Source: Salegentibacter sediminis (GTDB taxonomy: Bacteria; Bacteroidota; Bacteroidia; Flavobacteriales; Flavobacteriaceae). From it: a stretch of DNA of 64,000 nucleotides. The notes beneath the pieces are model-generated. The model worked only from the letters and a program-made list of their open reading frames with translations, ran no database searches and was not told the origin of the DNA. Made by a program: the position numbers and the translations under genes. Location: contig NZ_MSJR01000003.1 of NCBI RefSeq assembly GCF_002078605.1, positions 186,001 to 250,000 on the forward strand. The letters are read 5' to 3'. The first letter of the stretch is position 1, and each line of letters starts with the position of its first letter. This document shows positions 1 through 64,000 of this stretch, in pieces.

Positions 1-420
1 ACCTATTTGTTTATAAGAGTTTATTATATGTTTACTATTATCTTTATTAAAAGAGACCATTTTTTGAACAGATGACTGTTCAGAAACTGGATACCTCTTA
101 TTCATTTTTTGAACAGAGCGCGCATCAAATCTGAACATCTCAACGAGTGAACCAATTTGCGGATTATTGGAGGGGTGGTATTGAAGGTAGCCCCAGTTTT
201 TTAGATCCTTAAGTAATTTATGATAGGTTGTCCTGGAACGTATTTTGGCCAGAGCCATCACCTGTTTACTGTTAACCATGATCGTTTTCGGAAAACGTTT
301 CTGATTCCATAATTCAAAAAAGGCGAGATATAAGCTGCGGTGTGAGGACGATATTTTGTCGTCATCTGAGAATTTTCGCAAGGCTCCATTGAGATGGCGT
401 ATGTAGTTAACCTCCCTCAT
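1..420 (-). CDS. Winged-helix replication/regulatory protein, partial (C-terminus off left edge)
   Basis: An ATG at 420 opens a frame on the minus strand that stays open for 140 codons to the window edge, so the C-terminus is missing. The N-terminal ~30 residues (MREVNYIRHLNGALRKFS) lead into a helix-rich segment, LYLAFFELWNQKRFPKT, and then a winged-helix-like segment, SKQVMALAKIRSRTTYHKLL followed by KNWGYLQYHPS (about residues 51-83). This arrangement is familiar from Bacteroidota plasmid and mobile-element proteins annotated as HTH regulators or replication-initiator-like. The tail is Ser/Lys/Gln-rich and probably flexible. It lies downstream of the mobilization genes in the same direction. 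The exact role (replication initiation or transcriptional control) is inferred, not shown. Confidence 0.6.
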   Translation of the reverse strand, partial: MREVNYIRHLNGALRKFSDDDKISSSHRSLYLAFFELWNQKRFPKTIMVNSKQVMALAKIRSRTTYHKLLKDLKNWGYLQYHPSNNPQIGSLVEMFRFDARSVQKMNKRYPVSEQSSVQKMVSFNKDNSKHIINSYKQIG

Positions 421-544
421 TTTCTTGGATTTTCAGGGTTGTAAATTGGTTTGCTTTTCCTGGGGGTTTTCTGATAATTCAATTCCGAATCTTGCTCCGA
501 AAAAAATAAGATAAAATAGATGTTTAAAAGCATAACGGATAATT

Positions 545-1570
545 TTAATAACTGATAGAACTTGCTTTAATTCCGGTTTCGATGATTTTCTTTAGTTGTT
601 TGTAAACGAACCCCACTTTATTCTGGGGCAGGTGTAATACAGGCAGTTGCAGTCCGGTTTGTCGAATCATCTTAAAAGCAATCTTTTTCTCGCTTATCCC
701 CAGGTTTCTTAAGGACAGAAAATATTGTTTTGGATCCTTACTCAACGTCTTTCTGGCGGTATAGCTTTCCACGTAATTCCGGTTGTACTGGAACATCTTG
801 TCAAAAGCTTTTTCAGAATTTTGAAAAAAACGATCCCGCTCAAAACCCCGCTTTACGATTTTGCCATGCATCTTCACTTCTGAAGCTTTGTATTTGCTGC
901 CCGGGGAAAGGCTGTAAGAGTTTGAAGCATCTTTTCTGCTTACAATGATATGGATATGGCTTTGCAGTCCTTCTTTTTTCATTCCCGGTTCCACTACCTG
1001 GCCTCGAATTTTATAGGGAGCATCTCGGACCACCTTTTGAATTTCATTTTTAAGCTGCCGGGTATTTCCAGGTATTCCCCCACGTTCTACTTTGCCAAGT
1101 TCATTTTTCAATTTGGCAATCTGCTTACTGTAGGGTTTATTTTCCCGAATAGCTACATCATAACTTTTATAGGTTCGCTCATGTTCAATTTTGGCGAAAT
1201 ATTTAATGTCGTCAACATTGATGGGCCTTCCGCCTATCTCCCGGTTAAAGGAAGTGGCATATTCCTTCATAGCTTTACGAACAAAAGCCCGGAGTTTTTC
1301 AGGATTATTATGAATATGTTTTAATTCGTACTGGCTGGGGTTTATGGTGATAGAATAATATTTGGGTTCTTTGAGTTTTAACTTCGCTGTATTCCCATCG
1401 ATCTCTTTAATTACCTCATACGGGCGTATTTTATCCTCATATTGATTAAAAAAATATTCCTTTTCCGACGAGCTTTTTCCCTGATTTTCTTTTTCCAGAT
1501 AAGTCACAAAATCCCCTGCACTTTGTGAATAAGCGCCACCTAATTTTTGAGGAGAGATGGTGATATACAT
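545..1570 (-). CDS. Relaxase/mobilization protein, MobB/DUF5712-like
   Basis: 341 aa. It is predicted to nick oriT and pilot the transferred strand of the element. The N-terminus (MYITISPQKLGG, FVTYLEKEN at ~21-29) is the start characteristic of the DUF5712/MobB relaxases of Bacteroidota. A HIHIIVSR motif at ~205-212 provides the HxH metal ligands expected of a HUH-type relaxase. Tyrosines that could be catalytic are several, so I do not assign one. The start codon overlaps the stop of the BfmA/BtgA-like gene (TAATG), indicating translational coupling. Codon use is AT-rich like the rest of the element. Family assignment is by recognition only. Confidence 0.75.
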   Translation of the reverse strand: MYITISPQKLGGAYSQSAGDFVTYLEKENQGKSSSEKEYFFNQYEDKIRPYEVIKEIDGNTAKLKLKEPKYYSITINPSQYELKHIHNNPEKLRAFVRKAMKEYATSFNREIGGRPINVDDIKYFAKIEHERTYKSYDVAIRENKPYSKQIAKLKNELGKVERGGIPGNTRQLKNEIQKVVRDAPYKIRGQVVEPGMKKEGLQSHIHIIVSRKDASNSYSLSPGSKYKASEVKMHGKIVKRGFERDRFFQNSEKAFDKMFQYNRNYVESYTARKTLSKDPKQYFLSLRNLGISEKKIAFKMIRQTGLQLPVLHLPQNKVGFVYKQLKKIIETGIKASSISY

Positions 1571-2094
1571 TAGGACCTGCGTTTGAAAGTTATTTTAACT
1601 CGTTCTAATTCTGACCGGGGGATATTTAACTTTAGATAATCCGGACCAAAAGGGGTACTCTTTATTTCGACATTATCTAGTAGGTACTCCAAATCTTTAT
1701 TTGTTGCTTTTACTATTTTCTCAAGTCGGGTGATTTCTGATTTCATTTGCCCCAGGCTTTTTTCATTTGAGACAGAAATTTTTTCCCTTTTTGCAACTTC
1801 CACTTTTGGAACCGAACGCCCTTCCATTAGTAACTCAAGCATTAACAAACCTGGTTTGGTCTGGGTCTTTTCAATATTTTTGAGAATAGCAATAACGGCA
1901 TCAATTCTTTTTTTAATAAGCTGTTCCAGGCTTACTTTTGAAGGCACTAAGGTTTCAAAAGGGGAGAGGTTATTTTTCTCAAAAAAGTCCAGAATCAGGT
2001 CTAAAGTTTCGGACTGGTTGCTATTGTTCTTTTTTGAAAACTCCCGGAACCTCTTTGCTGTATTTGCTTTTAATTGCAGCCTTGATTTTGACAT
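1570..2094 (-). CDS. BfmA/BtgA-family mobilization accessory protein
   Basis: 174 aa. It likely is the relaxosome accessory protein that binds oriT and helps the relaxase encoded immediately downstream (TAATG overlap). The N-terminus (KSRLQLKANTAKRFREFSKK, then NQSETLDLILDFFEKN) resembles a ribbon-helix-helix/MobC-like DNA-binding segment seen in BfmA/BtgA proteins. The middle is a long helical, probably coiled-coil region (LGQMKSEITRLEKIVKATNK). The inverted-repeat cluster at 2234-2300, just upstream of its start, would be the natural binding site. Identification rests on pattern recognition and on the operon with the relaxase. Confidence 0.7.
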   Translation of the reverse strand: MSKSRLQLKANTAKRFREFSKKNNSNQSETLDLILDFFEKNNLSPFETLVPSKVSLEQLIKKRIDAVIAILKNIEKTQTKPGLLMLELLMEGRSVPKVEVAKREKISVSNEKSLGQMKSEITRLEKIVKATNKDLEYLLDNVEIKSTPFGPDYLKLNIPRSELERVKITFKRRS

Positions 2095-2233
2095 AATGGA
2101 TACTATTTTAATACTTGCTGGCTACAGCCATCATTGATTTTACAGACCCTTCCAGTGGGGTATATCCAGAAGGGTGGATATTTTTTAAAGTTTCAATTTT
2201 AAAAAGCCCTATAAAATCAGGCTTTTACTAAAA

Positions 2234-2300
2234 ACGAAATCGAATAACACCGTGAAACGTGTTACCCTCTTGCTATTCGATTTCGTCCCGCAGGCGGGAC
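2234..2300. other. Candidate oriT / nested inverted repeats upstream of mobilization genes
   Basis: A perfect 13-bp inverted repeat (2234-2246 with 2274-2286, arm ACGAAATCGAATA) encloses a 6-bp inverted repeat (2245-2250 with 2259-2264). It is followed by a third hairpin, GTCCCG-CAGG-CGGGAC (2285-2300). It lies 140 bp upstream of the start of the accessory mobilization gene, the usual place for oriT in Bacteroidota mobilizable elements. The nick site cannot be told from sequence alone. An alternative is a bidirectional terminator or operator. Confidence 0.5.
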
Positions 2301-3432
2301 AAAATTTTCATACATGTTGGTTTGCACCAACTGCATTTCTTTAAGGGAATTAAAAAAATCCCTTTAAAATTTTAAATGGGTGTAATTATTCAGCGAAAGT
2401 CAAATCAGTGGGATCTCTATTTTAAGAATCAACAGAAGATCACCACTTTAAGATACCAATTATAATAATTCAAATAAAATTTATTATTCATTTAATTTGA
2501 TGCCTATTAGCCTGATTTGGTATAAAAACCCTCAATTTTTTAAAAATGAAAAAATTGAGACGGCAGATTTTTAATTTTAGATGGCAAGAAACCGTCAAAA
2601 ATTTCCACCGTTAACCTGAAAAAATCCGACCCAAATTTGTCCTACCTAACCCACTCATTGAACTAATTTTTAAATGATTTACTTATTATATCCAGAGCAT
2701 TTTCCTTTTTTTGTTTTTTAACCTCAGACTAGATCGGTCTTTTTAGGTTTTGAATTGATTCTACCTATTCCTTGCTGATTTACTTCCTATAGAGCCGTCA
2801 CATTACCTTTTTTGATGCTTTTATTTTACAACATCCTGGCTTGGTAAAGCGTATAAAAAGAGAGGGCGAAGCCGGAACGGCTTTATGCCGCTGTCCAAGA
2901 AAGGATGTTGTTTTTTCGCGTCTTAAAAAGGGAGGGCTGTGAGGAGGAAGCTTAAATAGGATTAGGAAAAACCACTATTTTCTTCGGAAAGATAAGCTTC
3001 GATTTGAAATTTAATCAGGCGGACTTCATCGAAAAATTGCGAGCTGGAGTGAAGCGATCCGATATTTTCATCGGGTTAGCGTAACGGAAGTCGAAATTCT
3101 TCGATGGTGTCCAAGACCTTTATAGAGAAGCGCTTTTCCCGGAATGAAGCTTTTGCGAAATGTAGTGGAAATGGGCTGAACGGGTATTACAATAAACTGC
3201 AAAACATTAGTACACGACCAGTAATGTGAACTTTGGCTTCTAGCCCTCTAAAAAAATAAGACACCTAGAATTAGTTGATTAATACCAAATGAAGAAGATT
3301 TTGTTAGTCGAAACCGTCCACGTATGGGAGGGTTGGTTAATATTTAATAGCCATCTTCAACTTCGTTTTTAGAAATATCAACAACATTTTAAATTTACAA
3401 TTGAAATCAGTCCAACTTATAATTTTACTGTA
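2301..3432. other. Gene-free region with structured segments
   Basis: No convincing reading frame is present over ~1.1 kb. Three structured spots stand out. One is an 11-bp hairpin at 2531-2541/2549-2559. The second is a long stem at 2828-2911 whose outer arms (ACAACATCCT with AGGATGTTGT) and second arms (2840-2844 with 2895-2899) enclose a GC-rich hairpin (2869-2874 with 2878-2883). The third is a similar composite at 3021-3038/3095-3112 with an inner hairpin 3059-3063/3070-3074. Between 2850 and 3130 the DNA is clearly more GC-rich than its surroundings. It could be structured RNA, a replication origin or decayed coding DNA. Confidence 0.45.
2828..2911. other. Candidate structured RNA/DNA element with nested stems
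   Basis: Perfect 10-bp outer arms are at 2828-2837 and 2902-2911. A 5-bp second helix is at 2840-2844 and 2895-2899. An inner 6-bp hairpin, AAGCCG-GAA-CGGCTT, is at 2869-2883. The three co-nested helices exceed what I would expect by chance in AT-rich DNA. Strand and function are unknown; no known RNA family is recognised. Confidence 0.4.
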
Positions 3433-4542
3433 ATGAAAACTGAATTTGAGAGAGAGGAATTCTTTAATCTATGCTGGGAAAAGAGTATTTTATGGTTTTG
3501 CAAAAACTATTTGATATCCTATCAGGAGTTTAAAAATACCTGTACTAAATATCAAATTCCATTACCGCCCAATGGATATTGGATGAAAAAAAAATTTAAT
3601 AAGGAGATATTCAAACCGGAATTACCTAAAACCTCTGATGATGCCGGAAAAATTCACCTGGTATTAAGGACCAAAGAAAATTCAAAAAAACCTAAAACTG
3701 CCAAAAAACTTAAAGCAATAGATTCTGATTCCAAGTCATACGATTTAGAAGTTCCCAAACGATTATCAAAAAATCCGGATCCAATTATCCAGGAAATGTT
3801 ATCTGATAATCCGAGGAAACATCCAATAGTAAATAATATTAGAGATTACACCAAAAGGTATAATTACGGAAGAATTTGGGTTAGTGCCTCAAAAAAGCCA
3901 TATAAAAGAGCCCTGTGTTTTCTAGATACTTTTATTAAGGTGATGAAAGCAAGAGGCCATTATTTTTTATTCTGTTATGAGCGGGCCTACATTGTGATCG
4001 AGGGTATTGAAATTGCCATCCGGATGCGAGAGAGATCAAAGAGAGTTTATGAGATTGAAAAGTCTGGTTATCGATCTAGTAAATTAGTTCCGATTGGACT
4101 TTTAAGTCTTATTACGGGAGAGTATTCTTATGAAAAGGAATGGCAGGAAACTCCTAATAAAACACTTGCTGAAAAATTACCTTTAATCATTGAATATTTA
4201 GAAAGGGAAGCCCAGAGGGAAAGAAAATGGAAAGTAGAAAACGAAAAACGTTTAAAAAAAGAGGCTATTGAAAAGAAAAAGCAGGAGGAACGGGAAAGAT
4301 TACAAAAGGAAGAAATTGAAAAATTGCGTTTTATTAAGCAAAAATCTGATCTCTGGCATGAGGCCAATAAACTTAGGGCTTTTTTGGAAGCATGTAATAA
4401 GAATAAAAATCTGACTGAGGAGATGAAGAAGCTTGTGGTATTTGGTTATCAAAAAGTAGACTGGCTGGATCCACTAGTTTCATCCAAAGATGAGCTGTTC
4501 GAGGATTTAGACCCCCATAAATTACTTGAAGAAATAAAATGA
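3433..4542 (+). CDS. Uncharacterised protein with N-terminal HTH-like 'GYW' segment and coiled coil
   Basis: 369 aa, function unknown. The first ~55 residues (EEFFNLCWEKSILWFCKNY, then QIPLPPNGYWMKKKF) match the pattern of a widespread uncharacterised family whose N-terminus reads roughly LYxxVWxxP...YxIS...IPxPxxGYWxK, a probable helix-turn-helix. The middle part contains a basic linker (residues ~85-115) and an alpha/beta segment (CYERAYIVIEGIEIAIRMRE). Residues ~255-320 are a charged coiled coil (KKQEERERLQKEEIEKL), followed by a helical C-terminus. It is transcribed towards the guide-RNA/dead-Cas12f locus, convergent with it. Nothing in the sequence ties it functionally to that locus. Confidence 0.6.
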   Translation: MKTEFEREEFFNLCWEKSILWFCKNYLISYQEFKNTCTKYQIPLPPNGYWMKKKFNKEIFKPELPKTSDDAGKIHLVLRTKENSKKPKTAKKLKAIDSDSKSYDLEVPKRLSKNPDPIIQEMLSDNPRKHPIVNNIRDYTKRYNYGRIWVSASKKPYKRALCFLDTFIKVMKARGHYFLFCYERAYIVIEGIEIAIRMRERSKRVYEIEKSGYRSSKLVPIGLLSLITGEYSYEKEWQETPNKTLAEKLPLIIEYLEREAQRERKWKVENEKRLKKEAIEKKKQEERERLQKEEIEKLRFIKQKSDLWHEANKLRAFLEACNKNKNLTEEMKKLVVFGYQKVDWLDPLVSSKDELFEDLDPHKLLEEIK

Positions 4543-4665
4543 TAAAAATATTAAAGGAGGATCCTTTTTCATAATAAGATTGGGTAGGCTTGTATTTTAG
4601 AAACTTATTTTCCGATATTGAATTTCAGCAAACGTTCTTTGAATTATATATATCCAATTAAAAAT

Positions 4666-4749
4666 AGAGAACTCACGCCACTGTATATACCAAAGCATTT
4701 AGTGAGTACCACAATCTGCCTCACCTTACGGGTGTACAGGCACCCTCGT
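4666..4749 (-). ncRNA. Predicted guide RNA scaffold, copy A (distal) with its own guide
   Basis: Read on the minus strand this ~84-nt unit matches copy B (4925-4841) nearly throughout, starting TACGAGGGTG and ending GCGTGAGTTCTCT. Shared helices are hairpin 1 GGGTG/CACCC (4745-4741 with 4734-4730), hairpin 2 GTGAG/CTCAC (4724-4720 with 4706-4702) and hairpin 3 ATGC/GTAT (4698-4695 with 4690-4687). In hairpin 3 a C-to-T change versus copy B leaves a G-U pair, so pairing is kept. Conservation stops abruptly after TTCTCT, and the next bases (4665-4646, ATTTTTAATTGGATATATAT) are unique: the predicted guide. Being co-directional with and downstream of the dead-Cas12f gene fits a TnpB/Cas12f guide RNA. 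Exact ends are inferred. Confidence 0.7.
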
Positions 4750-4840
4750 ATTCTATTCGAATAATTTATAACAATCTGTAATTCAAAATTCGTCTAACTA
4801 GTTTGCAGTGTATGTACTTTGCGATTTTAAAATATTGCTA

Positions 4841-4925
4841 AGAGAAACCCACGCGTTGTATATGCTAAGCGCATTTAGTGAGTGAAATATTCACCTCACC
4901 TTGCGGGTGTACAAGCACCCTCATA
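4841..4925 (-). ncRNA. Predicted guide RNA scaffold, copy B (gene-proximal)
   Basis: This 85-nt unit on the minus strand begins 9 nt after the stop codon of the dead-Cas12f gene. Helices visible: GGGTG-CTTGTA-CACCC (4920-4905); an extended hairpin of TCAC/GTGA plus TTCAC/GTGAA (4899-4878, one bulged base); and ATGC-GCTTA-GCAT (4874-4862). The 3' end GCGTGGGTTTCTCT matches copy A. The following 20 nt (4840-4821, TAGCAATATTTTAAAATCGC) differ and are the predicted guide. In the opposite orientation the following sequence would be the coding end of the nuclease gene, which argues for the minus-strand reading. The transcript has not been observed; function is by analogy with TnpB omegaRNA and Cas12f guides. 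Confidence 0.72.
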
Positions 4926-4934
4926 ATTTATCGT

Positions 4935-6032
4935 TTAATCTGTTATTAGTTCAATACCGGCTTTTTCGGCCTTGTATTTAATTTTGGTCATCAGGTCATA
5001 ATAACTCCAGTTCCTTAGTACAAAAGCCTCCTCCCTGGCTATTTCAATCTTCTTCTCCTGATTCACTAAAACCAGTGTTCCTGCCTGGTGTTTTACACAG
5101 AAGTTGATAAGCTCCCTGCTATACACGTGCAATCGATGGTTTACATAATTATGCTCCTTTTCCCCATACCTGGCCATGGCCTTTGTTTTCCGCTTACGTC
5201 CATTTCCCGACCTGGCATATTTGACTCCCTCCCGGGTCCTTCTACAGGCGGCCTGTATCGCCAACCTTCGATATAGAAATTCTTCCCTGCTGCCGATGCT
5301 AAGCCTGGCTTTACCGATCTTCACCATAATGGGGTATTCCAGTGACAAGCTGGCTTCCGCAACCACTTCCGGCCGTAACCTGTGCTTTTCTTTTTCAATT
5401 TCAAAAGCGGCCAACATAAAGATCTTGCCATCTTTTAACTTAAGGTAGGAAGTACGCATCTTAATCTCTCCCTTTGTTAGCTGATGCATTAATTTCCACT
5501 TGTCGTCAAATGCTTTTCCCAAATAGGTTTTCACGGGAATGGAAAAGAACCGAAAGCAAAAGGCACTTTTTTCAGGCTTGAATTCCAGGCCACAAACCCC
5601 TTCCATGCTAAATGGGAAAGCCATTTCCTTTTTGAAACTATGTAAGGAACGCTCGCCTCTCCAATATTCCTCCCGGTTTTTATTGAAAGTACTTTGAATG
5701 CTGCTATTCAGTTGGGATAAAATGTTGGTAGGCATTTTTCCTTTGAAACGGTTGGATACCATCCGGTAGGTCGTGTTCATCCTCGAACGGTTGAAGATGC
5801 CAAGTTCATCTTTTTTTTCATCCACCAGTTTATATTTGACCCCTTCCGATAAATAGAAGAACTCCTGGATCATTTCCTGGACATAAAGATGGGAAACAAT
5901 AAGGTTCGCAGCCTTATGGCAGCGGTGACGCCATTGATACAGCTTACTTTTAGCTTCCCGGCGTTCTTCCTCGGTAGGCAGATCGATCACCAATTGGATC
6001 CTTCGAGTGAGTGTTATCGTTTCCTTTCCCAT
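4935..6032 (-). CDS. Nuclease-dead TnpB/Cas12f-family protein (dCas12f-like), RNA-guided DNA binder
   Basis: 365 aa. It is predicted to bind a guide RNA and a matching DNA target without cutting. The C-terminal half is plainly TnpB/Cas12-like: DGKIFMLAAFEIEKEKHR (~201-218), EEFLYRRLAIQ (~250-260), GNGRKRKTKAMARYGEKEHN (~277-294), the helix ending INFCVKHQAGTLVLV (~309-323), and NWSYYDLMTKIKYKAEKAGI (~341-360). All three RuvC acidic residues are lost. The DLGI position reads ASLSL (Asp to Ser near 228), the Glu of IVLE reads LVLV (near 323), and the protein ends before the zinc ribbon and third Asp. It starts 2 nt after the sigma gene's stop, so the two are co-translated, and guide-RNA units follow its stop. 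No TnpA transposase is nearby. Such dead homologues paired with ECF sigma factors have recently been reported from Bacteroidota as RNA-guided transcription activators. A TldR-type repressor is the alternative. Confidence 0.85.
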   Translation of the reverse strand: MGKETITLTRRIQLVIDLPTEEERREAKSKLYQWRHRCHKAANLIVSHLYVQEMIQEFFYLSEGVKYKLVDEKKDELGIFNRSRMNTTYRMVSNRFKGKMPTNILSQLNSSIQSTFNKNREEYWRGERSLHSFKKEMAFPFSMEGVCGLEFKPEKSAFCFRFFSIPVKTYLGKAFDDKWKLMHQLTKGEIKMRTSYLKLKDGKIFMLAAFEIEKEKHRLRPEVVAEASLSLEYPIMVKIGKARLSIGSREEFLYRRLAIQAACRRTREGVKYARSGNGRKRKTKAMARYGEKEHNYVNHRLHVYSRELINFCVKHQAGTLVLVNQEKKIEIAREEAFVLRNWSYYDLMTKIKYKAEKAGIELITD

Positions 6033-6034
6033 AA

Positions 6035-6817
6035 CTAAGCCGATTGTTGTTGTTCATGTTTGTGTTGTATTAGCTTATAGGCGGTCATAAATTCCTGGTG
6101 GACCTCCTTTTGGGAAAGGTTTAGCTCCCTGGCTATTGCAGCAAAAGAGTACTGCCTCTCATTACGAAGTCGCAAGACCTTTTTCTGTTCCTCGGTCATT
6201 TCCCCCTGTAGCTTTACCGCCAACAAGGGTTTTGGTTCGGTATTCAAAGTGCTTCCCTGATGGATGATATTTTTAATATCTTCTATCGCTCTTTTTACCT
6301 CGTTACTTGTATGGGTAATACTGAACCCCATTACCTGGCCAACCCTTTTATAGCGAAAATCATATTTTAAACAAAGCTCAATAAGATGTCTTCTCTTGGA
6401 GTTAAGTAGTGGAAAAACTTTTTTTATTCTGTCAAAGGCCTTTTGCTGCGCCTCGTGATCTTTATGGTGTTGAAGATCCTCCTTGGGATCATATCCAGCT
6501 AAATAGTCCTGGTAGTTCTCATAACTTTCCAGGGAATTGACGGTTCTGAAAAACTTATTTTTAGGTCGGACATAATAGGTGTAGCATTCCCTTTTCATTA
6601 CCATCCGCAGGAAATAGTAAATATGTTCCGGTCGTTCTATCCTGTCTCTTTTCTCCCATAAAATTAGAAAGGTATCCTGTGCCAATGTTTCCACAGCAAA
6701 ATCATCATCCAGAATTTGCCTGCCCACCCAGAAAATATTGCGGTAATATTTAGTGTATATAAATTCCAAAGCATCGGGATGCCCTTGTTGTAATAATTTA
6801 AAAATACGCTGTAACAT
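6035..6817 (-). CDS. ECF-like sigma factor partnered with dead Cas12f
   Basis: 260 aa. Predicted role: recruit RNA polymerase where the dead-Cas12f/guide complex binds. The region-2-like part is at ~15-75 (ALEFIYTKYYRNIFWVGRQI, LAQDTFLILWEKRDRI, HIYYFLRMVMKRE), and the region-4-like HTH is at ~132-185 (FDRIKKVFPLLNSKRRHLIE, RYKRVGQVMGFSITHTSNEV). Unusually, it continues with ~70 residues holding what looks like a second HTH: EEQKKVLRLRNERQYSFAA, then IARELNLSQKEVHQEF (~208-242). Typical ECF factors are ~160-200 aa. No anti-sigma gene adjoins it, unlike SusCD-linked ECF factors. The ATG at 6817 is the first codon of the conserved part. A structured RNA and a near-palindrome (6838-6851) lie upstream and may control it. 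Confidence 0.82.
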   Translation of the reverse strand: MLQRIFKLLQQGHPDALEFIYTKYYRNIFWVGRQILDDDFAVETLAQDTFLILWEKRDRIERPEHIYYFLRMVMKRECYTYYVRPKNKFFRTVNSLESYENYQDYLAGYDPKEDLQHHKDHEAQQKAFDRIKKVFPLLNSKRRHLIELCLKYDFRYKRVGQVMGFSITHTSNEVKRAIEDIKNIIHQGSTLNTEPKPLLAVKLQGEMTEEQKKVLRLRNERQYSFAAIARELNLSQKEVHQEFMTAYKLIQHKHEQQQSA

Positions 6818-6837
6818 AAGCAGTCGCTATTAAGCCA

Positions 6838-6851
6838 GAGGTAAATACCTC
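6838..6851. promoter_or_regulatory. Near-palindrome in the sigma-gene leader
   Basis: GAGGTA-AA-TACCTC has 6-bp arms (6838-6843 with 6846-6851) and ends about 20 bp upstream of the sigma factor ATG. It could be an operator or, in the transcript, a small hairpin holding GGAGGT, a sequence like a ribosome-binding site. Either reading is an inference from symmetry and position. Confidence 0.35.
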
Positions 6852-6952
6852 CAGAATTAAACTGAATTTAGCTTAAGCGAATTCTTATAAGATAAAGAGA
6901 AGATAGCTTTGAAAAGAATTGAGAAGGATGCCTGTTTTTTACAAACAAAAAA

Positions 6953-7078
6953 GGCGTGGAGACTCAACTTATCGATCTAAGGTACTGGTATACCACGCAA
7001 CAATAAGCAAGCCCACGCCCGGGTCGTGAGCATTATGCTTATCCTCTCGTTGCTTAAAATTACCAGTTTTTAGATCGA
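6953..7078. ncRNA. Highly structured RNA candidate upstream of the sigma/dCas12f operon
   Basis: Six exact helices can be drawn within 126 nt: 6972-6980 with 7070-7078 (9 bp), 6984-6990 with 7061-7067 (7 bp), 6997-7001 with 7049-7053, 7003-7009 with 7036-7042 (7 bp) and 7014-7017 with 7025-7028, all co-nested. In addition GGCGTGG (6953-6959) pairs with CCACGCC (7013-7019), giving a pseudoknot or alternative fold. Read on the minus strand, that CCACGCC arm is followed at once by TTTTTT, so pairing with GCGTGG (6998-6993) or with 7019-7013 would make a terminator-like hairpin in the leader of the sigma gene. Strand is not certain. I recognise no Rfam family. Confidence 0.6.
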
Positions 7079-7218
7079 GATTCAAAGCAAAATGCTTCTA
7101 ATATTTTACTTTAAGAAGTTTCGCAAATATATTAATATGAAGTAAATATAATAATTTTTTTATTAATGCGGTCTGCAAACCGCATTAATTTATTTTTCAT
7201 CCGTTTCCTTTGTTAAGG

Positions 7219-7458
7219 ATGGACTACAATCACGCTATATATAAATACATAGAATATCTCTTCAAGAAATCTGAATTATCCAAACGTAAGTTTGCTAAAG
7301 TTCATTTTATAGAAGATAGCACCGTACGAGATATTCTTAATAAAGGTGATTACCAAATTAGTTTACTTACAATTTTTAGAATCTGTGAAGGGGAAAATAT
7401 TAGTCCTTCGGAATTCTTCTCCGAAGTAGAAAATATGTTCCCGGAAGCAAAAATTTAG
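7219..7458 (+). CDS. Small XRE/Cro-type helix-turn-helix regulator
   Basis: 79 aa from the ATG at 7219 (a TTG at 7210 would add three residues). The whole protein is one Cro/C1-type HTH domain: NHAIYKYIEYLFKKSELSKR, then KFAKVHFIEDSTVRDILN as the helix-turn-helix, and SLLTIFRICEGENISPSEFF. It is divergent from the sigma/dead-Cas12f operon and sits 80 bp upstream of the methyltransferase gene. It may act as a controller (C-protein-like) for the methyltransferase cassette or repress the divergent operon; which one cannot be decided from sequence. Confidence 0.75.
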   Translation: MDYNHAIYKYIEYLFKKSELSKRKFAKVHFIEDSTVRDILNKGDYQISLLTIFRICEGENISPSEFFSEVENMFPEAKI

Positions 7459-7537
7459 ATATTTCATCAAGTTAATCTACCTATTTACTTATATAACATA
7501 AAACTTTTCTATTTTTGATAATACTAACTAATGTAGA

Positions 7538-8848
7538 TTGACAACACGAGCAAAGATTGAAAAGTCACTTTATTCGATTAGTCCGGATATTTTAAACGGG
7601 GTTAATTGCAGTAATAAAGAAAACGCCAGAAGAATTATTAATTATCCTGCCATGATGGTTCCTAGTGTGCAGGAATCCATAATTCAAAGTATTTTAGATT
7701 ATTACCCTGAGGAAATTTCTCTTTTAGATCCATTTATGGGAGCATCAAATACACTTGTTACAGGTATGAAATTTGGTGTCAATGTTTTTGGGCAGGATAT
7801 TAATCCTCTTTCAATTCTTATCAGTCAAGTTAAAACTAAAATTTACGATTACAGTTTATCCGAAAAATTTGAAGATTTAATACTGAAATTAGACAGATCT
7901 AGATCTACAAAAATTGAAATAGATTTTAACAATATAGATAAGTGGTTTAAAAAAGAAGTTCAAGTAGAACTATCCCAAATATATAGGGCTATATTAAAAG
8001 AGCCAGATATTAACATTCGCAAATTTTATTGGGTGACATTGGCAGAAGTTATCAGATTAACAAGCAATGATAGAACTTCGACTTTCAAAATGCATGTCAG
8101 ACCGTTAGAAGAAATCACTAAAAGAAATTTATCTCCTAAAGAGTATTTCAAGAAAATTGGTAAACGGAATATTGCCGATTTGTTAACCTTAAAGAGTGAA
8201 TTGAGTGAAAAAGGTTTTATAACCGAGAACTCGTATCAAAAATCTGTAGGTGTTCACTGGGGTGACTCGAAGTTGAAAATTAATACAAAAGCTAGGTGCA
8301 ATTTATTAGTGACTTCGCCACCTTATGGAGATAATCAAACAACTGTTACTTATGGTCAATTTTCATACTTACCTTTACAATGGATTCCTATTTCAGAAAT
8401 AGATGAAAAAATTAACATCGATTATTTAAAAGCCATACAGTCTATTGATTCTCTAAGTTTAGGAGGTAAAACTGTACAAGATTATAACCTAGTGGAAAAA
8501 ATGTTATTTGAAAAGTCCACAACACTATATACTCTTTTCCAAAAATTTAATGAGAATCAAAAGATTAAAGCTAAGAAAGTATTAAACTTTTTCCATGATT
8601 TAGATTCCACGATTGATAATATTCTAAACTCTATGGAAGATGATTCTTATCTCATCTGGACTGTGGGTAATAGAAGCGTTAATAAAGAAGTTGTGGAAAA
8701 TGATAATATAATAGCGGAATTATTTAAATCTAAAGGTGTTGACTTATTTGTGGATTTGGAAAGAGATATATTAGGTAAAAGGATGCCTAATAAAAATAAT
8801 TTTTCTAGTACTATGTCAAAAGAGAAAATCTTGATTTTCAAAAATTAA
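7538..8848 (+). CDS. DNA methyltransferase (SPPY-type, N4-cytosine/N6-adenine)
   Basis: 436 aa. It is predicted to transfer a methyl group from S-adenosylmethionine to an exocyclic amino group in DNA. The SAM-binding motif I is LLDPFMGASNTLVTG (~62-76), followed by VFGQDINPLS (~83-92). The catalytic motif IV is TSPPYGDN (~259-266), and GQFSYLPLQWIP follows. The order I before IV, with a long segment between them that could recognise the target, suggests an alpha-type layout. The only in-frame start covering the conserved N-terminus is TTG at 7538; the next ATGs are at codons 39-40, inside it. It ends 2 nt before the GHKL ATPase gene, so an operon is likely. No recognisable restriction nuclease adjoins it. 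Confidence 0.85.
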   Translation: MTTRAKIEKSLYSISPDILNGVNCSNKENARRIINYPAMMVPSVQESIIQSILDYYPEEISLLDPFMGASNTLVTGMKFGVNVFGQDINPLSILISQVKTKIYDYSLSEKFEDLILKLDRSRSTKIEIDFNNIDKWFKKEVQVELSQIYRAILKEPDINIRKFYWVTLAEVIRLTSNDRTSTFKMHVRPLEEITKRNLSPKEYFKKIGKRNIADLLTLKSELSEKGFITENSYQKSVGVHWGDSKLKINTKARCNLLVTSPPYGDNQTTVTYGQFSYLPLQWIPISEIDEKINIDYLKAIQSIDSLSLGGKTVQDYNLVEKMLFEKSTTLYTLFQKFNENQKIKAKKVLNFFHDLDSTIDNILNSMEDDSYLIWTVGNRSVNKEVVENDNIIAELFKSKGVDLFVDLERDILGKRMPNKNNFSSTMSKEKILIFKN

Positions 8849-8850
8849 AT

Positions 8851-11301
8851 ATGGGCTCTAATCTACACTTCGACATTACTCCACATATTGTAAAACAACT
8901 AGGAGAACAATTGGTATCTGATGAAGTAACTGCGCTATTAGAGCTTATAAAGAATTCATACGATGCGGATGCTAGTTATGTATCTATTGATATAAATACA
9001 CAAGAAAAATATACCGACGAAAAACTTTTTTATCCAGATCACAAAGGATATCTGATAGTTGAAGACGACGGTTTCGGTATGAGTAGAGAGACTATACTAA
9101 AGTCCTGGCTGTTGATATCATACTCAGAAAAAAGGAATCAGAAATTAAAGAGAAAAAAAACTCCTAAAGGTCGGACTCCTTTAGGAGATAAAGGACTTGG
9201 GAGGTTGAGTACTCAAAGATTATCAGATATCTGTGAAATCTTCACAAGTACTGACAGTAAAGATGGTACTCATCTGGCTTTTAATTGGAAAGATTTTGAA
9301 AAAGAAGATAGACTTAGTGAAGTAAGGATTAAGGAAAGAAACTATAATCCGAAAAGTATTGGTACAAAATTGATCTTAAGTGATCTCAATTATCATGAAG
9401 TTTGGTCAGGTAAAAATTTAGAGAGATTCAAAGGTCAAGTCTCTCAAATTATCTCACCATATAAAGAAAATAGACCCTTCGAAGTTTATATACGAGTCAA
9501 CGGAATTTCAATAGATTTAGAAGAATCTAATGAAAACCTTAGAGATTTAGCTTTTGGGCGATACAAATTTAACTTTGATGGTTCAAAAATAAGTATAAGT
9601 GGAAAGACCAAACTTTATAAATTTTTAGGTAACAAACCAACTGAGTACAAACAATATCTCCTTCCAGATAATGGAGCTAAATTTTTTGAGTTTCTTTCAA
9701 AAAAATATCCAGAATATAAAAAGTCAAACCAAAACGATTTCTTTTTGGAATTTAAACAGGATCATCACCTCGATGATTTAGGAGGTATGGAGGTTGTAGA
9801 TGGGGAACGAGCAAATCCTGGTCCATTCCAAGGTGTTATCGATGAATTTAGCTATGATAACTGGCTTTCAAAAGATGAAGAGGTGCAGAATGTATTTGGG
9901 GGTTTTGCAAATTATAGGGCATTTGCTCAAAACCAGTCGGGTATCAAAATATATCGAAATGGTTTTGCAGTCAAACCTTTTGGACTGGACGATAATGATT
10001 GGTTAAAGCTAGGAGGAGGACAGACCTCTGGAAGTTCCTTTTACGGTTTAAGGCCTTCCAATGTAATTGGTTACTTTTCAATAGATGAAGGTTCTAATGA
10101 GAATCTCAAGGACAAAACTGATCGAGAGGGACTTGTTTCTAATCCATATTCTAGAAATTTTTTCTTAATAGCAGATTTTATTAAAGATAGAATTAATATA
10201 TATCAAACTAATATTAGAAGAGCATATAATGAATTTTTGAATATATATAAAACGGAAAATAGTGGAATAAAAACTGTATCTGAAGCTTTTAATGAAATCA
10301 AAAGAACTAAGGATGAAACAGAATCCTTAACCAAGGAAGCTATTCAATCTAAAAAAACTGTCGACAGTTTGATTGAAGAACAAAGTCGAATAGTAAACGA
10401 GGTTGAAAACAATCCGATGTTTGCAAAAGAAGAATTTAAAACAAATTACGATAAAGCTTTAAAAATTTTAGATCGACTAAAATCTATTCAAAAAACCTTT
10501 GAAGGAATAGAAAAAATAGTACAAAGATCAAAAAACTTAGGAGAAGTAATAGATGTATTAGAACCAAAAATAGAAACGTTAGAATCACAGTTAAGCGATT
10601 TCTCTGAATTAGCTAGTTTAGGTATAACAGCAGAATCAATTAGTCATGAGTTTGCAGGTTCAGCTGATAGACTAGGATTAAAAGCCAACCATTATTTTAA
10701 GAAACTTCAAAATAATAGTTTGTCGGATTCTGATCTACATGTTCTATTAGAGTATATAAAAACCACCGTAAATGGATTTAAAGTTCAATTGCGTCATTTA
10801 GATCCAGCTCTTAAATATCATCGTGAAAAGAAAGAAAAAATTAGCATAAGTAATTTTTTTCAGCAAGAAATGAATTATTATAACCACAGATTTAAAGAGA
10901 AAGAAATTCAGTTGGATATAAAGACTACGGATGATTTTAGAATTAAGGCTAATAGAGGAAAACTTACTCAAATCATAGATAACCTTTTAATAAACTCAGA
11001 GTATTGGTTAAAAGAGAAAAAATCTGCGGATGCAAATTTTCAACCACGTATTACAATTGAAATTGTTAGCCCTTGGATAAATATCGGCGATAATGGCTAC
11101 GGTATACCAAAATCTATAGAGAATCAATTATTCGATCCTTTTGTAACCACCAAGCCAAAAGGAAAGGGAAGGGGATTAGGATTATTTATAGTTAGGCAAC
11201 TTTTAGACTCGATGGGCGGTACTATAGCTCTGGATCCCGAAAGAAATAATAATGGTAAACTTTTTAATTTCACGATCAACCTTAGTAATGCTTTAATTTA
11301 A
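8851..11301 (+). CDS. Double-GHKL protein: MORC-like ATPase fused to histidine-kinase module
   Basis: 816 aa. It carries two ATPase modules. The N-terminal one is Hsp90/MutL/MORC-like: ALLELIKNSYDADA (~29-42, catalytic Glu and Mg-binding Asn), EDDGFGM (~71-77) and LGDKGLGRLS (~111-120). A coiled-coil stretch (~480-585) follows. The C-terminal one is a histidine-kinase core: an H-box-like SISHEFAGSADRL with His near 599, KLTQIIDNLLINS, IGDNGYGIP, LFDPFVTTK and KGRGLGLFIV (to ~780). This supports a cytoplasmic kinase that could phosphorylate the receiver-like protein encoded 1 nt downstream. No membrane segment is seen. MORC/MutL-like ATPases are known in restriction-modification-like operons, so a defence role is inferred. 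Confidence 0.8.
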   Translation: MGSNLHFDITPHIVKQLGEQLVSDEVTALLELIKNSYDADASYVSIDINTQEKYTDEKLFYPDHKGYLIVEDDGFGMSRETILKSWLLISYSEKRNQKLKRKKTPKGRTPLGDKGLGRLSTQRLSDICEIFTSTDSKDGTHLAFNWKDFEKEDRLSEVRIKERNYNPKSIGTKLILSDLNYHEVWSGKNLERFKGQVSQIISPYKENRPFEVYIRVNGISIDLEESNENLRDLAFGRYKFNFDGSKISISGKTKLYKFLGNKPTEYKQYLLPDNGAKFFEFLSKKYPEYKKSNQNDFFLEFKQDHHLDDLGGMEVVDGERANPGPFQGVIDEFSYDNWLSKDEEVQNVFGGFANYRAFAQNQSGIKIYRNGFAVKPFGLDDNDWLKLGGGQTSGSSFYGLRPSNVIGYFSIDEGSNENLKDKTDREGLVSNPYSRNFFLIADFIKDRINIYQTNIRRAYNEFLNIYKTENSGIKTVSEAFNEIKRTKDETESLTKEAIQSKKTVDSLIEEQSRIVNEVENNPMFAKEEFKTNYDKALKILDRLKSIQKTFEGIEKIVQRSKNLGEVIDVLEPKIETLESQLSDFSELASLGITAESISHEFAGSADRLGLKANHYFKKLQNNSLSDSDLHVLLEYIKTTVNGFKVQLRHLDPALKYHREKKEKISISNFFQQEMNYYNHRFKEKEIQLDIKTTDDFRIKANRGKLTQIIDNLLINSEYWLKEKKSADANFQPRITIEIVSPWINIGDNGYGIPKSIENQLFDPFVTTKPKGKGRGLGLFIVRQLLDSMGGTIALDPERNNNGKLFNFTINLSNALI

Positions 11302-11302
11302 A

Positions 11303-13108
11303 ATGGCGGAAAAAATTATCCTGAATTCTAAACTCGGTACCCAAAACATCACACCTCAAACTAGTAATGGAGAGAAAGAAAAAGCTATAGAGGCGATAAA
11401 CCAGTTACTCGATAAGGAAAATATTGAATTTATTTACTATATAGATGATAAAATTGAGGTAGGACAACAAGAAAGTTATTTTAAAGGAATGATGAATACC
11501 GCAAAGATGAAAAGTCATTCCTTCGAGCATCCAATTTTTAAAGATCTTAATTCAAATCTTCCAAATCCTGTCTTTCAACAAAAAGTTAAAGATCTATGGG
11601 ATAATGAGAGCGACAAGAAGAAACTAATACATGAGGTTTCTATGGTGTTAGAAAATGAAGAAAGTTCTAACATAATTCCTTCAATGGAAATTGAGGAATT
11701 CTTTCCAGAAAAACTAAAACTTCTCACTCCAAATGACTGGATACAAAAATATAAAAAAGACTTAAGCTCTATTGGAGAGGACAAAAAAATTCTTTGCCTT
11801 TTCGATTTTGAACTTCATGATTTTAAAGGTCCAAACGGCGAAAAAAATGGAGCTGATTTATTGAAGAATGTTCTAGAAAGTGAATTTAATAATAAAGTTA
11901 TCTGCGGAATATTTTCCCATCATTTCAGTATAGAGGATGAGGATGAATACAGGCGAATTTATTCTGATGATTATGAGATATCCCCTAAGAAATTTTATAC
12001 TGTTTCTAAAACCAGGTTTGCACATGATCCAAAACTCAGTGCTTTTGCTGAAGGAATAAAGAATGTGGTGTCCCTCCCCTATCTAGAAGACCTAAAAGAA
12101 AAATCTATAGACATTATTATAGAAAGTAATCAGAGTTCGATTACCGAGTTGAGTGAAATAAGTCCTAAAACTTATAACCGAATCGTACAGAGAGCATCTT
12201 ACAAAGAAGGGATTTGGGAAGTTGAAGGACTCTTTAGAATGAGCTCTATACTAAATACGCATCATAATTTTAAAACCTTAATGAAGGATGAAATTCGACA
12301 AAGCTTTGATGATTCGATTAAACAAATTCGAGAATTAGATTCTGTCGCAACAGGCTACAATCATATCGATGAAGATAAAAAAGCGGTGGATCTAAGATTC
12401 AAAGAAGTTTTTTTGGATGGTGAACTACTTACAAAATTACATTTTCCAGTTGGAAACGGAGATATATTTAAAATAGGTAAGAAAGAATATATTTTACTCG
12501 TTCAACCTTGTAATATAGCTTTAAGATCAGATGCTAAAAGGGGCAGGGGATTTAACATCGGTACGTTAGTGCCGCTAAAAGTTATTTCTAAACAAAAATA
12601 TAACGCAGCAGTTTCGTCTTCTTTGGTTGATCCAGAAACTGGAGATGGAGAAGTTTCGTGTGCTTTTTTTGCAGAATTTAAAACAATTCCTTTAGATATT
12701 TTAGATTTAACCGTGTTTAATGAGAATAGCGAGGCAATTTTAGATATGGCCGTTTCGGATCTCGAATCAAATGATATCTTGATACCATCCTGGAAGAAAA
12801 GATATGAGATAATTTATAAGGATTTTAAAAAGGAGGAGATAGCCTACTTAGCATTCGAAAAACTTAAGCCTACCTTAAAAGATACATTAGATAAAACTGA
12901 GATTGATAAGTTGAAATCTTTTTTCGAAAAACCTTCGTACGTCAAACAATTTTCATTAGGAAAACATAACATTTATAACGCTGATGGAAAACGTTTTGAT
13001 TTTAATATAAAACGAATAAAAAGGTATCAATTTCCTTATTCAGCAGACTTACTGCAATCTTTTATGGCGTACCAGGCAAGAAATGGATTTGATGTTGAAT
13101 TCGTATGA
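11303..13108 (+). CDS. Receiver-domain protein partnered with the GHKL kinase (probable phosphorelay output)
   Basis: 601 aa. The N-terminal ~245 residues fit a response-regulator receiver fold interrupted by a long insert. The acidic pair is FIYYIDDK (Asp48/Asp49), the phosphoacceptor candidate is LCLFDFELHDF (Asp168), the Ser of IFSHHF is near 205, and the Lys of YTVSK is near 236. About 120 residues separate the acidic pair from Asp168, where normal receivers have ~45, so an insertion is inferred. The rest (~300-600) is an unrecognised domain with NGDIFKIGKKEYILLVQPCN and IALRSDAKRGRGF. It is not a standard DNA-binding output. It is the last gene of the methyltransferase-kinase operon. The effector activity is unknown. 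Confidence 0.65.
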   Translation: MAEKIILNSKLGTQNITPQTSNGEKEKAIEAINQLLDKENIEFIYYIDDKIEVGQQESYFKGMMNTAKMKSHSFEHPIFKDLNSNLPNPVFQQKVKDLWDNESDKKKLIHEVSMVLENEESSNIIPSMEIEEFFPEKLKLLTPNDWIQKYKKDLSSIGEDKKILCLFDFELHDFKGPNGEKNGADLLKNVLESEFNNKVICGIFSHHFSIEDEDEYRRIYSDDYEISPKKFYTVSKTRFAHDPKLSAFAEGIKNVVSLPYLEDLKEKSIDIIIESNQSSITELSEISPKTYNRIVQRASYKEGIWEVEGLFRMSSILNTHHNFKTLMKDEIRQSFDDSIKQIRELDSVATGYNHIDEDKKAVDLRFKEVFLDGELLTKLHFPVGNGDIFKIGKKEYILLVQPCNIALRSDAKRGRGFNIGTLVPLKVISKQKYNAAVSSSLVDPETGDGEVSCAFFAEFKTIPLDILDLTVFNENSEAILDMAVSDLESNDILIPSWKKRYEIIYKDFKKEEIAYLAFEKLKPTLKDTLDKTEIDKLKSFFEKPSYVKQFSLGKHNIYNADGKRFDFNIKRIKRYQFPYSADLLQSFMAYQARNGFDVEFV

Positions 13109-13144
13109 TTTAAGATGTATTTCTAAAGATTATTTATTGACTTG

Positions 13145-13160
13145 AATAAAAGCTTTTATT
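13145..13160. terminator. 16-bp palindrome between convergent genes
   Basis: AATAAAAGCTTTTATT is a perfect palindrome in the 92-bp gap between the receiver gene (plus strand) and the integrase gene (minus strand). It may serve as a weak bidirectional terminator. GC content is low and no separate T-run follows, so confidence is limited. Confidence 0.4.
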
Positions 13161-13200
13161 GCAATTCCTTCACAGCTAAAATATAAATTCCCCCCTCCTT

Positions 13201-14538
13201 CTAAAAATTGATTACACTATCCAAAGCATCATCAGCATCTCTATGAATAAAGTTGGCCTGGTAATTCAGTGTGGTTTTTAAATCACTATGCCGGTAAAGC
13301 TTTTGTAACATGAGAGGGTGAATTTTGTCCCCGGCTATGTTTCCAAAAGTATGACGGGCTATGTGGTTTGAGAGGTTTTTGTCTATTTCACACTCGTTAG
13401 CTATTCGTTTTAGGAATTTGTTTAAAACCTTAGTAGCGTTCCTCATTTTAAGAAATACGCTTTTTGGATCCTGTTGATTTGCATCTTTTAAAAATGGAAA
13501 AATATAGCCATTGTTTTCCGTCTTATCCATCAGGTAGAGATTAAAGATGGTTCTGGCTTTGTCCGGGACTTTAAAGCTTAATGGTTTTTCATTCTTATTC
13601 ATCACATAGTACAGGCGGCCATCTTTTACATCTGTCCACTTCAAGGCTACAACATCTGAAATTCTTATACCTGCAAAGTAGAAGGAAACTAGCCAGACAT
13701 TCCTGGTATGCCAAATTGAAGAATAACTTTCCACTGCAAGATTTTCTATTCTGGTAACTTCCTCAGCAGTCAGTCCAATTTTATTTCCTGAGCCAATCCT
13801 GATTTTTTCTTTTTCGCCCGCGAAGGGATAATACTTTTGAGAAACAATCCCGTCTTTTATAGCAACATTAAAGAGGGTTCTAATAAAAATAAGTTGGTTT
13901 GTGATGGTTCGGGTCTTGTGTCCCAAGTATGTGGAGCAAAAGGCTTTGTACTTATTCAGAAATGATTCATTCATTTCCCGAAATTCCAGTCGGGTATTTC
14001 TCTTAAAATAGGTAATAGCATCCTCAAAAGAATATTGACCTTTTCTGGTCTTACTCACTCGTATTCGTCTTCGCTCTTTAATTGATTTTATAACCTCCTC
14101 TTTCTTTTGACTGGTTTTGAGGTTCAGAAACTCTTCCAAGTTATAGAGAATAGACAGCTCAGATTTCGCGACAGAAAAAGTTCCTTTATCATATTTTTGC
14201 TTTACACGTTCAGCCGCTACTGCAAAGAAAGATTGAGAACCTCCCGGTCCTTTGAGTTTGTTTTTAATCTGTCTGGGAGTTAAATCATCTTCTGAATGAA
14301 AATACAAATCTTGTGCTTTGGTAATCTTCTTGTTGAGAAAATAGTTTAGCTTTTTGTGGTTTGGGTGGGTCTTTTTTACTTTTCTCAAAGTTTCATCCCA
14401 ATCTTTCTCTAAAATCGAATGGCCCAAAAAATAATAATTGGTCTTGTAGTTTTCACTTATTCTTAAGGCAAGAGGAATGGTGCCATTTTTCTTCATTTTG
14501 TTGGGGCGTAAGACTACTTGAATATTTACCATAACCAT
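13201..14538 (-). CDS. Tyrosine recombinase / phage-type integrase
   Basis: 445 aa. It catalyses site-specific integration and excision of the element at the tRNA site immediately upstream of its start. The arm-binding N-terminus (NIQVVLRPNKMKKNGTIPLA) and SAM-like core-binding region precede the catalytic domain. The catalytic set is visible: Arg in FAGIRISDVVALKW (~289-302), HIARHTF (His and Arg, ~397), His in LYRHSDLKTT and the nucleophile Tyr in LNYQAN (~427). This is the usual layout of Bacteroidota integrases of ~400-450 aa. Two in-frame ATGs (14538 and 14532) are possible; the first is taken. The position 170 bp from the tRNA fragment is standard for the integrase end of such elements. 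Confidence 0.93.
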   Translation of the reverse strand: MVMVNIQVVLRPNKMKKNGTIPLALRISENYKTNYYFLGHSILEKDWDETLRKVKKTHPNHKKLNYFLNKKITKAQDLYFHSEDDLTPRQIKNKLKGPGGSQSFFAVAAERVKQKYDKGTFSVAKSELSILYNLEEFLNLKTSQKKEEVIKSIKERRRIRVSKTRKGQYSFEDAITYFKRNTRLEFREMNESFLNKYKAFCSTYLGHKTRTITNQLIFIRTLFNVAIKDGIVSQKYYPFAGEKEKIRIGSGNKIGLTAEEVTRIENLAVESYSSIWHTRNVWLVSFYFAGIRISDVVALKWTDVKDGRLYYVMNKNEKPLSFKVPDKARTIFNLYLMDKTENNGYIFPFLKDANQQDPKSVFLKMRNATKVLNKFLKRIANECEIDKNLSNHIARHTFGNIAGDKIHPLMLQKLYRHSDLKTTLNYQANFIHRDADDALDSVINF

Positions 14539-14581
14539 CTAATTTTTAATATTTTAAATATAAGGTTATTTTTCAAAAATG

Positions 14582-14603
14582 GGTACAGAATAGGTACAGA
14601 ATA
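14582..14603. repeat. Tandem 11-bp direct repeats, candidate integrase arm sites
   Basis: GGTACAGAATA occurs twice head to tail (14582-14592 and 14593-14603), between the integrase start and the tRNA junction. A second pair, ATAGTATT, is at 14646-14653 and 14661-14668. Short direct repeats between integrase and attachment core are typical arm-type binding sites. The assignment is by position only. Confidence 0.45.
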
Positions 14604-14708
14604 ATTCGTTTTTATCCGCTATTTTTTGATATCAATAAAAAATGTATAGTATTGAAAATCATAGTATTTATGTGTGTTTGGTGGATTTTAATGTTCCTCT
14701 AATTCAAG

Positions 14709-14750
14709 CTCATAACCCGAAGGTCACTGGTTCGAGTCCAGTTCCCGCTA
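14709..14750 (+). other. Attachment site: 3' half of a tRNA-Met (CAU) gene, probably initiator type
   Basis: The sequence starts in the anticodon loop (CTCATAA, 14709-14715) and continues with the 3' anticodon strand CCCGA, variable bases, a T-arm ACTGG-TTCGAGT-CCAGT (14726-14742), acceptor strand TCCCGCT (14743-14749) and discriminator A. The upstream bases do not pair with it, so the 5' half is absent. This is the scar of integration into a tRNA gene, with the crossover at or 5' of the anticodon loop. The run CCCG in the 3' anticodon stem is typical of initiator tRNA. The intact gene should be recreated at the left end, outside the window. Confidence 0.85.
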
Positions 14751-14761
14751 CTAAGCAAAAC

Positions 14762-14786
14762 AAGCCACCATTTCGGTGGCTTTTTT
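14762..14786 (+). terminator. Intrinsic terminator after the tRNA fragment
   Basis: AAGCCACC (14762-14769) pairs with GGTGGCTT (14775-14782), followed by a run of T. It is the original terminator of the tRNA transcription unit. Confidence 0.8.
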
Positions 14787-14923
14787 GTTTTCCTTATTTT
14801 TATTAGCCTGTATTTCCAATAATCAGAATTAGAAGATTCGTCTGGGAGCCCGTCCAGAATTATATTCTTTTTAAGAAATAAGGGTTTTTTGCTTCTTAAC
14901 TTGAAAGAGTAAACTTTTGAGTT

Positions 14924-16174
14924 ATGGATTTTATGCTGATTGTGTTTTTCATTAGCCTTTTTATCATCCTTTCTGGAGCCGTCTATAAAAAGTTGCAATC
15001 AAACTCAATTACAGAACCCTTTCTGGCACTCCTTTTAGGCGTAATCGTAGGACCTGATGTTCTTGGTATTATTGATTCTGCGCCGGTTTCAGAAGAATTT
15101 AAAATACTTGAAACGGCCTGCCAATTTACCCTTGCCATGACTTTGATGGCCACTGCGCTAAGGATACCCCAGGATTTTTTTAAAAGAAATGCTCAAACTG
15201 CCTCTTTGCTGGTAATCTTCGGAATGACTTTTATGTGGCTTCTTGGTTCACTGGTATTTTATTTAATAGTACCCAATTTTTCAATGGGTCAAAGCCTGCT
15301 TTTAGGAGCCGTTATCGCCCCTACAGATCCTGTTGTCGCTTCAACTCTTACCAGTGGGAAAATGGCTAAAAAATATCTGCCTGGATTCCTAAGAAACAAT
15401 TTATCCTTTGAATCTGGTATGAATGATGGACTTTCTTATCCCATTGTCTTTATTGCCTTACTTTTAGGAGGATTCGCTACCTATGATTTGGCCGATTGGA
15501 CCAAAAGAATTTTTCTTTATCAAAATGTTTTATGTGCCGTATTAGCCTATTTGGTGGGGAACGGCGCAGGTTTTTTAATGAGGAATTCTCACAGGGCCGG
15601 ATTGATGAATAAAAAAACTATCTTACCTTTTTCCATGGCGGTTGCTTTATTTCTGTTAGCGGGTTTCAATGCTTTACAAATGAACGGAATCATTGCCGTT
15701 TTTGCGGGGAGTTTGGCCTTTGCTAAAGATATAACCTCTAATGAAGAACTGGAGGAAAAACATGTTCAGGAATCCATGGAGCGCTTAACAACAACTCCCG
15801 TTTTCTTCATCCTGGGACTGATGTTGCCGTGGCAGCAATGGAACTTGTTAGGATGGAAAGCCATTGCCATTCCTCTTTTGATCTTAATCTTTAGAAGAAT
15901 ACCGGCGGTACTTGCATTGATGCCGTTTCTTCCCAAATTCAGGAATAAGATTTATTCTTCCCTTCTTCTTGGGTGGTTTGGACCTATAGGAGTAGCTACG
16001 CTATATTATTCTGTTCTCATGAAAGAAAAATCGGGGATGGAGGAAGTTTGGGTTATACCGAGTTTGATTGTGGTTGCTTCTACCTTAGTACATGGTCTTA
16101 CAAGTGTTCCTCTCGAAAAGATATACCATCGCAAAGCTTCAAGATTAAAAGAATTTTCGGAACAAGATACCTAA
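14924..16174 (+). CDS. Na+(K+)/H+ antiporter, CPA1/NhaP type
   Basis: 416 aa inner-membrane protein with about 12 hydrophobic segments. It exchanges protons for Na+ or K+ and would contribute to salt and pH homeostasis. Hallmarks are the IAPTDPVVAS motif (~131-140) and the ion-binding ESGMNDG motif (~163-169) of the CPA1 family, and GWFGPIGVATLYY near ~350. The length is near that of short NhaP proteins and there is no C-terminal cytosolic regulatory domain. It is the first chromosomal gene outside the mobile element. The start ATG at 14924 precedes the first membrane helix directly. Confidence 0.88.
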   Translation: MDFMLIVFFISLFIILSGAVYKKLQSNSITEPFLALLLGVIVGPDVLGIIDSAPVSEEFKILETACQFTLAMTLMATALRIPQDFFKRNAQTASLLVIFGMTFMWLLGSLVFYLIVPNFSMGQSLLLGAVIAPTDPVVASTLTSGKMAKKYLPGFLRNNLSFESGMNDGLSYPIVFIALLLGGFATYDLADWTKRIFLYQNVLCAVLAYLVGNGAGFLMRNSHRAGLMNKKTILPFSMAVALFLLAGFNALQMNGIIAVFAGSLAFAKDITSNEELEEKHVQESMERLTTTPVFFILGLMLPWQQWNLLGWKAIAIPLLILIFRRIPAVLALMPFLPKFRNKIYSSLLLGWFGPIGVATLYYSVLMKEKSGMEEVWVIPSLIVVASTLVHGLTSVPLEKIYHRKASRLKEFSEQDT

Positions 16175-16377
16175 ACGAACTAACTTGCAGCAGTTGGAGA
16201 TCAAGGTTTCTATGGAGGAGTCCCGGTTTTTTTAAAATGAAGCCTAATGTAATCGGTAAACAGATGTTAAAAATTTGATTTTCAGTAAATTAGGGTGATT
16301 TCACCCTTGTTAGGACTGGTTGGAATGTCTTACTTTTAAAGAGCTTGATAATTTGTAATCACTAAAGTTCTTTTATT

Positions 16378-16878
16378 ATGAAAAATTTCATCCAAAAAAC
16401 CGCAGCCCCCCTGTTCTTTTTTATGTGTCTTCTAGTAGGCTGTAATAGTGATGATTCATTACAACTTATGGATGAAGAAGAGTTTTTAACTGCTAAAATA
16501 GATGGTGTAAATCTATCTGTTCAAGGTTTAGACGGGCTAATCTCTTGCCAGAAATATCTTAATCATAATGGAAGTATGGATTTACTACTTAAGGTTGAAA
16601 CCACCAACGGAGAAGGAATTGAATTCCGACTGGCCAATTACCTTGGGAATCACGCTTATGTTCTAAGTAGTAACAACTTTCAGGATAGCTGGATTATGTA
16701 TAGGCACACCAATGGAGAATGGCTTAATATTAAAGGTAATTCCCAGGATTTGATTGAAATTTTAGAGGATGACGGAAATTATCTTACCGGAAGATTTTCA
16801 TTTCAGGGTCATAATGGTACCTATCTATCACAAAAGCATATTTCCGAGGGAAATTTTAAAGTTAAATTCGATTTTTAA
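16378..16878 (+). CDS. Uncharacterised lipoprotein
   Basis: 166 aa. A lipoprotein signal peptide is clear: a basic start, a hydrophobic stretch and the lipobox LLVGC with Cys at ~22. The mature part begins with Asp/Ser-rich sequence and then a beta-rich domain (TAKIDGVNLSVQGLDGLISC, LKVETTNGEGIEFRLANYLG). This resembles small Bacteroidota lipoproteins with an immunoglobulin- or lipocalin-like fold, but I cannot place it in a family. It stands alone, followed by a terminator-like hairpin. Likely exposed in the periplasm or on the outer membrane. Confidence 0.7.
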   Translation: MKNFIQKTAAPLFFFMCLLVGCNSDDSLQLMDEEEFLTAKIDGVNLSVQGLDGLISCQKYLNHNGSMDLLLKVETTNGEGIEFRLANYLGNHAYVLSSNNFQDSWIMYRHTNGEWLNIKGNSQDLIEILEDDGNYLTGRFSFQGHNGTYLSQKHISEGNFKVKFDF

Positions 16879-16900
16879 GCCGTGACTTAAAGTAAATCAG

Positions 16901-16933
16901 AGCTCATGATATATTAGGTCATGAGCTTTCTTA
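16901..16933 (+). terminator. Terminator after the lipoprotein gene
   Basis: AGCTCATGA (16901-16909) pairs with TCATGAGCT (16919-16927) and is followed by a T-rich stretch. Confidence 0.6.
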
Positions 16934-17073
16934 TTTTTGACGGGAGCCTTCCTTATGGAATAAAGTTAATGAAATCTTATTTTTTACTTTTAGAAGTATA
17001 AACCTGATTTAATATTGTCGGTTTTATGAATGATAACTTCTAAATTAGAGCAGGAATCAGTAAAAATATTTCT

Positions 17074-17700
17074 ATGAGCAACTCATTACAAGATAAAATT
17101 TCCATTCGGTTACCGGTTAAAATCGGCTTTCAGGTTCTTGATGAAGCCTTGCGGAATAAACTTGTAGGTGAAAATATTGAAACAGAAGGGAAAGATGGCG
17201 AGGTTTCTACCTATGCCAGCATTTTAGACGCCGCCCTGATGAAGAGTGAAAAGGAAGGCTATGACCTGGCACTGGATATTAAATTTAAAACCCTCACTTC
17301 CCTGTTTAAAAATAAGGAAGGTCGCATATTTCTGCACCTGGCTATTGAATTTGACCCTGAAGAGCAGGAAATAATGGTGAAAGATTATAAGCTGGAAGGA
17401 AGGAGTAATAACTGGCTTATGGATAAAAGCTTGCAGGCTGTAGCCAACACTTTTATTTATGAAAAGCTTAAAAAAAGAATGAAACTGGATTTTTCTCCAC
17501 ACATAGAGAAACAGTTAAAGGAGATAAATGAGAAATTAGAAGCGCATATAAAACCTTCAGAAGAAATTAGTCTGTCGGGTTACCTTGAAAACTTCAGAAT
17601 TGTAGATATTATTCCCGGAGAGAGTTTGTTTCTTATTTCCATAGAGATTGAGGGCTTTGCTATTGCCGAATTAACCAAGATCCCGGCCGATAAAATGTAA
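17074..17700 (+). CDS. Conserved hypothetical protein, possibly DUF4403-like
   Basis: 208 aa, no signal peptide or membrane segment. The sequence alternates predicted strands and long helices: LPVKIGFQVLDEALRNKLVG, then FLHLAIEFDPEEQEIMVKDY, then a helix-rich part ANTFIYEKLKKRM...IEKQLKEINEKLEAHI and a terminal strand region IEIEGFAIAELTKIP. The pattern (a repeated lipid-binding-type strand motif before a long amphipathic helix) recalls the C-terminal half of DUF4403 proteins, but the protein is much shorter than those. No function can be assigned. It is monocistronic and ends at a strong terminator shared with the convergent ferritin gene. Confidence 0.6.
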   Translation: MSNSLQDKISIRLPVKIGFQVLDEALRNKLVGENIETEGKDGEVSTYASILDAALMKSEKEGYDLALDIKFKTLTSLFKNKEGRIFLHLAIEFDPEEQEIMVKDYKLEGRSNNWLMDKSLQAVANTFIYEKLKKRMKLDFSPHIEKQLKEINEKLEAHIKPSEEISLSGYLENFRIVDIIPGESLFLISIEIEGFAIAELTKIPADKM

Positions 17701-17710
17701 GCCTGAAAGA

Positions 17711-17739
17711 AAAAAGGCCGCTTTAAAAGCGGCCTTTTT
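17711..17739. terminator. Bidirectional terminator between the hypothetical gene and ferritin
   Basis: AAAAAGGCCGCTT (17711-17723) pairs perfectly with AAGCGGCCTTTTT (17727-17739). A-tract and T-tract on either side serve both convergent genes. Confidence 0.88.
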
Positions 17740-17741
17740 AA

Positions 17742-18257
17742 TTATTCTTCCCTTATTCCAGGGATTCTTTCGTCTATATACTTTAGAGGTTCATCGCTCA
17801 TCAGGTCGAATAACTCCAGCACTCTGCGCATAAGCTGTTCTTCCTCCATTTGCTCATTTACGAACCATTGCAAGAAATATTCGGTGGTAAAGTCGTTGAG
17901 TTTCCTGCATTTCTGAACTAGATTATGAATGTTTTTGGTGATCTCAATTTCCTGGTCCAGGGCGGTCTCAAAAATCTCCTCAAGGGAATTGAATTCGTGC
18001 ATCACGCTTTTTACTTCAGGAGCATAAGCAGTACCACCATTATCATTTATAAATTTGAATATCTTCAACATATGTTCCCGTTCCTCTGCAGACTGCTCGT
18101 AAAAGAAACTCGCACTGTTCACTAATCCGTTATGATCACACCAGGATGCCATTGCAAGGTATGCCGAAGAGGAAACTGCTTCCCTTTCTATCTGTTTATT
18201 AAGCATATCCATGATCTCCACATTTATGCTTAACTTTTGTCTTACTATATCTTTCAT
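17742..18257 (-). CDS. Ferritin (iron storage)
   Basis: 171 aa, the normal length of a bacterial non-heme ferritin. It oxidises Fe(II) and stores the mineral in a 24-subunit cage in the cytoplasm. The four-helix bundle ligands are visible: Glu in NKQIEREAVSSSAYLAMASW (~20-39), and the E-x-x-H pair in SAEEREHMLKIF (Glu59, His62). Later come ALDQEIEITKNIHNLV and FVNEQMEEEQL, which supply the remaining ferroxidase Glu/Gln residues. An A-type helix start, MKDIVRQKLSINVEIMDMLN, supports the chosen start. It is monocistronic and convergent with the preceding gene. Confidence 0.93.
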   Translation of the reverse strand: MKDIVRQKLSINVEIMDMLNKQIEREAVSSSAYLAMASWCDHNGLVNSASFFYEQSAEEREHMLKIFKFINDNGGTAYAPEVKSVMHEFNSLEEIFETALDQEIEITKNIHNLVQKCRKLNDFTTEYFLQWFVNEQMEEEQLMRRVLELFDLMSDEPLKYIDERIPGIREE

Positions 18258-18343
18258 GATTCTTTTTTCTAAAATTAGCCAAAAAGCTATTAACCACCCA
18301 ATTTTCGGCAGAATTTAGAAAGAGTCTAAACCTAAAGAGTTTA

Positions 18344-18658
18344 TTATACCCTGGTTGTAAGAAGGGAATTAAGCTCCAGCATTGCGAAGGTTCCATCCAT
18401 GAGTTCTTTCAGAGCTATGCATTCAAAAGTGTCAAAAATGAAGATGTGGCAGCGATTACATAAAACAAGAATTTCAATTCCGTGTTTGTTCTTCCCGCTA
18501 AAATGAGCATCAAGATCTATGTGCTTAACCTGTTCTCTGAAAGCGAGTAGTTGGCAGAAGCTAAGCTTTATCATTTTATGCTTTACATCAATATAAAAAG
18601 CCCGCGAGCTGTCGCATTGGTATGAAGTGAAATTATGGGCCTTAAAAATTGTATTCAT
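18344..18658 (-). CDS. Conserved small flavobacterial protein, function unknown
   Basis: 104 aa. Sequence of note: MIKLSFCQLLAFREQVKHID, HFSGKNKHGIEILVLCNRCH and a C-terminal helix ALKELMDGTFAMLELNSLL. Cysteines and histidines (SFCQ, LCNRCH) are present, but no classical metal site is evident. I recognise the pattern as recurring in flavobacterial genomes, which supports it being a real gene, but no function is known to me. It lies between ferritin and an Lrp-type regulator on the same strand. Confidence 0.6.
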   Translation of the reverse strand: MNTIFKAHNFTSYQCDSSRAFYIDVKHKMIKLSFCQLLAFREQVKHIDLDAHFSGKNKHGIEILVLCNRCHIFIFDTFECIALKELMDGTFAMLELNSLLTTRV

Positions 18659-18700
18659 CCTGGCGCCAAAATTAATTCTTATTTAGAATTATTCCAAATA

Positions 18701-19171
18701 TTAGATCTTAATTTGTCGCTTAATTTGTTGATTTAACGAAATGAAAGTTTCTGTTCTTGAAACACCCTCTATGGCCTGAATATCTTTATTGAGAACCTGC
18801 ATTAGGTGCTCGTTGTCCCGGCAAAGAATCTTCAGGAAAATAGACCAGTCTCCTGTGGTATAATGACACTCAATTACCTCCGGGATCTCACTGAGCTTTT
18901 TCACAGCCTGTGGGTTGCTAACCGCCTTATCTAAATAGACCCCCACGAATGCCATGGTCTTAAATCCCAGCACGCGGGGGTCTACAATAAGTTTGGAGCC
19001 TTCTATCAATCCGCTTTTTTCGAGTTTTCGCAAACGTTGGTGTACCGCCGCCCCCGTAATTCCGATGCTTCGGGCGATCTCCAGGATAGGTTTTTTGGCA
19101 TCTTCCATTAAATGATTCAGAATGGTTTTATCTATACCATCTACTACAACATTCTCGTTTACTACTTTCAT
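18701..19171 (-). CDS. Lrp/AsnC-family transcriptional regulator
   Basis: 156 aa, the usual length. The N-terminal winged HTH is GIDKTILNHLMEDAKKPILE then IARSIGITGAAVHQRLRKLE (~13-52). It is followed by the RAM/AsnC ligand-binding beta-alpha-beta domain (TMAFVGVYLDKAVSNPQAVK, CHYTTGDWSIFLKILCRDNE). The gene directly follows the saccharopine dehydrogenase gene (32 bp gap, same strand), so it plausibly senses lysine or a related amino acid and controls that gene; this is inference from context. Confidence 0.9.
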   Translation of the reverse strand: MKVVNENVVVDGIDKTILNHLMEDAKKPILEIARSIGITGAAVHQRLRKLEKSGLIEGSKLIVDPRVLGFKTMAFVGVYLDKAVSNPQAVKKLSEIPEVIECHYTTGDWSIFLKILCRDNEHLMQVLNKDIQAIEGVSRTETFISLNQQIKRQIKI

Positions 19172-19203
19172 TAAAGTGATTTTTAGTAAGGCTAAAATAA
19201 CTA

Positions 19204-20577
19204 TTAATTGCCTACTTCTCCAAAGGGGTTATATCCCAGATAATCAGATTCTTTTTCTTTGAAAATGATATCATGTTTTTCAAGTTCCCTTAATATAGGT
19301 TCATAAACTTCTTTCTTAATTGGCAGTTGCACTCCGGGAGTATTGATTTCTCCATTAAGGATCTTGATGGTAGCAATAGCTACCGGCAAACCAACCGTTT
19401 TTGCCATAGCGGTTTCGGATTGGTTCTTTCCTATATGCACCATGGTGGAATCTATTTGCTTTTTTTCACCGTTTAATTCATAACCGAATTTGTGGTACAT
19501 TACAATCATATCCTTATCCTCTGGGGCTAGTGACCATTTCTCCATCAATAGCTTCTGAAGAGCCTGGGCGGGGGTGGCATTTTTAATTCCTATTTTCTTT
19601 TTATCATTAAAGATATCCAGCTCCAGCAATTTTTCCCACATCAGGTCGTCCTGATCGATCTTTAGGTTATGCCGAAGTTTGAGCTCAACAGAATCGGTAG
19701 GGGAATAAGGTAAAAATGAGTTTACAAAATCGCGGTAACTCATATTCTCAGAATCAGTCATTTTAAAACTGTCATCGGTCATTCCCAGTTGCACAAACAT
19801 ATTCCAGGCACGGCTGAAGCCTACCCGTCTTATGGTGCCCCGGTAAAGGGTTAGAATATCTTCAAGGCCGTAAATGCTCATATAATCTAGGGAATTCCTG
19901 TTAGCATAGCCCTCAAATTTTCCATATTCATCAATTTGAAGAAGTTCTGTTCTTCGGAATAATCTGTGGTAAGGGATATATTTAAATTTTCCTTCCTGGA
20001 TAAACTCAGCCACACCTCCCTGGCCCGCAACCACAACATTCCTGGGGTTCCAGGTAAATTTGTAATTCCAGAGATTGGTATCGCTTTCTGGGGCAACCAG
20101 ACCCCCGGTAAAGGATTCAAACATGAGCATTTTCCCGCCTTTATCTCTAATTCGGTCTATAACCTGCATAGCACTCATATGATCAATACCGGGATCGACT
20201 CCAATTTCGTTCATAAAAACCAGGTTTTTTTTCTTTACTCCTTCATCCAGAGCTTTCATCTCTTTGCTAATGTAAGAGGCAGTAACCATATTCTTTCCCA
20301 GGTTTACGCAGTCCCGGGCAACCTCGATATGAAATCGGGCCGGGAGCATAGATATCACGATATCGGCCTTTTTTATGGCGGCTTCCCGGCCTGCCGGGTC
20401 AAAGACATCCAGGGCCAGGGCTTCACAACGTTTATGGTTTTGGGTAGCTTTTTGCGCAGTTTCAATATCCAGATCTCCAATTCTTAGAAAAAGGTCCTCA
20501 GATTCTGCATTTTCGAGCAGGTGGTTGATAAGCACGGAAGTAGATTTTCCCGCGCCAATTATTAATATTTCTCGCAT
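19204..20577 (-). CDS. Saccharopine dehydrogenase family protein (lysine metabolism)
   Basis: 457 aa. It is predicted to interconvert saccharopine and glutamate plus aminoadipate semialdehyde (or a related step) with NAD(P). The N-terminal Rossmann motif is ILIIGAGKSTSVLINHLLEN (~4-23, GxGxxx), followed by ISMLPARFH and GIDHMSAMQVID. The C-terminal saccharopine-dehydrogenase domain contains TWNPRNVVVAGQGGVAEFIQ and YRGTIRRVGFSRAWNMFVQL. The length matches LYS9-type reductases. The downstream Lrp-family gene on the same strand points to amino-acid-responsive control. Substrate direction in this organism is not provable from sequence. Confidence 0.88.
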   Translation of the reverse strand: MREILIIGAGKSTSVLINHLLENAESEDLFLRIGDLDIETAQKATQNHKRCEALALDVFDPAGREAAIKKADIVISMLPARFHIEVARDCVNLGKNMVTASYISKEMKALDEGVKKKNLVFMNEIGVDPGIDHMSAMQVIDRIRDKGGKMLMFESFTGGLVAPESDTNLWNYKFTWNPRNVVVAGQGGVAEFIQEGKFKYIPYHRLFRRTELLQIDEYGKFEGYANRNSLDYMSIYGLEDILTLYRGTIRRVGFSRAWNMFVQLGMTDDSFKMTDSENMSYRDFVNSFLPYSPTDSVELKLRHNLKIDQDDLMWEKLLELDIFNDKKKIGIKNATPAQALQKLLMEKWSLAPEDKDMIVMYHKFGYELNGEKKQIDSTMVHIGKNQSETAMAKTVGLPVAIATIKILNGEINTPGVQLPIKKEVYEPILRELEKHDIIFKEKESDYLGYNPFGEVGN

Positions 20578-20586
20578 AAAATAAGT

Positions 20587-20594
20587 TAATTTTG
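20587..20594 (+). promoter_or_regulatory. TAnnTTTG promoter element for the DUF423 gene
   Basis: TAATTTTG matches the Bacteroidota -7 consensus 50 bp upstream of the ATG at 20644. A clear -33 TTG partner is not seen, so this is tentative. Confidence 0.4.
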
Positions 20595-20643
20595 TGTAGT
20601 GGTAACGAATGTATTAAATCTTTACTTCATAAAAAATTAATAG

Positions 20644-21033
20644 ATGGATAAGCGATTTTTGGTTGCAGGAAGTGTTTTTGGTCTTTTGGGAATTGTAATT
20701 GGTGCTTTTGCCACCCATGGTTTAAGTCCGCTTTTGGAGGAAGCTTCGCTCAAATCTTTTGAAACAGGTGTGAAGTATCAAATTTATCATGCGCTGCTAT
20801 TTCTAATAATTGGGGGATATAAATTTTCAGGATTAAAAAATTTAAAAAGTATTTTTTATTTGCTACTTGTAGGGGTGCTATTGTTTTCAGGTTCCATTTA
20901 TTTACTTGCCACAAATGATCTTACAAGCGTCGACTTTAGAAGCATTGCATTGATTACCCCCATAGGAGGAACCCTGCTTATACTTGCATGGTTAATATTA
21001 GGGGTGAAATTTATTTCGTTAAAAAATGAATAA
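20644..21033 (+). CDS. DUF423 small membrane protein
   Basis: 129 aa with four hydrophobic segments. It matches the DUF423 (YgdD-like) family: GSVFGLLGIVIGAFATHGL (~8-26) followed by SFETGVKYQIYHALLFLIIG (the conserved WQTAVRYQMYHALALL-type motif), and the closing TPIGGTLLILAWLILGVKF. Inner-membrane location; molecular function is unknown in all organisms. It is divergent from the saccharopine dehydrogenase gene. Confidence 0.88.
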   Translation: MDKRFLVAGSVFGLLGIVIGAFATHGLSPLLEEASLKSFETGVKYQIYHALLFLIIGGYKFSGLKNLKSIFYLLLVGVLLFSGSIYLLATNDLTSVDFRSIALITPIGGTLLILAWLILGVKFISLKNE

Positions 21034-21070
21034 AATGCCGGGGCAATCTCTTTATTCTGCTTAAGATTTA

Positions 21071-21078
21071 TAATTTTG
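21071..21078 (+). promoter_or_regulatory. TAnnTTTG promoter element for pckA
   Basis: TAATTTTG lies 33 bp upstream of the ATG at 21111 and gives a short leader. The -33 region has only TTTATT. Confidence 0.5.
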
Positions 21079-21110
21079 TACGCCTAAACAAACCACACAC
21101 TTAATAATTT

Positions 21111-22709
21111 ATGTTCGCAAACACCCAAATTACGAAAACGATTTCGTTAGAGGAGTACGGGATCAAAGACGCAACACTTCACTATCAATTAAGTCCGAAA
21201 GAATTACATCGAATTACAATTGAAAAAGGACAGGGCGTCGAAGCCAGTTCGGGAGCCCTGGCAGTGAATACCGGTGAATTTACCGGGCGTTCACCTAAGG
21301 ATCGATTTATTGTAAAAGATGAAGTTACCAAAGACGAAGTTTGGTGGGGAGACATCAACATCCCATTTGAACCACAAAAGTTTGACCAGCTGTATAAAAA
21401 GGTTACTGAATATCTTTCAGGAAAAGAAATTTTTGCCAGAGATGCATATGCCTGCGCCGACGATAAATACAGGTTAAACATCAGGGTGGTGAATGAGTAT
21501 CCCTGGTCTAATATGTTTGCCTATAATATGTTTTTGAGACCGGAAGAAGAGGAGCTTAAAGACTTTAAAGAAGATTGGCTTATATTGAATGCACCCGGCT
21601 TTAAAGCCGATCCCGAAGTGGATGGCACGCGTGCCGAAAATTTTGCTATTCTTAATTTCAGTAAAAAGATCGCTTTGATTGGAGGTACAGGTTATACCGG
21701 TGAAATCAAAAAGGGTATTTTCTCTGCACTTAACTTTATTTTACCAGTAGATAAGAATACCCTGTCAATGCATTGCTCGGCAAACGTTGGGGATGATGGC
21801 GAAACAGCCATTTTCTTTGGCCTCTCGGGAACGGGAAAAACGACGCTTTCTGCCGATCCGAAGAGAAAACTCATTGGTGACGATGAACACGGCTGGACTC
21901 CGGAGCATACTATCTTTAATTTCGAAGGTGGGTGTTATGCCAAGGTTATTAATCTTACCAAAGAACAAGAACCTGATATCTATAATGCCATTAAACCGGG
22001 TGCGATTCTTGAAAATGTTATTCTTGATGAACATGGCGAGGTGGATTTCGAGGATACTTCTATTACCCAAAATACCAGGGTAAGCTATCCAATTTATCAC
22101 ATTAATCATATCAAGAAACCATCGGTAGGTAAAAATCCAAAGAATATTTTCTTTCTCACCGCCGATGCATTTGGTGTGCTGCCTCCCATAAGTAAATTAA
22201 CCCCAGGACAGGCAGCCTATCACTTTATAAGCGGTTACACTGCAAAAGTAGCTGGAACCGAGGCAGGAATAGATGAGCCTGTACCAAGTTTTTCAGCTTG
22301 TTTTGGCGCTCCCTTTATGCCGCTTCACCCTACGCGTTATGCTGAGATGTTAAGCAAGAAAATGAAAGAAGAGCAAGTTCATGTCTGGCTCGTGAATACA
22401 GGCTGGACCGGCGGCGCCTATGGTACCGGGCATCGTATGAAACTTCAATATACCAGAGCCATGATAAGTGCTGCCCTGGAAGGAAAACTCGAAGATATGG
22501 AATATACTAAACATGCTATTTTTGGGTTGAATATGCCGGAGAGCTGTGAGGGAGTTCCTGCAGAAGTGCTTAATCCGCGAAATACCTGGAAGGACAAAGA
22601 GGCATATGATAAGAAAGCCAATGAGCTGGCGACATCGTTCAAATCGAACTTTAAAAAATATGAAGATAACGCCAATTCTGAAATACTCTCAGGAGGGCCC
22701 GTTTCGTGA
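21111..22709 (+). CDS. pckA: Phosphoenolpyruvate carboxykinase (ATP)
   Basis: 532 aa, as expected for the ATP-dependent enzyme. It converts oxaloacetate and ATP to PEP, ADP and CO2, the entry to gluconeogenesis. Motifs: SGALAVNTGEFTGRSPKDRF (~43-62, substrate-binding RSPKD), the kinase-1a P-loop GLSGTGKTTLSADP (~237-250), the metal-binding IGDDEHGW (~255-262) and NFEGGCYAKVINL. Near ~430-440, WLVNTGWTGGAYGTGHRMKL is the adenine-binding region. The gene is monocistronic with a strong terminator behind it. Confidence 0.97.
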   Translation: MFANTQITKTISLEEYGIKDATLHYQLSPKELHRITIEKGQGVEASSGALAVNTGEFTGRSPKDRFIVKDEVTKDEVWWGDINIPFEPQKFDQLYKKVTEYLSGKEIFARDAYACADDKYRLNIRVVNEYPWSNMFAYNMFLRPEEEELKDFKEDWLILNAPGFKADPEVDGTRAENFAILNFSKKIALIGGTGYTGEIKKGIFSALNFILPVDKNTLSMHCSANVGDDGETAIFFGLSGTGKTTLSADPKRKLIGDDEHGWTPEHTIFNFEGGCYAKVINLTKEQEPDIYNAIKPGAILENVILDEHGEVDFEDTSITQNTRVSYPIYHINHIKKPSVGKNPKNIFFLTADAFGVLPPISKLTPGQAAYHFISGYTAKVAGTEAGIDEPVPSFSACFGAPFMPLHPTRYAEMLSKKMKEEQVHVWLVNTGWTGGAYGTGHRMKLQYTRAMISAALEGKLEDMEYTKHAIFGLNMPESCEGVPAEVLNPRNTWKDKEAYDKKANELATSFKSNFKKYEDNANSEILSGGPVS

Positions 22710-22734
22710 TTTTTAATTAGTTAATTGGATTCAA

Positions 22735-22768
22735 AAAAATCCGGTGTTGAAATGACACCGGATTTTTT
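22735..22768. terminator. Terminator after pckA
   Basis: AAAAATCCGGTGT (22735-22747) pairs with ACACCGGATTTTT (22755-22767), with a T-run on the plus strand. It may also serve the convergent hemD-type gene. Confidence 0.88.
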
Positions 22769-22794
22769 ATTTAATAAACAAATGGAAGCCAGGT

Positions 22795-23547
22795 TTAAGT
22801 ATGCTTTTTATTTGCTTCGTTAATATATTTTTGAAGCGCCATAGTCATGGAAGGTGTCTCTGGAGTAGGAGCTTTGATATTTACCGTTAACCCATGGTCT
22901 TTCGCCGCTTTAATTGTTGTATTTCCAAAAACCGCTATACGAGTATCGTTCTGTTCAAAATCAGGGAAATTCTCGAACAAGGATTTAATACCGCTTGGAC
23001 TAAAAAATACCAGAATGTCATAAGTTACATCCCTCAAATGAGAAAGATCACTAACTACTGTTTTATAAAAAGTAGCCTGTTTCCATTCAACACCAAGTTT
23101 ATTTAGGGTCTTGGGTACGTCTGGTTTCAACATATCGGAAGAAGGAAGAAGAAACTTCTCATTCTTGTATTTTTTGATTAGAGGAGATAGGTCGGCAAAT
23201 GTTCTTTTTCCCACATAAATCTTACGCTTACGGTATACTACATATTTTTGCAGGTAGTAGGCAACCGCTTCACTCAAACAAAAGTATTTTAAGGTGTCTG
23301 GAACCTTGAAACGCATTTCTTCAGCAATTCTGAAAAAGTGATCTACGGCATTACGGCTGGTAAGGATAATTGCAGAATATTTGGTTAAATCAACTTTTTG
23401 TTGCCTTACCTCTTTGGAAGGAACCCCCTCAACGTGTATAAAGGGAATGAAATCAATTTTTACTCGCTGTTTTTCCTCAAGCTCAAAATAAGGTGAATTC
23501 TCTATCTTAGGTTCTGGCTGGGAAACCAAAATTGTTTTCACTTTCAT
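22795..23547 (-). CDS. hemD: Uroporphyrinogen-III synthase
   Basis: 250 aa. It closes hydroxymethylbilane to uroporphyrinogen III in haem biosynthesis. The fold-typical segments are the N-terminal ILVSQPEPKIENSPYFELEE, the conserved YSAIILTSRNAVDHFFRIA (~58-76), FLLPSSDMLKPDVPKTL (~143-159), and DILVFFSPSGIKSLFENFP with FGNTTIKAAKDHGL near the C-terminus. HemD is poorly conserved, but this S/T-R-N-A-V pattern and the late FFSPSG are diagnostic. It is followed on the same strand side by the DUF4271 gene upstream (26 bp gap), a pairing usual in flavobacteria. Confidence 0.88.
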   Translation of the reverse strand: MKVKTILVSQPEPKIENSPYFELEEKQRVKIDFIPFIHVEGVPSKEVRQQKVDLTKYSAIILTSRNAVDHFFRIAEEMRFKVPDTLKYFCLSEAVAYYLQKYVVYRKRKIYVGKRTFADLSPLIKKYKNEKFLLPSSDMLKPDVPKTLNKLGVEWKQATFYKTVVSDLSHLRDVTYDILVFFSPSGIKSLFENFPDFEQNDTRIAVFGNTTIKAAKDHGLTVNIKAPTPETPSMTMALQKYINEANKKHT

Positions 23548-23573
23548 ATATCAATACTTTAATTTGATCCGGG

Positions 23574-24233
23574 TTAAATTGTAATAAGCTTATACAAAAT
23601 AATATAAGGAGCAATTTCGAGAGCGCAAAGGTACAAAATAAAATAGAACCAATTAGCGCTAATTAGGTTTTGATTTTGTTTGTAGATGGTAGCCATGCTT
23701 ATAATGTTAGTAAGTATTACCAGGCCTAAGATTATAGATAATACAAGTGTTGTAGGGGGAAAGGCGTAGAAAAAAAACAATAAAGGAATGAATAATAAAA
23801 GCGCTATAAAGTTGCGATATGCCAGTTTTTGATAAAGGTAGTAGTCTATTATTTTGTCCAGATCAAAAATATTGGCAATTATCTTTTCCACACCGAATTT
23901 CAGCAAAATAAAACTGGCATATCCTGTTGCGATTCTTAAAAAAAGAATACCAGGACTGGCTGGTAAAGTTTCCGGCCAAAACACTTGGGAAATAAGAAAT
24001 AAAAATAAGGAAACCGATAAAATATTCACCAAAAACATTAAAATGTTAAAAGGATGAAAAGCCTTATACTCCTTTCCTCGAAACACCATAAATTTGTTCG
24101 AAGTTAACAGGGAAATAAAATCCTCAAAACGCTGTGGATAGGCGGTTTTTACAAGGCTTAACAGGATAAAGGCGCCCAGTAGGATGAGGCTTACCCAGTC
24201 TAAAGATTCTACATGTCGCTCAATTGCCTGCAA
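23574..24233 (-). CDS. DUF4271 integral membrane protein
   Basis: 219 aa with about six membrane helices (DWVSLILLGAFILLSLVKTA, NILMFLVNILSVSLFLFLIS, IATGYASFILLKFGVEKIIA, LLLFIPLLFFFYAFPPTTLV, LILGLVILTNIISMATIYK-like, YFILYLCALEIAPYIILYKL). DUF4271 is a Bacteroidota family of unknown function usually next to hemD, as here; an operon is likely (26 bp gap). It may be indirectly linked to haem or envelope processes, but that is only genomic association. Confidence 0.85.
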   Translation of the reverse strand: MQAIERHVESLDWVSLILLGAFILLSLVKTAYPQRFEDFISLLTSNKFMVFRGKEYKAFHPFNILMFLVNILSVSLFLFLISQVFWPETLPASPGILFLRIATGYASFILLKFGVEKIIANIFDLDKIIDYYLYQKLAYRNFIALLLFIPLLFFFYAFPPTTLVLSIILGLVILTNIISMATIYKQNQNLISANWFYFILYLCALEIAPYIILYKLITI

Positions 24234-24312
24234 ATGGATTTTTTTACAAATGTAAAATTTTGATGTTAACGGGGAGATTATAAGTCTGAAGAAAATGAAG
24301 ATTTAAAATGCA

Positions 24313-24320
24313 TACATTTG
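24313..24320 (+). promoter_or_regulatory. TAnnTTTG promoter element
   Basis: TACATTTG lies 17 bp upstream of the ATG at 24337, for the glycosyltransferase-dihydroorotase-DUF4296 unit. Confidence 0.5.
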
Positions 24321-24336
24321 TGCAAAAAAATTCAGA

Positions 24337-25068
24337 ATGGTAAAGGGGATTATCATTATACCCACTTACAATGAGATTGAAAATATTGAGCGCCTTGTTA
24401 GAAATATTTTCTCTCAAAAGCGCAAATTTGATATCCTGGTGGTAGATGATAACTCTCCTGATGGTACTGCCGATAGGGTTAGAACCCTCCAGGCAGAATA
24501 TCACGACCGCTTATTTCTGGAAGAACGAAACGGAAAACTTGGATTGGGGACGGCGTATATTCATGGCTTCAAATGGGCACTGACCAGAAACTATGATTAC
24601 ATTTTTGAGATGGACGCCGATTTCTCTCACAATCCTAATGATTTAATAAGATTATATAACGCCTGTAAACGGGGTGGAGCCGATATGGCTATTGGATCCC
24701 GTTATGCTACAGGGGTAAATGTGATAAACTGGCCTATGAATCGTGTGCTTCTTTCCTGGCTGGCCTCAAAATATGTGAGGTTAATTACCAGGATGAATAT
24801 TCACGATACTACAGCCGGATTTGTATGTTACAGCAGGAAGGTGCTTGAGACCATCGATCTGGACCGAATTCAATTTGTGGGATATGCTTTCCAGATTGAA
24901 ATGAAATTTAAAGCATACCTGAGTGGTTTTAAAATTACTGAAGTGCCCGTGATCTTTACCGACAGGACACAGGGAACTTCTAAAATGAGCGGTGGAATTA
25001 TTTCTGAAGCCGTATTTGGGGTAATATTTATGAAAATAAAAAGTCTTTTCAAAAAGGATAAATGGTAA
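24337..25068 (+). CDS. Polyprenol monophosphomannose synthase-like glycosyltransferase (GT2)
   Basis: 243 aa. A soluble GT-A fold enzyme predicted to transfer mannose from GDP-mannose to polyprenyl phosphate at the inner membrane, feeding envelope or protein glycosylation. Motifs: GIIIIPTYNEIENIERLV (~4-21), VVDDNSPDGTADRV (~35-48), the DxD metal site in EMDADFSHNP (~91-100) and GSRYATGVNVINWP. Unlike some homologues it lacks C-terminal membrane helices. The stop overlaps the next gene's start (TAATG), so it is co-translated with dihydroorotase. Confidence 0.9.
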   Translation: MVKGIIIIPTYNEIENIERLVRNIFSQKRKFDILVVDDNSPDGTADRVRTLQAEYHDRLFLEERNGKLGLGTAYIHGFKWALTRNYDYIFEMDADFSHNPNDLIRLYNACKRGGADMAIGSRYATGVNVINWPMNRVLLSWLASKYVRLITRMNIHDTTAGFVCYSRKVLETIDLDRIQFVGYAFQIEMKFKAYLSGFKITEVPVIFTDRTQGTSKMSGGIISEAVFGVIFMKIKSLFKKDKW

Positions 25069-26411
25069 TGAAAAAGGTTTTAATCAAGAATGCGCGTATT
25101 GTTAACGAAGGAAATATCAGGGAAGCCGATGTTTTTATTGAAGATGGAATAATTGTAGAAATTGGGGAAAGCATCAGTCCTAAATCTCCCGATGTCAACA
25201 TTTTTGATGCTGAAGGGACTTATCTCCTGCCGGGTCTTATTGATGATCAGGTACATTTCAGAGAACCTGGGCTTACGCATAAGGATACGATAGAAACTGG
25301 CTCAAAAGCTGCTGTGGCCGGTGGAATTACCTCCTTTTTTGAAATGCCTAATACCCTGCCGCAAACAACTACCATAGAACTTCTGGAGGAAAAATTCAGG
25401 TTGGCGGCCGAAAGCTCTTACGCCAATTATTCTTTTATGTTTGGAGGCACTAATGATAACCTCGAGGAAATACTAAAAGTTGATCCTAAAACAACAGCTG
25501 CCCTAAAACTTTTCCTCGGGTCTTCCACGGGAAATATGCTGGTTGACGATGAGAAGGTTCTTGAAGAAATTTTTTCCAAATCCCCTTTGTTGATTGCGGT
25601 TCACTGTGAAGATGAGGAAACAATTCAGAAAAATCTTCAGGAATGTAAGGAGCGTTATGGAGATGATATTCCCATAGAGCTGCACCCCAAGATAAGAAGC
25701 GAGGAAGCCTGTTACCTGTCGTCTTCCAGGGCAGTAGCACTCGCCAAAAAGACCGGAGCCCGGTTGCACGTTTTTCATCTTTCTACCGCAAAGGAAATAG
25801 GACTATTCAGCAATAAATTGCCCCTGAAAGATAAAAAAATAACAGCCGAGGTGTGTATTCATCATTTATGGTTTAACGATTCAGACTACGCGAAGAAGGG
25901 AACTCTAATTAAATGGAATCCTGCCGTAAAAACAAAAGAAGATCAGGAGGCATTACTTAAGGGGCTGTTAGATGATTGTATAGATGTACTGGCAACCGAT
26001 CATGCCCCGCATACCAAAGAAGAAAAGAAAAACCCTTATACCAAAGCTCCTAGTGGGGGGCCATTGGTGCAACATGCGCTCCCTGCGATGCTTCAGCTAC
26101 ATCACCAGGGAAAAATCTCGCTGGAAAAAATCGTTGAGAAATTTTGCCATAATCCAGCAATACTTTATCAAATAAAGGATCGCGGGTTTATCCGGGAAGG
26201 TTATAAGGCCGATTTGGTGCTGGTTGATCTCAATTCTCCCTGGGCGGTGCAACCAGATAATATTGTGTATAAATGTGGTTGGTCGCCTTTTGAAGGTGTA
26301 ACTTTTAAATCCAGGGTAACCCATACCTTCGTGAACGGGAAGCTTGTTTACAAGAACTTCAAACATCAGCCTTTTGCAAAGGTGGCCGAAAGAATAGAAT
26401 TTGATCGATAA
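25068..26411 (+). CDS. Dihydroorotase (pyrimidine biosynthesis)
   Basis: About 447 aa from the ATG at 25068 (an ATG two codons earlier at 25062 is also in frame). A zinc amidohydrolase predicted to close carbamoyl-aspartate to dihydroorotate. It is of the long class-I type rather than the PyrC beta-barrel type. Motifs: LLPGLIDDQVHFREPGLTH (His-x-Phe-Arg-Glu, ~53-71), VHCEDEETI, HVFHLSTAKEI and the late VLATDHAPHTKEEKK (Asp catalytic, ~307-321). Allantoinase is the close alternative, but this clade in flavobacteria serves pyrimidine synthesis. It sits in an operon between the mannosyltransferase and a DUF4296 lipoprotein. Confidence 0.88.
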   Translation: MKKVLIKNARIVNEGNIREADVFIEDGIIVEIGESISPKSPDVNIFDAEGTYLLPGLIDDQVHFREPGLTHKDTIETGSKAAVAGGITSFFEMPNTLPQTTTIELLEEKFRLAAESSYANYSFMFGGTNDNLEEILKVDPKTTAALKLFLGSSTGNMLVDDEKVLEEIFSKSPLLIAVHCEDEETIQKNLQECKERYGDDIPIELHPKIRSEEACYLSSSRAVALAKKTGARLHVFHLSTAKEIGLFSNKLPLKDKKITAEVCIHHLWFNDSDYAKKGTLIKWNPAVKTKEDQEALLKGLLDDCIDVLATDHAPHTKEEKKNPYTKAPSGGPLVQHALPAMLQLHHQGKISLEKIVEKFCHNPAILYQIKDRGFIREGYKADLVLVDLNSPWAVQPDNIVYKCGWSPFEGVTFKSRVTHTFVNGKLVYKNFKHQPFAKVAERIEFDR

Positions 26412-26412
26412 A

Positions 26413-26913
26413 ATGAAAAGAGGCCTGTATTTACTTATGTCTATAATGCTTCTCTCGGCCTGTCAAAATGTTGAGAAGACAGAAAAGCCTGATGATCTTA
26501 TTGCTGAAGATAAAATGGTGGAGGTGTTAACCGAAATTTCTATTATGACATCTGCCCGTAATTTTAACAAACGGGAGTTTGAAGCTACCGGGATTGAACC
26601 CGAGGAGTATATTTATGAGAAATTCGGTATAGATAGTTTACAATTTGAGAGAAGCAATGCTTTCTATGCTGAAAATTATATGCAGTATGAAAATATTTAT
26701 CGCCGGGTAAAAGAAAATCTTCAGGGAATGAAAGATAGACTGGATTCTATTCGGGAAGTGGAGCGTAAAATTAAGGATTCTATTCTGGCAGCTGAAGGAG
26801 ATCTTGATAGCCTTCAGATAGACTCGTTAAGGGTAAAAAGCGATTCTCTAAAAATGGAACAGGACAGAAAACTGGATAGTCTTATCAACTCGCGTTCTAT
26901 CGAGATCCAGTAA
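26413..26913 (+). CDS. DUF4296 lipoprotein
   Basis: About 166 aa from the ATG at 26413; an upstream TTG at 26401 would add four residues before the signal peptide and is less likely. The signal peptide ends in the lipobox LLSAC. The mature part is helical: DDLIAEDKMVEVLTEISIM (the hallmark DUF4296 start), RNFNKREFEATGIEPEEYIY and YEKFGIDSLQFERSNAFYAE, then a charged tail. Envelope-associated, function unknown. It follows the dihydroorotase almost directly, and its 3' end overlaps the convergent epimerase gene by 17 bp. Confidence 0.82.
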   Translation: MKRGLYLLMSIMLLSACQNVEKTEKPDDLIAEDKMVEVLTEISIMTSARNFNKREFEATGIEPEEYIYEKFGIDSLQFERSNAFYAENYMQYENIYRRVKENLQGMKDRLDSIREVERKIKDSILAAEGDLDSLQIDSLRVKSDSLKMEQDRKLDSLINSRSIEIQ

Positions 26914-27919
26914 CTTCTTCTTTGTAAATAGCTGCTGTTTTTGAAATTACTTTCTCCATGGGAGTAAATTCATAATCCAGTTCCTTTTTGATTTTTTCAT
27001 TGCTGTAGTGAGCATCTTCAAATAGAGTTTTAATCGTGCTGGTTGTGATTTGGCGCTTCCTTCCAAAAATGCTCCCTACTTTCATACCGGTCCAACCTAG
27101 CCATAGCATCCATTTTTTTAATTCCTTCTTTGGAGCAGGTTTGTTGAGGTTTTGGGCTACAACGCTCATCACTCTTTTGAAATTGATGTTTTCTGAAACA
27201 ATGACGTACTTTTCGTTTTTTATTTCAGAATTCATTAGAAGTTGCATGATGCTCACAACATCTCCAACCCCTACAAAACCAGTGGTTTTTGAAAAAAAGT
27301 AGTTTAAGCCCTGTTGTATCCGGCTAAAAATGGGACCGCTACCAGAATCCCAGAAACCCGGGCCTATAATTATTCCCGGATTTACAATAACCATGGGAAT
27401 GCCTTCCTGCGACCCACGCCATACCTCGATTTCTGCACCATATTTTGAAATTGCATAGTCACTGTGATTACCCTCGGGATTCCATCCCGTAGTTTCGTCA
27501 ATTTCAGGCTTTTTTATATCTCTGCCCAGGCTGGCGGTACTGCTTACGTGGCATAGCTTTTTCACCTTATTGGCAATGCATAAATTTACAATATTCGCAG
27601 TGCCCGTGATATTTGTTTTTCTGAGCTCTTGTGCATCAGCCGGGTTAAAAGATACCAAAGCTGCACAATGATAGACCTGTTCCACTCCCTCAAAAGCTCT
27701 TTCCAGCTTCGGGATGTCGTTAATTTCAAGCTTAACCCAATCAATGTTCTGGAAATATTCTGCAGCCTTTTCAGGGGTCGTATAATAGGTGAAGATGTCT
27801 TTTACACGCTCCCGTTTGCTTTCACTACGGAATAATGCCCGTATTTTTTCTTTCTTTTTCGCAAGCTCAAAGGCCAAATGTGAGCCTACCAATCCTGTTG
27901 CTCCTGTGATTAAAATCAT
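26897..27919 (-). CDS. NAD-dependent epimerase/dehydratase family protein
   Basis: 340 aa extended short-chain dehydrogenase. The Rossmann signature is ILITGATGLVGSHLAFELAK (~2-21, TGxxGxxG), followed by VYHCAALVSFNP and the catalytic YAISKYGAEIEVWRG (Tyr-x-x-x-Lys, ~155-169) with Ser in CHVSSTASLG. The substrate region GIIIGPGFWDSGSGPIFSRI resembles dihydroflavonol-4-reductase- and hopanoid-HpnA-like members. The substrate is unknown. It is monocistronic, convergent with the DUF4296 gene and divergent from tyrS. Confidence 0.88.
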   Translation of the reverse strand: MILITGATGLVGSHLAFELAKKKEKIRALFRSESKRERVKDIFTYYTTPEKAAEYFQNIDWVKLEINDIPKLERAFEGVEQVYHCAALVSFNPADAQELRKTNITGTANIVNLCIANKVKKLCHVSSTASLGRDIKKPEIDETTGWNPEGNHSDYAISKYGAEIEVWRGSQEGIPMVIVNPGIIIGPGFWDSGSGPIFSRIQQGLNYFFSKTTGFVGVGDVVSIMQLLMNSEIKNEKYVIVSENINFKRVMSVVAQNLNKPAPKKELKKWMLWLGWTGMKVGSIFGRKRQITTSTIKTLFEDAHYSNEKIKKELDYEFTPMEKVISKTAAIYKEEVTGSR

Positions 27920-28001
27920 GTCGTAAATATAGGGAAAGCCCTTAGGAAAAATAAGAGTTTATGGTATCTTTACGGCTCTTTTTGTATTCAAATATATAAT
28001 T

Positions 28002-29297
28002 ATGACCAAGAATTTTGTAGAAGAACTTACCTGGCGGGGTATGGTTCACGATGTGATGCCCGGCACCGAAGAACATTTGAAAGAAACGATGAGAGCAGCA
28101 TATGTGGGAATAGATCCAACTGCCGATTCGCTACATATTGGCCACCTGGTGAGCGTTATGATGCTTCGTCATTTTCAGCTTTGCGGACATAAACCTTTTG
28201 CATTGGTGGGTGGCGCCACTGGGATGATTGGTGATCCCTCTGGGAAATCGGCAGAAAGAAATCTTTTGGATGAAGCGACCTTGAGGCATAATCAGGAAGC
28301 TCTTAAAAACCAACTGTCTAAGTTTTTGGATTTTGAAAGTGATGCTGAAAATGCTGCCGTCATGGTTAATAATTACGACTGGATGAAGAACTTCTCTTTT
28401 CTGGAGTTTATAAGAGATGTGGGAAAACATATTACGGTAAATTATATGATGTCCAAAGATTCGGTGAAGAAGCGGTTATCTTCTGAAGCTGCTGAAGGCA
28501 TGTCTTTTACCGAATTTACCTATCAATTGGTACAGGGCTATGATTTTCTGCATTTATTCAGAGAACATAATTGTAGTTTACAGATGGGCGGAAGCGACCA
28601 GTGGGGGAATATTACCACCGGTACGGAGTTGATAAGAAGAATTGGAAATGGCAAAGGCTACGCGCTTACCTGTCCTTTGATCACAAAAGCCGATGGAACA
28701 AAATTCGGTAAGACCGAGAGTGGAAATGTATGGTTGGACCCTCAAAGAACTTCTCCTTATAAATTTTACCAATACTGGTTAAATACCAGTGATGTTGATG
28801 CCGAAAGATATATAAAGATTTTTACTTTTTTAAGCAAAGAGGAAATAGAACAGCTGGTTGAGAGTCACCAGGAAGCTCCGCATTTAAGGCAACTACAAAA
28901 GACCCTGGCTGAGGAAATCACAGTAACAGTTCATTCTCGTGAAGATTTTGAAAATGCTGTGAAGGCTTCTGAAGTTCTCTTCGGAAAAAGTACAGCCCAG
29001 GACCTTAAATCTTTGAACGAAGCTACTTTTTTAGATGTTTTTGAAGGGGTTCCCCAGGCAGAGGTTTCTAAAGGCCTTATAGAGAGGGGGCTGGATATGA
29101 TCGCAGCGCTTTCTGCAGAAACAGGGTTCCTTAAGTCCAACGGGGAGGCACGACGAGCACTCAAAGAAAATTCAGTATCGGTAAATAAGGAAAAGGTAAA
29201 AGAAGATTACAGGTTAACTTCAGATGACCTTATAAATGAAAAATATATTATCCTGAATAAAGGGAAGAAAAATACTTATATTATCAGAGCGGTGTAG
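28002..29297 (+). CDS. tyrS: Tyrosyl-tRNA synthetase
   Basis: 431 aa class-I aminoacyl-tRNA synthetase charging tRNA-Tyr. Motifs: the HIGH sequence in [20 protein letters not shown] (~36-55), [28 protein letters not shown] (~196-209) and the KMSKS-like [14 protein letters not shown] (~234-247). A C-terminal S4-type RNA-binding domain follows ([19 protein letters not shown]). The length is normal. A TAnnTTTG-like element, TATCTTTA, is at 27965-27972. Confidence 0.97.
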
Positions 29298-29310
29298 TAA
29301 AAATACAAAA

Positions 29311-29335
29311 CCCCGTGAACAGGACGTCCACGGGG
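29311..29335. terminator. Hairpin after tyrS
   Basis: CCCCGTG (29311-29317) pairs with CACGGGG (29329-29335). There is no T-run, so it may be a stabilising 3' hairpin rather than a true intrinsic terminator. Confidence 0.45.
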
Positions 29336-29518
29336 CTTGCAACTAACTAACCAATCTAATATGAAAAAATTTCACTTAGCCTGTAAAAATCAATAGAACT
29401 TATTCTATTTTCATCTTACATATATTAAGTCGATGGAATCCCTGAAAATTACAGCTGATTTTAAAATTTAACGTAAAATTTACATTTGTTTAGTTGGTGC
29501 TTAATTTTGTACTGATAA

Positions 29519-30496
29519 TCAGAGTATTAGTAGATTACAGCCCCTTATGTCAGAATTGTCAAAACGGCCCAATATTTCTGTTTTTCCAGATCCTGTATTT
29601 CTGCCTAAATCCTGAGTTGCGATGAATGAACAAGAGTTAAAATTTGCCAGATCGATAATGTTTATGCCTCCGGTCTTATGTTTTGGAAGTAAGCTAAGGG
29701 CATCTTCAGAATCGCGGATGAGTATTTTCATCCATGGTGGCCCCTCAAACAACCCATCTCCGGTAGAATAGGCCTGTGACAATAACTCGGTCATCCCATA
29801 TTCGCTATGGATAGCCGGGACTCCAAAACCTTTACAGAGAATTTCGTGAAGCTCTGTTCTTATCATCTCCCGGCGTCTGCCCTTCATCCCTCCGGTTTCC
29901 ATAATAAGGGTATGTTCTAAATTAAATCTGTGTCGTTCTACGAGGTCCAGAAGCGCGAAGGATACTCCAATAAGCAAGGTCTTTTTTCCTCCTGATTCAA
30001 CTTTCTCCAGAGTTTGTTGTAATTCATCGAGGTTATTGAGATAAAATCCACTTTCAGGATGCTGGCTTTTTTTTATAAGAGCATTGGCCATGTAGATTAG
30101 GGAAGAGCCGGTGCGTTCAAGGTAGGAAGGTAAAAGAGCGAGGATGACCAGGTCTTCAGGATCTCCATAAACATTTTTAAAAGCCCGTGAGAAGCTTTTT
30201 TCGTAAAGTTTAAGGTCTGTAACGTAATGCTTGCTGGTTTGATTCCCGGTAGTGCCGCTACTGGTGAAAATAATTTCAGGTTCTGCTTGTGAAGATATCA
30301 GGCGATGAGATTTAAAGAATTCAATAGGCAAAAAGGGAATGTCTTCCAATTTTCTGAGCTGCCCGGGGCTCTTCTTCAACAGCTCACAGAATTGCCTGTA
30401 AACTTTATTATTTTGGTATTGGTAGGCAAAAATCTCGAAGGCCAGAGCCTGAAATTCTGCTTCGCTTTTAACGGAAAATATCTTCTCTGAATACAT
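29519..30496 (-). CDS. Acyl-protein synthetase / LuxE-like acyltransferase
   Basis: 325 aa. It resembles the LuxE/PaaK-type adenylating family: the phosphate-binding loop EIIFTSSGTTGNQTSKHYV (~74-92), LLIGVSFALLDLVERH, LIMETGGMKGRRREMIRTEL (~204-223) and the late HSEYGMTELLSQAYS with DLGR. It presumably activates an acyl acid as an adenylate and transfers it to a protein or other acceptor. Its physiological substrate is unknown; in flavobacteria it is a conserved orphan. It is transcribed from just upstream of the T9SS gene terminator region. Confidence 0.82.
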   Translation of the reverse strand: MYSEKIFSVKSEAEFQALAFEIFAYQYQNNKVYRQFCELLKKSPGQLRKLEDIPFLPIEFFKSHRLISSQAEPEIIFTSSGTTGNQTSKHYVTDLKLYEKSFSRAFKNVYGDPEDLVILALLPSYLERTGSSLIYMANALIKKSQHPESGFYLNNLDELQQTLEKVESGGKKTLLIGVSFALLDLVERHRFNLEHTLIMETGGMKGRRREMIRTELHEILCKGFGVPAIHSEYGMTELLSQAYSTGDGLFEGPPWMKILIRDSEDALSLLPKHKTGGINIIDLANFNSCSFIATQDLGRNTGSGKTEILGRFDNSDIRGCNLLIL

Positions 30497-30529
30497 ACAC
30501 CGAAATTAAGCCGAAAAAATAAAATAAAA

Positions 30530-30553
30530 AAAGCTTCCGGGGTCAGAAGCTTT
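30530..30553 (-). terminator. Terminator of the T9SS-tail gene
   Basis: AAAGCTTC (30530-30537) pairs with GAAGCTTT (30546-30553). On the minus strand it is followed by a long T-tract. Confidence 0.8.
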
Positions 30554-30577
30554 ATTAATTGTATAGGTTGTACTGTA

Positions 30578-30913
30578 TTATTTTACTACCAGCTTTCTGG
30601 TAGCCCTGTTGCCATTTTCTGTGATCTTCAAAATATAAATTCCTGGAGACAGCGTAGAAACATCCATTTCCTTACCCTTTAATCTTGTTTTATAAATGGG
30701 TTTCCCAATTACATTATAAATTTCAATTTCCTTTTCCAGGTTAAAGGTTGTGTTGATATAAACCTTTCCATTGGTAACCGGGTTAGGATAGATTGATAAA
30801 CCATCTATAGAATGCTCTGTTTGACTTTTCCAATACGATTCCTGAGCCACAGCAGGTGCCGAAACCCAAAGAAAAAGTACCAGAAGAAAAGTAAAAAAGT
30901 AGTATTGCTTCAT
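30578..30913 (-). CDS. Short secreted protein with T9SS type A sorting domain
   Basis: 111 aa. A signal peptide (MKQYYFFTFLLVLFLWVSAP, cleavage after AVAQ) is followed by ~15 residues and then directly by a type IX secretion C-terminal domain: LSIYPNPVTNGKVYI, IEIYNVIGKPIYKTRLKG, VSTLSPGIYILKITENG, RKLVVK. The protein is therefore almost only a sorting tail, with no catalytic domain. It could be a small surface protein or the remnant of a longer one. Separate terminators on both sides show it is its own transcription unit. Confidence 0.85.
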   Translation of the reverse strand: MKQYYFFTFLLVLFLWVSAPAVAQESYWKSQTEHSIDGLSIYPNPVTNGKVYINTTFNLEKEIEIYNVIGKPIYKTRLKGKEMDVSTLSPGIYILKITENGNRATRKLVVK

Positions 30914-31003
30914 TCTTTTAAATAGTGATTATTACAAACTTACAAATTAATTTCAAAAATCCTGCCACATCTTACAGGTATTTAATATTAAAATAACATT
31001 AAA

Positions 31004-31028
31004 AAAGGCTGCCGAACAGGCAGCCTTT
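31004..31028 (-). terminator. Terminator of the TonB-dependent receptor gene
   Basis: AAAGGCTGCC (31004-31013) pairs with GGCAGCCTTT (31019-31028); a T-run follows on the minus strand. Confidence 0.88.
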
Positions 31029-31058
31029 CTGGGCTAATTCCAAATATAGGTTCAACAT

Positions 31059-33890
31059 CTAGAATTTGTAACTATAACTCAATGAAATTGGAGTTCCGGG
31101 TGTTCTTAGAGAGAAGATTTGATCTTCTGCTCCAAAAGATTGGAATTTACTTTCGATATCATCCCCCAGGATATTGGAAATCTTTAAGGAGATGGTAGAA
31201 TTTTTTTCTTCTCCAAAAGATTTATTCAAATTAAAATTAAGGCTATGAAAAGGCATGGTGTAAACGTCAGGAACGGTGCCTAATCCCACCAGCTCCAGGG
31301 TTTTTCCCTGAGTATTGTAAAAAATACCTGCCTGCCATCCCCTTTCGGGATCGGTGTAATCCAGGCCGGCATTGATAAGAAAAGGAGATTGCCCTTGCAA
31401 CTGCCTGGTACCGTCAAATTCTTCCCCGGGCCTGAGGTTACGTTGTCTTGACTCGAATTCTCCACTTGGGCTTCGGTCCATTTCTACCCTGGAGTCTATT
31501 ACAGAAACATTTAGATTTGCACTTAATTTTTTAAGCCCTTCTGTTATAAACCCAAAATTCTTTCTCACTTCAATTTCTGCTCCAATAACTGTTGCATCAT
31601 TAACGTTTCTGGGTTGGAAGTTGTCGGCTGAAAAATCACTATAGACCGATAGTTCAATAGGATCTGTAAATTTCTTGTAAAAGGCACTTACCGCAAAAAG
31701 CTGCGCATCCCCACCATAAAGTTCGTAACGCGCATCAATGTTGTCTACATAGGTAGGCTGCAAATCTATATTCCCAATAAAAGTCCTGTTGGTTAAGGGG
31801 TCGTAAATTTGGGCAATTGAAGCTTCTTTAAAGGAAGGCCTTGCCGTAGAACGACTATAAGAAAGTCTTAGGTTACTATCGGAATTAAGACTGTAAATAA
31901 AGTTTGCTGATGGAAAAAGATCGGTTTTATCTATAAGGTGTTCGTCCTCCAGGATTAAATCTCCCAGGTTATTTTGTCCTGTATAAAATAGATCGAATTT
32001 TTCAAGTCTTAAACCAAGGATTGCTTTTAGGTTTTCGGTTAGATTAAATTCTTCCGAAACGTATGCAGAACCGTTGGTATTATAGGCATCGTAGGTATTG
32101 GCGGGTTCATAAAATCCATTTATATAAGACCCTGCCTGGTTTTCGGGAGTCCAGATATTACCTGGCGCCAATACCTGGTTTGGGTCTCCTTCAAAATTTT
32201 GACTTATAGATCCCTGAATGAGGATCTGATACTGGTCTATCGTAAAATCTCTTTGTTTGTAGGTGTAGCCCCCGCCAAATTTTAAGCTTGCGTTTCTGCC
32301 AAAGAGCTGATGTCTTTTGGTAAGATCTACTTTTCCTGCAAGGTTTACTTCTTCCAGGTTTCTCCAAATCCTGGTAGGACTTTCAGATGAGCTGGGCCGG
32401 ATACTATAAGTGTTATTGCCTGGGTTGTATTCAAAAGCTGTAATTCTTACATCCTTATCGTAAACACGGGAAAGGCTTGGTGAAATTTTCCACTCGGTAG
32501 TCCAGCTGGCATCTTTATTAGTATGCTTTCCGCTTAATAATGCGTTGGTGATAGAGCGTTGGGTATACTCCAGGTTATCTCTAAAAACCTTAATGGCATC
32601 AGAAACAAGAACTTCTTCTTGGAAATTACCAGCTGTGGATTCGCCATTTTGAATATGAAGCAAATTGAGTTGATATTTAGATTGTTTGGTTTTAAAAGCA
32701 AGACCGGTGAGCCCGCTAAGCAATGCGTTTTCCTTTCCAACATCCCCACTTAATAATCTTGCGGGGCGTAGTTCAAACTCTGAAGTTTCCCTTGGTTTTA
32801 ACCAGGAATTGTTCTCGAAATCTTCAAAATATTCTGAAGTGTTTTTATAAGAAAGCGATGCAAAATAACCTAGTTTATTGTTTTTCTTACCAACATCATA
32901 TTGGTTGCCTGCAGTAAAACCCAGACTAAAATCCATATTGTTCCGCTTTCTTGTACCTCCCAAAGTTGGGTTAAAACGCTCGGTTATTCTGGTTAGTGCG
33001 GCGTCATTATCAAATGGTCTTGGAAAAGATTGACTTCTATTTACAGGGCGATCTCTTGTGCCATCATCAAATCCCAGAAAATCTGTGTTTCCACCTTCAT
33101 ATTGCAGGAAATCTGAGTTGAAGTGCATCGATGGATTGTAGGTAGCTCCAAGGGAAACACTGTATTCCTCGCGGCTAGGGAAATCCTTGGTAATAATATT
33201 CACCATTCCCCCGGTAAAATCGGCCGGACTATCTGCGGTTAGAGATTTTACCACCATAACATTATCCAGAATATTGGTGGGAAAAATGTCCATTTGTAAA
33301 GTGTTTCGATCTGGGTCCAGGCCTGGAACGTCCATCCCGTTAAGGATAGATTTCGTGTACCTATCTCCTAAACCTCTTACGTAAACATATTTTCCGCCTT
33401 GCACAGAAACACCAGGTATTGTTTTAACTGCTGAAGAAACTTCTCCAGCTCCAATTTTATCGAAAGATTGGGAAGAGAGCCCATCGGAAAGGTTAACGGC
33501 ATTTCTTTGCATATTTAAGACCGAAGCCTCAGTATCCCTGGCAGTAGTTGTGGTAATTATAACTTCATCTAAAGCCCCGGCAGAAGATTTCATTTCAACA
33601 TTAAGGCTGGTTACTTCACCTTTTTTTACTAAGACTTCAGTTACTTCTACAGTTTCGTAACCCACAAAGGAAAAAACCACCGTATAGGTTCCGGGTTCAA
33701 CAGTGAGGCTGTAATCACCTTCAAAATCTGAAGTAGTACCGGTATTGGTACCTTTAAGGCTAACATTGGCAAAAGGCATCACATCGTTTGCTTCTACATC
33801 AAAAATAGATCCTGAGATCTTTCCGGTTTGAGCCTGAGCCAGACTTATAAATAAACAAAAGAATAAAACTACTGAAAATTGAGTTTTCAT
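31059..33890 (-). CDS. TonB-dependent receptor with carboxypeptidase-like N-terminal domain
   Basis: 943 aa outer-membrane active transporter. A signal peptide (~1-20) is followed by a CarboxypepD-regulatory-like beta domain (GKISGSIFDVEANDVMPFAN to EMKSSAG, ~23-105). Next is the plug (LNMQRNAVNLSDGLSSQSFD, VYVRGLGDRYTKSILNGMDV, ~125-235) and a 22-strand barrel ending in ISLSYSYKF. No SusD partner is present; instead a beta-helix lipoprotein gene is immediately upstream on the same strand (94 bp gap). The substrate is unknown. The adjacent PhoB/PhoR-like system and tandem operators suggest nutrient-responsive control, which is an inference. Confidence 0.92.
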   Translation of the reverse strand: MKTQFSVVLFFCLFISLAQAQTGKISGSIFDVEANDVMPFANVSLKGTNTGTTSDFEGDYSLTVEPGTYTVVFSFVGYETVEVTEVLVKKGEVTSLNVEMKSSAGALDEVIITTTTARDTEASVLNMQRNAVNLSDGLSSQSFDKIGAGEVSSAVKTIPGVSVQGGKYVYVRGLGDRYTKSILNGMDVPGLDPDRNTLQMDIFPTNILDNVMVVKSLTADSPADFTGGMVNIITKDFPSREEYSVSLGATYNPSMHFNSDFLQYEGGNTDFLGFDDGTRDRPVNRSQSFPRPFDNDAALTRITERFNPTLGGTRKRNNMDFSLGFTAGNQYDVGKKNNKLGYFASLSYKNTSEYFEDFENNSWLKPRETSEFELRPARLLSGDVGKENALLSGLTGLAFKTKQSKYQLNLLHIQNGESTAGNFQEEVLVSDAIKVFRDNLEYTQRSITNALLSGKHTNKDASWTTEWKISPSLSRVYDKDVRITAFEYNPGNNTYSIRPSSSESPTRIWRNLEEVNLAGKVDLTKRHQLFGRNASLKFGGGYTYKQRDFTIDQYQILIQGSISQNFEGDPNQVLAPGNIWTPENQAGSYINGFYEPANTYDAYNTNGSAYVSEEFNLTENLKAILGLRLEKFDLFYTGQNNLGDLILEDEHLIDKTDLFPSANFIYSLNSDSNLRLSYSRSTARPSFKEASIAQIYDPLTNRTFIGNIDLQPTYVDNIDARYELYGGDAQLFAVSAFYKKFTDPIELSVYSDFSADNFQPRNVNDATVIGAEIEVRKNFGFITEGLKKLSANLNVSVIDSRVEMDRSPSGEFESRQRNLRPGEEFDGTRQLQGQSPFLINAGLDYTDPERGWQAGIFYNTQGKTLELVGLGTVPDVYTMPFHSLNFNLNKSFGEEKNSTISLKISNILGDDIESKFQSFGAEDQIFSLRTPGTPISLSYSYKF

Positions 33891-33984
33891 ATAAATTTAG
33901 ATTAACAATCTTAATATTAAATTGCCCGCCCTCTAAAAAGGCGAGCAATTTGAAAAGCTTTATTTGAATTTTGGCTTTAAATTT

Positions 33985-35304
33985 TTAGAATGCACCACGG
34001 AAGCTAGCATAGGTCCAGCCAAAAACCGATAGGTCTGCACCTACAGTTTCCTGGTCCTGTTCTATTGCTGTAGCAAAATTGGTAGCATCGTTTGAAAAAT
34101 CTGTGCTTCCTGTGGTGTCTTCAAAAATGGACGAAACACTGGTTACCCCTTCCGGTAATACAATTTCCCAGGCTGAGAAGCTTAAGCTTCCATCGGTATA
34201 ATTTGCAGCAGATGCGCTATCGTCAATTTCAACATTCTGTATATCGTTAAAGCCTCTTACGTATACATTGTTGAAAGCTCCCATTGCACCGTCTCTTAGA
34301 TCTGCTATTGCACCAGATGGGGCGTTAGCATCTCCAATAATGCTTAGGTCCTGAATGGTAAAAGCTCCTTCAAGAGTACCTTCTGGCCCGTCAATTTCTA
34401 AAGCGTGATCAGACTCCGCGCCTTGTATGGCCAGGGCATTGGTAATAGTTCCAGAGTAAGCCATATCTATATCAAGTCCGTCATCTCCTCCAGCGAATAC
34501 AACAAGGTTGCTCGTGTTCACGGTGCCGCCAAACCATTCAATTCCGTCGTCTACATTCCCAACAACTTCTACGTGATCTATCACAGTTCCTGCCCCAACA
34601 CCACCAAGGGTAAGTCCATTAATTTCGTTTCCGGAACCAATTAATGCACCTCCGTGACGAATAGATACATATTTAAATACGCCTGAATCATCATCTGCAT
34701 CGTTACCACCAAATCTCCCAAATTCATCATCGGCTGGAATTCCTTCAATTTGAGATTCTTCAGAGTCACCTTCAAAGGAACTCGGTGCATTTCCTAAAAT
34801 TAGAACTCCGCCCCATAGTCCGCGATCATTTTCGTCAAGGTTTGAACCTTGTTTTTCTCCAAGATCGATGTTGTCATTTATAGAAGTGAAGATTATCGGT
34901 TCCTCAGCAGTACCTTCAGCCATAATTCGGCCTCCACGGGCTACGATAAGAGCAGAAGCTAAAGAGCCGGTTCCTTCCTGGCCTTTAATAATGGTGCCAG
35001 GTTCAATAGTAAGGGTAGCTCCCTCACCTACCACAAATTTTCCATTCAATTCCCAAATTATATCATTGGTTAAAGTAAAATCTTCACTTAGCAACCCGGA
35101 AAGGTCTTCGTCCTGCGGAACTGCACCATTGTCACCTCCATCACACGGGGCACATGCTCCGCCACAATCTACACCAGTTTCGTTACCATTTTGAATTCCA
35201 TCGGTACAGGTAGCAAGTTGTTCAATTGGCATATCGTCATCTTCGCTACAGCTGGTTAATCCTAAGGTGGCAATTGCAAAACCGGCAATAATCAGTTTTT
35301 TCAT
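33985..35304 (-). CDS. Surface lipoprotein with right-handed beta-helix-like repeats, TonB-receptor partner
   Basis: 439 aa. The lipobox GLTSC puts Cys at ~19. A Cys-rich segment follows (CTDGIQNGNETGVDCGGACAP shortened here to its pattern of five Cys, ~33-54), typical of metazoan-like linkers. The main domain is built of strand-turn repeats (VGEGATLTIEPGTIIKGQEG, GVLILGNAPSSFEG, KYVSIRHGGALIGSGNEING, VIDHVEVVGNVDDGIEWFGG), as in parallel beta-helix proteins. It precedes the TonB receptor in one operon, so it is probably the surface-exposed binding partner replacing SusD. No enzyme motif is seen. Confidence 0.78.
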   Translation of the reverse strand: MKKLIIAGFAIATLGLTSCSEDDDMPIEQLATCTDGIQNGNETGVDCGGACAPCDGGDNGAVPQDEDLSGLLSEDFTLTNDIIWELNGKFVVGEGATLTIEPGTIIKGQEGTGSLASALIVARGGRIMAEGTAEEPIIFTSINDNIDLGEKQGSNLDENDRGLWGGVLILGNAPSSFEGDSEESQIEGIPADDEFGRFGGNDADDDSGVFKYVSIRHGGALIGSGNEINGLTLGGVGAGTVIDHVEVVGNVDDGIEWFGGTVNTSNLVVFAGGDDGLDIDMAYSGTITNALAIQGAESDHALEIDGPEGTLEGAFTIQDLSIIGDANAPSGAIADLRDGAMGAFNNVYVRGFNDIQNVEIDDSASAANYTDGSLSFSAWEIVLPEGVTSVSSIFEDTTGSTDFSNDATNFATAIEQDQETVGADLSVFGWTYASFRGAF

Positions 35305-35632
35305 AAGTCAAAAAATTTAGTTTTCGTTTCTGTAATTAATTTGAAGCAAATAAACGAGCTTAGTTTAAGCGCGGTCTTAGCTTAAGTTTAAGCTTATGTT
35401 ATTCTGAAACGTTTAATGTTATGATTAGGTTTATTTCGGGGGTTTTCTTTTGAAAAGGAGAGGTGTTTATGGAAGGAATGTTATAAAAATGCTCTCTGAA
35501 AAGACCTGATTATAAAAGCATTTCAAAGAAAATTGCCTATATTACCTTAAGGTTAAGACTTGAGAAGAGGAGATTATTGCATAGGAATTTATACTTACTT
35601 TTACTTCAAAATAAGAACACAATTATATACTA
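35305..35632. other. Intergenic control region between divergent lipoprotein/TonB and two-component genes
   Basis: 328 bp without a gene. It holds the tandem imperfect palindromes at 35358-35393 near the lipoprotein start and a promoter-like pair for the response regulator: TTG at 35577-35579 and TACTTTTA at 35596-35603, spacing 16. Nothing else distinctive is seen. Confidence 0.5.
35358..35393. promoter_or_regulatory. Tandem operator-like repeats upstream of the lipoprotein/TonB receptor operon
   Basis: GCTTAGTTTAAGC (35358-35370) and GCTTAAGTTTAAGC (35380-35393) are imperfect palindromes about 22 bp apart centre to centre. The half-site TTTAAGC recurs with a TCTTAGC copy between, giving ~11-bp periodicity. 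This helical phasing is what OmpR/PhoB-type regulators bind, and such a regulator is encoded divergently 240 bp away. The site lies 54-89 bp upstream of the lipoprotein ATG. Confidence 0.5.
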
Positions 35633-36316
35633 ATGAAAAAGAGTGACATTAAAATTCTTTTAGTAGACGATGAACCCGATATCCTCGAGATTGTGGGGTA
35701 TAATCTCAAAACCGAAGGCTACCAGGTAATTACTGCTGAAAATGGAGCTGATGGGGTAAGGCTGGCAAAAAAACACAAACCTCAGCTAATTATCCTGGAT
35801 GTAATGATGCCCGAAATGGATGGTATTGAGGCCTGTGAGAAAATAAGAAATATAGCTGGCCTGGAAGAAACCATCATCACTTTTTTAACTGCAAGGGGGG
35901 AAGATTATTCTCAAATGGCAGGTTTTGATGCCGGTGCCGATGATTATATTACTAAACCTATTAAACCTAAGGTTTTGGTGAGTAAAGTTAAGGCACTTTT
36001 GAGGCGCTTTAAAGATGATACAGGTTCTACGAATATTCTCAAAATTGGGGAATTGGTTATAGATCGTGATCAGTATAAGGTAATTAAGGATGGACAAGAA
36101 CTGATGCTTCCGCGAAAGGAATTTGAATTGCTTTCCCTGCTTACCTCAAAACCGGGAAAGGTTTTTAAAAGAGAAGATATTCTAGATAAGGTTTGGGGTA
36201 ACGAGGTAGTTGTGGGGGGACGTACCATAGATGTACATATTCGAAAACTACGTGAAAAAATAGGAGATGAATCCTTTAAAACAGTAAAAGGCGTTGGTTA
36301 TAAGTTTGTGATTTAA
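35633..36316 (+). CDS. OmpR/PhoB-family response regulator
   Basis: 227 aa. The receiver domain (~6-120) has the acidic pair in LLVDDEPDILEI (~10-21), the phosphoacceptor Asp in LIILDVMMPEMDG (~55), Thr in FLTARGED and Lys in YITKPIKPKVL. The C-terminal winged-helix DNA-binding domain (~130-226) ends in RTIDVHIRKLREKIGD and TVKGVGYKFVI. It is overlapped by the histidine kinase start (TAATG), a standard pair. The likely targets include the divergent TonB operon carrying tandem repeats. Confidence 0.94.
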   Translation: MKKSDIKILLVDDEPDILEIVGYNLKTEGYQVITAENGADGVRLAKKHKPQLIILDVMMPEMDGIEACEKIRNIAGLEETIITFLTARGEDYSQMAGFDAGADDYITKPIKPKVLVSKVKALLRRFKDDTGSTNILKIGELVIDRDQYKVIKDGQELMLPRKEFELLSLLTSKPGKVFKREDILDKVWGNEVVVGGRTIDVHIRKLREKIGDESFKTVKGVGYKFVI

Positions 36317-37413
36317 TGGCGAAAAAATTTAAGCGTTCATATAAATTTGCAGTTAAAACTTCATTATATATTACCGTTTTTCTTTCGGTGGCAGTAGCGC
36401 TTTATGCGGTTTTCACTACTGGATTTGAGTTGTTTCCGGTTTTAATCCTGGCTCTGCTCACTTATCTTTTCTCTTTTTTTATTATTCAATACAGGGTAGA
36501 ACATTTTATCTATAAACGGATTAAAAAAATCTACGACAATGTTTCCCTTTTGGATTCAACAACCCTTAGCCCCAGCCAGGTAACTACAGATATGGCTTCG
36601 CTTACCAGGGAGGTAGAAAGATTTGCGGAGTATAACAAACTCGAGATAGAAACCCTTAAAGTGCGGGAGGCTTACCGAAAAGAATTTATGGGAAACGTTT
36701 CTCATGAGTTAAAGACGCCGTTATTTACCGTTCAGGGTTATATCCTAACCTTGCTTGACGGAGCGATTAAGGATAAAGCTGTGAGAAAAAAATATTTACA
36801 ACGAGCTAATAAAGGAGTGGAGAGACTTATTTATATCGTTAAAGATCTTGATATGATCACCAAACTTGAGGCTGGTGAACTACATCTTAATCTGGAAGAT
36901 TTTAATATTGTAGAGCTGGTTCAGAACTCTTTTGATCTGCTCGAGATGAAAGCTGCAAAAAAGAACATTACCCTTACTTTCGATATGCCATATGACCGGC
37001 CCATACTGGTGCGAGCTGACCGGGATAGAATTCAGCAGGTGGTTTCCAACCTTATTGTAAATTCAATTAAATACGGAAAAAAAGGAGGGACCACCGAGGT
37101 TAGCATCGAAAACCTTATTAAGAATAAGGTGATCGTGCGAATAACCGATAACGGGGAAGGAATCGAAAAAGATAATATTCCCCGGCTTTTTGAACGATTC
37201 TATAGGGTGGACAAAAGCGGAAGCCGAAAAGAAGGTGGCTCAGGTTTAGGGCTTTCTATTGTGAAACATATTATTGAAGCCCATAATGAAAAGATCTATG
37301 TAGAAAGTGTCTTTGGGGTGGGAAGTGAATTCTCATTTACCCTCGAAAAGAGCAAAAAGACTCCTGAAGTCGGGAACACCCCCAAAGTCTCTAAAGCCGC
37401 TAAAACTCTTTAG
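36316..37413 (+). CDS. PhoR-like sensor histidine kinase
   Basis: 365 aa. Two membrane helices lie at ~15-55 with almost no periplasmic loop. The dimerisation/phosphoacceptor domain is FMGNVSHELKTPLFTVQGYI (His near 131). The ATPase has N-box QVVSNLIVNSIKYGKKGG, G1 ITDNGEGIEKDNIP, F RLFERFYRVDKS and G2 GGSGLGLSIVKHI. Lacking a sensor domain, it probably responds through membrane or partner proteins, as PhoR does. Its last ~27 codons overlap the convergent glycosyltransferase gene by 81 bp. Confidence 0.93.
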   Translation: MAKKFKRSYKFAVKTSLYITVFLSVAVALYAVFTTGFELFPVLILALLTYLFSFFIIQYRVEHFIYKRIKKIYDNVSLLDSTTLSPSQVTTDMASLTREVERFAEYNKLEIETLKVREAYRKEFMGNVSHELKTPLFTVQGYILTLLDGAIKDKAVRKKYLQRANKGVERLIYIVKDLDMITKLEAGELHLNLEDFNIVELVQNSFDLLEMKAAKKNITLTFDMPYDRPILVRADRDRIQQVVSNLIVNSIKYGKKGGTTEVSIENLIKNKVIVRITDNGEGIEKDNIPRLFERFYRVDKSGSRKEGGSGLGLSIVKHIIEAHNEKIYVESVFGVGSEFSFTLEKSKKTPEVGNTPKVSKAAKTL

Positions 37414-38397
37414 GCTTTTTAGCTTTGAAATTTTAAAATCATCCTGGCTGCAGGACGGGGCGATACCAAGCTTTTCTAAACGCTCTGCCAGATACTCCTG
37501 TTCAAATTGTCCTGGTGTAGGGATCAAGAATGCCTTTTTTTCAAGTTTGGAAAGATCCAATATACTGGTGTAACCCGATCTGCATACTATGGTTTCACTG
37601 GAGTTCAAAGCCTCTTCCAAATCCTTCCCGAAAAGATAATTTTTTAATATCAGATTAGGATTATGCTCTTTTGAAATTAAATTGGATTCATCTAATACAC
37701 CTCTCACAAATAGGGTCTTTTCTGAAATGTTTTTAAACTCTTTCAAAAGAATTTTTTCCAGAAAGGAACGCTGAGGTTCAGGCCCCGAGAGAATGATCAT
37801 GAATTTGTATTTCTGCGGAAGATCTATTTTGCTGAACCTGCTTAACAGCCCCATGTACTTCACTTCTTCAGGAGTTTTCTTCAAATGGCCTAAGACCCCA
37901 CTCAGGTTCCTGGAACCGGGGAGATCGGGCACCCAACACTCATCAAATTTCCTGATATATTTTTGATGAAGTTTACTGCTTAACCAGGTGGTATTTCCCG
38001 AGAGCACGTTGAGTTGATGGGTAATGAAAACACACTTTAGATGCTTGTAACGAACTCCCAATCGGTTATCTGAAATTATCCCGTTTAAATTGTATTTTTC
38101 TACTAATAACCTGGTGTACTCTTTTTCGGCTTTGATAACCTTCATTATTCTGGGGCTTTCCAGAAACAGTTTCCACTTTAGAAAATTCGGGGAATCGCCA
38201 TAGTCAATATTATAGGAGGGGAGTTCTTCTGCCAATAACTCGGGGAATTCTTTTTTCAGCAAGGCCAGGGCAGCTCCATCTGAAGCTAGTATGGGCTCAT
38301 ATCCATTGGTCACCAGCGCCTTAATGATGGGAATACACCGGGTGGCATGGCCTAACCCCCAGTTAAGTACAGCAACCAAAATTCGTTTCTTCTTCAT
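37333..38397 (-). CDS. Glycosyltransferase of the MurG/GT28-like type
   Basis: 354 aa from the ATG at 38397 (MKKKRILVAVLNWGLGHATR); an ATG 21 codons earlier gives a tail unlike the family. The N-terminal UDP-sugar-transferase fold has the glycine-rich NWGLGHATRCIPII (~12-25). The C-terminal donor-binding part has IILSGPEPQRSFLE, RSGYTSILDLSKLEKKAFLI and TPGQFEQEYLAERLEKLGIA. Acceptor and donor are unknown; an envelope glycolipid role is plausible. The 3' end overlaps the histidine-kinase gene on the other strand. Confidence 0.83.
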   Translation of the reverse strand: MKKKRILVAVLNWGLGHATRCIPIIKALVTNGYEPILASDGAALALLKKEFPELLAEELPSYNIDYGDSPNFLKWKLFLESPRIMKVIKAEKEYTRLLVEKYNLNGIISDNRLGVRYKHLKCVFITHQLNVLSGNTTWLSSKLHQKYIRKFDECWVPDLPGSRNLSGVLGHLKKTPEEVKYMGLLSRFSKIDLPQKYKFMIILSGPEPQRSFLEKILLKEFKNISEKTLFVRGVLDESNLISKEHNPNLILKNYLFGKDLEEALNSSETIVCRSGYTSILDLSKLEKKAFLIPTPGQFEQEYLAERLEKLGIAPSCSQDDFKISKLKSLKSFSGFRDFGGVPDFRSLFALFEGK

Positions 38398-38463
38398 ATA
38401 TGTTTTTAATATACTCCTCCTGTTGGCTAATTTCCTTAATTTTGTCAAAATTTCAAACAAGCT

Positions 38464-39138
38464 GTGGGTAGTAAAAATAAGTTAAAACGATTTAGGGAAA
38501 ACGAAAGCTTTGAAAATGTTATTCAACCCTCCAGAGAAGTACTGGAAAAGGATGAATTCAGTTTAAAAGGGAAATGGCGAAAAGATTTTTTTAAAAACGA
38601 TAATCCAATTGTACTTGAGCTGGGCTGTGGGAAAGGTGAGTATAGCGTGGGGCTCGCACATTATTATCCCGATAGGAACTTTATAGGAATCGACATTAAA
38701 GGTGCACGTTTTTGGAGAGGAGCCAAGACCGCCCTTGAGGAAAAACTGGAAAATGTAGCCTTCCTGAGAGCTCAAATAGAACTTATCGACAAGATCTTTG
38801 CAGAAAATGAGGTAGATGAGATATGGATAACCTTCCCCGACCCGCAAATTAAATACAAGCGCACAAAACATCGCTTAACCAATGCCGATTTCCTTGAAAA
38901 ATATAAACATATTTTAAAACCCGAAGGTCTGGTGAACCTTAAGACCGACAGTGAATTTATGCATGGTTATACCCTGGGGCTTCTACATGGGCAGGGTCAG
39001 GAGATTGTTTACGCCCATCACGATATTTATAAGAATGAATATTCGCCTAAAGAAGTGCGGGAAATTCAAACTTTCTATGAAAAACAGTATCTTGACCAGG
39101 GAAAACCTATTACCTATATTCAATTTAGGATAAAATAG
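38464..39138 (+). CDS. trmB: tRNA (guanine-N7-)-methyltransferase
   Basis: 224 aa, normal TrmB length. It methylates G46 in the variable loop of tRNA using S-adenosylmethionine. Motifs: IVLELGCGKGEYSVGLAHYY (~48-67), NFIGIDIKGARFWRGAKTAL, the family signature DEIWITFPDPQIKYKRTKHR (~118-137) and TDSEFMHGYTLGLL. A GTG start at 38464 is used (GSKNKLKRFRENESFENV being the conserved beginning). The LysE-type transporter gene follows within 10 bp. Confidence 0.93.
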   Translation: MGSKNKLKRFRENESFENVIQPSREVLEKDEFSLKGKWRKDFFKNDNPIVLELGCGKGEYSVGLAHYYPDRNFIGIDIKGARFWRGAKTALEEKLENVAFLRAQIELIDKIFAENEVDEIWITFPDPQIKYKRTKHRLTNADFLEKYKHILKPEGLVNLKTDSEFMHGYTLGLLHGQGQEIVYAHHDIYKNEYSPKEVREIQTFYEKQYLDQGKPITYIQFRIK

Positions 39139-39144
39139 CGTCTT

Positions 39145-39768
39145 TTGGAGGAAACTAAGCTCTTTTTAATCACTTACTTTGCCGCCCTTGTAGGGGTGAT
39201 TCCTCCGGGGCTGGTTAATATGACTGTTGCAAAAACCTGTGTGGAACATGGGAAACGCAATGGTTTATATGTAGCTTTTGGCGCTTCCAGTGTGGTGGTT
39301 TTACAGGCGCTTATCGCAGTTCTTCTTGCAAAATATATATTTGATAATCCTTTTGTGCAAAGTATTCTTTTACGTGCCGGTTTGGTAATTTTTATACTGC
39401 TGGGGATATATTTTTTGCTTATGGCCAAAAGACGGGGTGGAATAGAACATACTTCCCAAAAAGCAAATGCCAATAGCATTTTTAAAGGCATGCTGATATC
39501 TGTTCTTAATTTGTTTCCTGTTCCGTATTTCGTGGCTATTGCAGGAGCTCTTAACGTAGGGGTAGGGGTTACTTATGACTGGTCTTTGATTATAGCTTTT
39601 GTGTTAGCTGCTTCTCTTGGGAGTTTTACCACGCTTTATCTCTACGTGCTTTCATTTATGAAAATTGAAAAGTATGCTGATAGGTTTGCTAAATATTCCA
39701 ATTATTTTATGGCCAGTCTTATGCTCATCTTAATAATTATAACCATTGTCAGAATCTATAATTTATGA
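39145..39768 (+). CDS. LysE-family transporter
   Basis: 207 aa with six membrane helices. Predicted exporter of amino acids or a related small solute. The N-terminal signature is FAALVGVIPPGLVNMTVAKT (~12-31), followed by KRNGLYVAFGASSVVVLQAL. The start is a TTG at 39145 preceded by no better codon; the conserved region begins soon after. The stop overlaps the next gene by 4 bp, so trmB, this gene and the alkyltransferase-like gene form one operon. Confidence 0.85.
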   Translation: MEETKLFLITYFAALVGVIPPGLVNMTVAKTCVEHGKRNGLYVAFGASSVVVLQALIAVLLAKYIFDNPFVQSILLRAGLVIFILLGIYFLLMAKRRGGIEHTSQKANANSIFKGMLISVLNLFPVPYFVAIAGALNVGVGVTYDWSLIIAFVLAASLGSFTTLYLYVLSFMKIEKYADRFAKYSNYFMASLMLILIIITIVRIYNL

Positions 39769-40103
39769 TTTCTGAAGAAAAGAATTTCTTTGATAAAGTC
39801 TATGAGACCGTGCGGCAAATCCCTTTTGGAAGGGTCACTTCCTATGGCGCAATCGCAAGGGCAATTGGTTCACCACAAAGTGCCAGAATGGTTGGCTGGG
39901 CGATGAATGCCTCTCATAACCTGGAAAATGTGCCGGCCCATCGGGTAGTAAATCGCAAGGGTCTTTTAAGTGGGAAACATCATTTTGGAGACAGCAATGC
40001 AATGCAAAATTTACTTGAAGCCGAAGGCCTAAGTGTTAGCGAAAATAAGGTGGTAGATTTCGAAAAATATTTCTGGGACCCTTCCTCGCATATATATCCT
40101 TGA
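39765..40103 (+). CDS. Alkyltransferase-like protein (ATL), catalytically inactive MGMT homologue
   Basis: 112 aa. Corresponds to the C-terminal DNA-binding domain of O6-alkylguanine-DNA methyltransferases: QIPFGRVTSYGAIARAIGSP (~18-37) with the HTH and Arg finger QSARMVGWAMNAS. The active-site PCHR motif reads VPAHRVV, so Cys is replaced by Ala and no methyl transfer is possible. This defines ATL proteins, which bind O6-alkylguanine lesions and hand them to nucleotide-excision repair. Confidence 0.93.
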   Translation: MISEEKNFFDKVYETVRQIPFGRVTSYGAIARAIGSPQSARMVGWAMNASHNLENVPAHRVVNRKGLLSGKHHFGDSNAMQNLLEAEGLSVSENKVVDFEKYFWDPSSHIYP

Positions 40104-40304
40104 TTTTAATCATAAAACCGGCTTATTACTCCATAAATCAATTATAGGTAAATACTTCGTTTTCTTAGCTTTTCCCCCTATATTTGCGTTTAGAATCAGT
40201 CTATATAAGCCTGATTTTTAAAAATCTTTATTTACAGAATTCATTGTAAGGACTGGGACTTTTCTGCGGCAAAGCACAGGCCTTATGCCCTAAATACAAT
40301 TAAG

Positions 40305-41438
40305 ATGAAATTAGATAGAAAAGATATCCTTAAAGCCCTTGAAACTATCTCTGTTGCCGGTGAAGGCAAAAATATGGTAGAAAGCGGCACAGTTCAAAAC
40401 GTTATGACTTTTGGTGACGAGGTGGTAGTAGACCTCGTTCTAAATACCCCCGCACTTCATATTAAAAAACGTGCTGAGGTAGATGTGCTAAAAGCTATTC
40501 ACGAACATGTTTACCAAAAAGCTAAGGTAAAAGTTAATATCAAAGTAAATGCCCCCGATAAAAAGCCTGAAATTAAAGGAAAACATATTCCGGGTATCAG
40601 TAATATAATTGCTGTGGCTTCAGGAAAAGGCGGTGTGGGAAAATCTACCGTTACGGCGAATATGGCGGTGTCTCTTTCAAAAATGGGCTTTAAAGTAGGC
40701 CTCTTAGATGCTGATATTTACGGGCCTTCGGCGCCTATTATGTTCGATGTGGAGGCTGAAAAACCCCTTTCAGTGAATATAGATGGGCAATCAAAAATGA
40801 AACCTGTAGAAAATTACGGCGTTAAGATTCTTTCCATCGGTTTTTTCACCCAGCCAAATCAAGCAGTGGTATGGCGTGGTCCTATGGCCGCCAAGGCGCT
40901 CAACCAAATGATTTTTGATGCAGCCTGGGGTGAACTCGATTTCCTATTGATCGATCTTCCTCCCGGAACTGGCGATATCCATCTTTCAATAATGCAGTCT
41001 TTACCTATCACAGGAGCAGTAGTGGTAAGCACCCCCCAAAATGTTGCCCTGGCCGATGCTAAGAAAGGGGTGGCGATGTTCCGCCAGGAAAGCATAAACG
41101 TTCCTGTTTTGGGATTAATAGAGAATATGGCTTACTTTACTCCTGAGGAATTGCCTGAAAATAAATATTATATCTTCGGAAAGCATGGTGCAAGAAACCT
41201 TGCAGAAGATCTTGAAACTCCATTTCTGGGGGAAATTCCATTAGTGCAGAGCCTTCGGGAATCTGGAGATATCGGGAGGCCGGCGGCCCTGCAAACCGAT
41301 TCCCCTATAGAAGCTGCATTTGAAGAGATTACCAGAAATATGGTGCAGCAAACGGTAAACCGTAACCAAAGCCTGCCGCCTACCGAAGCAATTAAGATCA
41401 CCACTATGGCCGGTTGTAGTGCTGTTAATAAAAAATAG
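40305..41438 (+). CDS. Mrp/ApbC-type Fe-S cluster carrier ATPase
   Basis: 377 aa. The N-terminal DUF59/MIP18-like domain (~1-90) is followed by the Mrp NTPase: IIAVASGKGGVGKSTVTANM (deviant Walker A, ~101-120), LLDADIYGPSAPIMF, and LIDLPPGTGDIHLSI (~215-229). It loads Fe-S clusters onto apo-proteins. The usual CPxC of many Mrp proteins is not present at ENMAYFTPEELPENKYY; a single Cys is near the C-terminus (MAGCSAVNKK). The stop abuts the NifU gene start, so the pair is co-expressed. Confidence 0.92.
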   Translation: MKLDRKDILKALETISVAGEGKNMVESGTVQNVMTFGDEVVVDLVLNTPALHIKKRAEVDVLKAIHEHVYQKAKVKVNIKVNAPDKKPEIKGKHIPGISNIIAVASGKGGVGKSTVTANMAVSLSKMGFKVGLLDADIYGPSAPIMFDVEAEKPLSVNIDGQSKMKPVENYGVKILSIGFFTQPNQAVVWRGPMAAKALNQMIFDAAWGELDFLLIDLPPGTGDIHLSIMQSLPITGAVVVSTPQNVALADAKKGVAMFRQESINVPVLGLIENMAYFTPEELPENKYYIFGKHGARNLAEDLETPFLGEIPLVQSLRESGDIGRPAALQTDSPIEAAFEEITRNMVQQTVNRNQSLPPTEAIKITTMAGCSAVNKK

Positions 41439-41681
41439 ATGACAAGCGAAGAAGTAAAACTAAATGTGGAGAAGGCGCTGGCTGAAATTCGTCCTTTTCT
41501 GGAAAGTGATGGAGGCAATATTTCTTTGGTCTCGATCGAAGACGACAGGTTGGTGAAAGTTCAGCTGGAAGGAGCCTGTGTGGGTTGTTCTGTAAATCAG
41601 ATGACCCTTAAATCGGGGGTGGAAATGACTATTAAGAAATACGCCCCCCAAATCGAGCAGGTTGTAAATATCGAAAGGTAA
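41439..41681 (+). CDS. NifU-like Fe-S scaffold protein
   Basis: 80 aa. A stand-alone NifU C-terminal domain: VEKALAEIRPFLESDGGNIS (~8-27) then LEGACVGCSVNQMTLKSGVE with the cluster-binding Cys-x-x-Cys. It assembles or transfers [4Fe-4S] clusters. It begins 1 bp after the Mrp stop, which supports joint work in cluster delivery. Confidence 0.94.
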   Translation: MTSEEVKLNVEKALAEIRPFLESDGGNISLVSIEDDRLVKVQLEGACVGCSVNQMTLKSGVEMTIKKYAPQIEQVVNIER

Positions 41682-41713
41682 TCCAACGGGTTTGCCTAAA
41701 ATGAAAATGAAAA

Positions 41714-42775
41714 ATGATTAAAACCGATATACTTATCATTGGTGCCGGGCCAACAGGGCTGTTTGCGGTATTTGAAGCTGGATTGTTAAAGCTCAAATGT
41801 CACTTGATCGATGCTTTAGCCCAACCTGGCGGCCAATGTTCAGAAATCTATCCTAAAAAACCTATTTACGATATTCCCGGTTTCCCAGAGGTCCTTGCAG
41901 GTGATCTTGTAGATAATCTTATGGAACAAATTAAACCTTTTGAACCCGGTTTCACGCTGGGAGAAAGGGCTGAGACTATAGATAAGCTGGAAGACGGAAG
42001 TTTTATTGTTACTACCAGTAAAGGCACTAAACATCATGCAGCGGTGGTTGTAATCGCCGGGGGACTGGGAAGCTTTGAGCCCAGAAAGCCACCTATTGCC
42101 AATATTCAGCAGTATGAAGAGAATGGCGTAGCTTATATTATTCGCGATCCGGAGATCTATCGTGGTAAAAGGGTGGTTATTGCCGGAGGAGGAGATTCTG
42201 CCTTAGACTGGTCTATTTATCTGGCTGAGATTGCTTCGGAAGTTTCCCTGGTACATCGTCGCAAGGATTTCCGTGGGGCTCTGGATTCAGTAGAAAAAGT
42301 AGAAAAACTCTCAAAAGAAGGAAAAATCAAGCTAATTACAGAAGCCGAAGTGACCGACCTAAAAGGAGAAGAAAAACTTGAAAGCGTGGTGATATCTCAC
42401 CGCGATAAGGCTTCAGAAAAAGAAATAAAAGACACCGATTATTTTATTCCACTATTCGGACTTTCTCCCAAGCTTGGTCCCATTGCCGACTGGGGCTTAG
42501 AGATCGAGAAAAATGCGATAAAGGTTGATAATACGTATGATTATCAAACCAATATCCCTGGAATTTATGCAATTGGCGATGTGAATACTTACCCCGGAAA
42601 GTTAAAGCTTATTCTTTGTGGTTTTCACGAAGCCGCAATAATGTGCCAAAGTGCCTACCAACGTATATTTCCAGACAAGAAATATGTCATGAAGTATACC
42701 ACGGTTAGTGGGATTAATGGTTTTGACGGAAGTAAGAAGGAAGCGAAAAGAGAGATTGTAAAAAGCATAAATTAG
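41714..42775 (+). CDS. Ferredoxin-NADP reductase (thioredoxin-reductase-like type)
   Basis: 353 aa flavoprotein. FAD motif TDILIIGAGPTGLFAVFEAG (~3-22), NADPH motif RVVIAGGGDSALDWSIYLAE (~155-174) and the late GIYAIGDVNTYPGKLKLILC. It lacks the redox-active CxxC of true thioredoxin reductases, so it belongs to the TrxR-like FNR class that shuttles electrons between NADPH and ferredoxin. The [2Fe-2S] ferredoxin gene follows 3 bp later and is the evident partner. Confidence 0.92.
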   Translation: MIKTDILIIGAGPTGLFAVFEAGLLKLKCHLIDALAQPGGQCSEIYPKKPIYDIPGFPEVLAGDLVDNLMEQIKPFEPGFTLGERAETIDKLEDGSFIVTTSKGTKHHAAVVVIAGGLGSFEPRKPPIANIQQYEENGVAYIIRDPEIYRGKRVVIAGGGDSALDWSIYLAEIASEVSLVHRRKDFRGALDSVEKVEKLSKEGKIKLITEAEVTDLKGEEKLESVVISHRDKASEKEIKDTDYFIPLFGLSPKLGPIADWGLEIEKNAIKVDNTYDYQTNIPGIYAIGDVNTYPGKLKLILCGFHEAAIMCQSAYQRIFPDKKYVMKYTTVSGINGFDGSKKEAKREIVKSIN

Positions 42776-42778
42776 AGG

Positions 42779-43114
42779 ATGTCTGATATTAATATCACTA
42801 TTATTGATAGAGAAGGGGAGGCTCATCGCGTAACTGCCCCCACCGATATGAATATGAATCTTATGGAGGTTATTCGCTCCTTCGAGCTGGCTCCGGAAGG
42901 TACCATTGGGATTTGCGGCGGGATGGCTATGTGTGCTTCCTGCCAATGTTATATGCTTAATTTTGAGCATTTACTGCCTCAAAAAAGTTACGAAGAGGAA
43001 GATATGCTGGATCAGGCGTTTTTCCTGCAGGATAATAGTCGTTTGAGTTGCCAGATACCTATAACAGAAGAACTCGAAGGTCTGGAGGTAAAAATAGCGC
43101 CTGTGGCACCCTGA
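42779..43114 (+). CDS. Adrenodoxin-type [2Fe-2S] ferredoxin
   Basis: 111 aa. The cluster motif is Cys-x5-Cys-x2-Cys in GICGGMAMCASCQCYM (~41-56), with the fourth Cys in RLSCQIPI (~94). This is the adrenodoxin/putidaredoxin arrangement rather than the plant type. It probably exchanges electrons with the reductase encoded just upstream, perhaps in Fe-S cluster assembly together with the Mrp and NifU proteins of the same neighbourhood. Confidence 0.93.
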   Translation: MSDINITIIDREGEAHRVTAPTDMNMNLMEVIRSFELAPEGTIGICGGMAMCASCQCYMLNFEHLLPQKSYEEEDMLDQAFFLQDNSRLSCQIPITEELEGLEVKIAPVAP

Positions 43115-43130
43115 TTATAATGAAAAATTT

Positions 43131-43162
43131 AAACCGGTTAAGATCCTTCTTTACCGGTTTTT
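43131..43162. terminator. Bidirectional terminator between ferredoxin and DUF3050 genes
   Basis: AAACCGGT (43131-43138) pairs with ACCGGTTT (43153-43160), flanked by A and T tracts. Confidence 0.75.
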
Positions 43163-43937
43163 AATTTGAAAAGCTACCTGTGAGTTCGGTTTCTATGCCT
43201 TCCATTAGGGTTTGCTGATTTTTTGTGATTATTTCGGCAATTGCTTCGGTGTCTTTCCATTTTTCCATAGACTTTCCACAGAGTATTTCCAGAATTTCAA
43301 ATGAGGAGCTTAAATCGCTTTCTGCTTCTAAATGTAGGTAGTATTTATATAATTTAAGATCGATTGTTGTTTCTTTCTCTATTTCTAAAATTGTCTTTAT
43401 TAGATTAAGTGCACTAATTCCTGCCTGGCTATAAACAAATGCTGTAGCTATTTTATGAGATTTTCCTTCTGATATGATATCAAAAATTGTTTTGATAAAC
43501 CGTTTGATGCGTATGGGCATTTTAGAAGCGGCTATGATGAGAAAAATATCGGTGCCATGACTCACATGTCTAAGGAAATTAGTGATATTTTCAGTATTAG
43601 CCCCTGTGGCTGCCATCGCATCAAGATATATCTCAAATTTACTTTGATGATTACCAGAATAATTCCTGGCGCTTTCCTCCTGAAGAATAATTTTGTTTAT
43701 AAGATACCTGAGGTCGGGATCCCCAATTGGTAACCACGGATTAGTTGTTTTGGTAAATTCCTCTTTTAAGGAATTGAGCAAAGACATGTTTGCCCATACC
43801 GCAAAAACCTGGTGTTCCATGAACACCTGTAACTGCTGTTTATTATTAATATAGTGGTGGATGGGATAATTCCTGAAGTTTTTTAAGTCTGAATTAAATT
43901 TTTGGTTTATTTCTTGTGTCATTTTATCTTTCCTCAT
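43161..43937 (-). CDS. DUF3050 protein, haem-oxygenase-like fold
   Basis: 258 aa. The DUF3050 signature is present: INNKQQLQVFMEHQVFAVWA then NMSLLNSLKEEF (~30-60) and WLPIGDPDLRYLINKIILQE (~70-90), followed by EIYLDAMAATGANTENITNF and AFVYSQAGISALNLI. The family has the all-helical fold of haem oxygenase/TenA-type enzymes, with His and Glu residues that could bind two metals, but no activity is established. The likely start is MTQEINQ, five codons downstream of the longest frame. Monocistronic. Confidence 0.83.
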   Translation of the reverse strand: MRKDKMTQEINQKFNSDLKNFRNYPIHHYINNKQQLQVFMEHQVFAVWANMSLLNSLKEEFTKTTNPWLPIGDPDLRYLINKIILQEESARNYSGNHQSKFEIYLDAMAATGANTENITNFLRHVSHGTDIFLIIAASKMPIRIKRFIKTIFDIISEGKSHKIATAFVYSQAGISALNLIKTILEIEKETTIDLKLYKYYLHLEAESDLSSSFEILEILCGKSMEKWKDTEAIAEIITKNQQTLMEGIETELTGSFSN

Positions 43938-44028
43938 ATAGCTTCAAAATTAAAAGCTTAAGTCTGGAAATGAAAATCTTAAGGACATAAACTTCTTAAC
44001 ATCCAATATTTTAGGATATATTCAAATT

Positions 44029-44229
44029 ATGAGAACTCAGGTCAAAAATTCATATAATATTCTGGTATTTTATTCCAATAAATCAAAGGATTATTTGCAG
44101 CTGGAAGGGGTTGTGGCAAAAAAGCCAAAACCATTAAAGAGTGAATGTTGCGAAAAATATAAAAAGGGCAAGCGTTGTAAGCGCTGCCCTTGTTTTGATC
44201 TTTTGGAAAATTCAGAAATACCTAATTAA
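44029..44229 (+). CDS. Small basic cysteine-rich protein
   Basis: 66 aa. The C-terminal half has a dense Cys pattern within basic residues: KSECCEKYKKGKRCKRCPCF, with six Cys in twenty residues, suggestive of a zinc- or iron-binding knuckle. The N-terminal half is a short strand/helix region (YNILVFYSNKSKDYLQLEGV). I have seen similar short proteins in flavobacteria, but no function is known. The 3' end overlaps the convergent acyl-CoA dehydrogenase gene by 4 bp. Confidence 0.6.
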   Translation: MRTQVKNSYNILVFYSNKSKDYLQLEGVVAKKPKPLKSECCEKYKKGKRCKRCPCFDLLENSEIPN

Positions 44230-45401
44230 AATGCTGGCATTCCTGTAATATCCATACCTGTAATTAATAGATGAATATCGTGAGTGCCTTCATAAGTAAT
44301 TACGCTTTCAAGGTTCATCATATGGCGCATAATGCTGTATTCACCTGTAATACCCATTCCCCCCAAGATCTGTCTGGCTTCCCGGGCAATATTTATAGCC
44401 ATTTCCACATTGTTCCTTTTTGCCATAGAAATCTGGGCAGAAGTAGCCTTGCCTTCGTTTCGTAAAACCCCAAGTCTCCACGCCATTAATTGGGCTTTGG
44501 TGATTTCGGTAATCATTTCTGCCAGTTTTTTTTGCTGAAGTTGTTTTCCCCCAATTGGCTTATCAAATTGTACCCTTTCCTTTGAATATCTTAAAGCGGT
44601 GTCGTAACAATCCATCGCGGCGCCTATTGCGCCCCAGGCAATTCCGAAACGGGCAGAGTCAAGACAGCCCAGGGGTGCGCCCAACCCGCTTTTATTCGGC
44701 ATTAAATTTTCTTTTGGAACTTTTACATTATCAAAAATAAGTTCTCCGGTAGCACTGGCACGTAGCGACCATTTGTTGTGGGTTTCAGGAGTAGAAAAAC
44801 CTTCCATCCCGCGTTCCACAATCAGTCCGTGGATACGGCCTTCCTCGTTCTTGGCCCAAACAATAGCAATGTCGGCGAAGGGAGCATTAGAGATCCACAT
44901 TTTGGCACCATTTAGTAAATAATGATCCCCCTTATCTTTAAAGTTAGTAACCATCCCGCCGGGATTCGAACCGTAATCGGGTTCGGTAAGACCAAAGCAA
45001 CCCATCATTTCTCCACTGGCAAGTTTCGGTAGATATTTTTGCTTTTGCTCTTCAGTTCCGTATTTAAAAATGGGATACATCACCAGAGAAGATTGAACCG
45101 AGGCTGTAGAGCGTACTCCACTGTCGCCACGTTCAATTTCCTGCATGATGAGTCCGTAAGAGATTTGATCGAGACCGGCTCCTCCATATTCCTCAGGAAT
45201 ATAGGGTCCAAAAGCGCCAATTTCGGCTAAACCCCCAATGATTGATTTTGGAAATTCGGCTTTCTGTGCTGCCTCTTCAATTATTGGAGAGACTTCGCGT
45301 TTCACCCATTCCCGGGCGGCATCGCGAACCATTTTATGTTCATCGGTTAAAAGCTCGTCAAGATTGTAATAATCGGGAGCTTGAAATAGATCTGGTTTCA
45401 T
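44226..45401 (-). CDS. Acyl-CoA dehydrogenase, glutaryl-CoA dehydrogenase-like
   Basis: 391 aa from the ATG at 45401 (MKPDLFQAPDYYNLDELL). FAD-dependent oxidation of an acyl-CoA, probably glutaryl-CoA in lysine/tryptophan breakdown. Motifs: CFGLTEPDYGSNPGGM (~128-143), NGAKMWISNAPFADI, WSLRASATGELIFDNVKVP and the C-terminal ILGGMGITGEYSIMRHMMNL with the catalytic Glu in ITYEGTHDIH (~367). The arrangement EGTHDIHLLITG is typical of the glutaryl-CoA subfamily, though exact substrate is not provable. Confidence 0.9.
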   Translation of the reverse strand: MKPDLFQAPDYYNLDELLTDEHKMVRDAAREWVKREVSPIIEEAAQKAEFPKSIIGGLAEIGAFGPYIPEEYGGAGLDQISYGLIMQEIERGDSGVRSTASVQSSLVMYPIFKYGTEEQKQKYLPKLASGEMMGCFGLTEPDYGSNPGGMVTNFKDKGDHYLLNGAKMWISNAPFADIAIVWAKNEEGRIHGLIVERGMEGFSTPETHNKWSLRASATGELIFDNVKVPKENLMPNKSGLGAPLGCLDSARFGIAWGAIGAAMDCYDTALRYSKERVQFDKPIGGKQLQQKKLAEMITEITKAQLMAWRLGVLRNEGKATSAQISMAKRNNVEMAINIAREARQILGGMGITGEYSIMRHMMNLESVITYEGTHDIHLLITGMDITGMPAF

Positions 45402-45450
45402 GTTGTGTAGTGTTTTACACAAATGTAGCCAAGCTTTTTATAGCAAACAA

Positions 45451-46173
45451 TTATAATTTAAGGTAGAATGGGGAAACCAATTTTTTGTATTCTTCGGTGT
45501 AATTATGTCTGGAGATCTCTAAAATAAGCTCCTCATACAGAGTTTTCCCTTCGGTAAAACCTAAGTTTATAAGGCTGCGTTTGATCCCGGAATCCCGGGT
45601 GCCCCGTACTCTTGTTATTTTCTGCGGAAATAAACCCGATTCTTGAGCTAATTGCAGGAAGTTTTTCTCCTCCCGGTGAGGAATGATACAACTAAAAAAG
45701 CCTTTTTTTGAAAGCAATTTCGATGCCCCTACCAGTAATTCGGAAAAAGGCAAAGCCTCTGCAAACCTGGCTTGATTTCTCTGGGTATTTTCCGAAGTAA
45801 AATCTTCAGAATAGAAAGGGGGATTGGAAACTATGAGCTCATATTTTTCTTCATCCTGCATTTCCTCGACAAATTCATCGAAAGCTGCGTGGTAACAAAA
45901 AAGTCTGTCGCTCCAATCGCTGTTTTCAAAATTCTCTACGGCCTGTTCATAGGCGTTTTCATCTATTTCTAATGCGTCAATAAGCAGGGCAGGAGAGCGC
46001 TGCGCAAGCATTAATGCAATTAGACCGGTGCCTGTGCCAATATCCAGAATGCTATTGGGTTTATGCTCCAGGGGAGTCCAGGCTCCAAGAAGGACCCCGT
46101 CTGTTCCAATTTTCATGGCGCAGCGATCCTGTTCTATTTTGAATTCTTTAAATTGAAATGCTTTGTTGGACAT
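45451..46173 (-). CDS. tRNA1(Val) (adenine37-N6)-methyltransferase, TrmN6/YfiC-like
   Basis: 240 aa SAM-dependent methyltransferase. Motif I is ILDIGTGTGLIALMLAQRSP (~43-62), followed by LEIDENAYEQAVENFENSDW and the amino-methyltransferase motif ELIVSNPPFYSEDF (~116-129, NPPF). The N-terminal CAMKIGTDGVLLGAW is characteristic of YfiC/TrmN6, which modifies A37 of tRNA1-Val. It lies between tsf and the acyl-CoA dehydrogenase gene on the same strand, separated from tsf by a terminator. Confidence 0.9.
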   Translation of the reverse strand: MSNKAFQFKEFKIEQDRCAMKIGTDGVLLGAWTPLEHKPNSILDIGTGTGLIALMLAQRSPALLIDALEIDENAYEQAVENFENSDWSDRLFCYHAAFDEFVEEMQDEEKYELIVSNPPFYSEDFTSENTQRNQARFAEALPFSELLVGASKLLSKKGFFSCIIPHREEKNFLQLAQESGLFPQKITRVRGTRDSGIKRSLINLGFTEGKTLYEELILEISRHNYTEEYKKLVSPFYLKL

Positions 46174-46186
46174 GAGATAAAATTAA

Positions 46187-46216
46187 AAAACCGCTTCTGA
46201 TTAAGGAAGCGGTTTT
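46187..46216 (-). terminator. Terminator of the rpsB-tsf operon
   Basis: AAAACCGCTTC (46187-46197) pairs with GAAGCGGTTTT (46206-46216), followed on the minus strand by TT and an AT-rich tract. It lies between tsf and the trmN6-like gene. Confidence 0.85.
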
Positions 46217-46230
46217 GGATTTATTCTGAG

Positions 46231-46250
46231 ATTTCCGCCTTCGCGGAAAT
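46231..46250. repeat. Extragenic palindrome
   Basis: ATTTCCGC-CTTC-GCGGAAAT is a perfect 8-bp-arm hairpin just downstream of tsf. Similar short GC-rich palindromes are scattered in flavobacterial genomes. It may protect the 3' end of the mRNA. Confidence 0.5.
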
Positions 46251-46266
46251 GACATAAATAATATAA

Positions 46267-47094
46267 TTATTCGCCTAAAGCAACTCTCTCGAAACCTATA
46301 ACTTCAAGGTCAGAGTCTACAGATTTCACGTAATCTGAAACGCTCTGTTTGCTGTCTTTAATATAAGCCTGATTAACTAGAGTATTGTCTTTAAAATATC
46401 TCTTGATCTTACCTTTAGCGATGTTATCAAGCATTTCTTCAGGCTTTCCTTCCTGGCGAAGTTGATCTTTAGCGATCTCTACTTCTTTCTCGATGGTGCT
46501 TTGGTCAACACCTTCTTCGTTAAGAGCAACTGGGTTCATTGCAGCGGCCTGCATAGATACGTTTTTGGCAGCTTCTTCAGCGCCTTCAACATTTTTAGAA
46601 AGTCCGGTGATTACAGCGATCTTGTTTCCTGCGTGAATGTAAGATCCTACAAAAGGAGCTTCAAGAGTTTTGAAAGCACCAATTTCAATTTTCTCACCAA
46701 TAACCCCGGTTTGCTCGGTTAACTTGTCTTCAACGCTCATTCCTTTGTAATCTGCCTTAAGGAATTCTTCTTTTGAATTGTAATTTAAAGCAAGATCAGC
46801 GAAATCGTTAGCCAACTTCACGAAATCATCATTTTTGGCAACAAAATCGGTTTCACAGTTAAGAGAGATGATCACACCTTTAGTGTTATCGGTATTGGTT
46901 TTGGCGATTGCAGCACCTTCAGAAGAGTCGCGATCGGCTCTTTTTGCAGCAACTTTCTGACCTTTTTTACGAAGTACTTCAATAGCTTTGTCGAAATCAC
47001 CATCGGTTTCTACAAGTGCTTTCTTACAGTCCATCATTCCGGCACCGGTAGCTTTTCTTAATTTATTTACTTCTGCAGCAGTTATCTTAGCCAT
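46267..47094 (-). CDS. tsf: Translation elongation factor Ts
   Basis: 275 aa. Nucleotide exchange factor for EF-Tu. Signature at the N-terminus: ITAAEVNKLRKATGAGMMDC KK (VxxLRxxTGAGMMDCKKAL, ~4-24) then FDKAIEVLRKKGQKVAAKRA; the second signature is GVIISLNCETDFVAKNDDFV (~72-91). Length is normal. It follows rpsB after an 87-bp gap holding a long hairpin, the classic rpsB-tsf order. Confidence 0.97.
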   Translation of the reverse strand: MAKITAAEVNKLRKATGAGMMDCKKALVETDGDFDKAIEVLRKKGQKVAAKRADRDSSEGAAIAKTNTDNTKGVIISLNCETDFVAKNDDFVKLANDFADLALNYNSKEEFLKADYKGMSVEDKLTEQTGVIGEKIEIGAFKTLEAPFVGSYIHAGNKIAVITGLSKNVEGAEEAAKNVSMQAAAMNPVALNEEGVDQSTIEKEVEIAKDQLRQEGKPEEMLDNIAKGKIKRYFKDNTLVNQAYIKDSKQSVSDYVKSVDSDLEVIGFERVALGE

Positions 47095-47111
47095 AGTATT
47101 GTATTTTATTA

Positions 47112-47159
47112 AAAAGTCGTTTAGAATCTAACTCAGAAAGAAAGGACTAAACGACTTTT
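47112..47159 (-). terminator. Long hairpin between rpsB and tsf
   Basis: AAAAGTCGTTTAG (47112-47124) pairs with CTAAACGACTTTT (47147-47159), and T residues follow on the minus strand. It is a probable attenuating terminator or RNA processing site that would lower tsf expression relative to rpsB. Confidence 0.7.
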
Positions 47160-47181
47160 AGATTTTATAAAAAATATTGGT

Positions 47182-48084
47182 TTATTCTTCTTCGTTAGAT
47201 GATTTGGCCTTATCAAGAGTTTCTTGCTTGTCTTCAAGCTTTACTTCTTGTTGGGCTTCTTTCATTGCTTTTTTGTCTTCGGCATCTTTAGAAGGAACTT
47301 CTGCATCTTCAGTTTTAGCTACTTTGGCTTTTGCGGCTTTAGTTGCTTTTTCTTCCTTCTCTTCTTTTTCAGCTTTTTTACTCTCTTTGCTTGCTTTTCT
47401 TTCAGAAAGGCCTTCTACGATAGCATCAGCTGCGTAAGAAACTACCTTATTGATAGATTTTGAAGCATCATCGTTGGAAGGAATAACATATTCTACCTCA
47501 CGAGGATCTGAGTTGGTATCTACCATTGCAAAGATGGGAATGTTTAATTTCTGAGCTTCTTTAATGGCGATGTGTTCACGGGTGATATCAACTACAAACA
47601 ATGCTCCTGGAAGTCGGCTCATCTCAGAGATAGAACCAAGGTTCTTTTCTAATTTTGCTCTAAGACGATCTACCTGAAGGCGTTCTTTTTTAGAAAGGGT
47701 GTTGAAAGTACCATCTTTTTTCATTCGGTCTATAGAAGCCATTTTCTTGACGGCTTTACGAATGGTTACGAAGTTGGTAAGCATACCACCGGGCCAGCGC
47801 TCGGTGATGTAAGGCATATTTGCTTTTTCAGCTTGCTCGGCTACAATTTCCTTAGCCTGCTTTTTAGTTGCTACAAAAAGTATTTTTCTGCCGCTGGCTG
47901 CGATCTTTGCAAGAGCATCTCCGGCTTCCTGCATTTTTGCAGCACTTTTGTATAGGTTGATGATATGAATCCCGTTACGCTCCATATAGATATATGGGGC
48001 CATATTTGGATTCCATCTTCTTGTAAGGTGGCCAAAATGCACACCTGCATCAAGTAATTCTTTTACTTCTACTTTGTTTGCCAT
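47182..48084 (-). CDS. rpsB: 30S ribosomal protein S2
   Basis: 300 aa. The core (~1-228) carries both S2 signatures: LLDAGVHFGHLTRRWNPNMA (~10-29), PGALFVVDITREHIAIKEA and PIFAMVDTNSDPREVEYVIP (~175-205). The last ~70 residues are an extra highly charged Lys/Glu/Ala-rich, probably unstructured tail, longer than in most bacteria. It forms an operon with tsf downstream. Confidence 0.97.
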   Translation of the reverse strand: MANKVEVKELLDAGVHFGHLTRRWNPNMAPYIYMERNGIHIINLYKSAAKMQEAGDALAKIAASGRKILFVATKKQAKEIVAEQAEKANMPYITERWPGGMLTNFVTIRKAVKKMASIDRMKKDGTFNTLSKKERLQVDRLRAKLEKNLGSISEMSRLPGALFVVDITREHIAIKEAQKLNIPIFAMVDTNSDPREVEYVIPSNDDASKSINKVVSYAADAIVEGLSERKASKESKKAEKEEKEEKATKAAKAKVAKTEDAEVPSKDAEDKKAMKEAQQEVKLEDKQETLDKAKSSNEEE

Positions 48085-48121
48085 TTTTGTAATAGTTTAC
48101 GTTCTGTTGAGATAGCAACAA

Positions 48122-48154
48122 GTAAGTGGCTGTTTTTTAAAAACACGGCCTTAC
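48122..48154 (-). promoter_or_regulatory. Structured rpsB leader hairpin
   Basis: GTAA/TTAC (48122-48125 with 48151-48154), GGC/GCC and TGTTTTT/AAAAACA-type helices (48131-48137 with 48139-48145) form one long hairpin 38 nt upstream of the rpsB start. It could be an autoregulatory leader for S2, but could also be a terminator remnant after rpsI. Confidence 0.4.
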
Positions 48155-48251
48155 CTGTTTAGATGCTAAACTAACTCCCGACAGCAATCGGGATAACAAC
48201 AAAATTCTTTTTAATATTAAATGAACTTCCGGGAAATAATCCCGATAAAAA

Positions 48252-48638
48252 TTAACGTTTAGAGAACTGAAATTTCTTACGGGCTTTCTTCTGACCGAAT
48301 TTCTTACGTTCTACCATTCTTGGATCTCTGGTCATTAAACCTTCTGGTTTCAACACCCCTCTGTTCTCTGCATCCAGTTCTACCATAGCTCTTGCTAGAG
48401 CAAGACGAATAGCTTCAGCCTGACCTGTGATTCCGCCTCCATAAACATTGGCTTTAATGTCGAAGTTACCGTCGTTTCCGGTAAGATTCAATGCCTGGTT
48501 TACTTTGTACTGAAGGGTACCTGTAGTAAAGTAATCCTTAAGATCTTTTTTGTTAATGGTAAAGTTTCCGCTTCCTTCAGAAACATATACCCTTGCAACC
48601 GCTGTTTTTCTACGGCCAATTTTGTGAATAACCTCCAT
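48252..48638 (-). CDS. rpsI: 30S ribosomal protein S9
   Basis: 128 aa, normal length. Signatures: HKIGRRKTAVARVYVSEGSG (~4-23), GGGITGQAEAIRLALARAMV (~67-86) and the C-terminal basic tail ending KKARKKFQFSKR. The terminal SKR reaches the P-site tRNA. Its start immediately adjoins the stop of rplM, forming the universal rplM-rpsI operon. Confidence 0.98.
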   Translation of the reverse strand: MEVIHKIGRRKTAVARVYVSEGSGNFTINKKDLKDYFTTGTLQYKVNQALNLTGNDGNFDIKANVYGGGITGQAEAIRLALARAMVELDAENRGVLKPEGLMTRDPRMVERKKFGQKKARKKFQFSKR

Positions 48639-49093
48639 TACTTAAATTCGTTTAAGTTAATAGTTTTAGGTTTTTGCGCGTTGTGATCGTGCTCCGATCC
48701 AACATAAACCTTTAAATTTCTAAATAGGTCGGCTCCAAGTTTGTTCTTTGGTAGCATTCCTTTTACTGCTTTTTCAACAAGACGCTCTGGAGCTTTGTCG
48801 AATAATTCGGCTGCTGTTAAACTTCTTTGCCCCCCTGGAAAACCGGTGTGGCGAATGTATTCTTTCGCATCCCATTTTTTTCCGGTTAAGTTGATCTTTT
48901 CAGCATTGATAACAATTACGTTATCTCCGCAATCAACGTGTGGGGTAAAATCAGGCTTATGCTTACCTCTTAGTAGCTTGGCTACTTTAGAAGAAAGGCG
49001 GCCTAAAGTCTGTCCTTCAGCATCTACAAGAACCCATTCTTTTGAAACGGTAGCCTTGTTTGCCGATACTGTTTTGTAGCTTAATGTGTCCAC
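48638..49093 (-). CDS. rplM: 50S ribosomal protein L13
   Basis: 151 aa. Signatures: [20 protein letters not shown] (~19-38), [20 protein letters not shown] and the diagnostic [20 protein letters not shown] (~113-132) with [14 protein letters not shown]. The start is a GTG at 49093. A promoter element and a structured leader lie directly upstream; the rpsI gene follows. Confidence 0.98.
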
Positions 49094-49128
49094 ACTAATT
49101 AAATTTACTTATTATTAAACATTCCATT

Positions 49129-49163
49129 CCCGTTCCCTACATGAATCATGGCGGGAAAACGGG
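49129..49163 (-). promoter_or_regulatory. Structured leader of rplM-rpsI, candidate autoregulatory site
   Basis: On the minus strand CCCGTT (49163-49158) pairs with AACGGG (49134-49129), and CCC (49155-49153) with GGG (49137-49135) across a small internal bulge. The stem is capped by a CATG-rich loop. It lies between the -7 element and the GTG start. L13 is known to autoregulate through its leader in other bacteria; here the link is inferred. Confidence 0.45.
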
Positions 49164-49166
49164 GTG

Positions 49167-49174
49167 CAAATGTA
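49167..49174 (-). promoter_or_regulatory. TAnnTTTG promoter element for rplM-rpsI
   Basis: TACATTTG on the minus strand, 74 bp upstream of the GTG start. It matches the Bacteroidota -7 consensus exactly. Confidence 0.6.
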
Positions 49175-49432
49175 CAATTATAAATTCATATAGCAAATAT
49201 GTGACTTATTAATTTATTCCATTGGAAATCCCTGGATGTCAAGCCATTTTGTTTCCTTTTTGTATTTGAACGGTGCCAGTTCTAATTGCAGGCAGCAATG
49301 AGTTGCTCTCCGCCCGATATAATTTGATCTTGAGCCTGCCGTAACCCCTATAAATACCGACAAAAGGCTCATAAACAACGATTAACGGTATATTTTATGT
49401 TAAAAAAGTCATAAAATTGTGTAATTGTTTCA

Positions 49433-49440
49433 TAGCTTTG
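49433..49440 (+). promoter_or_regulatory. TAnnTTTG promoter element for the lipoprotein at 49472
   Basis: TAGCTTTG lies 31 bp upstream of the ATG. The rest of the 378-bp gap 49094-49471, apart from the rplM leader and promoter, shows nothing else distinctive. Confidence 0.45.
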
Positions 49441-49471
49441 CCGCAGAAAAAGAATAAACCCCCCAATTGCT

Positions 49472-50047
49472 ATGATTAAAATTTTCAATTTAAGAAAGAC
49501 ATTCTTTGCCGCAGGCTTAATGCTGCTTCTTGGAAGCTGTGAGCCCAGCAATGATGATATTGCAGCAGTCAATATTTCTCAAACTAATCTTACTGTTATT
49601 GATCGTGATGCTATGGTAGGCGAATGGCAGTTAACTACTATGCAAGCCGATACTCTTGTGGATCTCAATGGAGACGGTTTAGGCCACGTGAACATCCTTG
49701 AAGAAACTACTTGTTTTGATACCATGGGAATTACTTTTAATGAGGACGGAACTTTCTCCACCGTGAATTCTAAACTGGATTTTAATTACGGCGTAAACGC
49801 CGATGAGTTTAAATGCCTTTCCGGTCGTACTGATCATGGGACCTGGGATGTTGAAAATGATGAACTCATTTTAAATCTTGAAATTAATGGTGAGGTTTAT
49901 ACCGACAGGAAACTTATCGATAAGGATACTGATACCTTTGGTTTTGATGTTTCCAAATTCGAATCTTCTCAATATGTAGACGATCCTGGAGATTCCCACG
50001 CCTCACATATTCTTGTGTTAGCGGTAGAGTATACCAGGGTTAATTAG
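49472..50047 (+). CDS. Lipocalin-like lipoprotein
   Basis: 191 aa. Signal peptide with lipobox LLGSC (Cys at ~23). The mature part resembles the Bacteroidota lipocalin-like lipoproteins: DAMVGEWQLTTMQADTLVDL (the GxW motif, ~48-67), GITFNEDGTFSTVNSKLDFN and HGTWDVENDELILNLEINGE, a series of beta strands. The ligand is unknown. It has its own promoter and is followed by a strong terminator. Confidence 0.78.
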   Translation: MIKIFNLRKTFFAAGLMLLLGSCEPSNDDIAAVNISQTNLTVIDRDAMVGEWQLTTMQADTLVDLNGDGLGHVNILEETTCFDTMGITFNEDGTFSTVNSKLDFNYGVNADEFKCLSGRTDHGTWDVENDELILNLEINGEVYTDRKLIDKDTDTFGFDVSKFESSQYVDDPGDSHASHILVLAVEYTRVN

Positions 50048-50071
50048 TATTTACTACCAATGCTAAAATTA

Positions 50072-50107
50072 AAAGGAGGCTATTTAGAAAATTGCCTCCT
50101 TTTTTAT
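50072..50107 (+). terminator. Terminator after the lipocalin-like gene
   Basis: AAAAGGAGGC (50072-50081) pairs with GCCTCCTTTT (50095-50104), followed by more T residues. Confidence 0.88.
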
Positions 50108-50131
50108 TTCTGCTTTTTAAGAATGGTTAAT

Positions 50132-51736
50132 CTATAACTGGTATCCCAAATCTTCTAAAGCCTGTACTATTAAATCTTTATAATACTCTGCAGAAGCTCC
50201 TGGAATTACTCCATAGTTATAACCAAATTCAATACGGTCAGATAAACCGTAGTTGCCGGCGTAATTTCCTGTGCCGTTTTCCATATATTCCACCAGTGAT
50301 TTAAAGTTTGCAAATGCTCCCCAGGTATCTGTCTCAACCTGGAAGATCACCCCTCTATAGTAACCAGAAGGAAAGGAATTCAACCTTGTTCTAAGTGCAT
50401 CAATATCCATGTCATACGCGGCGGTCCTGGCTGTGTTTTCATCCCAGGCACCTCCCGAATGATAAATATTTTCTGCCTCATCCTGGAAGACCAGAGATAT
50501 TACATTTCCGGTGGGAGTCTCTCCCTGGAAATTCAGCATATTTAAAGTTCTTTCAGATCCATCGGAGATCACTCTTACTTTACTATCATAAAGGTCATCA
50601 TCATTACCATATAATCCAATTAAGGCATCTCTTAGCAAAGTATTACGCATAACCTGAAGAGGAGACAGAGTTGAGTTCATTGAACCTGAAGAGTCGAAAT
50701 AAATATAGATATTAGTATCCTCATCAATTACAGGTGGGGTTCCATTATCGGTAAATACAGGGGAGTCTGTGGCACAGCCTACACCTTCTCTAAAGTGCCA
50801 GTAATCTATAGCATCTTCCCCGTCAAACAAGGTTCTAACCTGGACATCGGTTAGCGTGAAGCTTCGAATTACCTCCTCGGTTACGTCTCCGTAAGCATCA
50901 GAATTAAGTAAAGTGATTTCTACGTAATAATTGTCTACCGTTTCTTCACCACCTATATCGGGTAATGCAAAACAAACAGGGCTACCGGAATAATCTCCGT
51001 TATCATCCATTTCAACAGTATTTTGAACTCCCGAATGAAGTACCTCTCCGGTATCGTCGGTACCACTCCATATGTTAACAGAGTATTCTGCAGGATAATG
51101 TCTTCCATTATCATCACAGTAATTTCCAAAAATACAAAACTCTATAGCCTGAGTTGGATGAAGATCAAAGAATAAATAGCCAAATTCATTAACGGTACGA
51201 TCGTCAAAACAAAGCACTTCTACATCTAAATATTTCTTTGTGCCAGCCCCCAAATCAAAATCCATAGGTAGTGGTACATCTACCCAATCTATATAATCGC
51301 TTTCTCCATATGGTGCAAGCCAGATAAGGACATCATTTTCATCATAAACAGCAAAATAATCCAGGCTGTATGGTCCGGGTGCCAGTTCGAGATCTGAAGA
51401 TTCCATGGTGAAATATTCTTCAGTGCCGTCGTCATCGTAATCTCCGGGAGTGGGGTTTACATCCACTTGAATTGGATCTTCGTAAGTTCCCACAGCGGTA
51501 GTACCGCTTAATACTACATGAACATAAGATGGAACTAGCTCAGAACAGTCTGGCAAAGTCGTGGCTTGCCTTGTTAAGGACTGTTGATCTACCAGGTCAT
51601 TTAAAACTGCTCCAAAATTTAGAGTAGCCATTTCCGGCTCATCTGTTGGGATGGACTCTATTTCATCCTTACTACAGGCAGTCATTAACATAGCCAGAAC
51701 GGCCAGGTACATCAGGTAATTTTTAAATCTTTTCAT
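50132..51736 (-). CDS. von Willebrand factor A-domain lipoprotein
   Basis: 534 aa from the ATG at 51736 (MKRFKNYLMYLAVLAMLMTA, lipobox ending in Cys22); the longer frame adds 21 non-signal residues. The first ~330 residues are beta-rich, acidic, with several Cys pairs (VLCFDDRTVNEFGYLF, EFCIFGNYCDD). A vWA domain begins at TNIYIYFDSSGSMNSTLSPL with the MIDAS Asp-x-Ser-x-Ser. It then runs to the C-terminus with SKVRVISDGSERTLNML and YRGVIFQVETDTWGAF. Probably a surface adhesion- or assembly-type protein. Partners are unknown. Confidence 0.82.
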   Translation of the reverse strand: MKRFKNYLMYLAVLAMLMTACSKDEIESIPTDEPEMATLNFGAVLNDLVDQQSLTRQATTLPDCSELVPSYVHVVLSGTTAVGTYEDPIQVDVNPTPGDYDDDGTEEYFTMESSDLELAPGPYSLDYFAVYDENDVLIWLAPYGESDYIDWVDVPLPMDFDLGAGTKKYLDVEVLCFDDRTVNEFGYLFFDLHPTQAIEFCIFGNYCDDNGRHYPAEYSVNIWSGTDDTGEVLHSGVQNTVEMDDNGDYSGSPVCFALPDIGGEETVDNYYVEITLLNSDAYGDVTEEVIRSFTLTDVQVRTLFDGEDAIDYWHFREGVGCATDSPVFTDNGTPPVIDEDTNIYIYFDSSGSMNSTLSPLQVMRNTLLRDALIGLYGNDDDLYDSKVRVISDGSERTLNMLNFQGETPTGNVISLVFQDEAENIYHSGGAWDENTARTAAYDMDIDALRTRLNSFPSGYYRGVIFQVETDTWGAFANFKSLVEYMENGTGNYAGNYGLSDRIEFGYNYGVIPGASAEYYKDLIVQALEDLGYQL

Positions 51737-52014
51737 AATTAAAAGTTTTTGGTTAAATATTGAATAATTAATAAAATCCAATGTTAGATAACCATACAAG
51801 AGTAGGTGTCCTAAGAGGACATAATTGATCTGGGAGGGATGGTGCTAAAAAGTGTAGGGATAAATCAAGACCGGTTTTAAAAGTATCCGGTTTATTGATT
51901 CCTTTCAAATATAGGACTAGTAATCGCCAGAAGACAATGGGGGATTGCCCGTATTATTCGGTACAAAATACGGGAAGTCTTTTTAGTACTGGTATTTACA
52001 AAGAATCGGGAAGT

Positions 52015-54843
52015 TTAATGTGCTTCCAGCCAATTGTGGCCGGTACCAATTTCCACCTCAAGAGGAACGTCAAATTGATAGGCGTTTTCCATTTCTGTTC
52101 TGATTAATTCTCCTATTTCATCAATTTCATCCTTATGGGCGTCAAACACCAATTCATCATGCACCTGAAGGAGCATTTTTGTCTTGTAATTACCCTCACT
52201 TAACCTTCTGTGAATATTGATCATAGCCAGTTTAATGATATCGGCCGCGCTGCCCTGAATAGGAGCATTTACAGCATTTCTCTCGGCCGCTCCTCTAACC
52301 ACGGCATTTTGAGAATTAATATCCTTTAAATATCGCCTTCTGCCTAAAATAGTTTGAACATATCCGTGTTCGCGGGCAAAGGCCACCTGCTCTCCAATGT
52401 AATTAGTGAGTTTTGGATAGGTTTTATAATAGGTGTCGATAAGTTCCTTGGCCTCACTACGGGATAAATTGGTCTGGTTGCTTAAGCCGAAAGCAGAAAC
52501 CCCATAGACAATTCCAAAATTTATCGTTTTGGCATTGCTCCGCTGCTCCCTGGTCACTTCTTCAAGAGGTACATTAAAAACCTTTGCAGCCGTAGAAGCG
52601 TGAATGTCTTCTCCGTTTTTAAAAGCCTTTATCATATTCTCCTCTTCACTAAGCGCAGCGATTATTCTTAATTCTATCTGAGAATAATCGGCAGCAAGCA
52701 GGATGTAATTTTCATCTCTGGGAATAAAAGCTTTCCGTACCTCACGTCCTCTTTCAGTCCTTATCGGGATATTTTGTAGGTTGGGATTATTGGAGCTCAA
52801 CCTTCCGGTTGCGGCAATGGTTTGTACATAATCCGTATGCACTCTTCCGGTCGACTTTTCAATTTGGTTAGGAAGAGCCGTTACATAGGTGTTCAGCAAT
52901 TTCACTAAAGCACGGTAATCAAGTACAAATTGTATAATCTTATTGTCTTTTGCCAGGTTAGACAAGACGTCTTCACTGGTAGAGTATTGACCGGTTTTAG
53001 TCTTTTTTGGTTTTTTTACCAGCTCCATTTTCTCAAAGAGGATCACTCCCAGTTGTTTTGGAGAACTTATCTTAAATTCTTCACCGGCTTCTGAAAAGAT
53101 CTTTGTTTCCAATTCGGCGATATCATTGTTTAAGGCCTCCGTTAGAGAATTGAGGAATTTCTGGTCCAGTTTTATTCCTTCCAGTTCCATATCGGCGAGA
53201 ACCCTTACCAGTGGAATTTCGATTTCATCAAAAAGTTTTCGGGTATTGGCCTCTTTTAATTCCTCTTCAAAGAATTTTTTAAGCTGAAGAGTGATGTCGG
53301 CATCTTCTACGCCATATTCGGTTTGCTGCTCCAACGGCACGTCCCGCATAGATTTTTGATTCTTACCTTTTTTGCCAATCAATTCTGAAATGGGCTGCGG
53401 ACTATAATTCAGATATGTTTCTGCAAGAATATCCATATTGTGACGCATATCGGGATTGATGAGGTAATGAGCAATCATGGTGTCAAAAAGTTGTCCTTTG
53501 ATCCTGATCCCATATTTCGCCAATACTTTAATATCGTATTTTAAGTTTTGTCCTGTTTTTTCGATGTTTTCATCTTCAAAAAACGGGCGTAATTCCTCGA
53601 TAAGTGACTGTGCCTCTTCCCTTTTTTCGGGAAAAGGTAAATAGAAACCTTTGCCGGGTTCCCAGGAAAAACCTATGCCTACCAGTTCTGCTTCAAGAGC
53701 ATTTAAACTGGTAGTTTCAGTATCGAAACAAACATTTTTTTGTTTCATCAGGTTTTTTAAGAACAGGCTTCTCGCCATATCTGTGGTAAGGCTTTGGTAA
53801 AGGTGAGGAGTGTCTTTTAATGTTTTTCTTCCGGAAGTGGACTCTATTTTTTCTGCAGCATCAGATCCGAAAAGTGAAAATTGACCCTCTCCGGCAGTTT
53901 TCGCGTTTTTTCTTGCCGAGGGGGAATTAGTGACCTGGGTTTGGGTGTGCTGTTCCTCTCCGCTAAAAAGTTTTATGAATTGATCTTTAAGTCTTCTAAA
54001 TTCCAGTTCATCAAATATTTTTTGAACTTTTTCGGCGTCGGGCATAGAAAGCTCGTAATCCTCAGCATGGAATTTCACATCGCAATCGGTTAAAATTGCT
54101 GCGAGTTTTTTAGACATTATGCCTTGCTCTTTATGGGCTTCCACCTTTTCACGCATCTTGCCTTTAAGTTTATCGGTATTGGCCAGCAGATTTTCCATAC
54201 TCCCAAATTCTTTGAGAAACTTTTTTGCGGTTTTCTCGCCCACTCCCGGAAGTCCGGGGATATTGTCTACAGCATCGCCCATCATCCCAAGAAAATCTAT
54301 AACCTGATCTGGGGTTTCTACCTCAAATTTCTTTTGCACCTCCGGAATCCCCCAAATTTCAATGCCATTTCCCATTCTGGCAGGGCGGTACATAAAGATG
54401 TTTTCGGTGACTAACTGGGCAAAATCTTTATCGGGGGTTACCATATAGACCCGGTAGTTTTCCTTTTCGGCCTGCTTTGCTAATGTTCCAATAATATCAT
54501 CGGCCTCACAGCCCGGGAGTACAACCACCGGAATATGCATAGCCTTGAGAATATCCTGAATTATCGGAATTGCATCTTTTATAGGTTCGGGGGTGGCGTC
54601 GCGGTTTGCTTTGTATTCAGAAAACATTTCGGTACGTACCTCACTGCCTTCCTTGTCGAAACAAACAGCCAAATGATCGGGCCTTTCACGTCGTATTACG
54701 TCAAAAAGGGAGTTCATAAACCCCATGATAGCTGAGGTGTCAAAGCCTTTGGAATTAATTCTCGGGTTTTTAATAAAAGCGTAATAACCGCGGAATATTA
54801 AGGCATAAGCATCAACGAGAAAAAGACGTTTTTGGTCAGACAT
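52015..54843 (-). CDS. polA: DNA polymerase I
   Basis: 942 aa. The 5'-3' exonuclease domain (~1-290) starts LFLVDAYALIFRGYYAF and contains LPGCEADDIIGTLA and the helix-hairpin-helix GLPGVGEKTAKKFLKEF. The proofreading 3'-5' domain is intact: VCFDTETTSLNALEAELVGI, NLKYDIKVLAKYG and EYGVEDADITLQL. The polymerase has motif A ILLAADYSQIELRIIAAL, the O-helix REQRSNAKTINFGIVYGVSA and motif C LLQVHDELVFDAH. It fills gaps and removes RNA primers. Monocistronic. Confidence 0.97.
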   Translation of the reverse strand: MSDQKRLFLVDAYALIFRGYYAFIKNPRINSKGFDTSAIMGFMNSLFDVIRRERPDHLAVCFDKEGSEVRTEMFSEYKANRDATPEPIKDAIPIIQDILKAMHIPVVVLPGCEADDIIGTLAKQAEKENYRVYMVTPDKDFAQLVTENIFMYRPARMGNGIEIWGIPEVQKKFEVETPDQVIDFLGMMGDAVDNIPGLPGVGEKTAKKFLKEFGSMENLLANTDKLKGKMREKVEAHKEQGIMSKKLAAILTDCDVKFHAEDYELSMPDAEKVQKIFDELEFRRLKDQFIKLFSGEEQHTQTQVTNSPSARKNAKTAGEGQFSLFGSDAAEKIESTSGRKTLKDTPHLYQSLTTDMARSLFLKNLMKQKNVCFDTETTSLNALEAELVGIGFSWEPGKGFYLPFPEKREEAQSLIEELRPFFEDENIEKTGQNLKYDIKVLAKYGIRIKGQLFDTMIAHYLINPDMRHNMDILAETYLNYSPQPISELIGKKGKNQKSMRDVPLEQQTEYGVEDADITLQLKKFFEEELKEANTRKLFDEIEIPLVRVLADMELEGIKLDQKFLNSLTEALNNDIAELETKIFSEAGEEFKISSPKQLGVILFEKMELVKKPKKTKTGQYSTSEDVLSNLAKDNKIIQFVLDYRALVKLLNTYVTALPNQIEKSTGRVHTDYVQTIAATGRLSSNNPNLQNIPIRTERGREVRKAFIPRDENYILLAADYSQIELRIIAALSEEENMIKAFKNGEDIHASTAAKVFNVPLEEVTREQRSNAKTINFGIVYGVSAFGLSNQTNLSRSEAKELIDTYYKTYPKLTNYIGEQVAFAREHGYVQTILGRRRYLKDINSQNAVVRGAAERNAVNAPIQGSAADIIKLAMINIHRRLSEGNYKTKMLLQVHDELVFDAHKDEIDEIGELIRTEMENAYQFDVPLEVEIGTGHNWLEAH

Positions 54844-55033
54844 ACAAATGGAGGTTTATTTTTTAGAATATTTCAAAACTACAAAGATAAAATCATACCT
54901 CATCTGAGCCGCGTGTAAAAATTGAAAACAAAGGCAGGCTTTTTGTTTGGAGAAGTAACAAGTAATTATTTCTGCGACTTATACAGGAGTTAAAACTTCT
55001 GTTAACGAAGCTTTTAAAGCAGGATGTTAAAAG

Positions 55034-55041
55034 TATATTTG
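55034..55041 (+). promoter_or_regulatory. TAnnTTTG promoter element
   Basis: TATATTTG lies 20 bp upstream of the ATG of the metallophosphoesterase gene at 55061. Confidence 0.5.
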
Positions 55042-55060
55042 CAAAAAAATTGATTATTCA

Positions 55061-56284
55061 ATGCGCTGGCTCATTTTTATAGTTTTCTATCTTATTATTG
55101 ATATTTATGCTTTTCAGGTGCTCCGGAATTTTACCCGAAGCAACTGGGCTCTTGGGATCTACGTTTTCATCTCTGTAGCGGTGGTGGGGAATTTCATCTA
55201 CCAATGGATGCAACCCACAGAGGGAACGGTGCTTTCTATCGGACGTGGATATGCCTTTGGATTCCTTCTTGCTGTTATACTGGCCAAACTTCTTATGAGC
55301 CTGTTTATGTTAGGAGAAGATATCTTTAGACTGGGAGCCGGAACTATAAGTAAGTTTTCTTCTGAAGAAGGATTTAATATGCCTTCCCGTCGGAAGTTTA
55401 TCGGGCAGCTTGCACTGGGAATCGCCGCTATCCCATTAGCTTCGGTTTTGTATGGGATGTATCAGGGGCGATACAATTTTCGCGTTTTGCGCTACACCCT
55501 GTACTTTGAAGATCTTCCCGATGCCTTTGATGGATATAAGCTCAGCCAGATAAGTGATATTCATAGCGGAAGTTTCGATAATAAAAATAAAATAAAATAC
55601 GGAATAGATCTTTTAAACGAGCAGGAGAGTGATCTTGTGCTATTCACCGGAGACCTGGTGAATAATGTAGCTGCCGAAATGGACCCCTGGAAAGAAATGT
55701 TCTCCTCGATTAAAGCCAAAGATGGGGTGTATTCGGTATTGGGAAATCACGATTACGGCGATTATAAAAACTGGTCTTCGGCAGAAGAAAAAGCTGATAA
55801 CCTGAAAAAACTAAAAAATACCCACGCTGAAATGGGGTGGAATCTGCTCCTGAATGAACATCGTTTTATCGAAAAGAATGGAGAGCGAATAGCCCTGATA
55901 GGTGTAGAAAACTGGGGGATAGGAGGTTTTAAAAAAGCAGGTGACCTTGAGGCAGCCACAGATGGACTTTTGGCTAAAGATTTTAAAGTGTTGCTTAGTC
56001 ATGATCCTTCCCATTGGCAGGAGGTCGTGAAAAAAGATGAAAAGAACTATCATTTAACTTTAAGTGGACATACCCACGGAATGCAGTTTGGTATTGAGAT
56101 TCCTGGCTGGTTCCGTTGGAGTCCTGTGCAGTATCGCTATAAAAACTGGGCCGGTATCTACGAAGAATTCGGCAGATATATTAATGTGAACCGTGGTTTT
56201 GGATACCTTGCATTTCCCGGCCGCGTTGGTATCTGGCCCGAAATAAGTGTAATCGAGCTTAAAAAAGGCCCGAGACCTGCATAA
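55061..56284 (+). CDS. Membrane-anchored metallophosphoesterase
   Basis: 407 aa. The N-terminal ~140 residues hold about four membrane helices (WLIFIVFYLIIDIYAFQVL and others). A calcineurin-like phosphoesterase domain follows, with the full metal-binding set: LSQISDIHSGSF (~165), LVLFTGDLVNN, VLGNHDYGDY, LLSHDPSHW and LTLSGHTHGMQFG. It resembles YkuE/YpbG-type enzymes, some of which act on UDP-2,3-diacylglucosamine or peptidoglycan precursors; the real substrate is not known. Confidence 0.9.
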   Translation: MRWLIFIVFYLIIDIYAFQVLRNFTRSNWALGIYVFISVAVVGNFIYQWMQPTEGTVLSIGRGYAFGFLLAVILAKLLMSLFMLGEDIFRLGAGTISKFSSEEGFNMPSRRKFIGQLALGIAAIPLASVLYGMYQGRYNFRVLRYTLYFEDLPDAFDGYKLSQISDIHSGSFDNKNKIKYGIDLLNEQESDLVLFTGDLVNNVAAEMDPWKEMFSSIKAKDGVYSVLGNHDYGDYKNWSSAEEKADNLKKLKNTHAEMGWNLLLNEHRFIEKNGERIALIGVENWGIGGFKKAGDLEAATDGLLAKDFKVLLSHDPSHWQEVVKKDEKNYHLTLSGHTHGMQFGIEIPGWFRWSPVQYRYKNWAGIYEEFGRYINVNRGFGYLAFPGRVGIWPEISVIELKKGPRPA

Positions 56285-56342
56285 TTACAAGAATTTGCTA
56301 TATTTGATTAAGCCGATGCAGTACTAACTAAAAATTAAACTG

Positions 56343-56639
56343 ATGTCTAAATTTGGTGAATTAGTAGATCTTAAAATCCCGGTTTTATTGGATTTTTATA
56401 CTGAAGCTAATAATGCATCGGTAGCTATGCATCCTGTGTTAAGAGATGTTGCAGCAGCTCTTGGCAATAAGGTAAAAGTCATTAAAATAGATATTGACAA
56501 GAACTCCCAATTAGCCGAAGCCTTACGGGTAAAAGCGCTGCCAACCTTAATGATCTATAAAGAGGGAGAGATGAAATGGCGACAAAGTGGTGAACAGGAT
56601 GCGCCAACCCTTATCGGTTTACTTAAAGAATACGTTTAA
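56343..56639 (+). CDS. Thioredoxin-fold protein lacking the CxxC active site
   Basis: 98 aa, a complete thioredoxin fold: VDLKIPVLLDFYTEANN at the N-terminus, VKVIKIDIDKNSQLAEALRV, the cis-Pro segment KALPTLMIYKEGEMKW and QSGEQDAPTLIGLLKEYV. Where thioredoxin has WCGPC, this protein reads EANNASVAMHP, and it contains no Cys at all. It cannot be a disulfide reductase and is more likely a binding or chaperone module. It lies 58 bp after the phosphoesterase and overlaps the convergent deacetylase by 4 bp. Confidence 0.88.
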   Translation: MSKFGELVDLKIPVLLDFYTEANNASVAMHPVLRDVAAALGNKVKVIKIDIDKNSQLAEALRVKALPTLMIYKEGEMKWRQSGEQDAPTLIGLLKEYV

Positions 56640-57274
56640 AGGCTTTTGAAGGCGTAGCCTTTTTCGGTAAAATATTTCAGAACCTTTGGTAAAGCGTATT
56701 TTAAGTTTTTTGAGGCTTTTTCGCTGTCGTGAAAAACTATAATACTCCCCTCCCTGGCATTTTCAATCACATTCTTAAGGCAGGTTTCTTTCTTAATATT
56801 ACTGTCAAAATCCCAGCTTATTACATCCCACATTACAATTTTAAAACCCGCTTTGGAGAGTTTCCTGGCCTGGGAATTCTTTATTTTCCCAAAGGGTGGC
56901 CTAAACATTTTGGGTTTTGGGTTTTTTGGGTGTTTCTTATTAATTAAATCTTCAGTCTGAAGTACATTTCTAAAATATTCTGAAGTTGGGTTTTTCCAGC
57001 CATTTAAATGATGAAAACTATGATTACCGATTTGGTGCCCTTCAGAAATCACCTTCTGAAAAACCTCAGGATATTTCCTGATATTATCCCCAATGCAAAA
57101 AAAAGTTGCCTTAGCCTGATATTTACTGAGTTGGTCCAGCACCCAGGGAGTTATTCCCGGCACGGGCCCGTCATCAAAGGTTAGGTAAATTGATCCTGAT
57201 TCAGGTAGGTGGGAAATCCTTTTGGGGTAAAGCCACCTTAGTAATGCAGGATATTTAACCAGGAATTTATTCAT
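56636..57274 (-). CDS. Polysaccharide deacetylase family protein
   Basis: 212 aa carbohydrate esterase family 4 (NodB) domain. Motif 1 is SIYLTFDDGPVPGITPWVL (catalytic Asp and metal Asp, ~28-46), motif 2 is GHQIGNHSFHHLNG (His-x3-His, ~80-93), motif 3 is MFRPPFGKIKN and the late motif is GSIIVFHDSEKA. It removes acetyl groups from N-acetylated sugars such as peptidoglycan or a surface polysaccharide. No clear signal peptide, so cytoplasmic or membrane-associated action is possible. Confidence 0.9.
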   Translation of the reverse strand: MNKFLVKYPALLRWLYPKRISHLPESGSIYLTFDDGPVPGITPWVLDQLSKYQAKATFFCIGDNIRKYPEVFQKVISEGHQIGNHSFHHLNGWKNPTSEYFRNVLQTEDLINKKHPKNPKPKMFRPPFGKIKNSQARKLSKAGFKIVMWDVISWDFDSNIKKETCLKNVIENAREGSIIVFHDSEKASKNLKYALPKVLKYFTEKGYAFKSL

Positions 57275-57357
57275 ATTTAAAGAAAGTGCCTTTCTGAAAA
57301 ATTTTCAATTTATTCTCAAAGTGAGAAGATAATTTGAATTTTCAAAAAGGCACTATT

Positions 57358-60300
57358 TTATTCGGTAGAATCTAACCGGGGCTTTTCCGCCTCCTGACCT
57401 AATTCCCTTAAAGCATCCTGATCCAGAGTTTCCTCAAGAGGAACATCTTCCGCTTCTATTTCTTCTTCATCGCCGTAAAAATGCCTAAACATTCTAAGGT
57501 GTTCGTTAAATTCATCGGCTTTCTCCTGTATAATCTCCTCATCCTGATTTCTCACGAGGATGTCAACCAGGCTGCGGTAGCGCTCCATATCAGAAATAAT
57601 TTCATCGGCGTAGCGATACTGCCTGTCTACCCCCCAGGTGCTATACCATTTTAGGTTTTCCTGGTATTTTGTAGCCACCTGCTCCCATATTTCACGGGCT
57701 CTCTCTGGCTCCCCCACTTTGTAATAACCATCTATATAAGGTTCTACCAGGCTGTAATATCCATAATATTCTACCGGGGTATGCTCCATCGCCAGATCCA
57801 GGATTTCTTTAGCCCGGGTGGTATCTCCTTCATTTAAAAGATTTTCCACCAATCTGGCCAAATTGCTGCGGTAGGTAATTGAGTTCTTCCGTGTTTCGGG
57901 ATCGTGATAAATATCTTCACTGCCCATATTCCCCCAATCCCAGCTTTTAACGATCTCATACATTTTTTCAGTATTCACCTTACCCATATCGTAAGGATTT
58001 CGGGGGTCCAAAGGTGTTTTTATGGGCACGAGTTTGTATGCTATCCCTTCGAGCTGCAGATGGTCCTTCATCCACAGGTAATCATCATCGCCATAGCTTC
58101 CGCCTGTGAAATATATGGGGCGTTCCCAATCATTATTGGCAATAATATCCAGCATCATTAATCGGTTTTTATAAAGGATTTGGCTATCTATTTGCAAATC
58201 GATATGATCTACAATTTGATTAGCAAATTCTTCCCTAACTATACCATTCTCCAGAACAGTTTGTTTGTCTACAGGAATGCGCACGTTCTTAGATGGGAAT
58301 GTATTTACAAACTGTCCGCTTTGTAATTCCGCTTTGGTTCGGGGATCGTCATTCTGAATATAATTCAAAAAGGTTTTTAGCGGGAGCGTATCCTGTGTGA
58401 TCTCCCTGAAAAAAACCGCATCATTTTTTCCGGTATAATCCTTCGCTTCAAATTGGGAAGGGATGGGGTCACTATCAAATGCCTTTCGCTTCATCTGGTC
58501 GATATACCAATCGGTAGCAAACAAGCTTGTATTTACCACTCTTACATCGGTTCTGTACCGCTCGATTTGCTGCACATACCATAAGGCAAAAGTATCGTTA
58601 TCTCCAATGGTGAATATTATCCCATTTTCATCTACCGAATCCAGGTACATTTTGGCCATGCTAAGGGTCGTGTCTCTTCCGCTGCGGTCATGGTCATCCC
58701 AGTTTTCAGAAGCTAAAATAACCGGCACGGCAAGTAAAGAAACTATTGCTGCCGCCGGCGCCACGATCTTTGGCGTGAAGAATTTTTTAGCCCAATCGAA
58801 CAAGGCATAGACCCCAATTCCTATCCACATAGCGAAAACATAGAAGGAACCTACCAGGGCATAGTCACGTTCTCTTGGTTCAAAAGGACGTTCGTTGAGG
58901 TAAATTTTCAGGGCTATTCCAGTAAAAAGGAAAAATACCAGCAAAACCCAGAAATTATTTTTATCCTTTTTAAAGTGAAATACCAACCCGATGAGGCCCA
59001 GAATAAACGGTAAAAAGTAATAAGTGTTGCGGGCTTTATTGTTTTTGATATCAGAAGGTAGATTCTCCTGAGGGCCCAGGTGTATCTCATCTATAAAATT
59101 AATTCCGCTAAGCCAGTTTCCATGCAAATCGTCATATTTCCCCTGGATATCATCCTGACGCCCTACAAAGTTCCACATAAAATATCGCCAGTACATATAA
59201 CCTATCTGGTATTCCAGCAAATAAGCGATGTTCGAAGAAAACGTAGGTTTTTCTACATTAATATATTCTCCAAACTGTTGTAAAAACCTGTGGTAATCGG
59301 TATTATCCAGGTTGCCCTGAGAGTATTCATTTTTAAATTCCTGTATAGCCTGCAGGAGTTGTTCCTGTCCCTGATATTCTCTCTTAACCGTGAATTCTAA
59401 AGGGCCGGTAAACTCCATATAGTTGGCGGCATGTTCGCTGCTCCACATTCTGGGAAGAAAAGCTTTATGACTGTCGTCCAGGTTCTGCCGGGCATTTTTA
59501 TAATCGTTTACAATAACATATTCCCCTTTTTCCTCATCCTTTTCATAATGTGGTTTACCGTCTTTATATGGATTGTCAGCATCTAAACCGCTGTACATTT
59601 CTGAAAACTGGGGCCCATAGAAAAGATGGGTCTCTCCATATTGTTCTCTATTATAATATGCCAGTAATTCGCGGGCGTTATCGGGACTATTCTCATTTAT
59701 AACCGTAGGCGCGTTAGCCCTAATTGGGAGCATCACCCAACTGGAGAAGCCAATAAGGATAAATAAAATGGACAGAAAGAGGGTGTTTAGTTGATAGTAG
59801 TTCTTTTTCCGGGTATAATTAATTCCGTAATAAAAGGCTATTACAATTAGGAGGAATGCTATAATAGTTCCGGTATTAAAAGGCAGCCCGAGGGAATTGG
59901 TGAAAAATAATTCTGAGGCTGCAAAAAATGTAAGTGTGTAGGGGAGCAGCAGCTTAAAAATGAACATTAACACAGCGACCACCACGATATTGGCAATAAT
60001 AAAATTCTTTACTGTTACCTTTTTATAATTTTTGAAGAAATATAGAAATCCGATGGCAGGAATGGTTAGTAAACCTAAAAAGTGCACCCCAAAGGAAAGG
60101 CCCACCACCAATGAAATAAGGATGAGCCAGCGGTTACCCCGTGGTTTGAACATATCCCGCTCCCATAGCAATCCCAGGTAGAAGAGCAGGGCCATAATAC
60201 AGGCGGCCATGGCATAAACTTCAGCTTCTACGGCACTAAACCAGAAACTATCGGTAAAAGTAAAGGCCAGAGATCCCACGGCAGCACTTCCCAGGACAGC

Positions 60301-60657
60301 GATTTTTTTAGCCATGCCCAATTTTTCTGCGGGTCCGGCAATTTTTAGCACCAATAAACTTATGGACCAGAACATAAACAGTACCGCAAAAGCACTGGCC
60401 GTTCCAGACATAAAATTCATCATAAGGGCGACCTTGGTTTCATCTGGGGCAAACATCGAGAAGAAAGCCCCTGCCATCTGGTAAAAAGGCGCCCCGGGAG
60501 GGTGTCCCACCTCCAGATTAGCCGAGGTGGCTATATATTCTCCTGCATCCCAAAAGCTCGCAGTTGGTTCTAAGGTTAAAGTGTAGGTGGTAAGTGCGAT
60601 TAGAAATACCAGCCATCCCAGTATTTTGTTCCACTTCTTAAAGCTGAAATCCCTCAT
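57358..60657 (-). CDS. DUF2723 large membrane protein (glycosyltransferase-like)
   Basis: 1099 aa from the ATG at 60657 (MRDFSFKKWNKILGWLVFLI). The longer frame would run through the tRNA-Gln promoter region and is rejected. The N-terminal half has about 12 membrane helices and the DUF2723 signature TLEPTASFWDAGEYIATSAN then EVGHPPGAPFYQMAGAFFSM. This recalls protein O-mannosyltransferase/GT-C enzymes with an early acidic residue (Asp-Ala-Gly-Glu) in a periplasmic loop. A soluble C-terminal region contains helical repeats (NLLNEGDTTRAKEILDLAME) that look like TPRs. A role in protein O-glycosylation is plausible but inferred. Confidence 0.88.
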   Translation of the reverse strand: MRDFSFKKWNKILGWLVFLIALTTYTLTLEPTASFWDAGEYIATSANLEVGHPPGAPFYQMAGAFFSMFAPDETKVALMMNFMSGTASAFAVLFMFWSISLLVLKIAGPAEKLGMAKKIAVLGSAAVGSLAFTFTDSFWFSAVEAEVYAMAACIMALLFYLGLLWERDMFKPRGNRWLILISLVVGLSFGVHFLGLLTIPAIGFLYFFKNYKKVTVKNFIIANIVVVAVLMFIFKLLLPYTLTFFAASELFFTNSLGLPFNTGTIIAFLLIVIAFYYGINYTRKKNYYQLNTLFLSILFILIGFSSWVMLPIRANAPTVINENSPDNARELLAYYNREQYGETHLFYGPQFSEMYSGLDADNPYKDGKPHYEKDEEKGEYVIVNDYKNARQNLDDSHKAFLPRMWSSEHAANYMEFTGPLEFTVKREYQGQEQLLQAIQEFKNEYSQGNLDNTDYHRFLQQFGEYINVEKPTFSSNIAYLLEYQIGYMYWRYFMWNFVGRQDDIQGKYDDLHGNWLSGINFIDEIHLGPQENLPSDIKNNKARNTYYFLPFILGLIGLVFHFKKDKNNFWVLLVFFLFTGIALKIYLNERPFEPRERDYALVGSFYVFAMWIGIGVYALFDWAKKFFTPKIVAPAAAIVSLLAVPVILASENWDDHDRSGRDTTLSMAKMYLDSVDENGIIFTIGDNDTFALWYVQQIERYRTDVRVVNTSLFATDWYIDQMKRKAFDSDPIPSQFEAKDYTGKNDAVFFREITQDTLPLKTFLNYIQNDDPRTKAELQSGQFVNTFPSKNVRIPVDKQTVLENGIVREEFANQIVDHIDLQIDSQILYKNRLMMLDIIANNDWERPIYFTGGSYGDDDYLWMKDHLQLEGIAYKLVPIKTPLDPRNPYDMGKVNTEKMYEIVKSWDWGNMGSEDIYHDPETRKNSITYRSNLARLVENLLNEGDTTRAKEILDLAMEHTPVEYYGYYSLVEPYIDGYYKVGEPERAREIWEQVATKYQENLKWYSTWGVDRQYRYADEIISDMERYRSLVDILVRNQDEEIIQEKADEFNEHLRMFRHFYGDEEEIEAEDVPLEETLDQDALRELGQEAEKPRLDSTE

Positions 60658-60810
60658 TATGGTATATAATTGAATCCTGAGTGGCGAATTTAGTAATAAA
60701 ATTGTGAACCCTTCAACAGGAGCATTTAAATGCCCATTATTTTTAATAAGCCTGAAAATGTGAATACTAAAATCGGTATTAAAAATACTCTTCGAATTTA
60801 TTGGAAAAAG

Positions 60811-60841
60811 TTTGTGTAAATAAAAGTTTGTTTTAAATTTG
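60811..60841 (+). promoter_or_regulatory. Bacteroidota promoter of tRNA-Gln
   Basis: TTTG (60811-60814) and TAAATTTG (60834-60841) are separated by exactly 19 bp, matching the -33/-7 consensus, and end 17 bp before the tRNA gene. Confidence 0.8.
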
Positions 60842-60858
60842 CATCCGCATTTAAGCAT

Positions 60859-60931
60859 TGGCCTATGGTGTAACTGGCAACACGTCTGGTTTTGGTCCAG
60901 AAGAGTCTAGGTTCGAGCCCTAGTAGGCCAA
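60859..60931 (+). tRNA. tRNA-Gln (anticodon TTG)
   Basis: A 73-nt cloverleaf: acceptor TGGCCTA (60859-60865) with TAGGCCA (60924-60930), anticodon arm TCTGG-TTTTGGT-CCAGA with anticodon TTG, T-arm CTAGG-TTCGAGC-CCTAG, and discriminator A. CCA is not encoded. A terminator-type hairpin follows. Confidence 0.96.
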
Positions 60932-61230
60932 CAAAAAATGTAAAACCGAATTCTGAAAAGAGTTCGGTTTTTTTGTTTTTAGAAAGAATTTGCTGGGCGA
61001 GAAGTTTATCCTGAGCGAAGCCCGATGAAAGAGGGCGTAGCCGAAGGGAGCCCTAGTAGGCCAACAAAAAATGTAAAACCGAATTCTGAAAAGAGTTCGG
61101 TTTTTTGTTTTTGGGAGAAATTTGGACGAGTAGTTTATCCCGATTGTAGCTTTTGCGAAATATCCGGAAGCCCTGGTAGGCCAAGAAAAAATGTTAAAAA
61201 CCGAATTCTAAAAAGACTAAGGTTTCGATT
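60915..61230 (+). repeat. Three tandem copies of the tRNA-Gln 3' tail plus terminator
   Basis: The sequence from the T-arm of tRNA-Gln through its terminator (60915-60976) recurs at 61048-61109 almost unchanged, and at 61168-61227 in a decayed form. Each copy has GAGCCCTAGTAGGCCAAC (last copy GAAGCCCTGGTAGGCCAAG) and then an AAACCGAATTCTG...TTCGGTTT-type hairpin. Spacers of ~70 and ~58 bp are partly alike (GAAATTTGG, AGTTTATCC). Only the first copy has the rest of the tRNA. The layout suggests repeated attachment-site scars or slippage. No gene occupies 60932-61309. Confidence 0.8.
60943..60974 (+). terminator. Terminator of tRNA-Gln
   Basis: AAACCGAA (60943-60950) pairs with TTCGGTTT (60963-60970), followed by T residues. 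Confidence 0.82.
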
Positions 61231-61309
61231 GTTTAAAATATTTTCCTTCTTCAAGCCAATTTTGGGAAATGCTTTGTAATTTAGTTTCTGCAAATTTTAA
61301 ACAGCAATT

Positions 61310-62542
61310 TTGGCCAGAGAATTTTTTAAGGAAAATCATAGTGTTTTTAATACCCTCTTCGAAGCGGCCTCAGAAGGGGTTATCGTTGTCGATAGTAGTC
61401 AAATTATTGTGACGGTAAACCTTGCTGCCCTGCAAATGTTCGGGTATGAACGGGGAGAGCTTGTAGGCCAGCATCTTAATATCCTTATCCCACCGAGTTA
61501 TAAACCAAACCATTCCAAACATTTCAAGGAATTTTTATCTCATAGCGAAAAAAGGCAAATGGGCCATGGGCGGGAATTATTTGGAAGTAAAAAGGACGGA
61601 AGCCAGTTCCCGGTAGAAGCCGGACTCAACCCCTTCCGCATCGATGGGGAAGATTTTGTGATGTCCCTTATTGTCGATATTACTGTTCGGAAGGAAAATC
61701 AACAGCGCATCAGGGAGTTGAATGCCGAACTTGAAGACAAAATTAAGGTTCGCACCAAAGAGCTTCGGGAAACTGTAGACAATCTTGAACAGGAAATCAG
61801 CAAAAGAAAAGAAGCTGAAAAAAGGATTAAACTGGCGCTTAAACAGGAAAAGGAACTTAACGAACTTAAAACAAAATTTCTGTCCCTTGTTTCTCACGAA
61901 TTTAAAACTCCGTTAAGCGGGATACTAACTTCTGCAACCCTTGCTGAAAAATATGTTACGGGAGAACAACAGGAAAAACGAGAAAAACATCTTCGCACCA
62001 TTAAAAATAAGGTGCACTACCTGAATAATATTTTGAATGATTTTCTTTCCCTGGAACGACTGGAATCGGGTAATGTGAACTATAAATACAGCAGTTTTAG
62101 CCTGAATAAGGTTATTAATGATGTGGTTTATAATGCCAACGTGACCCTTAAATACGGCCAGGAGATCGAGTACCCCAGGGATCTGGATGAAGTAACCCTG
62201 TATCAGGATGAAAAAATACTGGATCTTGTGTTATCCAACCTTATTGGAAACGCGATAAAATACTCTCCTGAGAATTCGACAATCCATTTTAGAATTGAGA
62301 ATAATGATAATATGGTTATTTTTGAGGTTTCTGATGAAGGAATGGGAATCCCTGAGAAAGATCAAAAGCATATCTTTGAACGCTATTTCAGGGCCGAAAA
62401 TGCCTTGCTTAATCAGGGAACGGGCATTGGGCTCAATATTGTGAAAGTTCATGTAGAGAATATGGGAGGAAAAATTTATTTTACCAGTGAAGAAAGCAAA
62501 GGCTCAACCTTTACAGTCCAATTACCCAATTACGAACGTTAA
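61310..62542 (+). CDS. PAS-domain sensor histidine kinase (soluble)
   Basis: 410 aa, no membrane helix. The PAS domain (~12-125) contains LFEAASEGVIVVDSSQIIVT and the loop MFGYERGELVGQHLNILIPP. A coiled-coil linker follows (IRELNAELEDKIKVRTKELR). The kinase core has the phosphoacceptor LSLVSHEFKTPLSGILTSAT (His near 200), NLIGNAIKYSPENS, VSDEGMGIPEKDQ and NQGTGIGLNIVKVH. It senses an internal signal, possibly oxygen or redox like FixL-type PAS proteins, but no haem residues can be assigned. The start is a TTG at 61310. The REC-Crp gene 53 bp downstream is the evident partner. Confidence 0.9.
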   Translation: MAREFFKENHSVFNTLFEAASEGVIVVDSSQIIVTVNLAALQMFGYERGELVGQHLNILIPPSYKPNHSKHFKEFLSHSEKRQMGHGRELFGSKKDGSQFPVEAGLNPFRIDGEDFVMSLIVDITVRKENQQRIRELNAELEDKIKVRTKELRETVDNLEQEISKRKEAEKRIKLALKQEKELNELKTKFLSLVSHEFKTPLSGILTSATLAEKYVTGEQQEKREKHLRTIKNKVHYLNNILNDFLSLERLESGNVNYKYSSFSLNKVINDVVYNANVTLKYGQEIEYPRDLDEVTLYQDEKILDLVLSNLIGNAIKYSPENSTIHFRIENNDNMVIFEVSDEGMGIPEKDQKHIFERYFRAENALLNQGTGIGLNIVKVHVENMGGKIYFTSEESKGSTFTVQLPNYER

Positions 62543-62594
62543 ATAGTTTTGTGAAATTTAGGGCCATTTTATATGGTGCTGGAAATTTATATCG

Positions 62595-63644
62595 ATGAAG
62601 AAAATATTGCTTATTGAAGACGATGTTACGGTGAGGGAAAATACCGCCGAGATCCTTGAATTATCAGATTATGAGGTGGTGACTGCTTCAGATGGTAAGC
62701 AAGGTGTAGCCAGGGCTAAAAGCGAATTACCCGATATTATTGTTTGCGATATTATGATGCCCGAAATGGATGGCTATGATGTATTAACAGAACTCTCCAA
62801 AACTACTGAAACCAGCGGTATTCCTTTTATATTTCTTTCAGCAAAAACAGAACATAAAGATGTGAGACGTGGGATGGACCTTGGTGCTGACGACTATCTC
62901 ACCAAACCCTTCGAAGAGTCTGATCTCTTAAGTGCTATTGAAAGCCGTCTTGCAAAAATGGAGATCCTGAAAAAAGATAAAACTACTGGCCAGGAGCAGG
63001 AACCAAAGGAACAACAGCACATCCCAAACCTAACGGCTTTTAGAGAGTTAATGAAAACCGGGGAACGGCAAAATTATAAAGGAGGGGAGAGCGTTTATGA
63101 AGAAGGAAAAACTTCGGTGAATTTTTATATGGTAGACCGGGGGGTGGTTAAGGCTCATAAATTTGATTCCCGGGGCAAGGAAATTATTACACAATTATAT
63201 AAAGATGGAGATTTCTTCGGAAGCCTTAGTTTTAATTCTAATTCGGCATACCGCGAATTTGCTACGGCTATGGAAGATACCACTCTTTATATGCTTTCAC
63301 GTGACCAGTTGAAAGATATACTTCATGAGAACAGCCGGGTAAGTATGGAACTTCTCGAAGTGATGAATGAAAACCTCTTCGGAATAAAAGAACAACTTAT
63401 CGACATTGCTTACGCTTCAGTACGTAGAAAAACTGCGAAAACTATACTTATGTTCGCCAGGGAGATTAAAAAGAATCCTTTACATAGTATTAGGATTTCC
63501 CGTGCCGATCTTGCCGGTGTGGCTGGGATCGCTTCCGAAACTCTTATAAGAACACTTTCCGATTTTAAGAAGGAAGGCCTTATCGAAATTGAGGGTAGAA
63601 ATGTTAAGATTATCGATGCCGACAAGCTCGAAAAAATAGGCTAA
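62595..63644 (+). CDS. Response regulator fused to a Crp/Fnr-type DNA-binding module
   Basis: 349 aa. The N-terminal receiver (~1-120) has LLIEDDVTVRENTAEILELS, the phosphoacceptor Asp in IIVCDIMMPEMDGYD (~53) and Lys in YLTKPFEESDLL. The middle is a cyclic-nucleotide-binding-like beta roll (GGESVYEEGKTSVNFYMVDR, IITQLYKDGDFFGSLSFNSN, ~155-260). The C-terminus is a Crp-type winged helix (RISRADLAGVAGIASETLIR, TLSDFKKEGLIEIEGR). Phosphorylation by the upstream PAS kinase would control DNA binding. The gene next to it begins a universal stress protein, a likely target in this signalling neighbourhood. Confidence 0.92.
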   Translation: MKKILLIEDDVTVRENTAEILELSDYEVVTASDGKQGVARAKSELPDIIVCDIMMPEMDGYDVLTELSKTTETSGIPFIFLSAKTEHKDVRRGMDLGADDYLTKPFEESDLLSAIESRLAKMEILKKDKTTGQEQEPKEQQHIPNLTAFRELMKTGERQNYKGGESVYEEGKTSVNFYMVDRGVVKAHKFDSRGKEIITQLYKDGDFFGSLSFNSNSAYREFATAMEDTTLYMLSRDQLKDILHENSRVSMELLEVMNENLFGIKEQLIDIAYASVRRKTAKTILMFAREIKKNPLHSIRISRADLAGVAGIASETLIRTLSDFKKEGLIEIEGRNVKIIDADKLEKIG

Positions 63645-63730
63645 TTAGCTTTTTTTGGTATAGCTGACTGCCGTCATATTTGGCTGCGGACTTTCTCTAT
63701 AATTTTACCACAAATTAGAAAAGGAAATCC

Positions 63731-64000
63731 ATGGCCATTAATATAGTAATCTTAACCGATTATTCTGCACATGCTTATAATGCAGCTAAATATGCCCTGA
63801 ATTTACCCGGTGTTGCCTCAAATTTTTACATTTTACACGCCGGCGATTCAAACAAAGAGGGCCTTGATGCTTGCATCGAAAAGCTTCGTAAAGAAGCTAC
63901 AGCTGACGGCCATAAATTTCATGCAATCCTGAAAAATGATAATTTGATTGATGCCACACGAAAAGTTGTGGCCGAAAAGGATATTGATCTTATAGTTATG
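63731..64000 (+). CDS. Universal stress protein family, partial (runs off right edge)
   Basis: The ATG at 63731 follows a good AAGGAAATCC ribosome-binding-like stretch and the frame is open to the window edge (90 codons seen). The start MAINIVILTDYSAHAYNAAK (with the UspA-like TDYS in place of TDFS), YALNLPGVASNFYILHAGDS and VVAEKDIDLIVM are characteristic of flavobacterial UspA-type proteins. The rest is outside the window. It follows the REC-Crp gene, consistent with a redox or stress regulon. Confidence 0.75.
   Translation, partial: MAINIVILTDYSAHAYNAAKYALNLPGVASNFYILHAGDSNKEGLDACIEKLRKEATADGHKFHAILKNDNLIDATRKVVAEKDIDLIVM

What the first reader, a model, noticed from the sequence alone, without database searches (positions are those of the whole stretch)
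4666..6817. Sigma factor coupled to a nuclease-dead TnpB/Cas12f protein with guide-RNA units: a predicted RNA-guided transcription system
Seen: an ECF-like sigma gene whose stop is 2 nt before a TnpB/Cas12f-family gene; the latter has lost all RuvC acids (Asp to Ser near 228, Glu to Val near 323, third Asp removed by C-terminal truncation). Two conserved RNA-like units lie directly downstream on the same strand. Known: dead Cas12f homologues linked to ECF sigma factors in Bacteroidota have recently been reported to activate transcription where their guide RNA directs them. Inference: here the sigma factor is brought to promoters by RNA base pairing rather than by promoter motifs. This would make the locus the main novelty of the window, with guides still to be matched to targets.
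Basis: partly seen in the sequence, partly recalled or inferred. Interest (0 to 1): 0.97.

Follow-up and report, generated by a model that had tools for sequence, protein, structure and literature searches.

The report
Guide-RNA-directed sigma factor cassette
This bacterial locus belongs to a recently solved family in which a disarmed CRISPR-type protein and its guide RNA appear to bring a sigma factor, and so RNA polymerase, to chosen genes; the new clue is that its guides resemble the switch segment of an RNA leader found before its own operon and, in relatives, before nutrient-uptake genes.

Summary
On the minus strand a sigma gene (6817-6035) ends 2 nt before a 365-aa Cas12f-family gene (6032-4935) that has lost its RuvC acids; two guide-RNA units follow (scaffolds 4924-4855, 4749-4680). 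The kind of system is known: the protein matches the solved 'Nuclease-deactivated Cas12f' 9n9c/9n9m/9n9o/9n9q at 561 bits, the sigma matches RpoE of 9n9q at 324 bits. All 34 related loci found keep sigma, dead Cas12f and gRNA scaffold.

What I add concerns targets. A 152-nt structured leader (7090-6939) precedes the operon here and in 20 of 34 related loci, and SusC-like genes in 26 of 47 further copies fetched. Two mutually exclusive folds both covary. Fifty of 76 parsed guides resemble the shared switch segment, which has a G before it. I infer autoactivation plus control of SusC operons.

Weak points: the window's guides match their leader only over 6-10 nt; no other own-genome target stands clear of chance; guides are not tuned to their own genome's leaders (P=0.25); nothing was tested at the bench.

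The parts
6035..6817 (-). sigma factor gene (ECF type, 260 aa)
   Evidence: Pfam Sigma70_r2/r4; TIGR02937; RpoE chain of 9n9q, 323.6 bits; relative upstream of dCas12f in 34 of 34 loci
4935..6032 (-). nuclease-dead Cas12f (365 aa)
   Evidence: 9n9c 561.3 bits; PADLOC Cas12f 166 bits; S228, V323 and C-terminal truncation
4855..4924 (-). gRNA unit 1, scaffold
   Evidence: covariance model R2, 89.0 bits (this unit was among the 24 sequences of the model)
4835..4854 (-). gRNA unit 1, guide region (GCGTGGGTTTCTCTTAGCAA)
   Evidence: follows the conserved scaffold end; near-identical guide in S. flavus L032; guide length not determined
4680..4749 (-). gRNA unit 2, scaffold
   Evidence: covariance model R2, 74.7 bits (also among the sequences of the model)
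4660..4679 (-). gRNA unit 2, guide region (GGCGTGAGTTCTCTATTTTT)
   Evidence: guide length not determined
6939..7090 (-). two-state structured leader element upstream of the sigma gene
   Evidence: R1 170.9 bits (among the 23 sequences of the model); covariation in two exclusive folds; no Rfam 15 family reported there
7001..7018 (-). candidate guide target: switch segment of the leader, preceded by G
   Evidence: unit 1 matches 7 nt exactly and 10 allowing a U-G wobble, unit 2 matches 6 nt
7210..7458 (+). small divergent gene next to the leader (82 aa; HTH-like by position only)
   Evidence: only weak hits for this one, while 9 of 9 counterparts tested carry a helix-turn-helix

Best explanation
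The cassette makes an RNA-guided transcription complex. dCas12f binds the gRNAs encoded just downstream, opens a matching DNA site next to a 5' G without cutting, and carries the co-encoded sigma factor, which brings RNA polymerase to start downstream of the R-loop. In this family I infer that many guides address the switch segment of a conserved leader locus found before the sigma-dCas12f operon itself and, in relatives, before SusC-like outer-membrane uptake genes; other guides address other sites in SusC leaders. Shown by sequence: gene order, loss of RuvC acids, gRNA scaffolds, close homology to solved complexes, leader structure, leader-SusC linkage, guide resemblance. Inferred: complex formation here, the target of this window's guides, activation rather than repression.
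For: 9n9c/9n9m/9n9o/9n9q match over residues 1-363 at 561 bits; next best Cas12f 138 bits. RpoE of 9n9q, 324 bits. PDB titles 'dCas12f-gRNA complex' and 'dCas12f-gRNA-DNA complex (partial R-Loop)'. Sigma upstream of dCas12f in 34 of 34 loci, projected gap 11 nt or less in 31; no Asp at 228 in 34 of 34; gRNA scaffold in 35 of 35 sources. Leader R1 in 21 of 35 sources and 65 copies in 21 of 22 genomes; 26 of 47 fetched copies precede SusC-like genes. 50 of 76 parsed guides are of the CGTG class; of 95 same-genome guide-leader pairs with an exact prefix of 7 or more, 88 have G before the site. Other guides fit SusC leaders of their own genome better than those of other genomes, P 0.0145 uncorrected; the taeanensis guide fits 12 of 14 with the first 10 exact and a 5' G, 261 nt before susC.
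Against: No experiment. This window's guides match its own leader over only 7 nt (10 with a wobble) and 6 nt. Own-genome hits of guide 1 (8, self included) do not exceed the control (11); guide 2 has one 3-mismatch hit besides itself, control 0. CGTG guides do not match leaders of their own genome better than those of other genomes (P 0.25). A 20-nt search with the taeanensis guide found only gRNAs. 14 of 35 sources with the cassette lack the leader nearby, and all 14 still carry a CGTG- or CATG-type tail, so any leader target there would be elsewhere.
Confidence: 0.9

Rival explanations
1. The cassette works as an RNA-guided repressor, like TldR: dCas12f blocks the leader or promoter, and the sigma factor acts separately at its own promoters.
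For: Dead Cas12f without a sigma gene exists: an IMG/VR phage-like contig carries a 33%-identical relative lacking the RuvC acids and a gRNA-like scaffold, and none of 7 neighbouring ORFs tested matches a sigma family. A guide on a leader could block elongation.
Against: A sigma gene lies directly upstream of dCas12f in 34 of 34 loci, and an RpoE chain sits in the same PDB entry as the close homologue.
Confidence: 0.07
2. The guide-like 3' parts do not address DNA but pair with the RNA of the leader's terminator arm, acting as antisense antiterminators; dCas12f only stabilises the RNA.
For: The guide resembles the 5' arm of the terminator-like fold, so it could pair with the 3' arm in RNA.
Against: A solved homologue is bound to DNA in a partial R-loop; guide starts fall where the leader has a preceding G in 88 of 95 pairs; other guides match other leader sites.
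Confidence: 0.08
3. The system is RNA-guided activation, but the resemblance of guides to the leader is shared ancestry or coincidence of a G+C-rich hairpin arm, and the true targets of this window's guides are elsewhere or absent from this genome. (This rivals only the target part of the best explanation.)
For: Weak own-genome matches and no within-genome tuning.
Against: In 9 of 10 genomes searched the closest match to the consensus guide is a gRNA or a leader segment, with more hits than a reversed control in 8 of 10; guides of the second class also fall in leaders of the same SusC genes.
Confidence: 0.3

Closest known systems
dCas12f-gRNA-RpoE system of PDB 9n9c, 9n9m, 9n9o, 9n9q (9n9c and 9n9m released 2025-12-24; I recall this as the Flagellimonas taeanensis system of the Sternberg and Chang groups; paper not held, not seen)
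   Same: Same protein length and gene order, 561 and 324 bits, same gRNA scaffold; the taeanensis locus L010 has the leader too
   Different: Here two gRNA units with CGTG-class guides; L010 has one unit with a different guide
Cas12f nucleases (AsCas12f1 7wju, Al3Cas12f 9nzo)
   Same: Homology over residues 84-363 and fold matches
   Different: RuvC acids lost, C-terminal end missing, sigma gene attached
TldR, nuclease-dead TnpB repressors (PMC13418256, find passages only)
   Same: Inactivated RuvC, RNA-guided transcription factor
   Different: TldR represses; here a sigma gene is co-encoded and the closest solved relatives are Cas12f

Membership tests
dCas12f-sigma RNA-guided transcription systems | close homologue of the solved dead Cas12f | tested here: met
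   561.3 bits over residues 1-363
dCas12f-sigma RNA-guided transcription systems | RuvC catalytic acids lost | tested here: met
   S228, V323 (E326 in one gapped alignment), truncation
dCas12f-sigma RNA-guided transcription systems | co-encoded sigma factor like the RpoE of 9n9q | tested here: met
   323.6 bits, 2-nt gap
dCas12f-sigma RNA-guided transcription systems | gRNA with conserved scaffold encoded nearby | tested here: met
   two units
dCas12f-sigma RNA-guided transcription systems | guide matches a DNA site next to 5' G (the 5' G rule is recalled) | tested here: inconclusive
   6-10 nt seed with 5' G on the own leader; no other site clear of chance
dCas12f-sigma RNA-guided transcription systems | start site set by distance from the R-loop, no promoter motif (recalled) | not testable with these tools
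   needs RNA-seq or in-vitro transcription
CRISPR-Cas12f immunity | active RuvC nuclease | tested here: not met
CRISPR-Cas12f immunity | CRISPR array of short repeats with spacers | tested here: inconclusive
   only two 70-nt scaffolds 175 nt apart were found; no repeat finder was run and cas1/cas2 were not searched for
transposon TnpB / TldR | closest to transposon TnpB proteins | tested here: not met
   guided_TnpB 57.1 bits, below its cut-off of 100, against 561 bits to dCas12f; no tree was built

The most novel reading that the evidence does not exclude
RNA-guided attenuator bypass with self-activation. The guide addresses the switch segment of a two-state leader RNA (paired either into a long hairpin or into a terminator-like fold), so that sigma-directed polymerase would start downstream of the terminator's 5' arm, make an RNA that cannot form the terminator, and switch on the sigma-dCas12f operon itself together with leader-bearing SusC operons. 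The leader family, its divergent small HTH gene and its use as a common address for guides would then define a regulon.
Probability: 0.33. Interest if true: 0.85.

Novelty: new member of a known kind. Interest (0 to 1): 0.55.

Why it matters
The machine itself is known from solved structures. What its guides aim at in nature is less clear to me. If the two-state leader is the common address, this links natural RNA-guided gene activation to nutrient-uptake (SusC) operons and to self-regulation through an attenuator, and gives a defined set of sites to test in cultured relatives. I could not read the original papers, so parts of this may already be reported.

Tried and rejected
Full-length guide targets in the own genome: guide 1 gave 8 hits at up to 3 mismatches, one of them the gRNA, against 11 for the control pattern; guide 2 gave itself and one 3-mismatch site, control 0. 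Guide 1 in ten relatives: 54 hits in all; the only exact one is in the S. flavus gRNA, and counts were below control in 7 of 10 genomes, above in 3. The taeanensis guide over 20 nt in two genomes: only the gRNAs, controls 1 and 1. Two other CGTG-like sites in the own genome (L036, L037) lie in sequence without the leader.

Within-genome tuning of CGTG guides to leaders: not significant (P 0.25). The second-class guide test gave P 0.0145 (n = 23 guides); four seed variants gave P 0.14, 0.041, 0.0036 and 0.066. None is corrected for the number of tests, and genomes are related. Dropped: one misparsed guide (L194) and repeats of the same 14 nt; one L018 guide was re-registered; one guide was left out because its genome has no SusC leader in hand. 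The SusC leader L132 was not used there (25 of 26 leaders).

Parsing limits: R2 found 78 gRNAs in 22 genomes; my pattern gave 74 there plus 2 in the window. R1 found 65 leaders; my pattern gave 54 in those genomes plus 1 in the window. In the genome searches with models only 138-150 first-look candidates per genome were scored, so copies may be missed.

Rfam: no reported family on the leader or gRNA strand and place (at the loose threshold an unrelated chance match overlaps gRNA 1 on the other strand). Plasmid and phage records: only distant TnpB-like hits. The predicted dCas12f model is moderate (mean pLDDT 63), so I used it for one strand boundary and for PDB titles. Papers: eight searches on the system or leader listed no paper that I recognised as describing either; some searches listed only 20 of 67, 10 of 15 and 10 of 20. 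One search was for AsCas12f1 residues and found none. One paper was seen by find passages.

Full report
Observation. On the minus strand, ORF 6817-6035 (260 aa) and ORF 6032-4935 (365 aa) are separated by 2 nt. The first has sigma-70 regions 2 and 4 and ECF-type matches. The second has sub-threshold matches to general TnpB/Cas12f2 models, strong ones to PADLOC Cas12f models (166 bits) and a very strong one to the solved 'Nuclease-deactivated Cas12f' 9n9c, 9n9m, 9n9o, 9n9q (561.3 bits; next best 138.3). The sigma matches RpoE of 9n9q (323.6 bits). Foldseek titles are 'dCas12f-gRNA complex' and 'dCas12f-gRNA-DNA complex (partial R-Loop)', released 2025-12-24. So the locus is a close relative of a characterised complex.

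Loss of the nuclease. S228 stands at the first RuvC Asp; the 34 related loci have S (32), T (1) or A (1) there. V323 stands at the Glu if no gap is placed and ends a predicted strand; the 34 loci have only V, M, L or I there. One gapped alignment prefers E326, which is E in 31 of 34, D in 1 and K in 2. The protein stops where the AsCas12f1 match reaches residue 361 of 422, so the C-terminal part is missing.

Relatives. A genome scan gave 34 loci; the record titles name Salegentibacter, Sinomicrobium, Allomuricauda, Salinimicrobium, Galbibacter, Mesonia and others. A sigma relative lies upstream in 34 of 34, with a projected gap of 11 nt or less in 31; L018, L021 and L024 have 147, 464 and 99 nt. 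In L018 a gRNA unit lies in that gap. In blastn most loci keep a block from the gRNAs to the sigma gene or to the leader. The own genome holds one dCas12f.

Guide RNAs. The scaffold model R2 (24 sequences, two of them from the window) finds units in 35 of 35 sources, 61 in all, two in the window, and only these two clearly in the own genome. The scaffold ends ATATACAAC or a variant, and the guide follows. Of 76 parsed guides, 50 in 18 genomes carry CGTG (in one case CATG) within their first 8 letters; 26 are different.

The leader element. Searching for guide matches near the loci showed a conserved block about 200 nt upstream of the sigma start. Model R1 (23 sequences, the window's among them) finds it at 150 bits or more in 21 of 35 sources, once in the own genome, and 65 times in 21 of 22 dCas12f-bearing genomes. 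Two folds were counted on the alignment. A long nested hairpin has 94.7% of 713 cells paired and 74 cells with double changes against 22.2 in shuffles. A fold that pairs the switch segment with a later arm, followed in many sequences by a T-run, has 98.8% of 483 cells paired and 12 double changes against 2.9. The two share 14 columns and exclude each other there; 12 of these 14 lie in the segment that guides resemble (columns 81-87 and 92-96). G-U pairs outnumber A-C 53 to 1 and 51 to 2 (21 of the 53 come from one column pair), which points to an RNA read in the direction of the downstream gene, not a DNA palindrome. The structures were chosen from the same alignment and the sequences are related, which favours them. 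The consensus terminator scan did not list the long terminator fold itself (its loop is too long for that scan) but lists the short hairpin of the switch segment.

What the leader precedes. Of the 65 copies, 18 belong to dCas12f loci by position; one of them, in G001 contig 41, was checked and has both genes. I fetched the other 47. Of these, 4 precede further sigma-dCas12f pairs by reading of the ORFs and 26 precede SusC-like genes; four of those 26 proteins and a part of a fifth were confirmed by Pfam and the rest by blastp to the four. The remaining 17 include ECF sigma genes called by eye (L130, L143, L153, L158), contig ends (L122, L139) and unclear cases. A divergent ORF starts 30-161 nt upstream in 40 of the 47 (L114-L153); the other 7 have a transposase or no such ORF. 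Nine of nine counterparts tested carry a helix-turn-helix, whereas the window's own 82-aa gene gives only a weak hit to another family.

Guides and leaders. In 9 of 10 genomes the closest match to the consensus guide is a gRNA or a leader segment (G010 has one unrelated 3-mismatch hit), with more hits than a reversed control in 8 of 10. Of 95 same-genome guide-leader pairs with an exact prefix of 7 or more (of 134 pairs), 88 are preceded by G, 4 by C and 3 by A; 30 of 46 guides have a prefix of 9 or more on some leader of their genome. In cis the best is L003, 18 of 18. For the window, unit 1 matches its own leader 7 nt exactly (10 allowing wobble) and unit 2 matches 6, both next to G. Against this, CGTG guides are no better matched to leaders of their own genome than to others (P 0.25), and all 14 loci without the leader still have a CGTG- or CATG-type tail (in L022 it lacks a full scaffold), so any leader target there would be elsewhere in the genome.

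Second class of guides. These tend to fit SusC leaders downstream of the element. CCTTCCCCTAAAGATT-type guides match a hairpin about 82 nt before susC, best in genomes other than their own. The taeanensis guide matches a site 261 nt before a susC in its own genome, 12 of 14, first 10 exact, preceded by G. Two Galbibacter guides match their own SusC leader next to G, one with 10 exact letters and one with 11 of 12. Overall own-genome fit is better than across genomes (P 0.0145), with mixed results for seed variants.

Mechanism. Shown by sequence: a dead RNA-guided DNA binder co-encoded with a sigma factor, gRNA units, and guides that resemble leader DNA. Inferred from the solved relatives: R-loop formation and delivery of sigma and RNA polymerase. 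I recall, but could not read, that such complexes start transcription at a fixed distance of about 46 bp from the target. If so, a start near 6973 would lie after the terminator's 5' arm (from 7018) and before its last arm segment (6959), so the new RNA could not form the terminator. This attenuator bypass is my own proposal.

Literature. Searches and 83 of the held library listed no paper that I recognised as describing this system or this leader (three listings were partial). The original work is recalled only, so I do not claim that the leader or its targets are unreported.

Verdict. A new member of a known kind, with a testable and possibly new link between guides, a two-state leader RNA and SusC operons.

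Noticed in passing
L223:4004-5128 and about 5305-5378: An IMG/VR contig with a phage portal gene encodes a 374-aa Cas12f relative (33% identical) that by eye lacks the RuvC acids, with a gRNA-like scaffold downstream; none of 7 neighbouring ORFs tested matches a sigma family.
   Followed up: partly
L158, L159, L160 (one Flavivirga genome): An IS110-family transposase (331 aa, Pfam; 237 aa listed in L158) lies next to three leader copies, each cut at about the same place, just before GCGTGGGC.
   Followed up: partly
window 7538-13108 (+): A type II methyltransferase-like gene, a GHKL-ATPase gene with weak restriction-enzyme similarity and an unknown gene form a possible restriction or defence operon beside the cassette.
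   Followed up: no
window 545-2094 (-) and 13201-14538 (-): MobB relaxase, BfmA-type mobilization protein and a tyrosine recombinase flank the cassette, so it may ride on a mobilizable element; L030 and L025 share part of the recombinase gene.
   Followed up: partly
upstream of leaders in L114-L153: The small divergent genes differ widely from copy to copy while the leader is conserved.
   Followed up: partly
L156, L157: Two low-scoring leader variants in the Salegentibacter oa5 chromosome precede other genes and may be a distinct subfamily.
   Followed up: no
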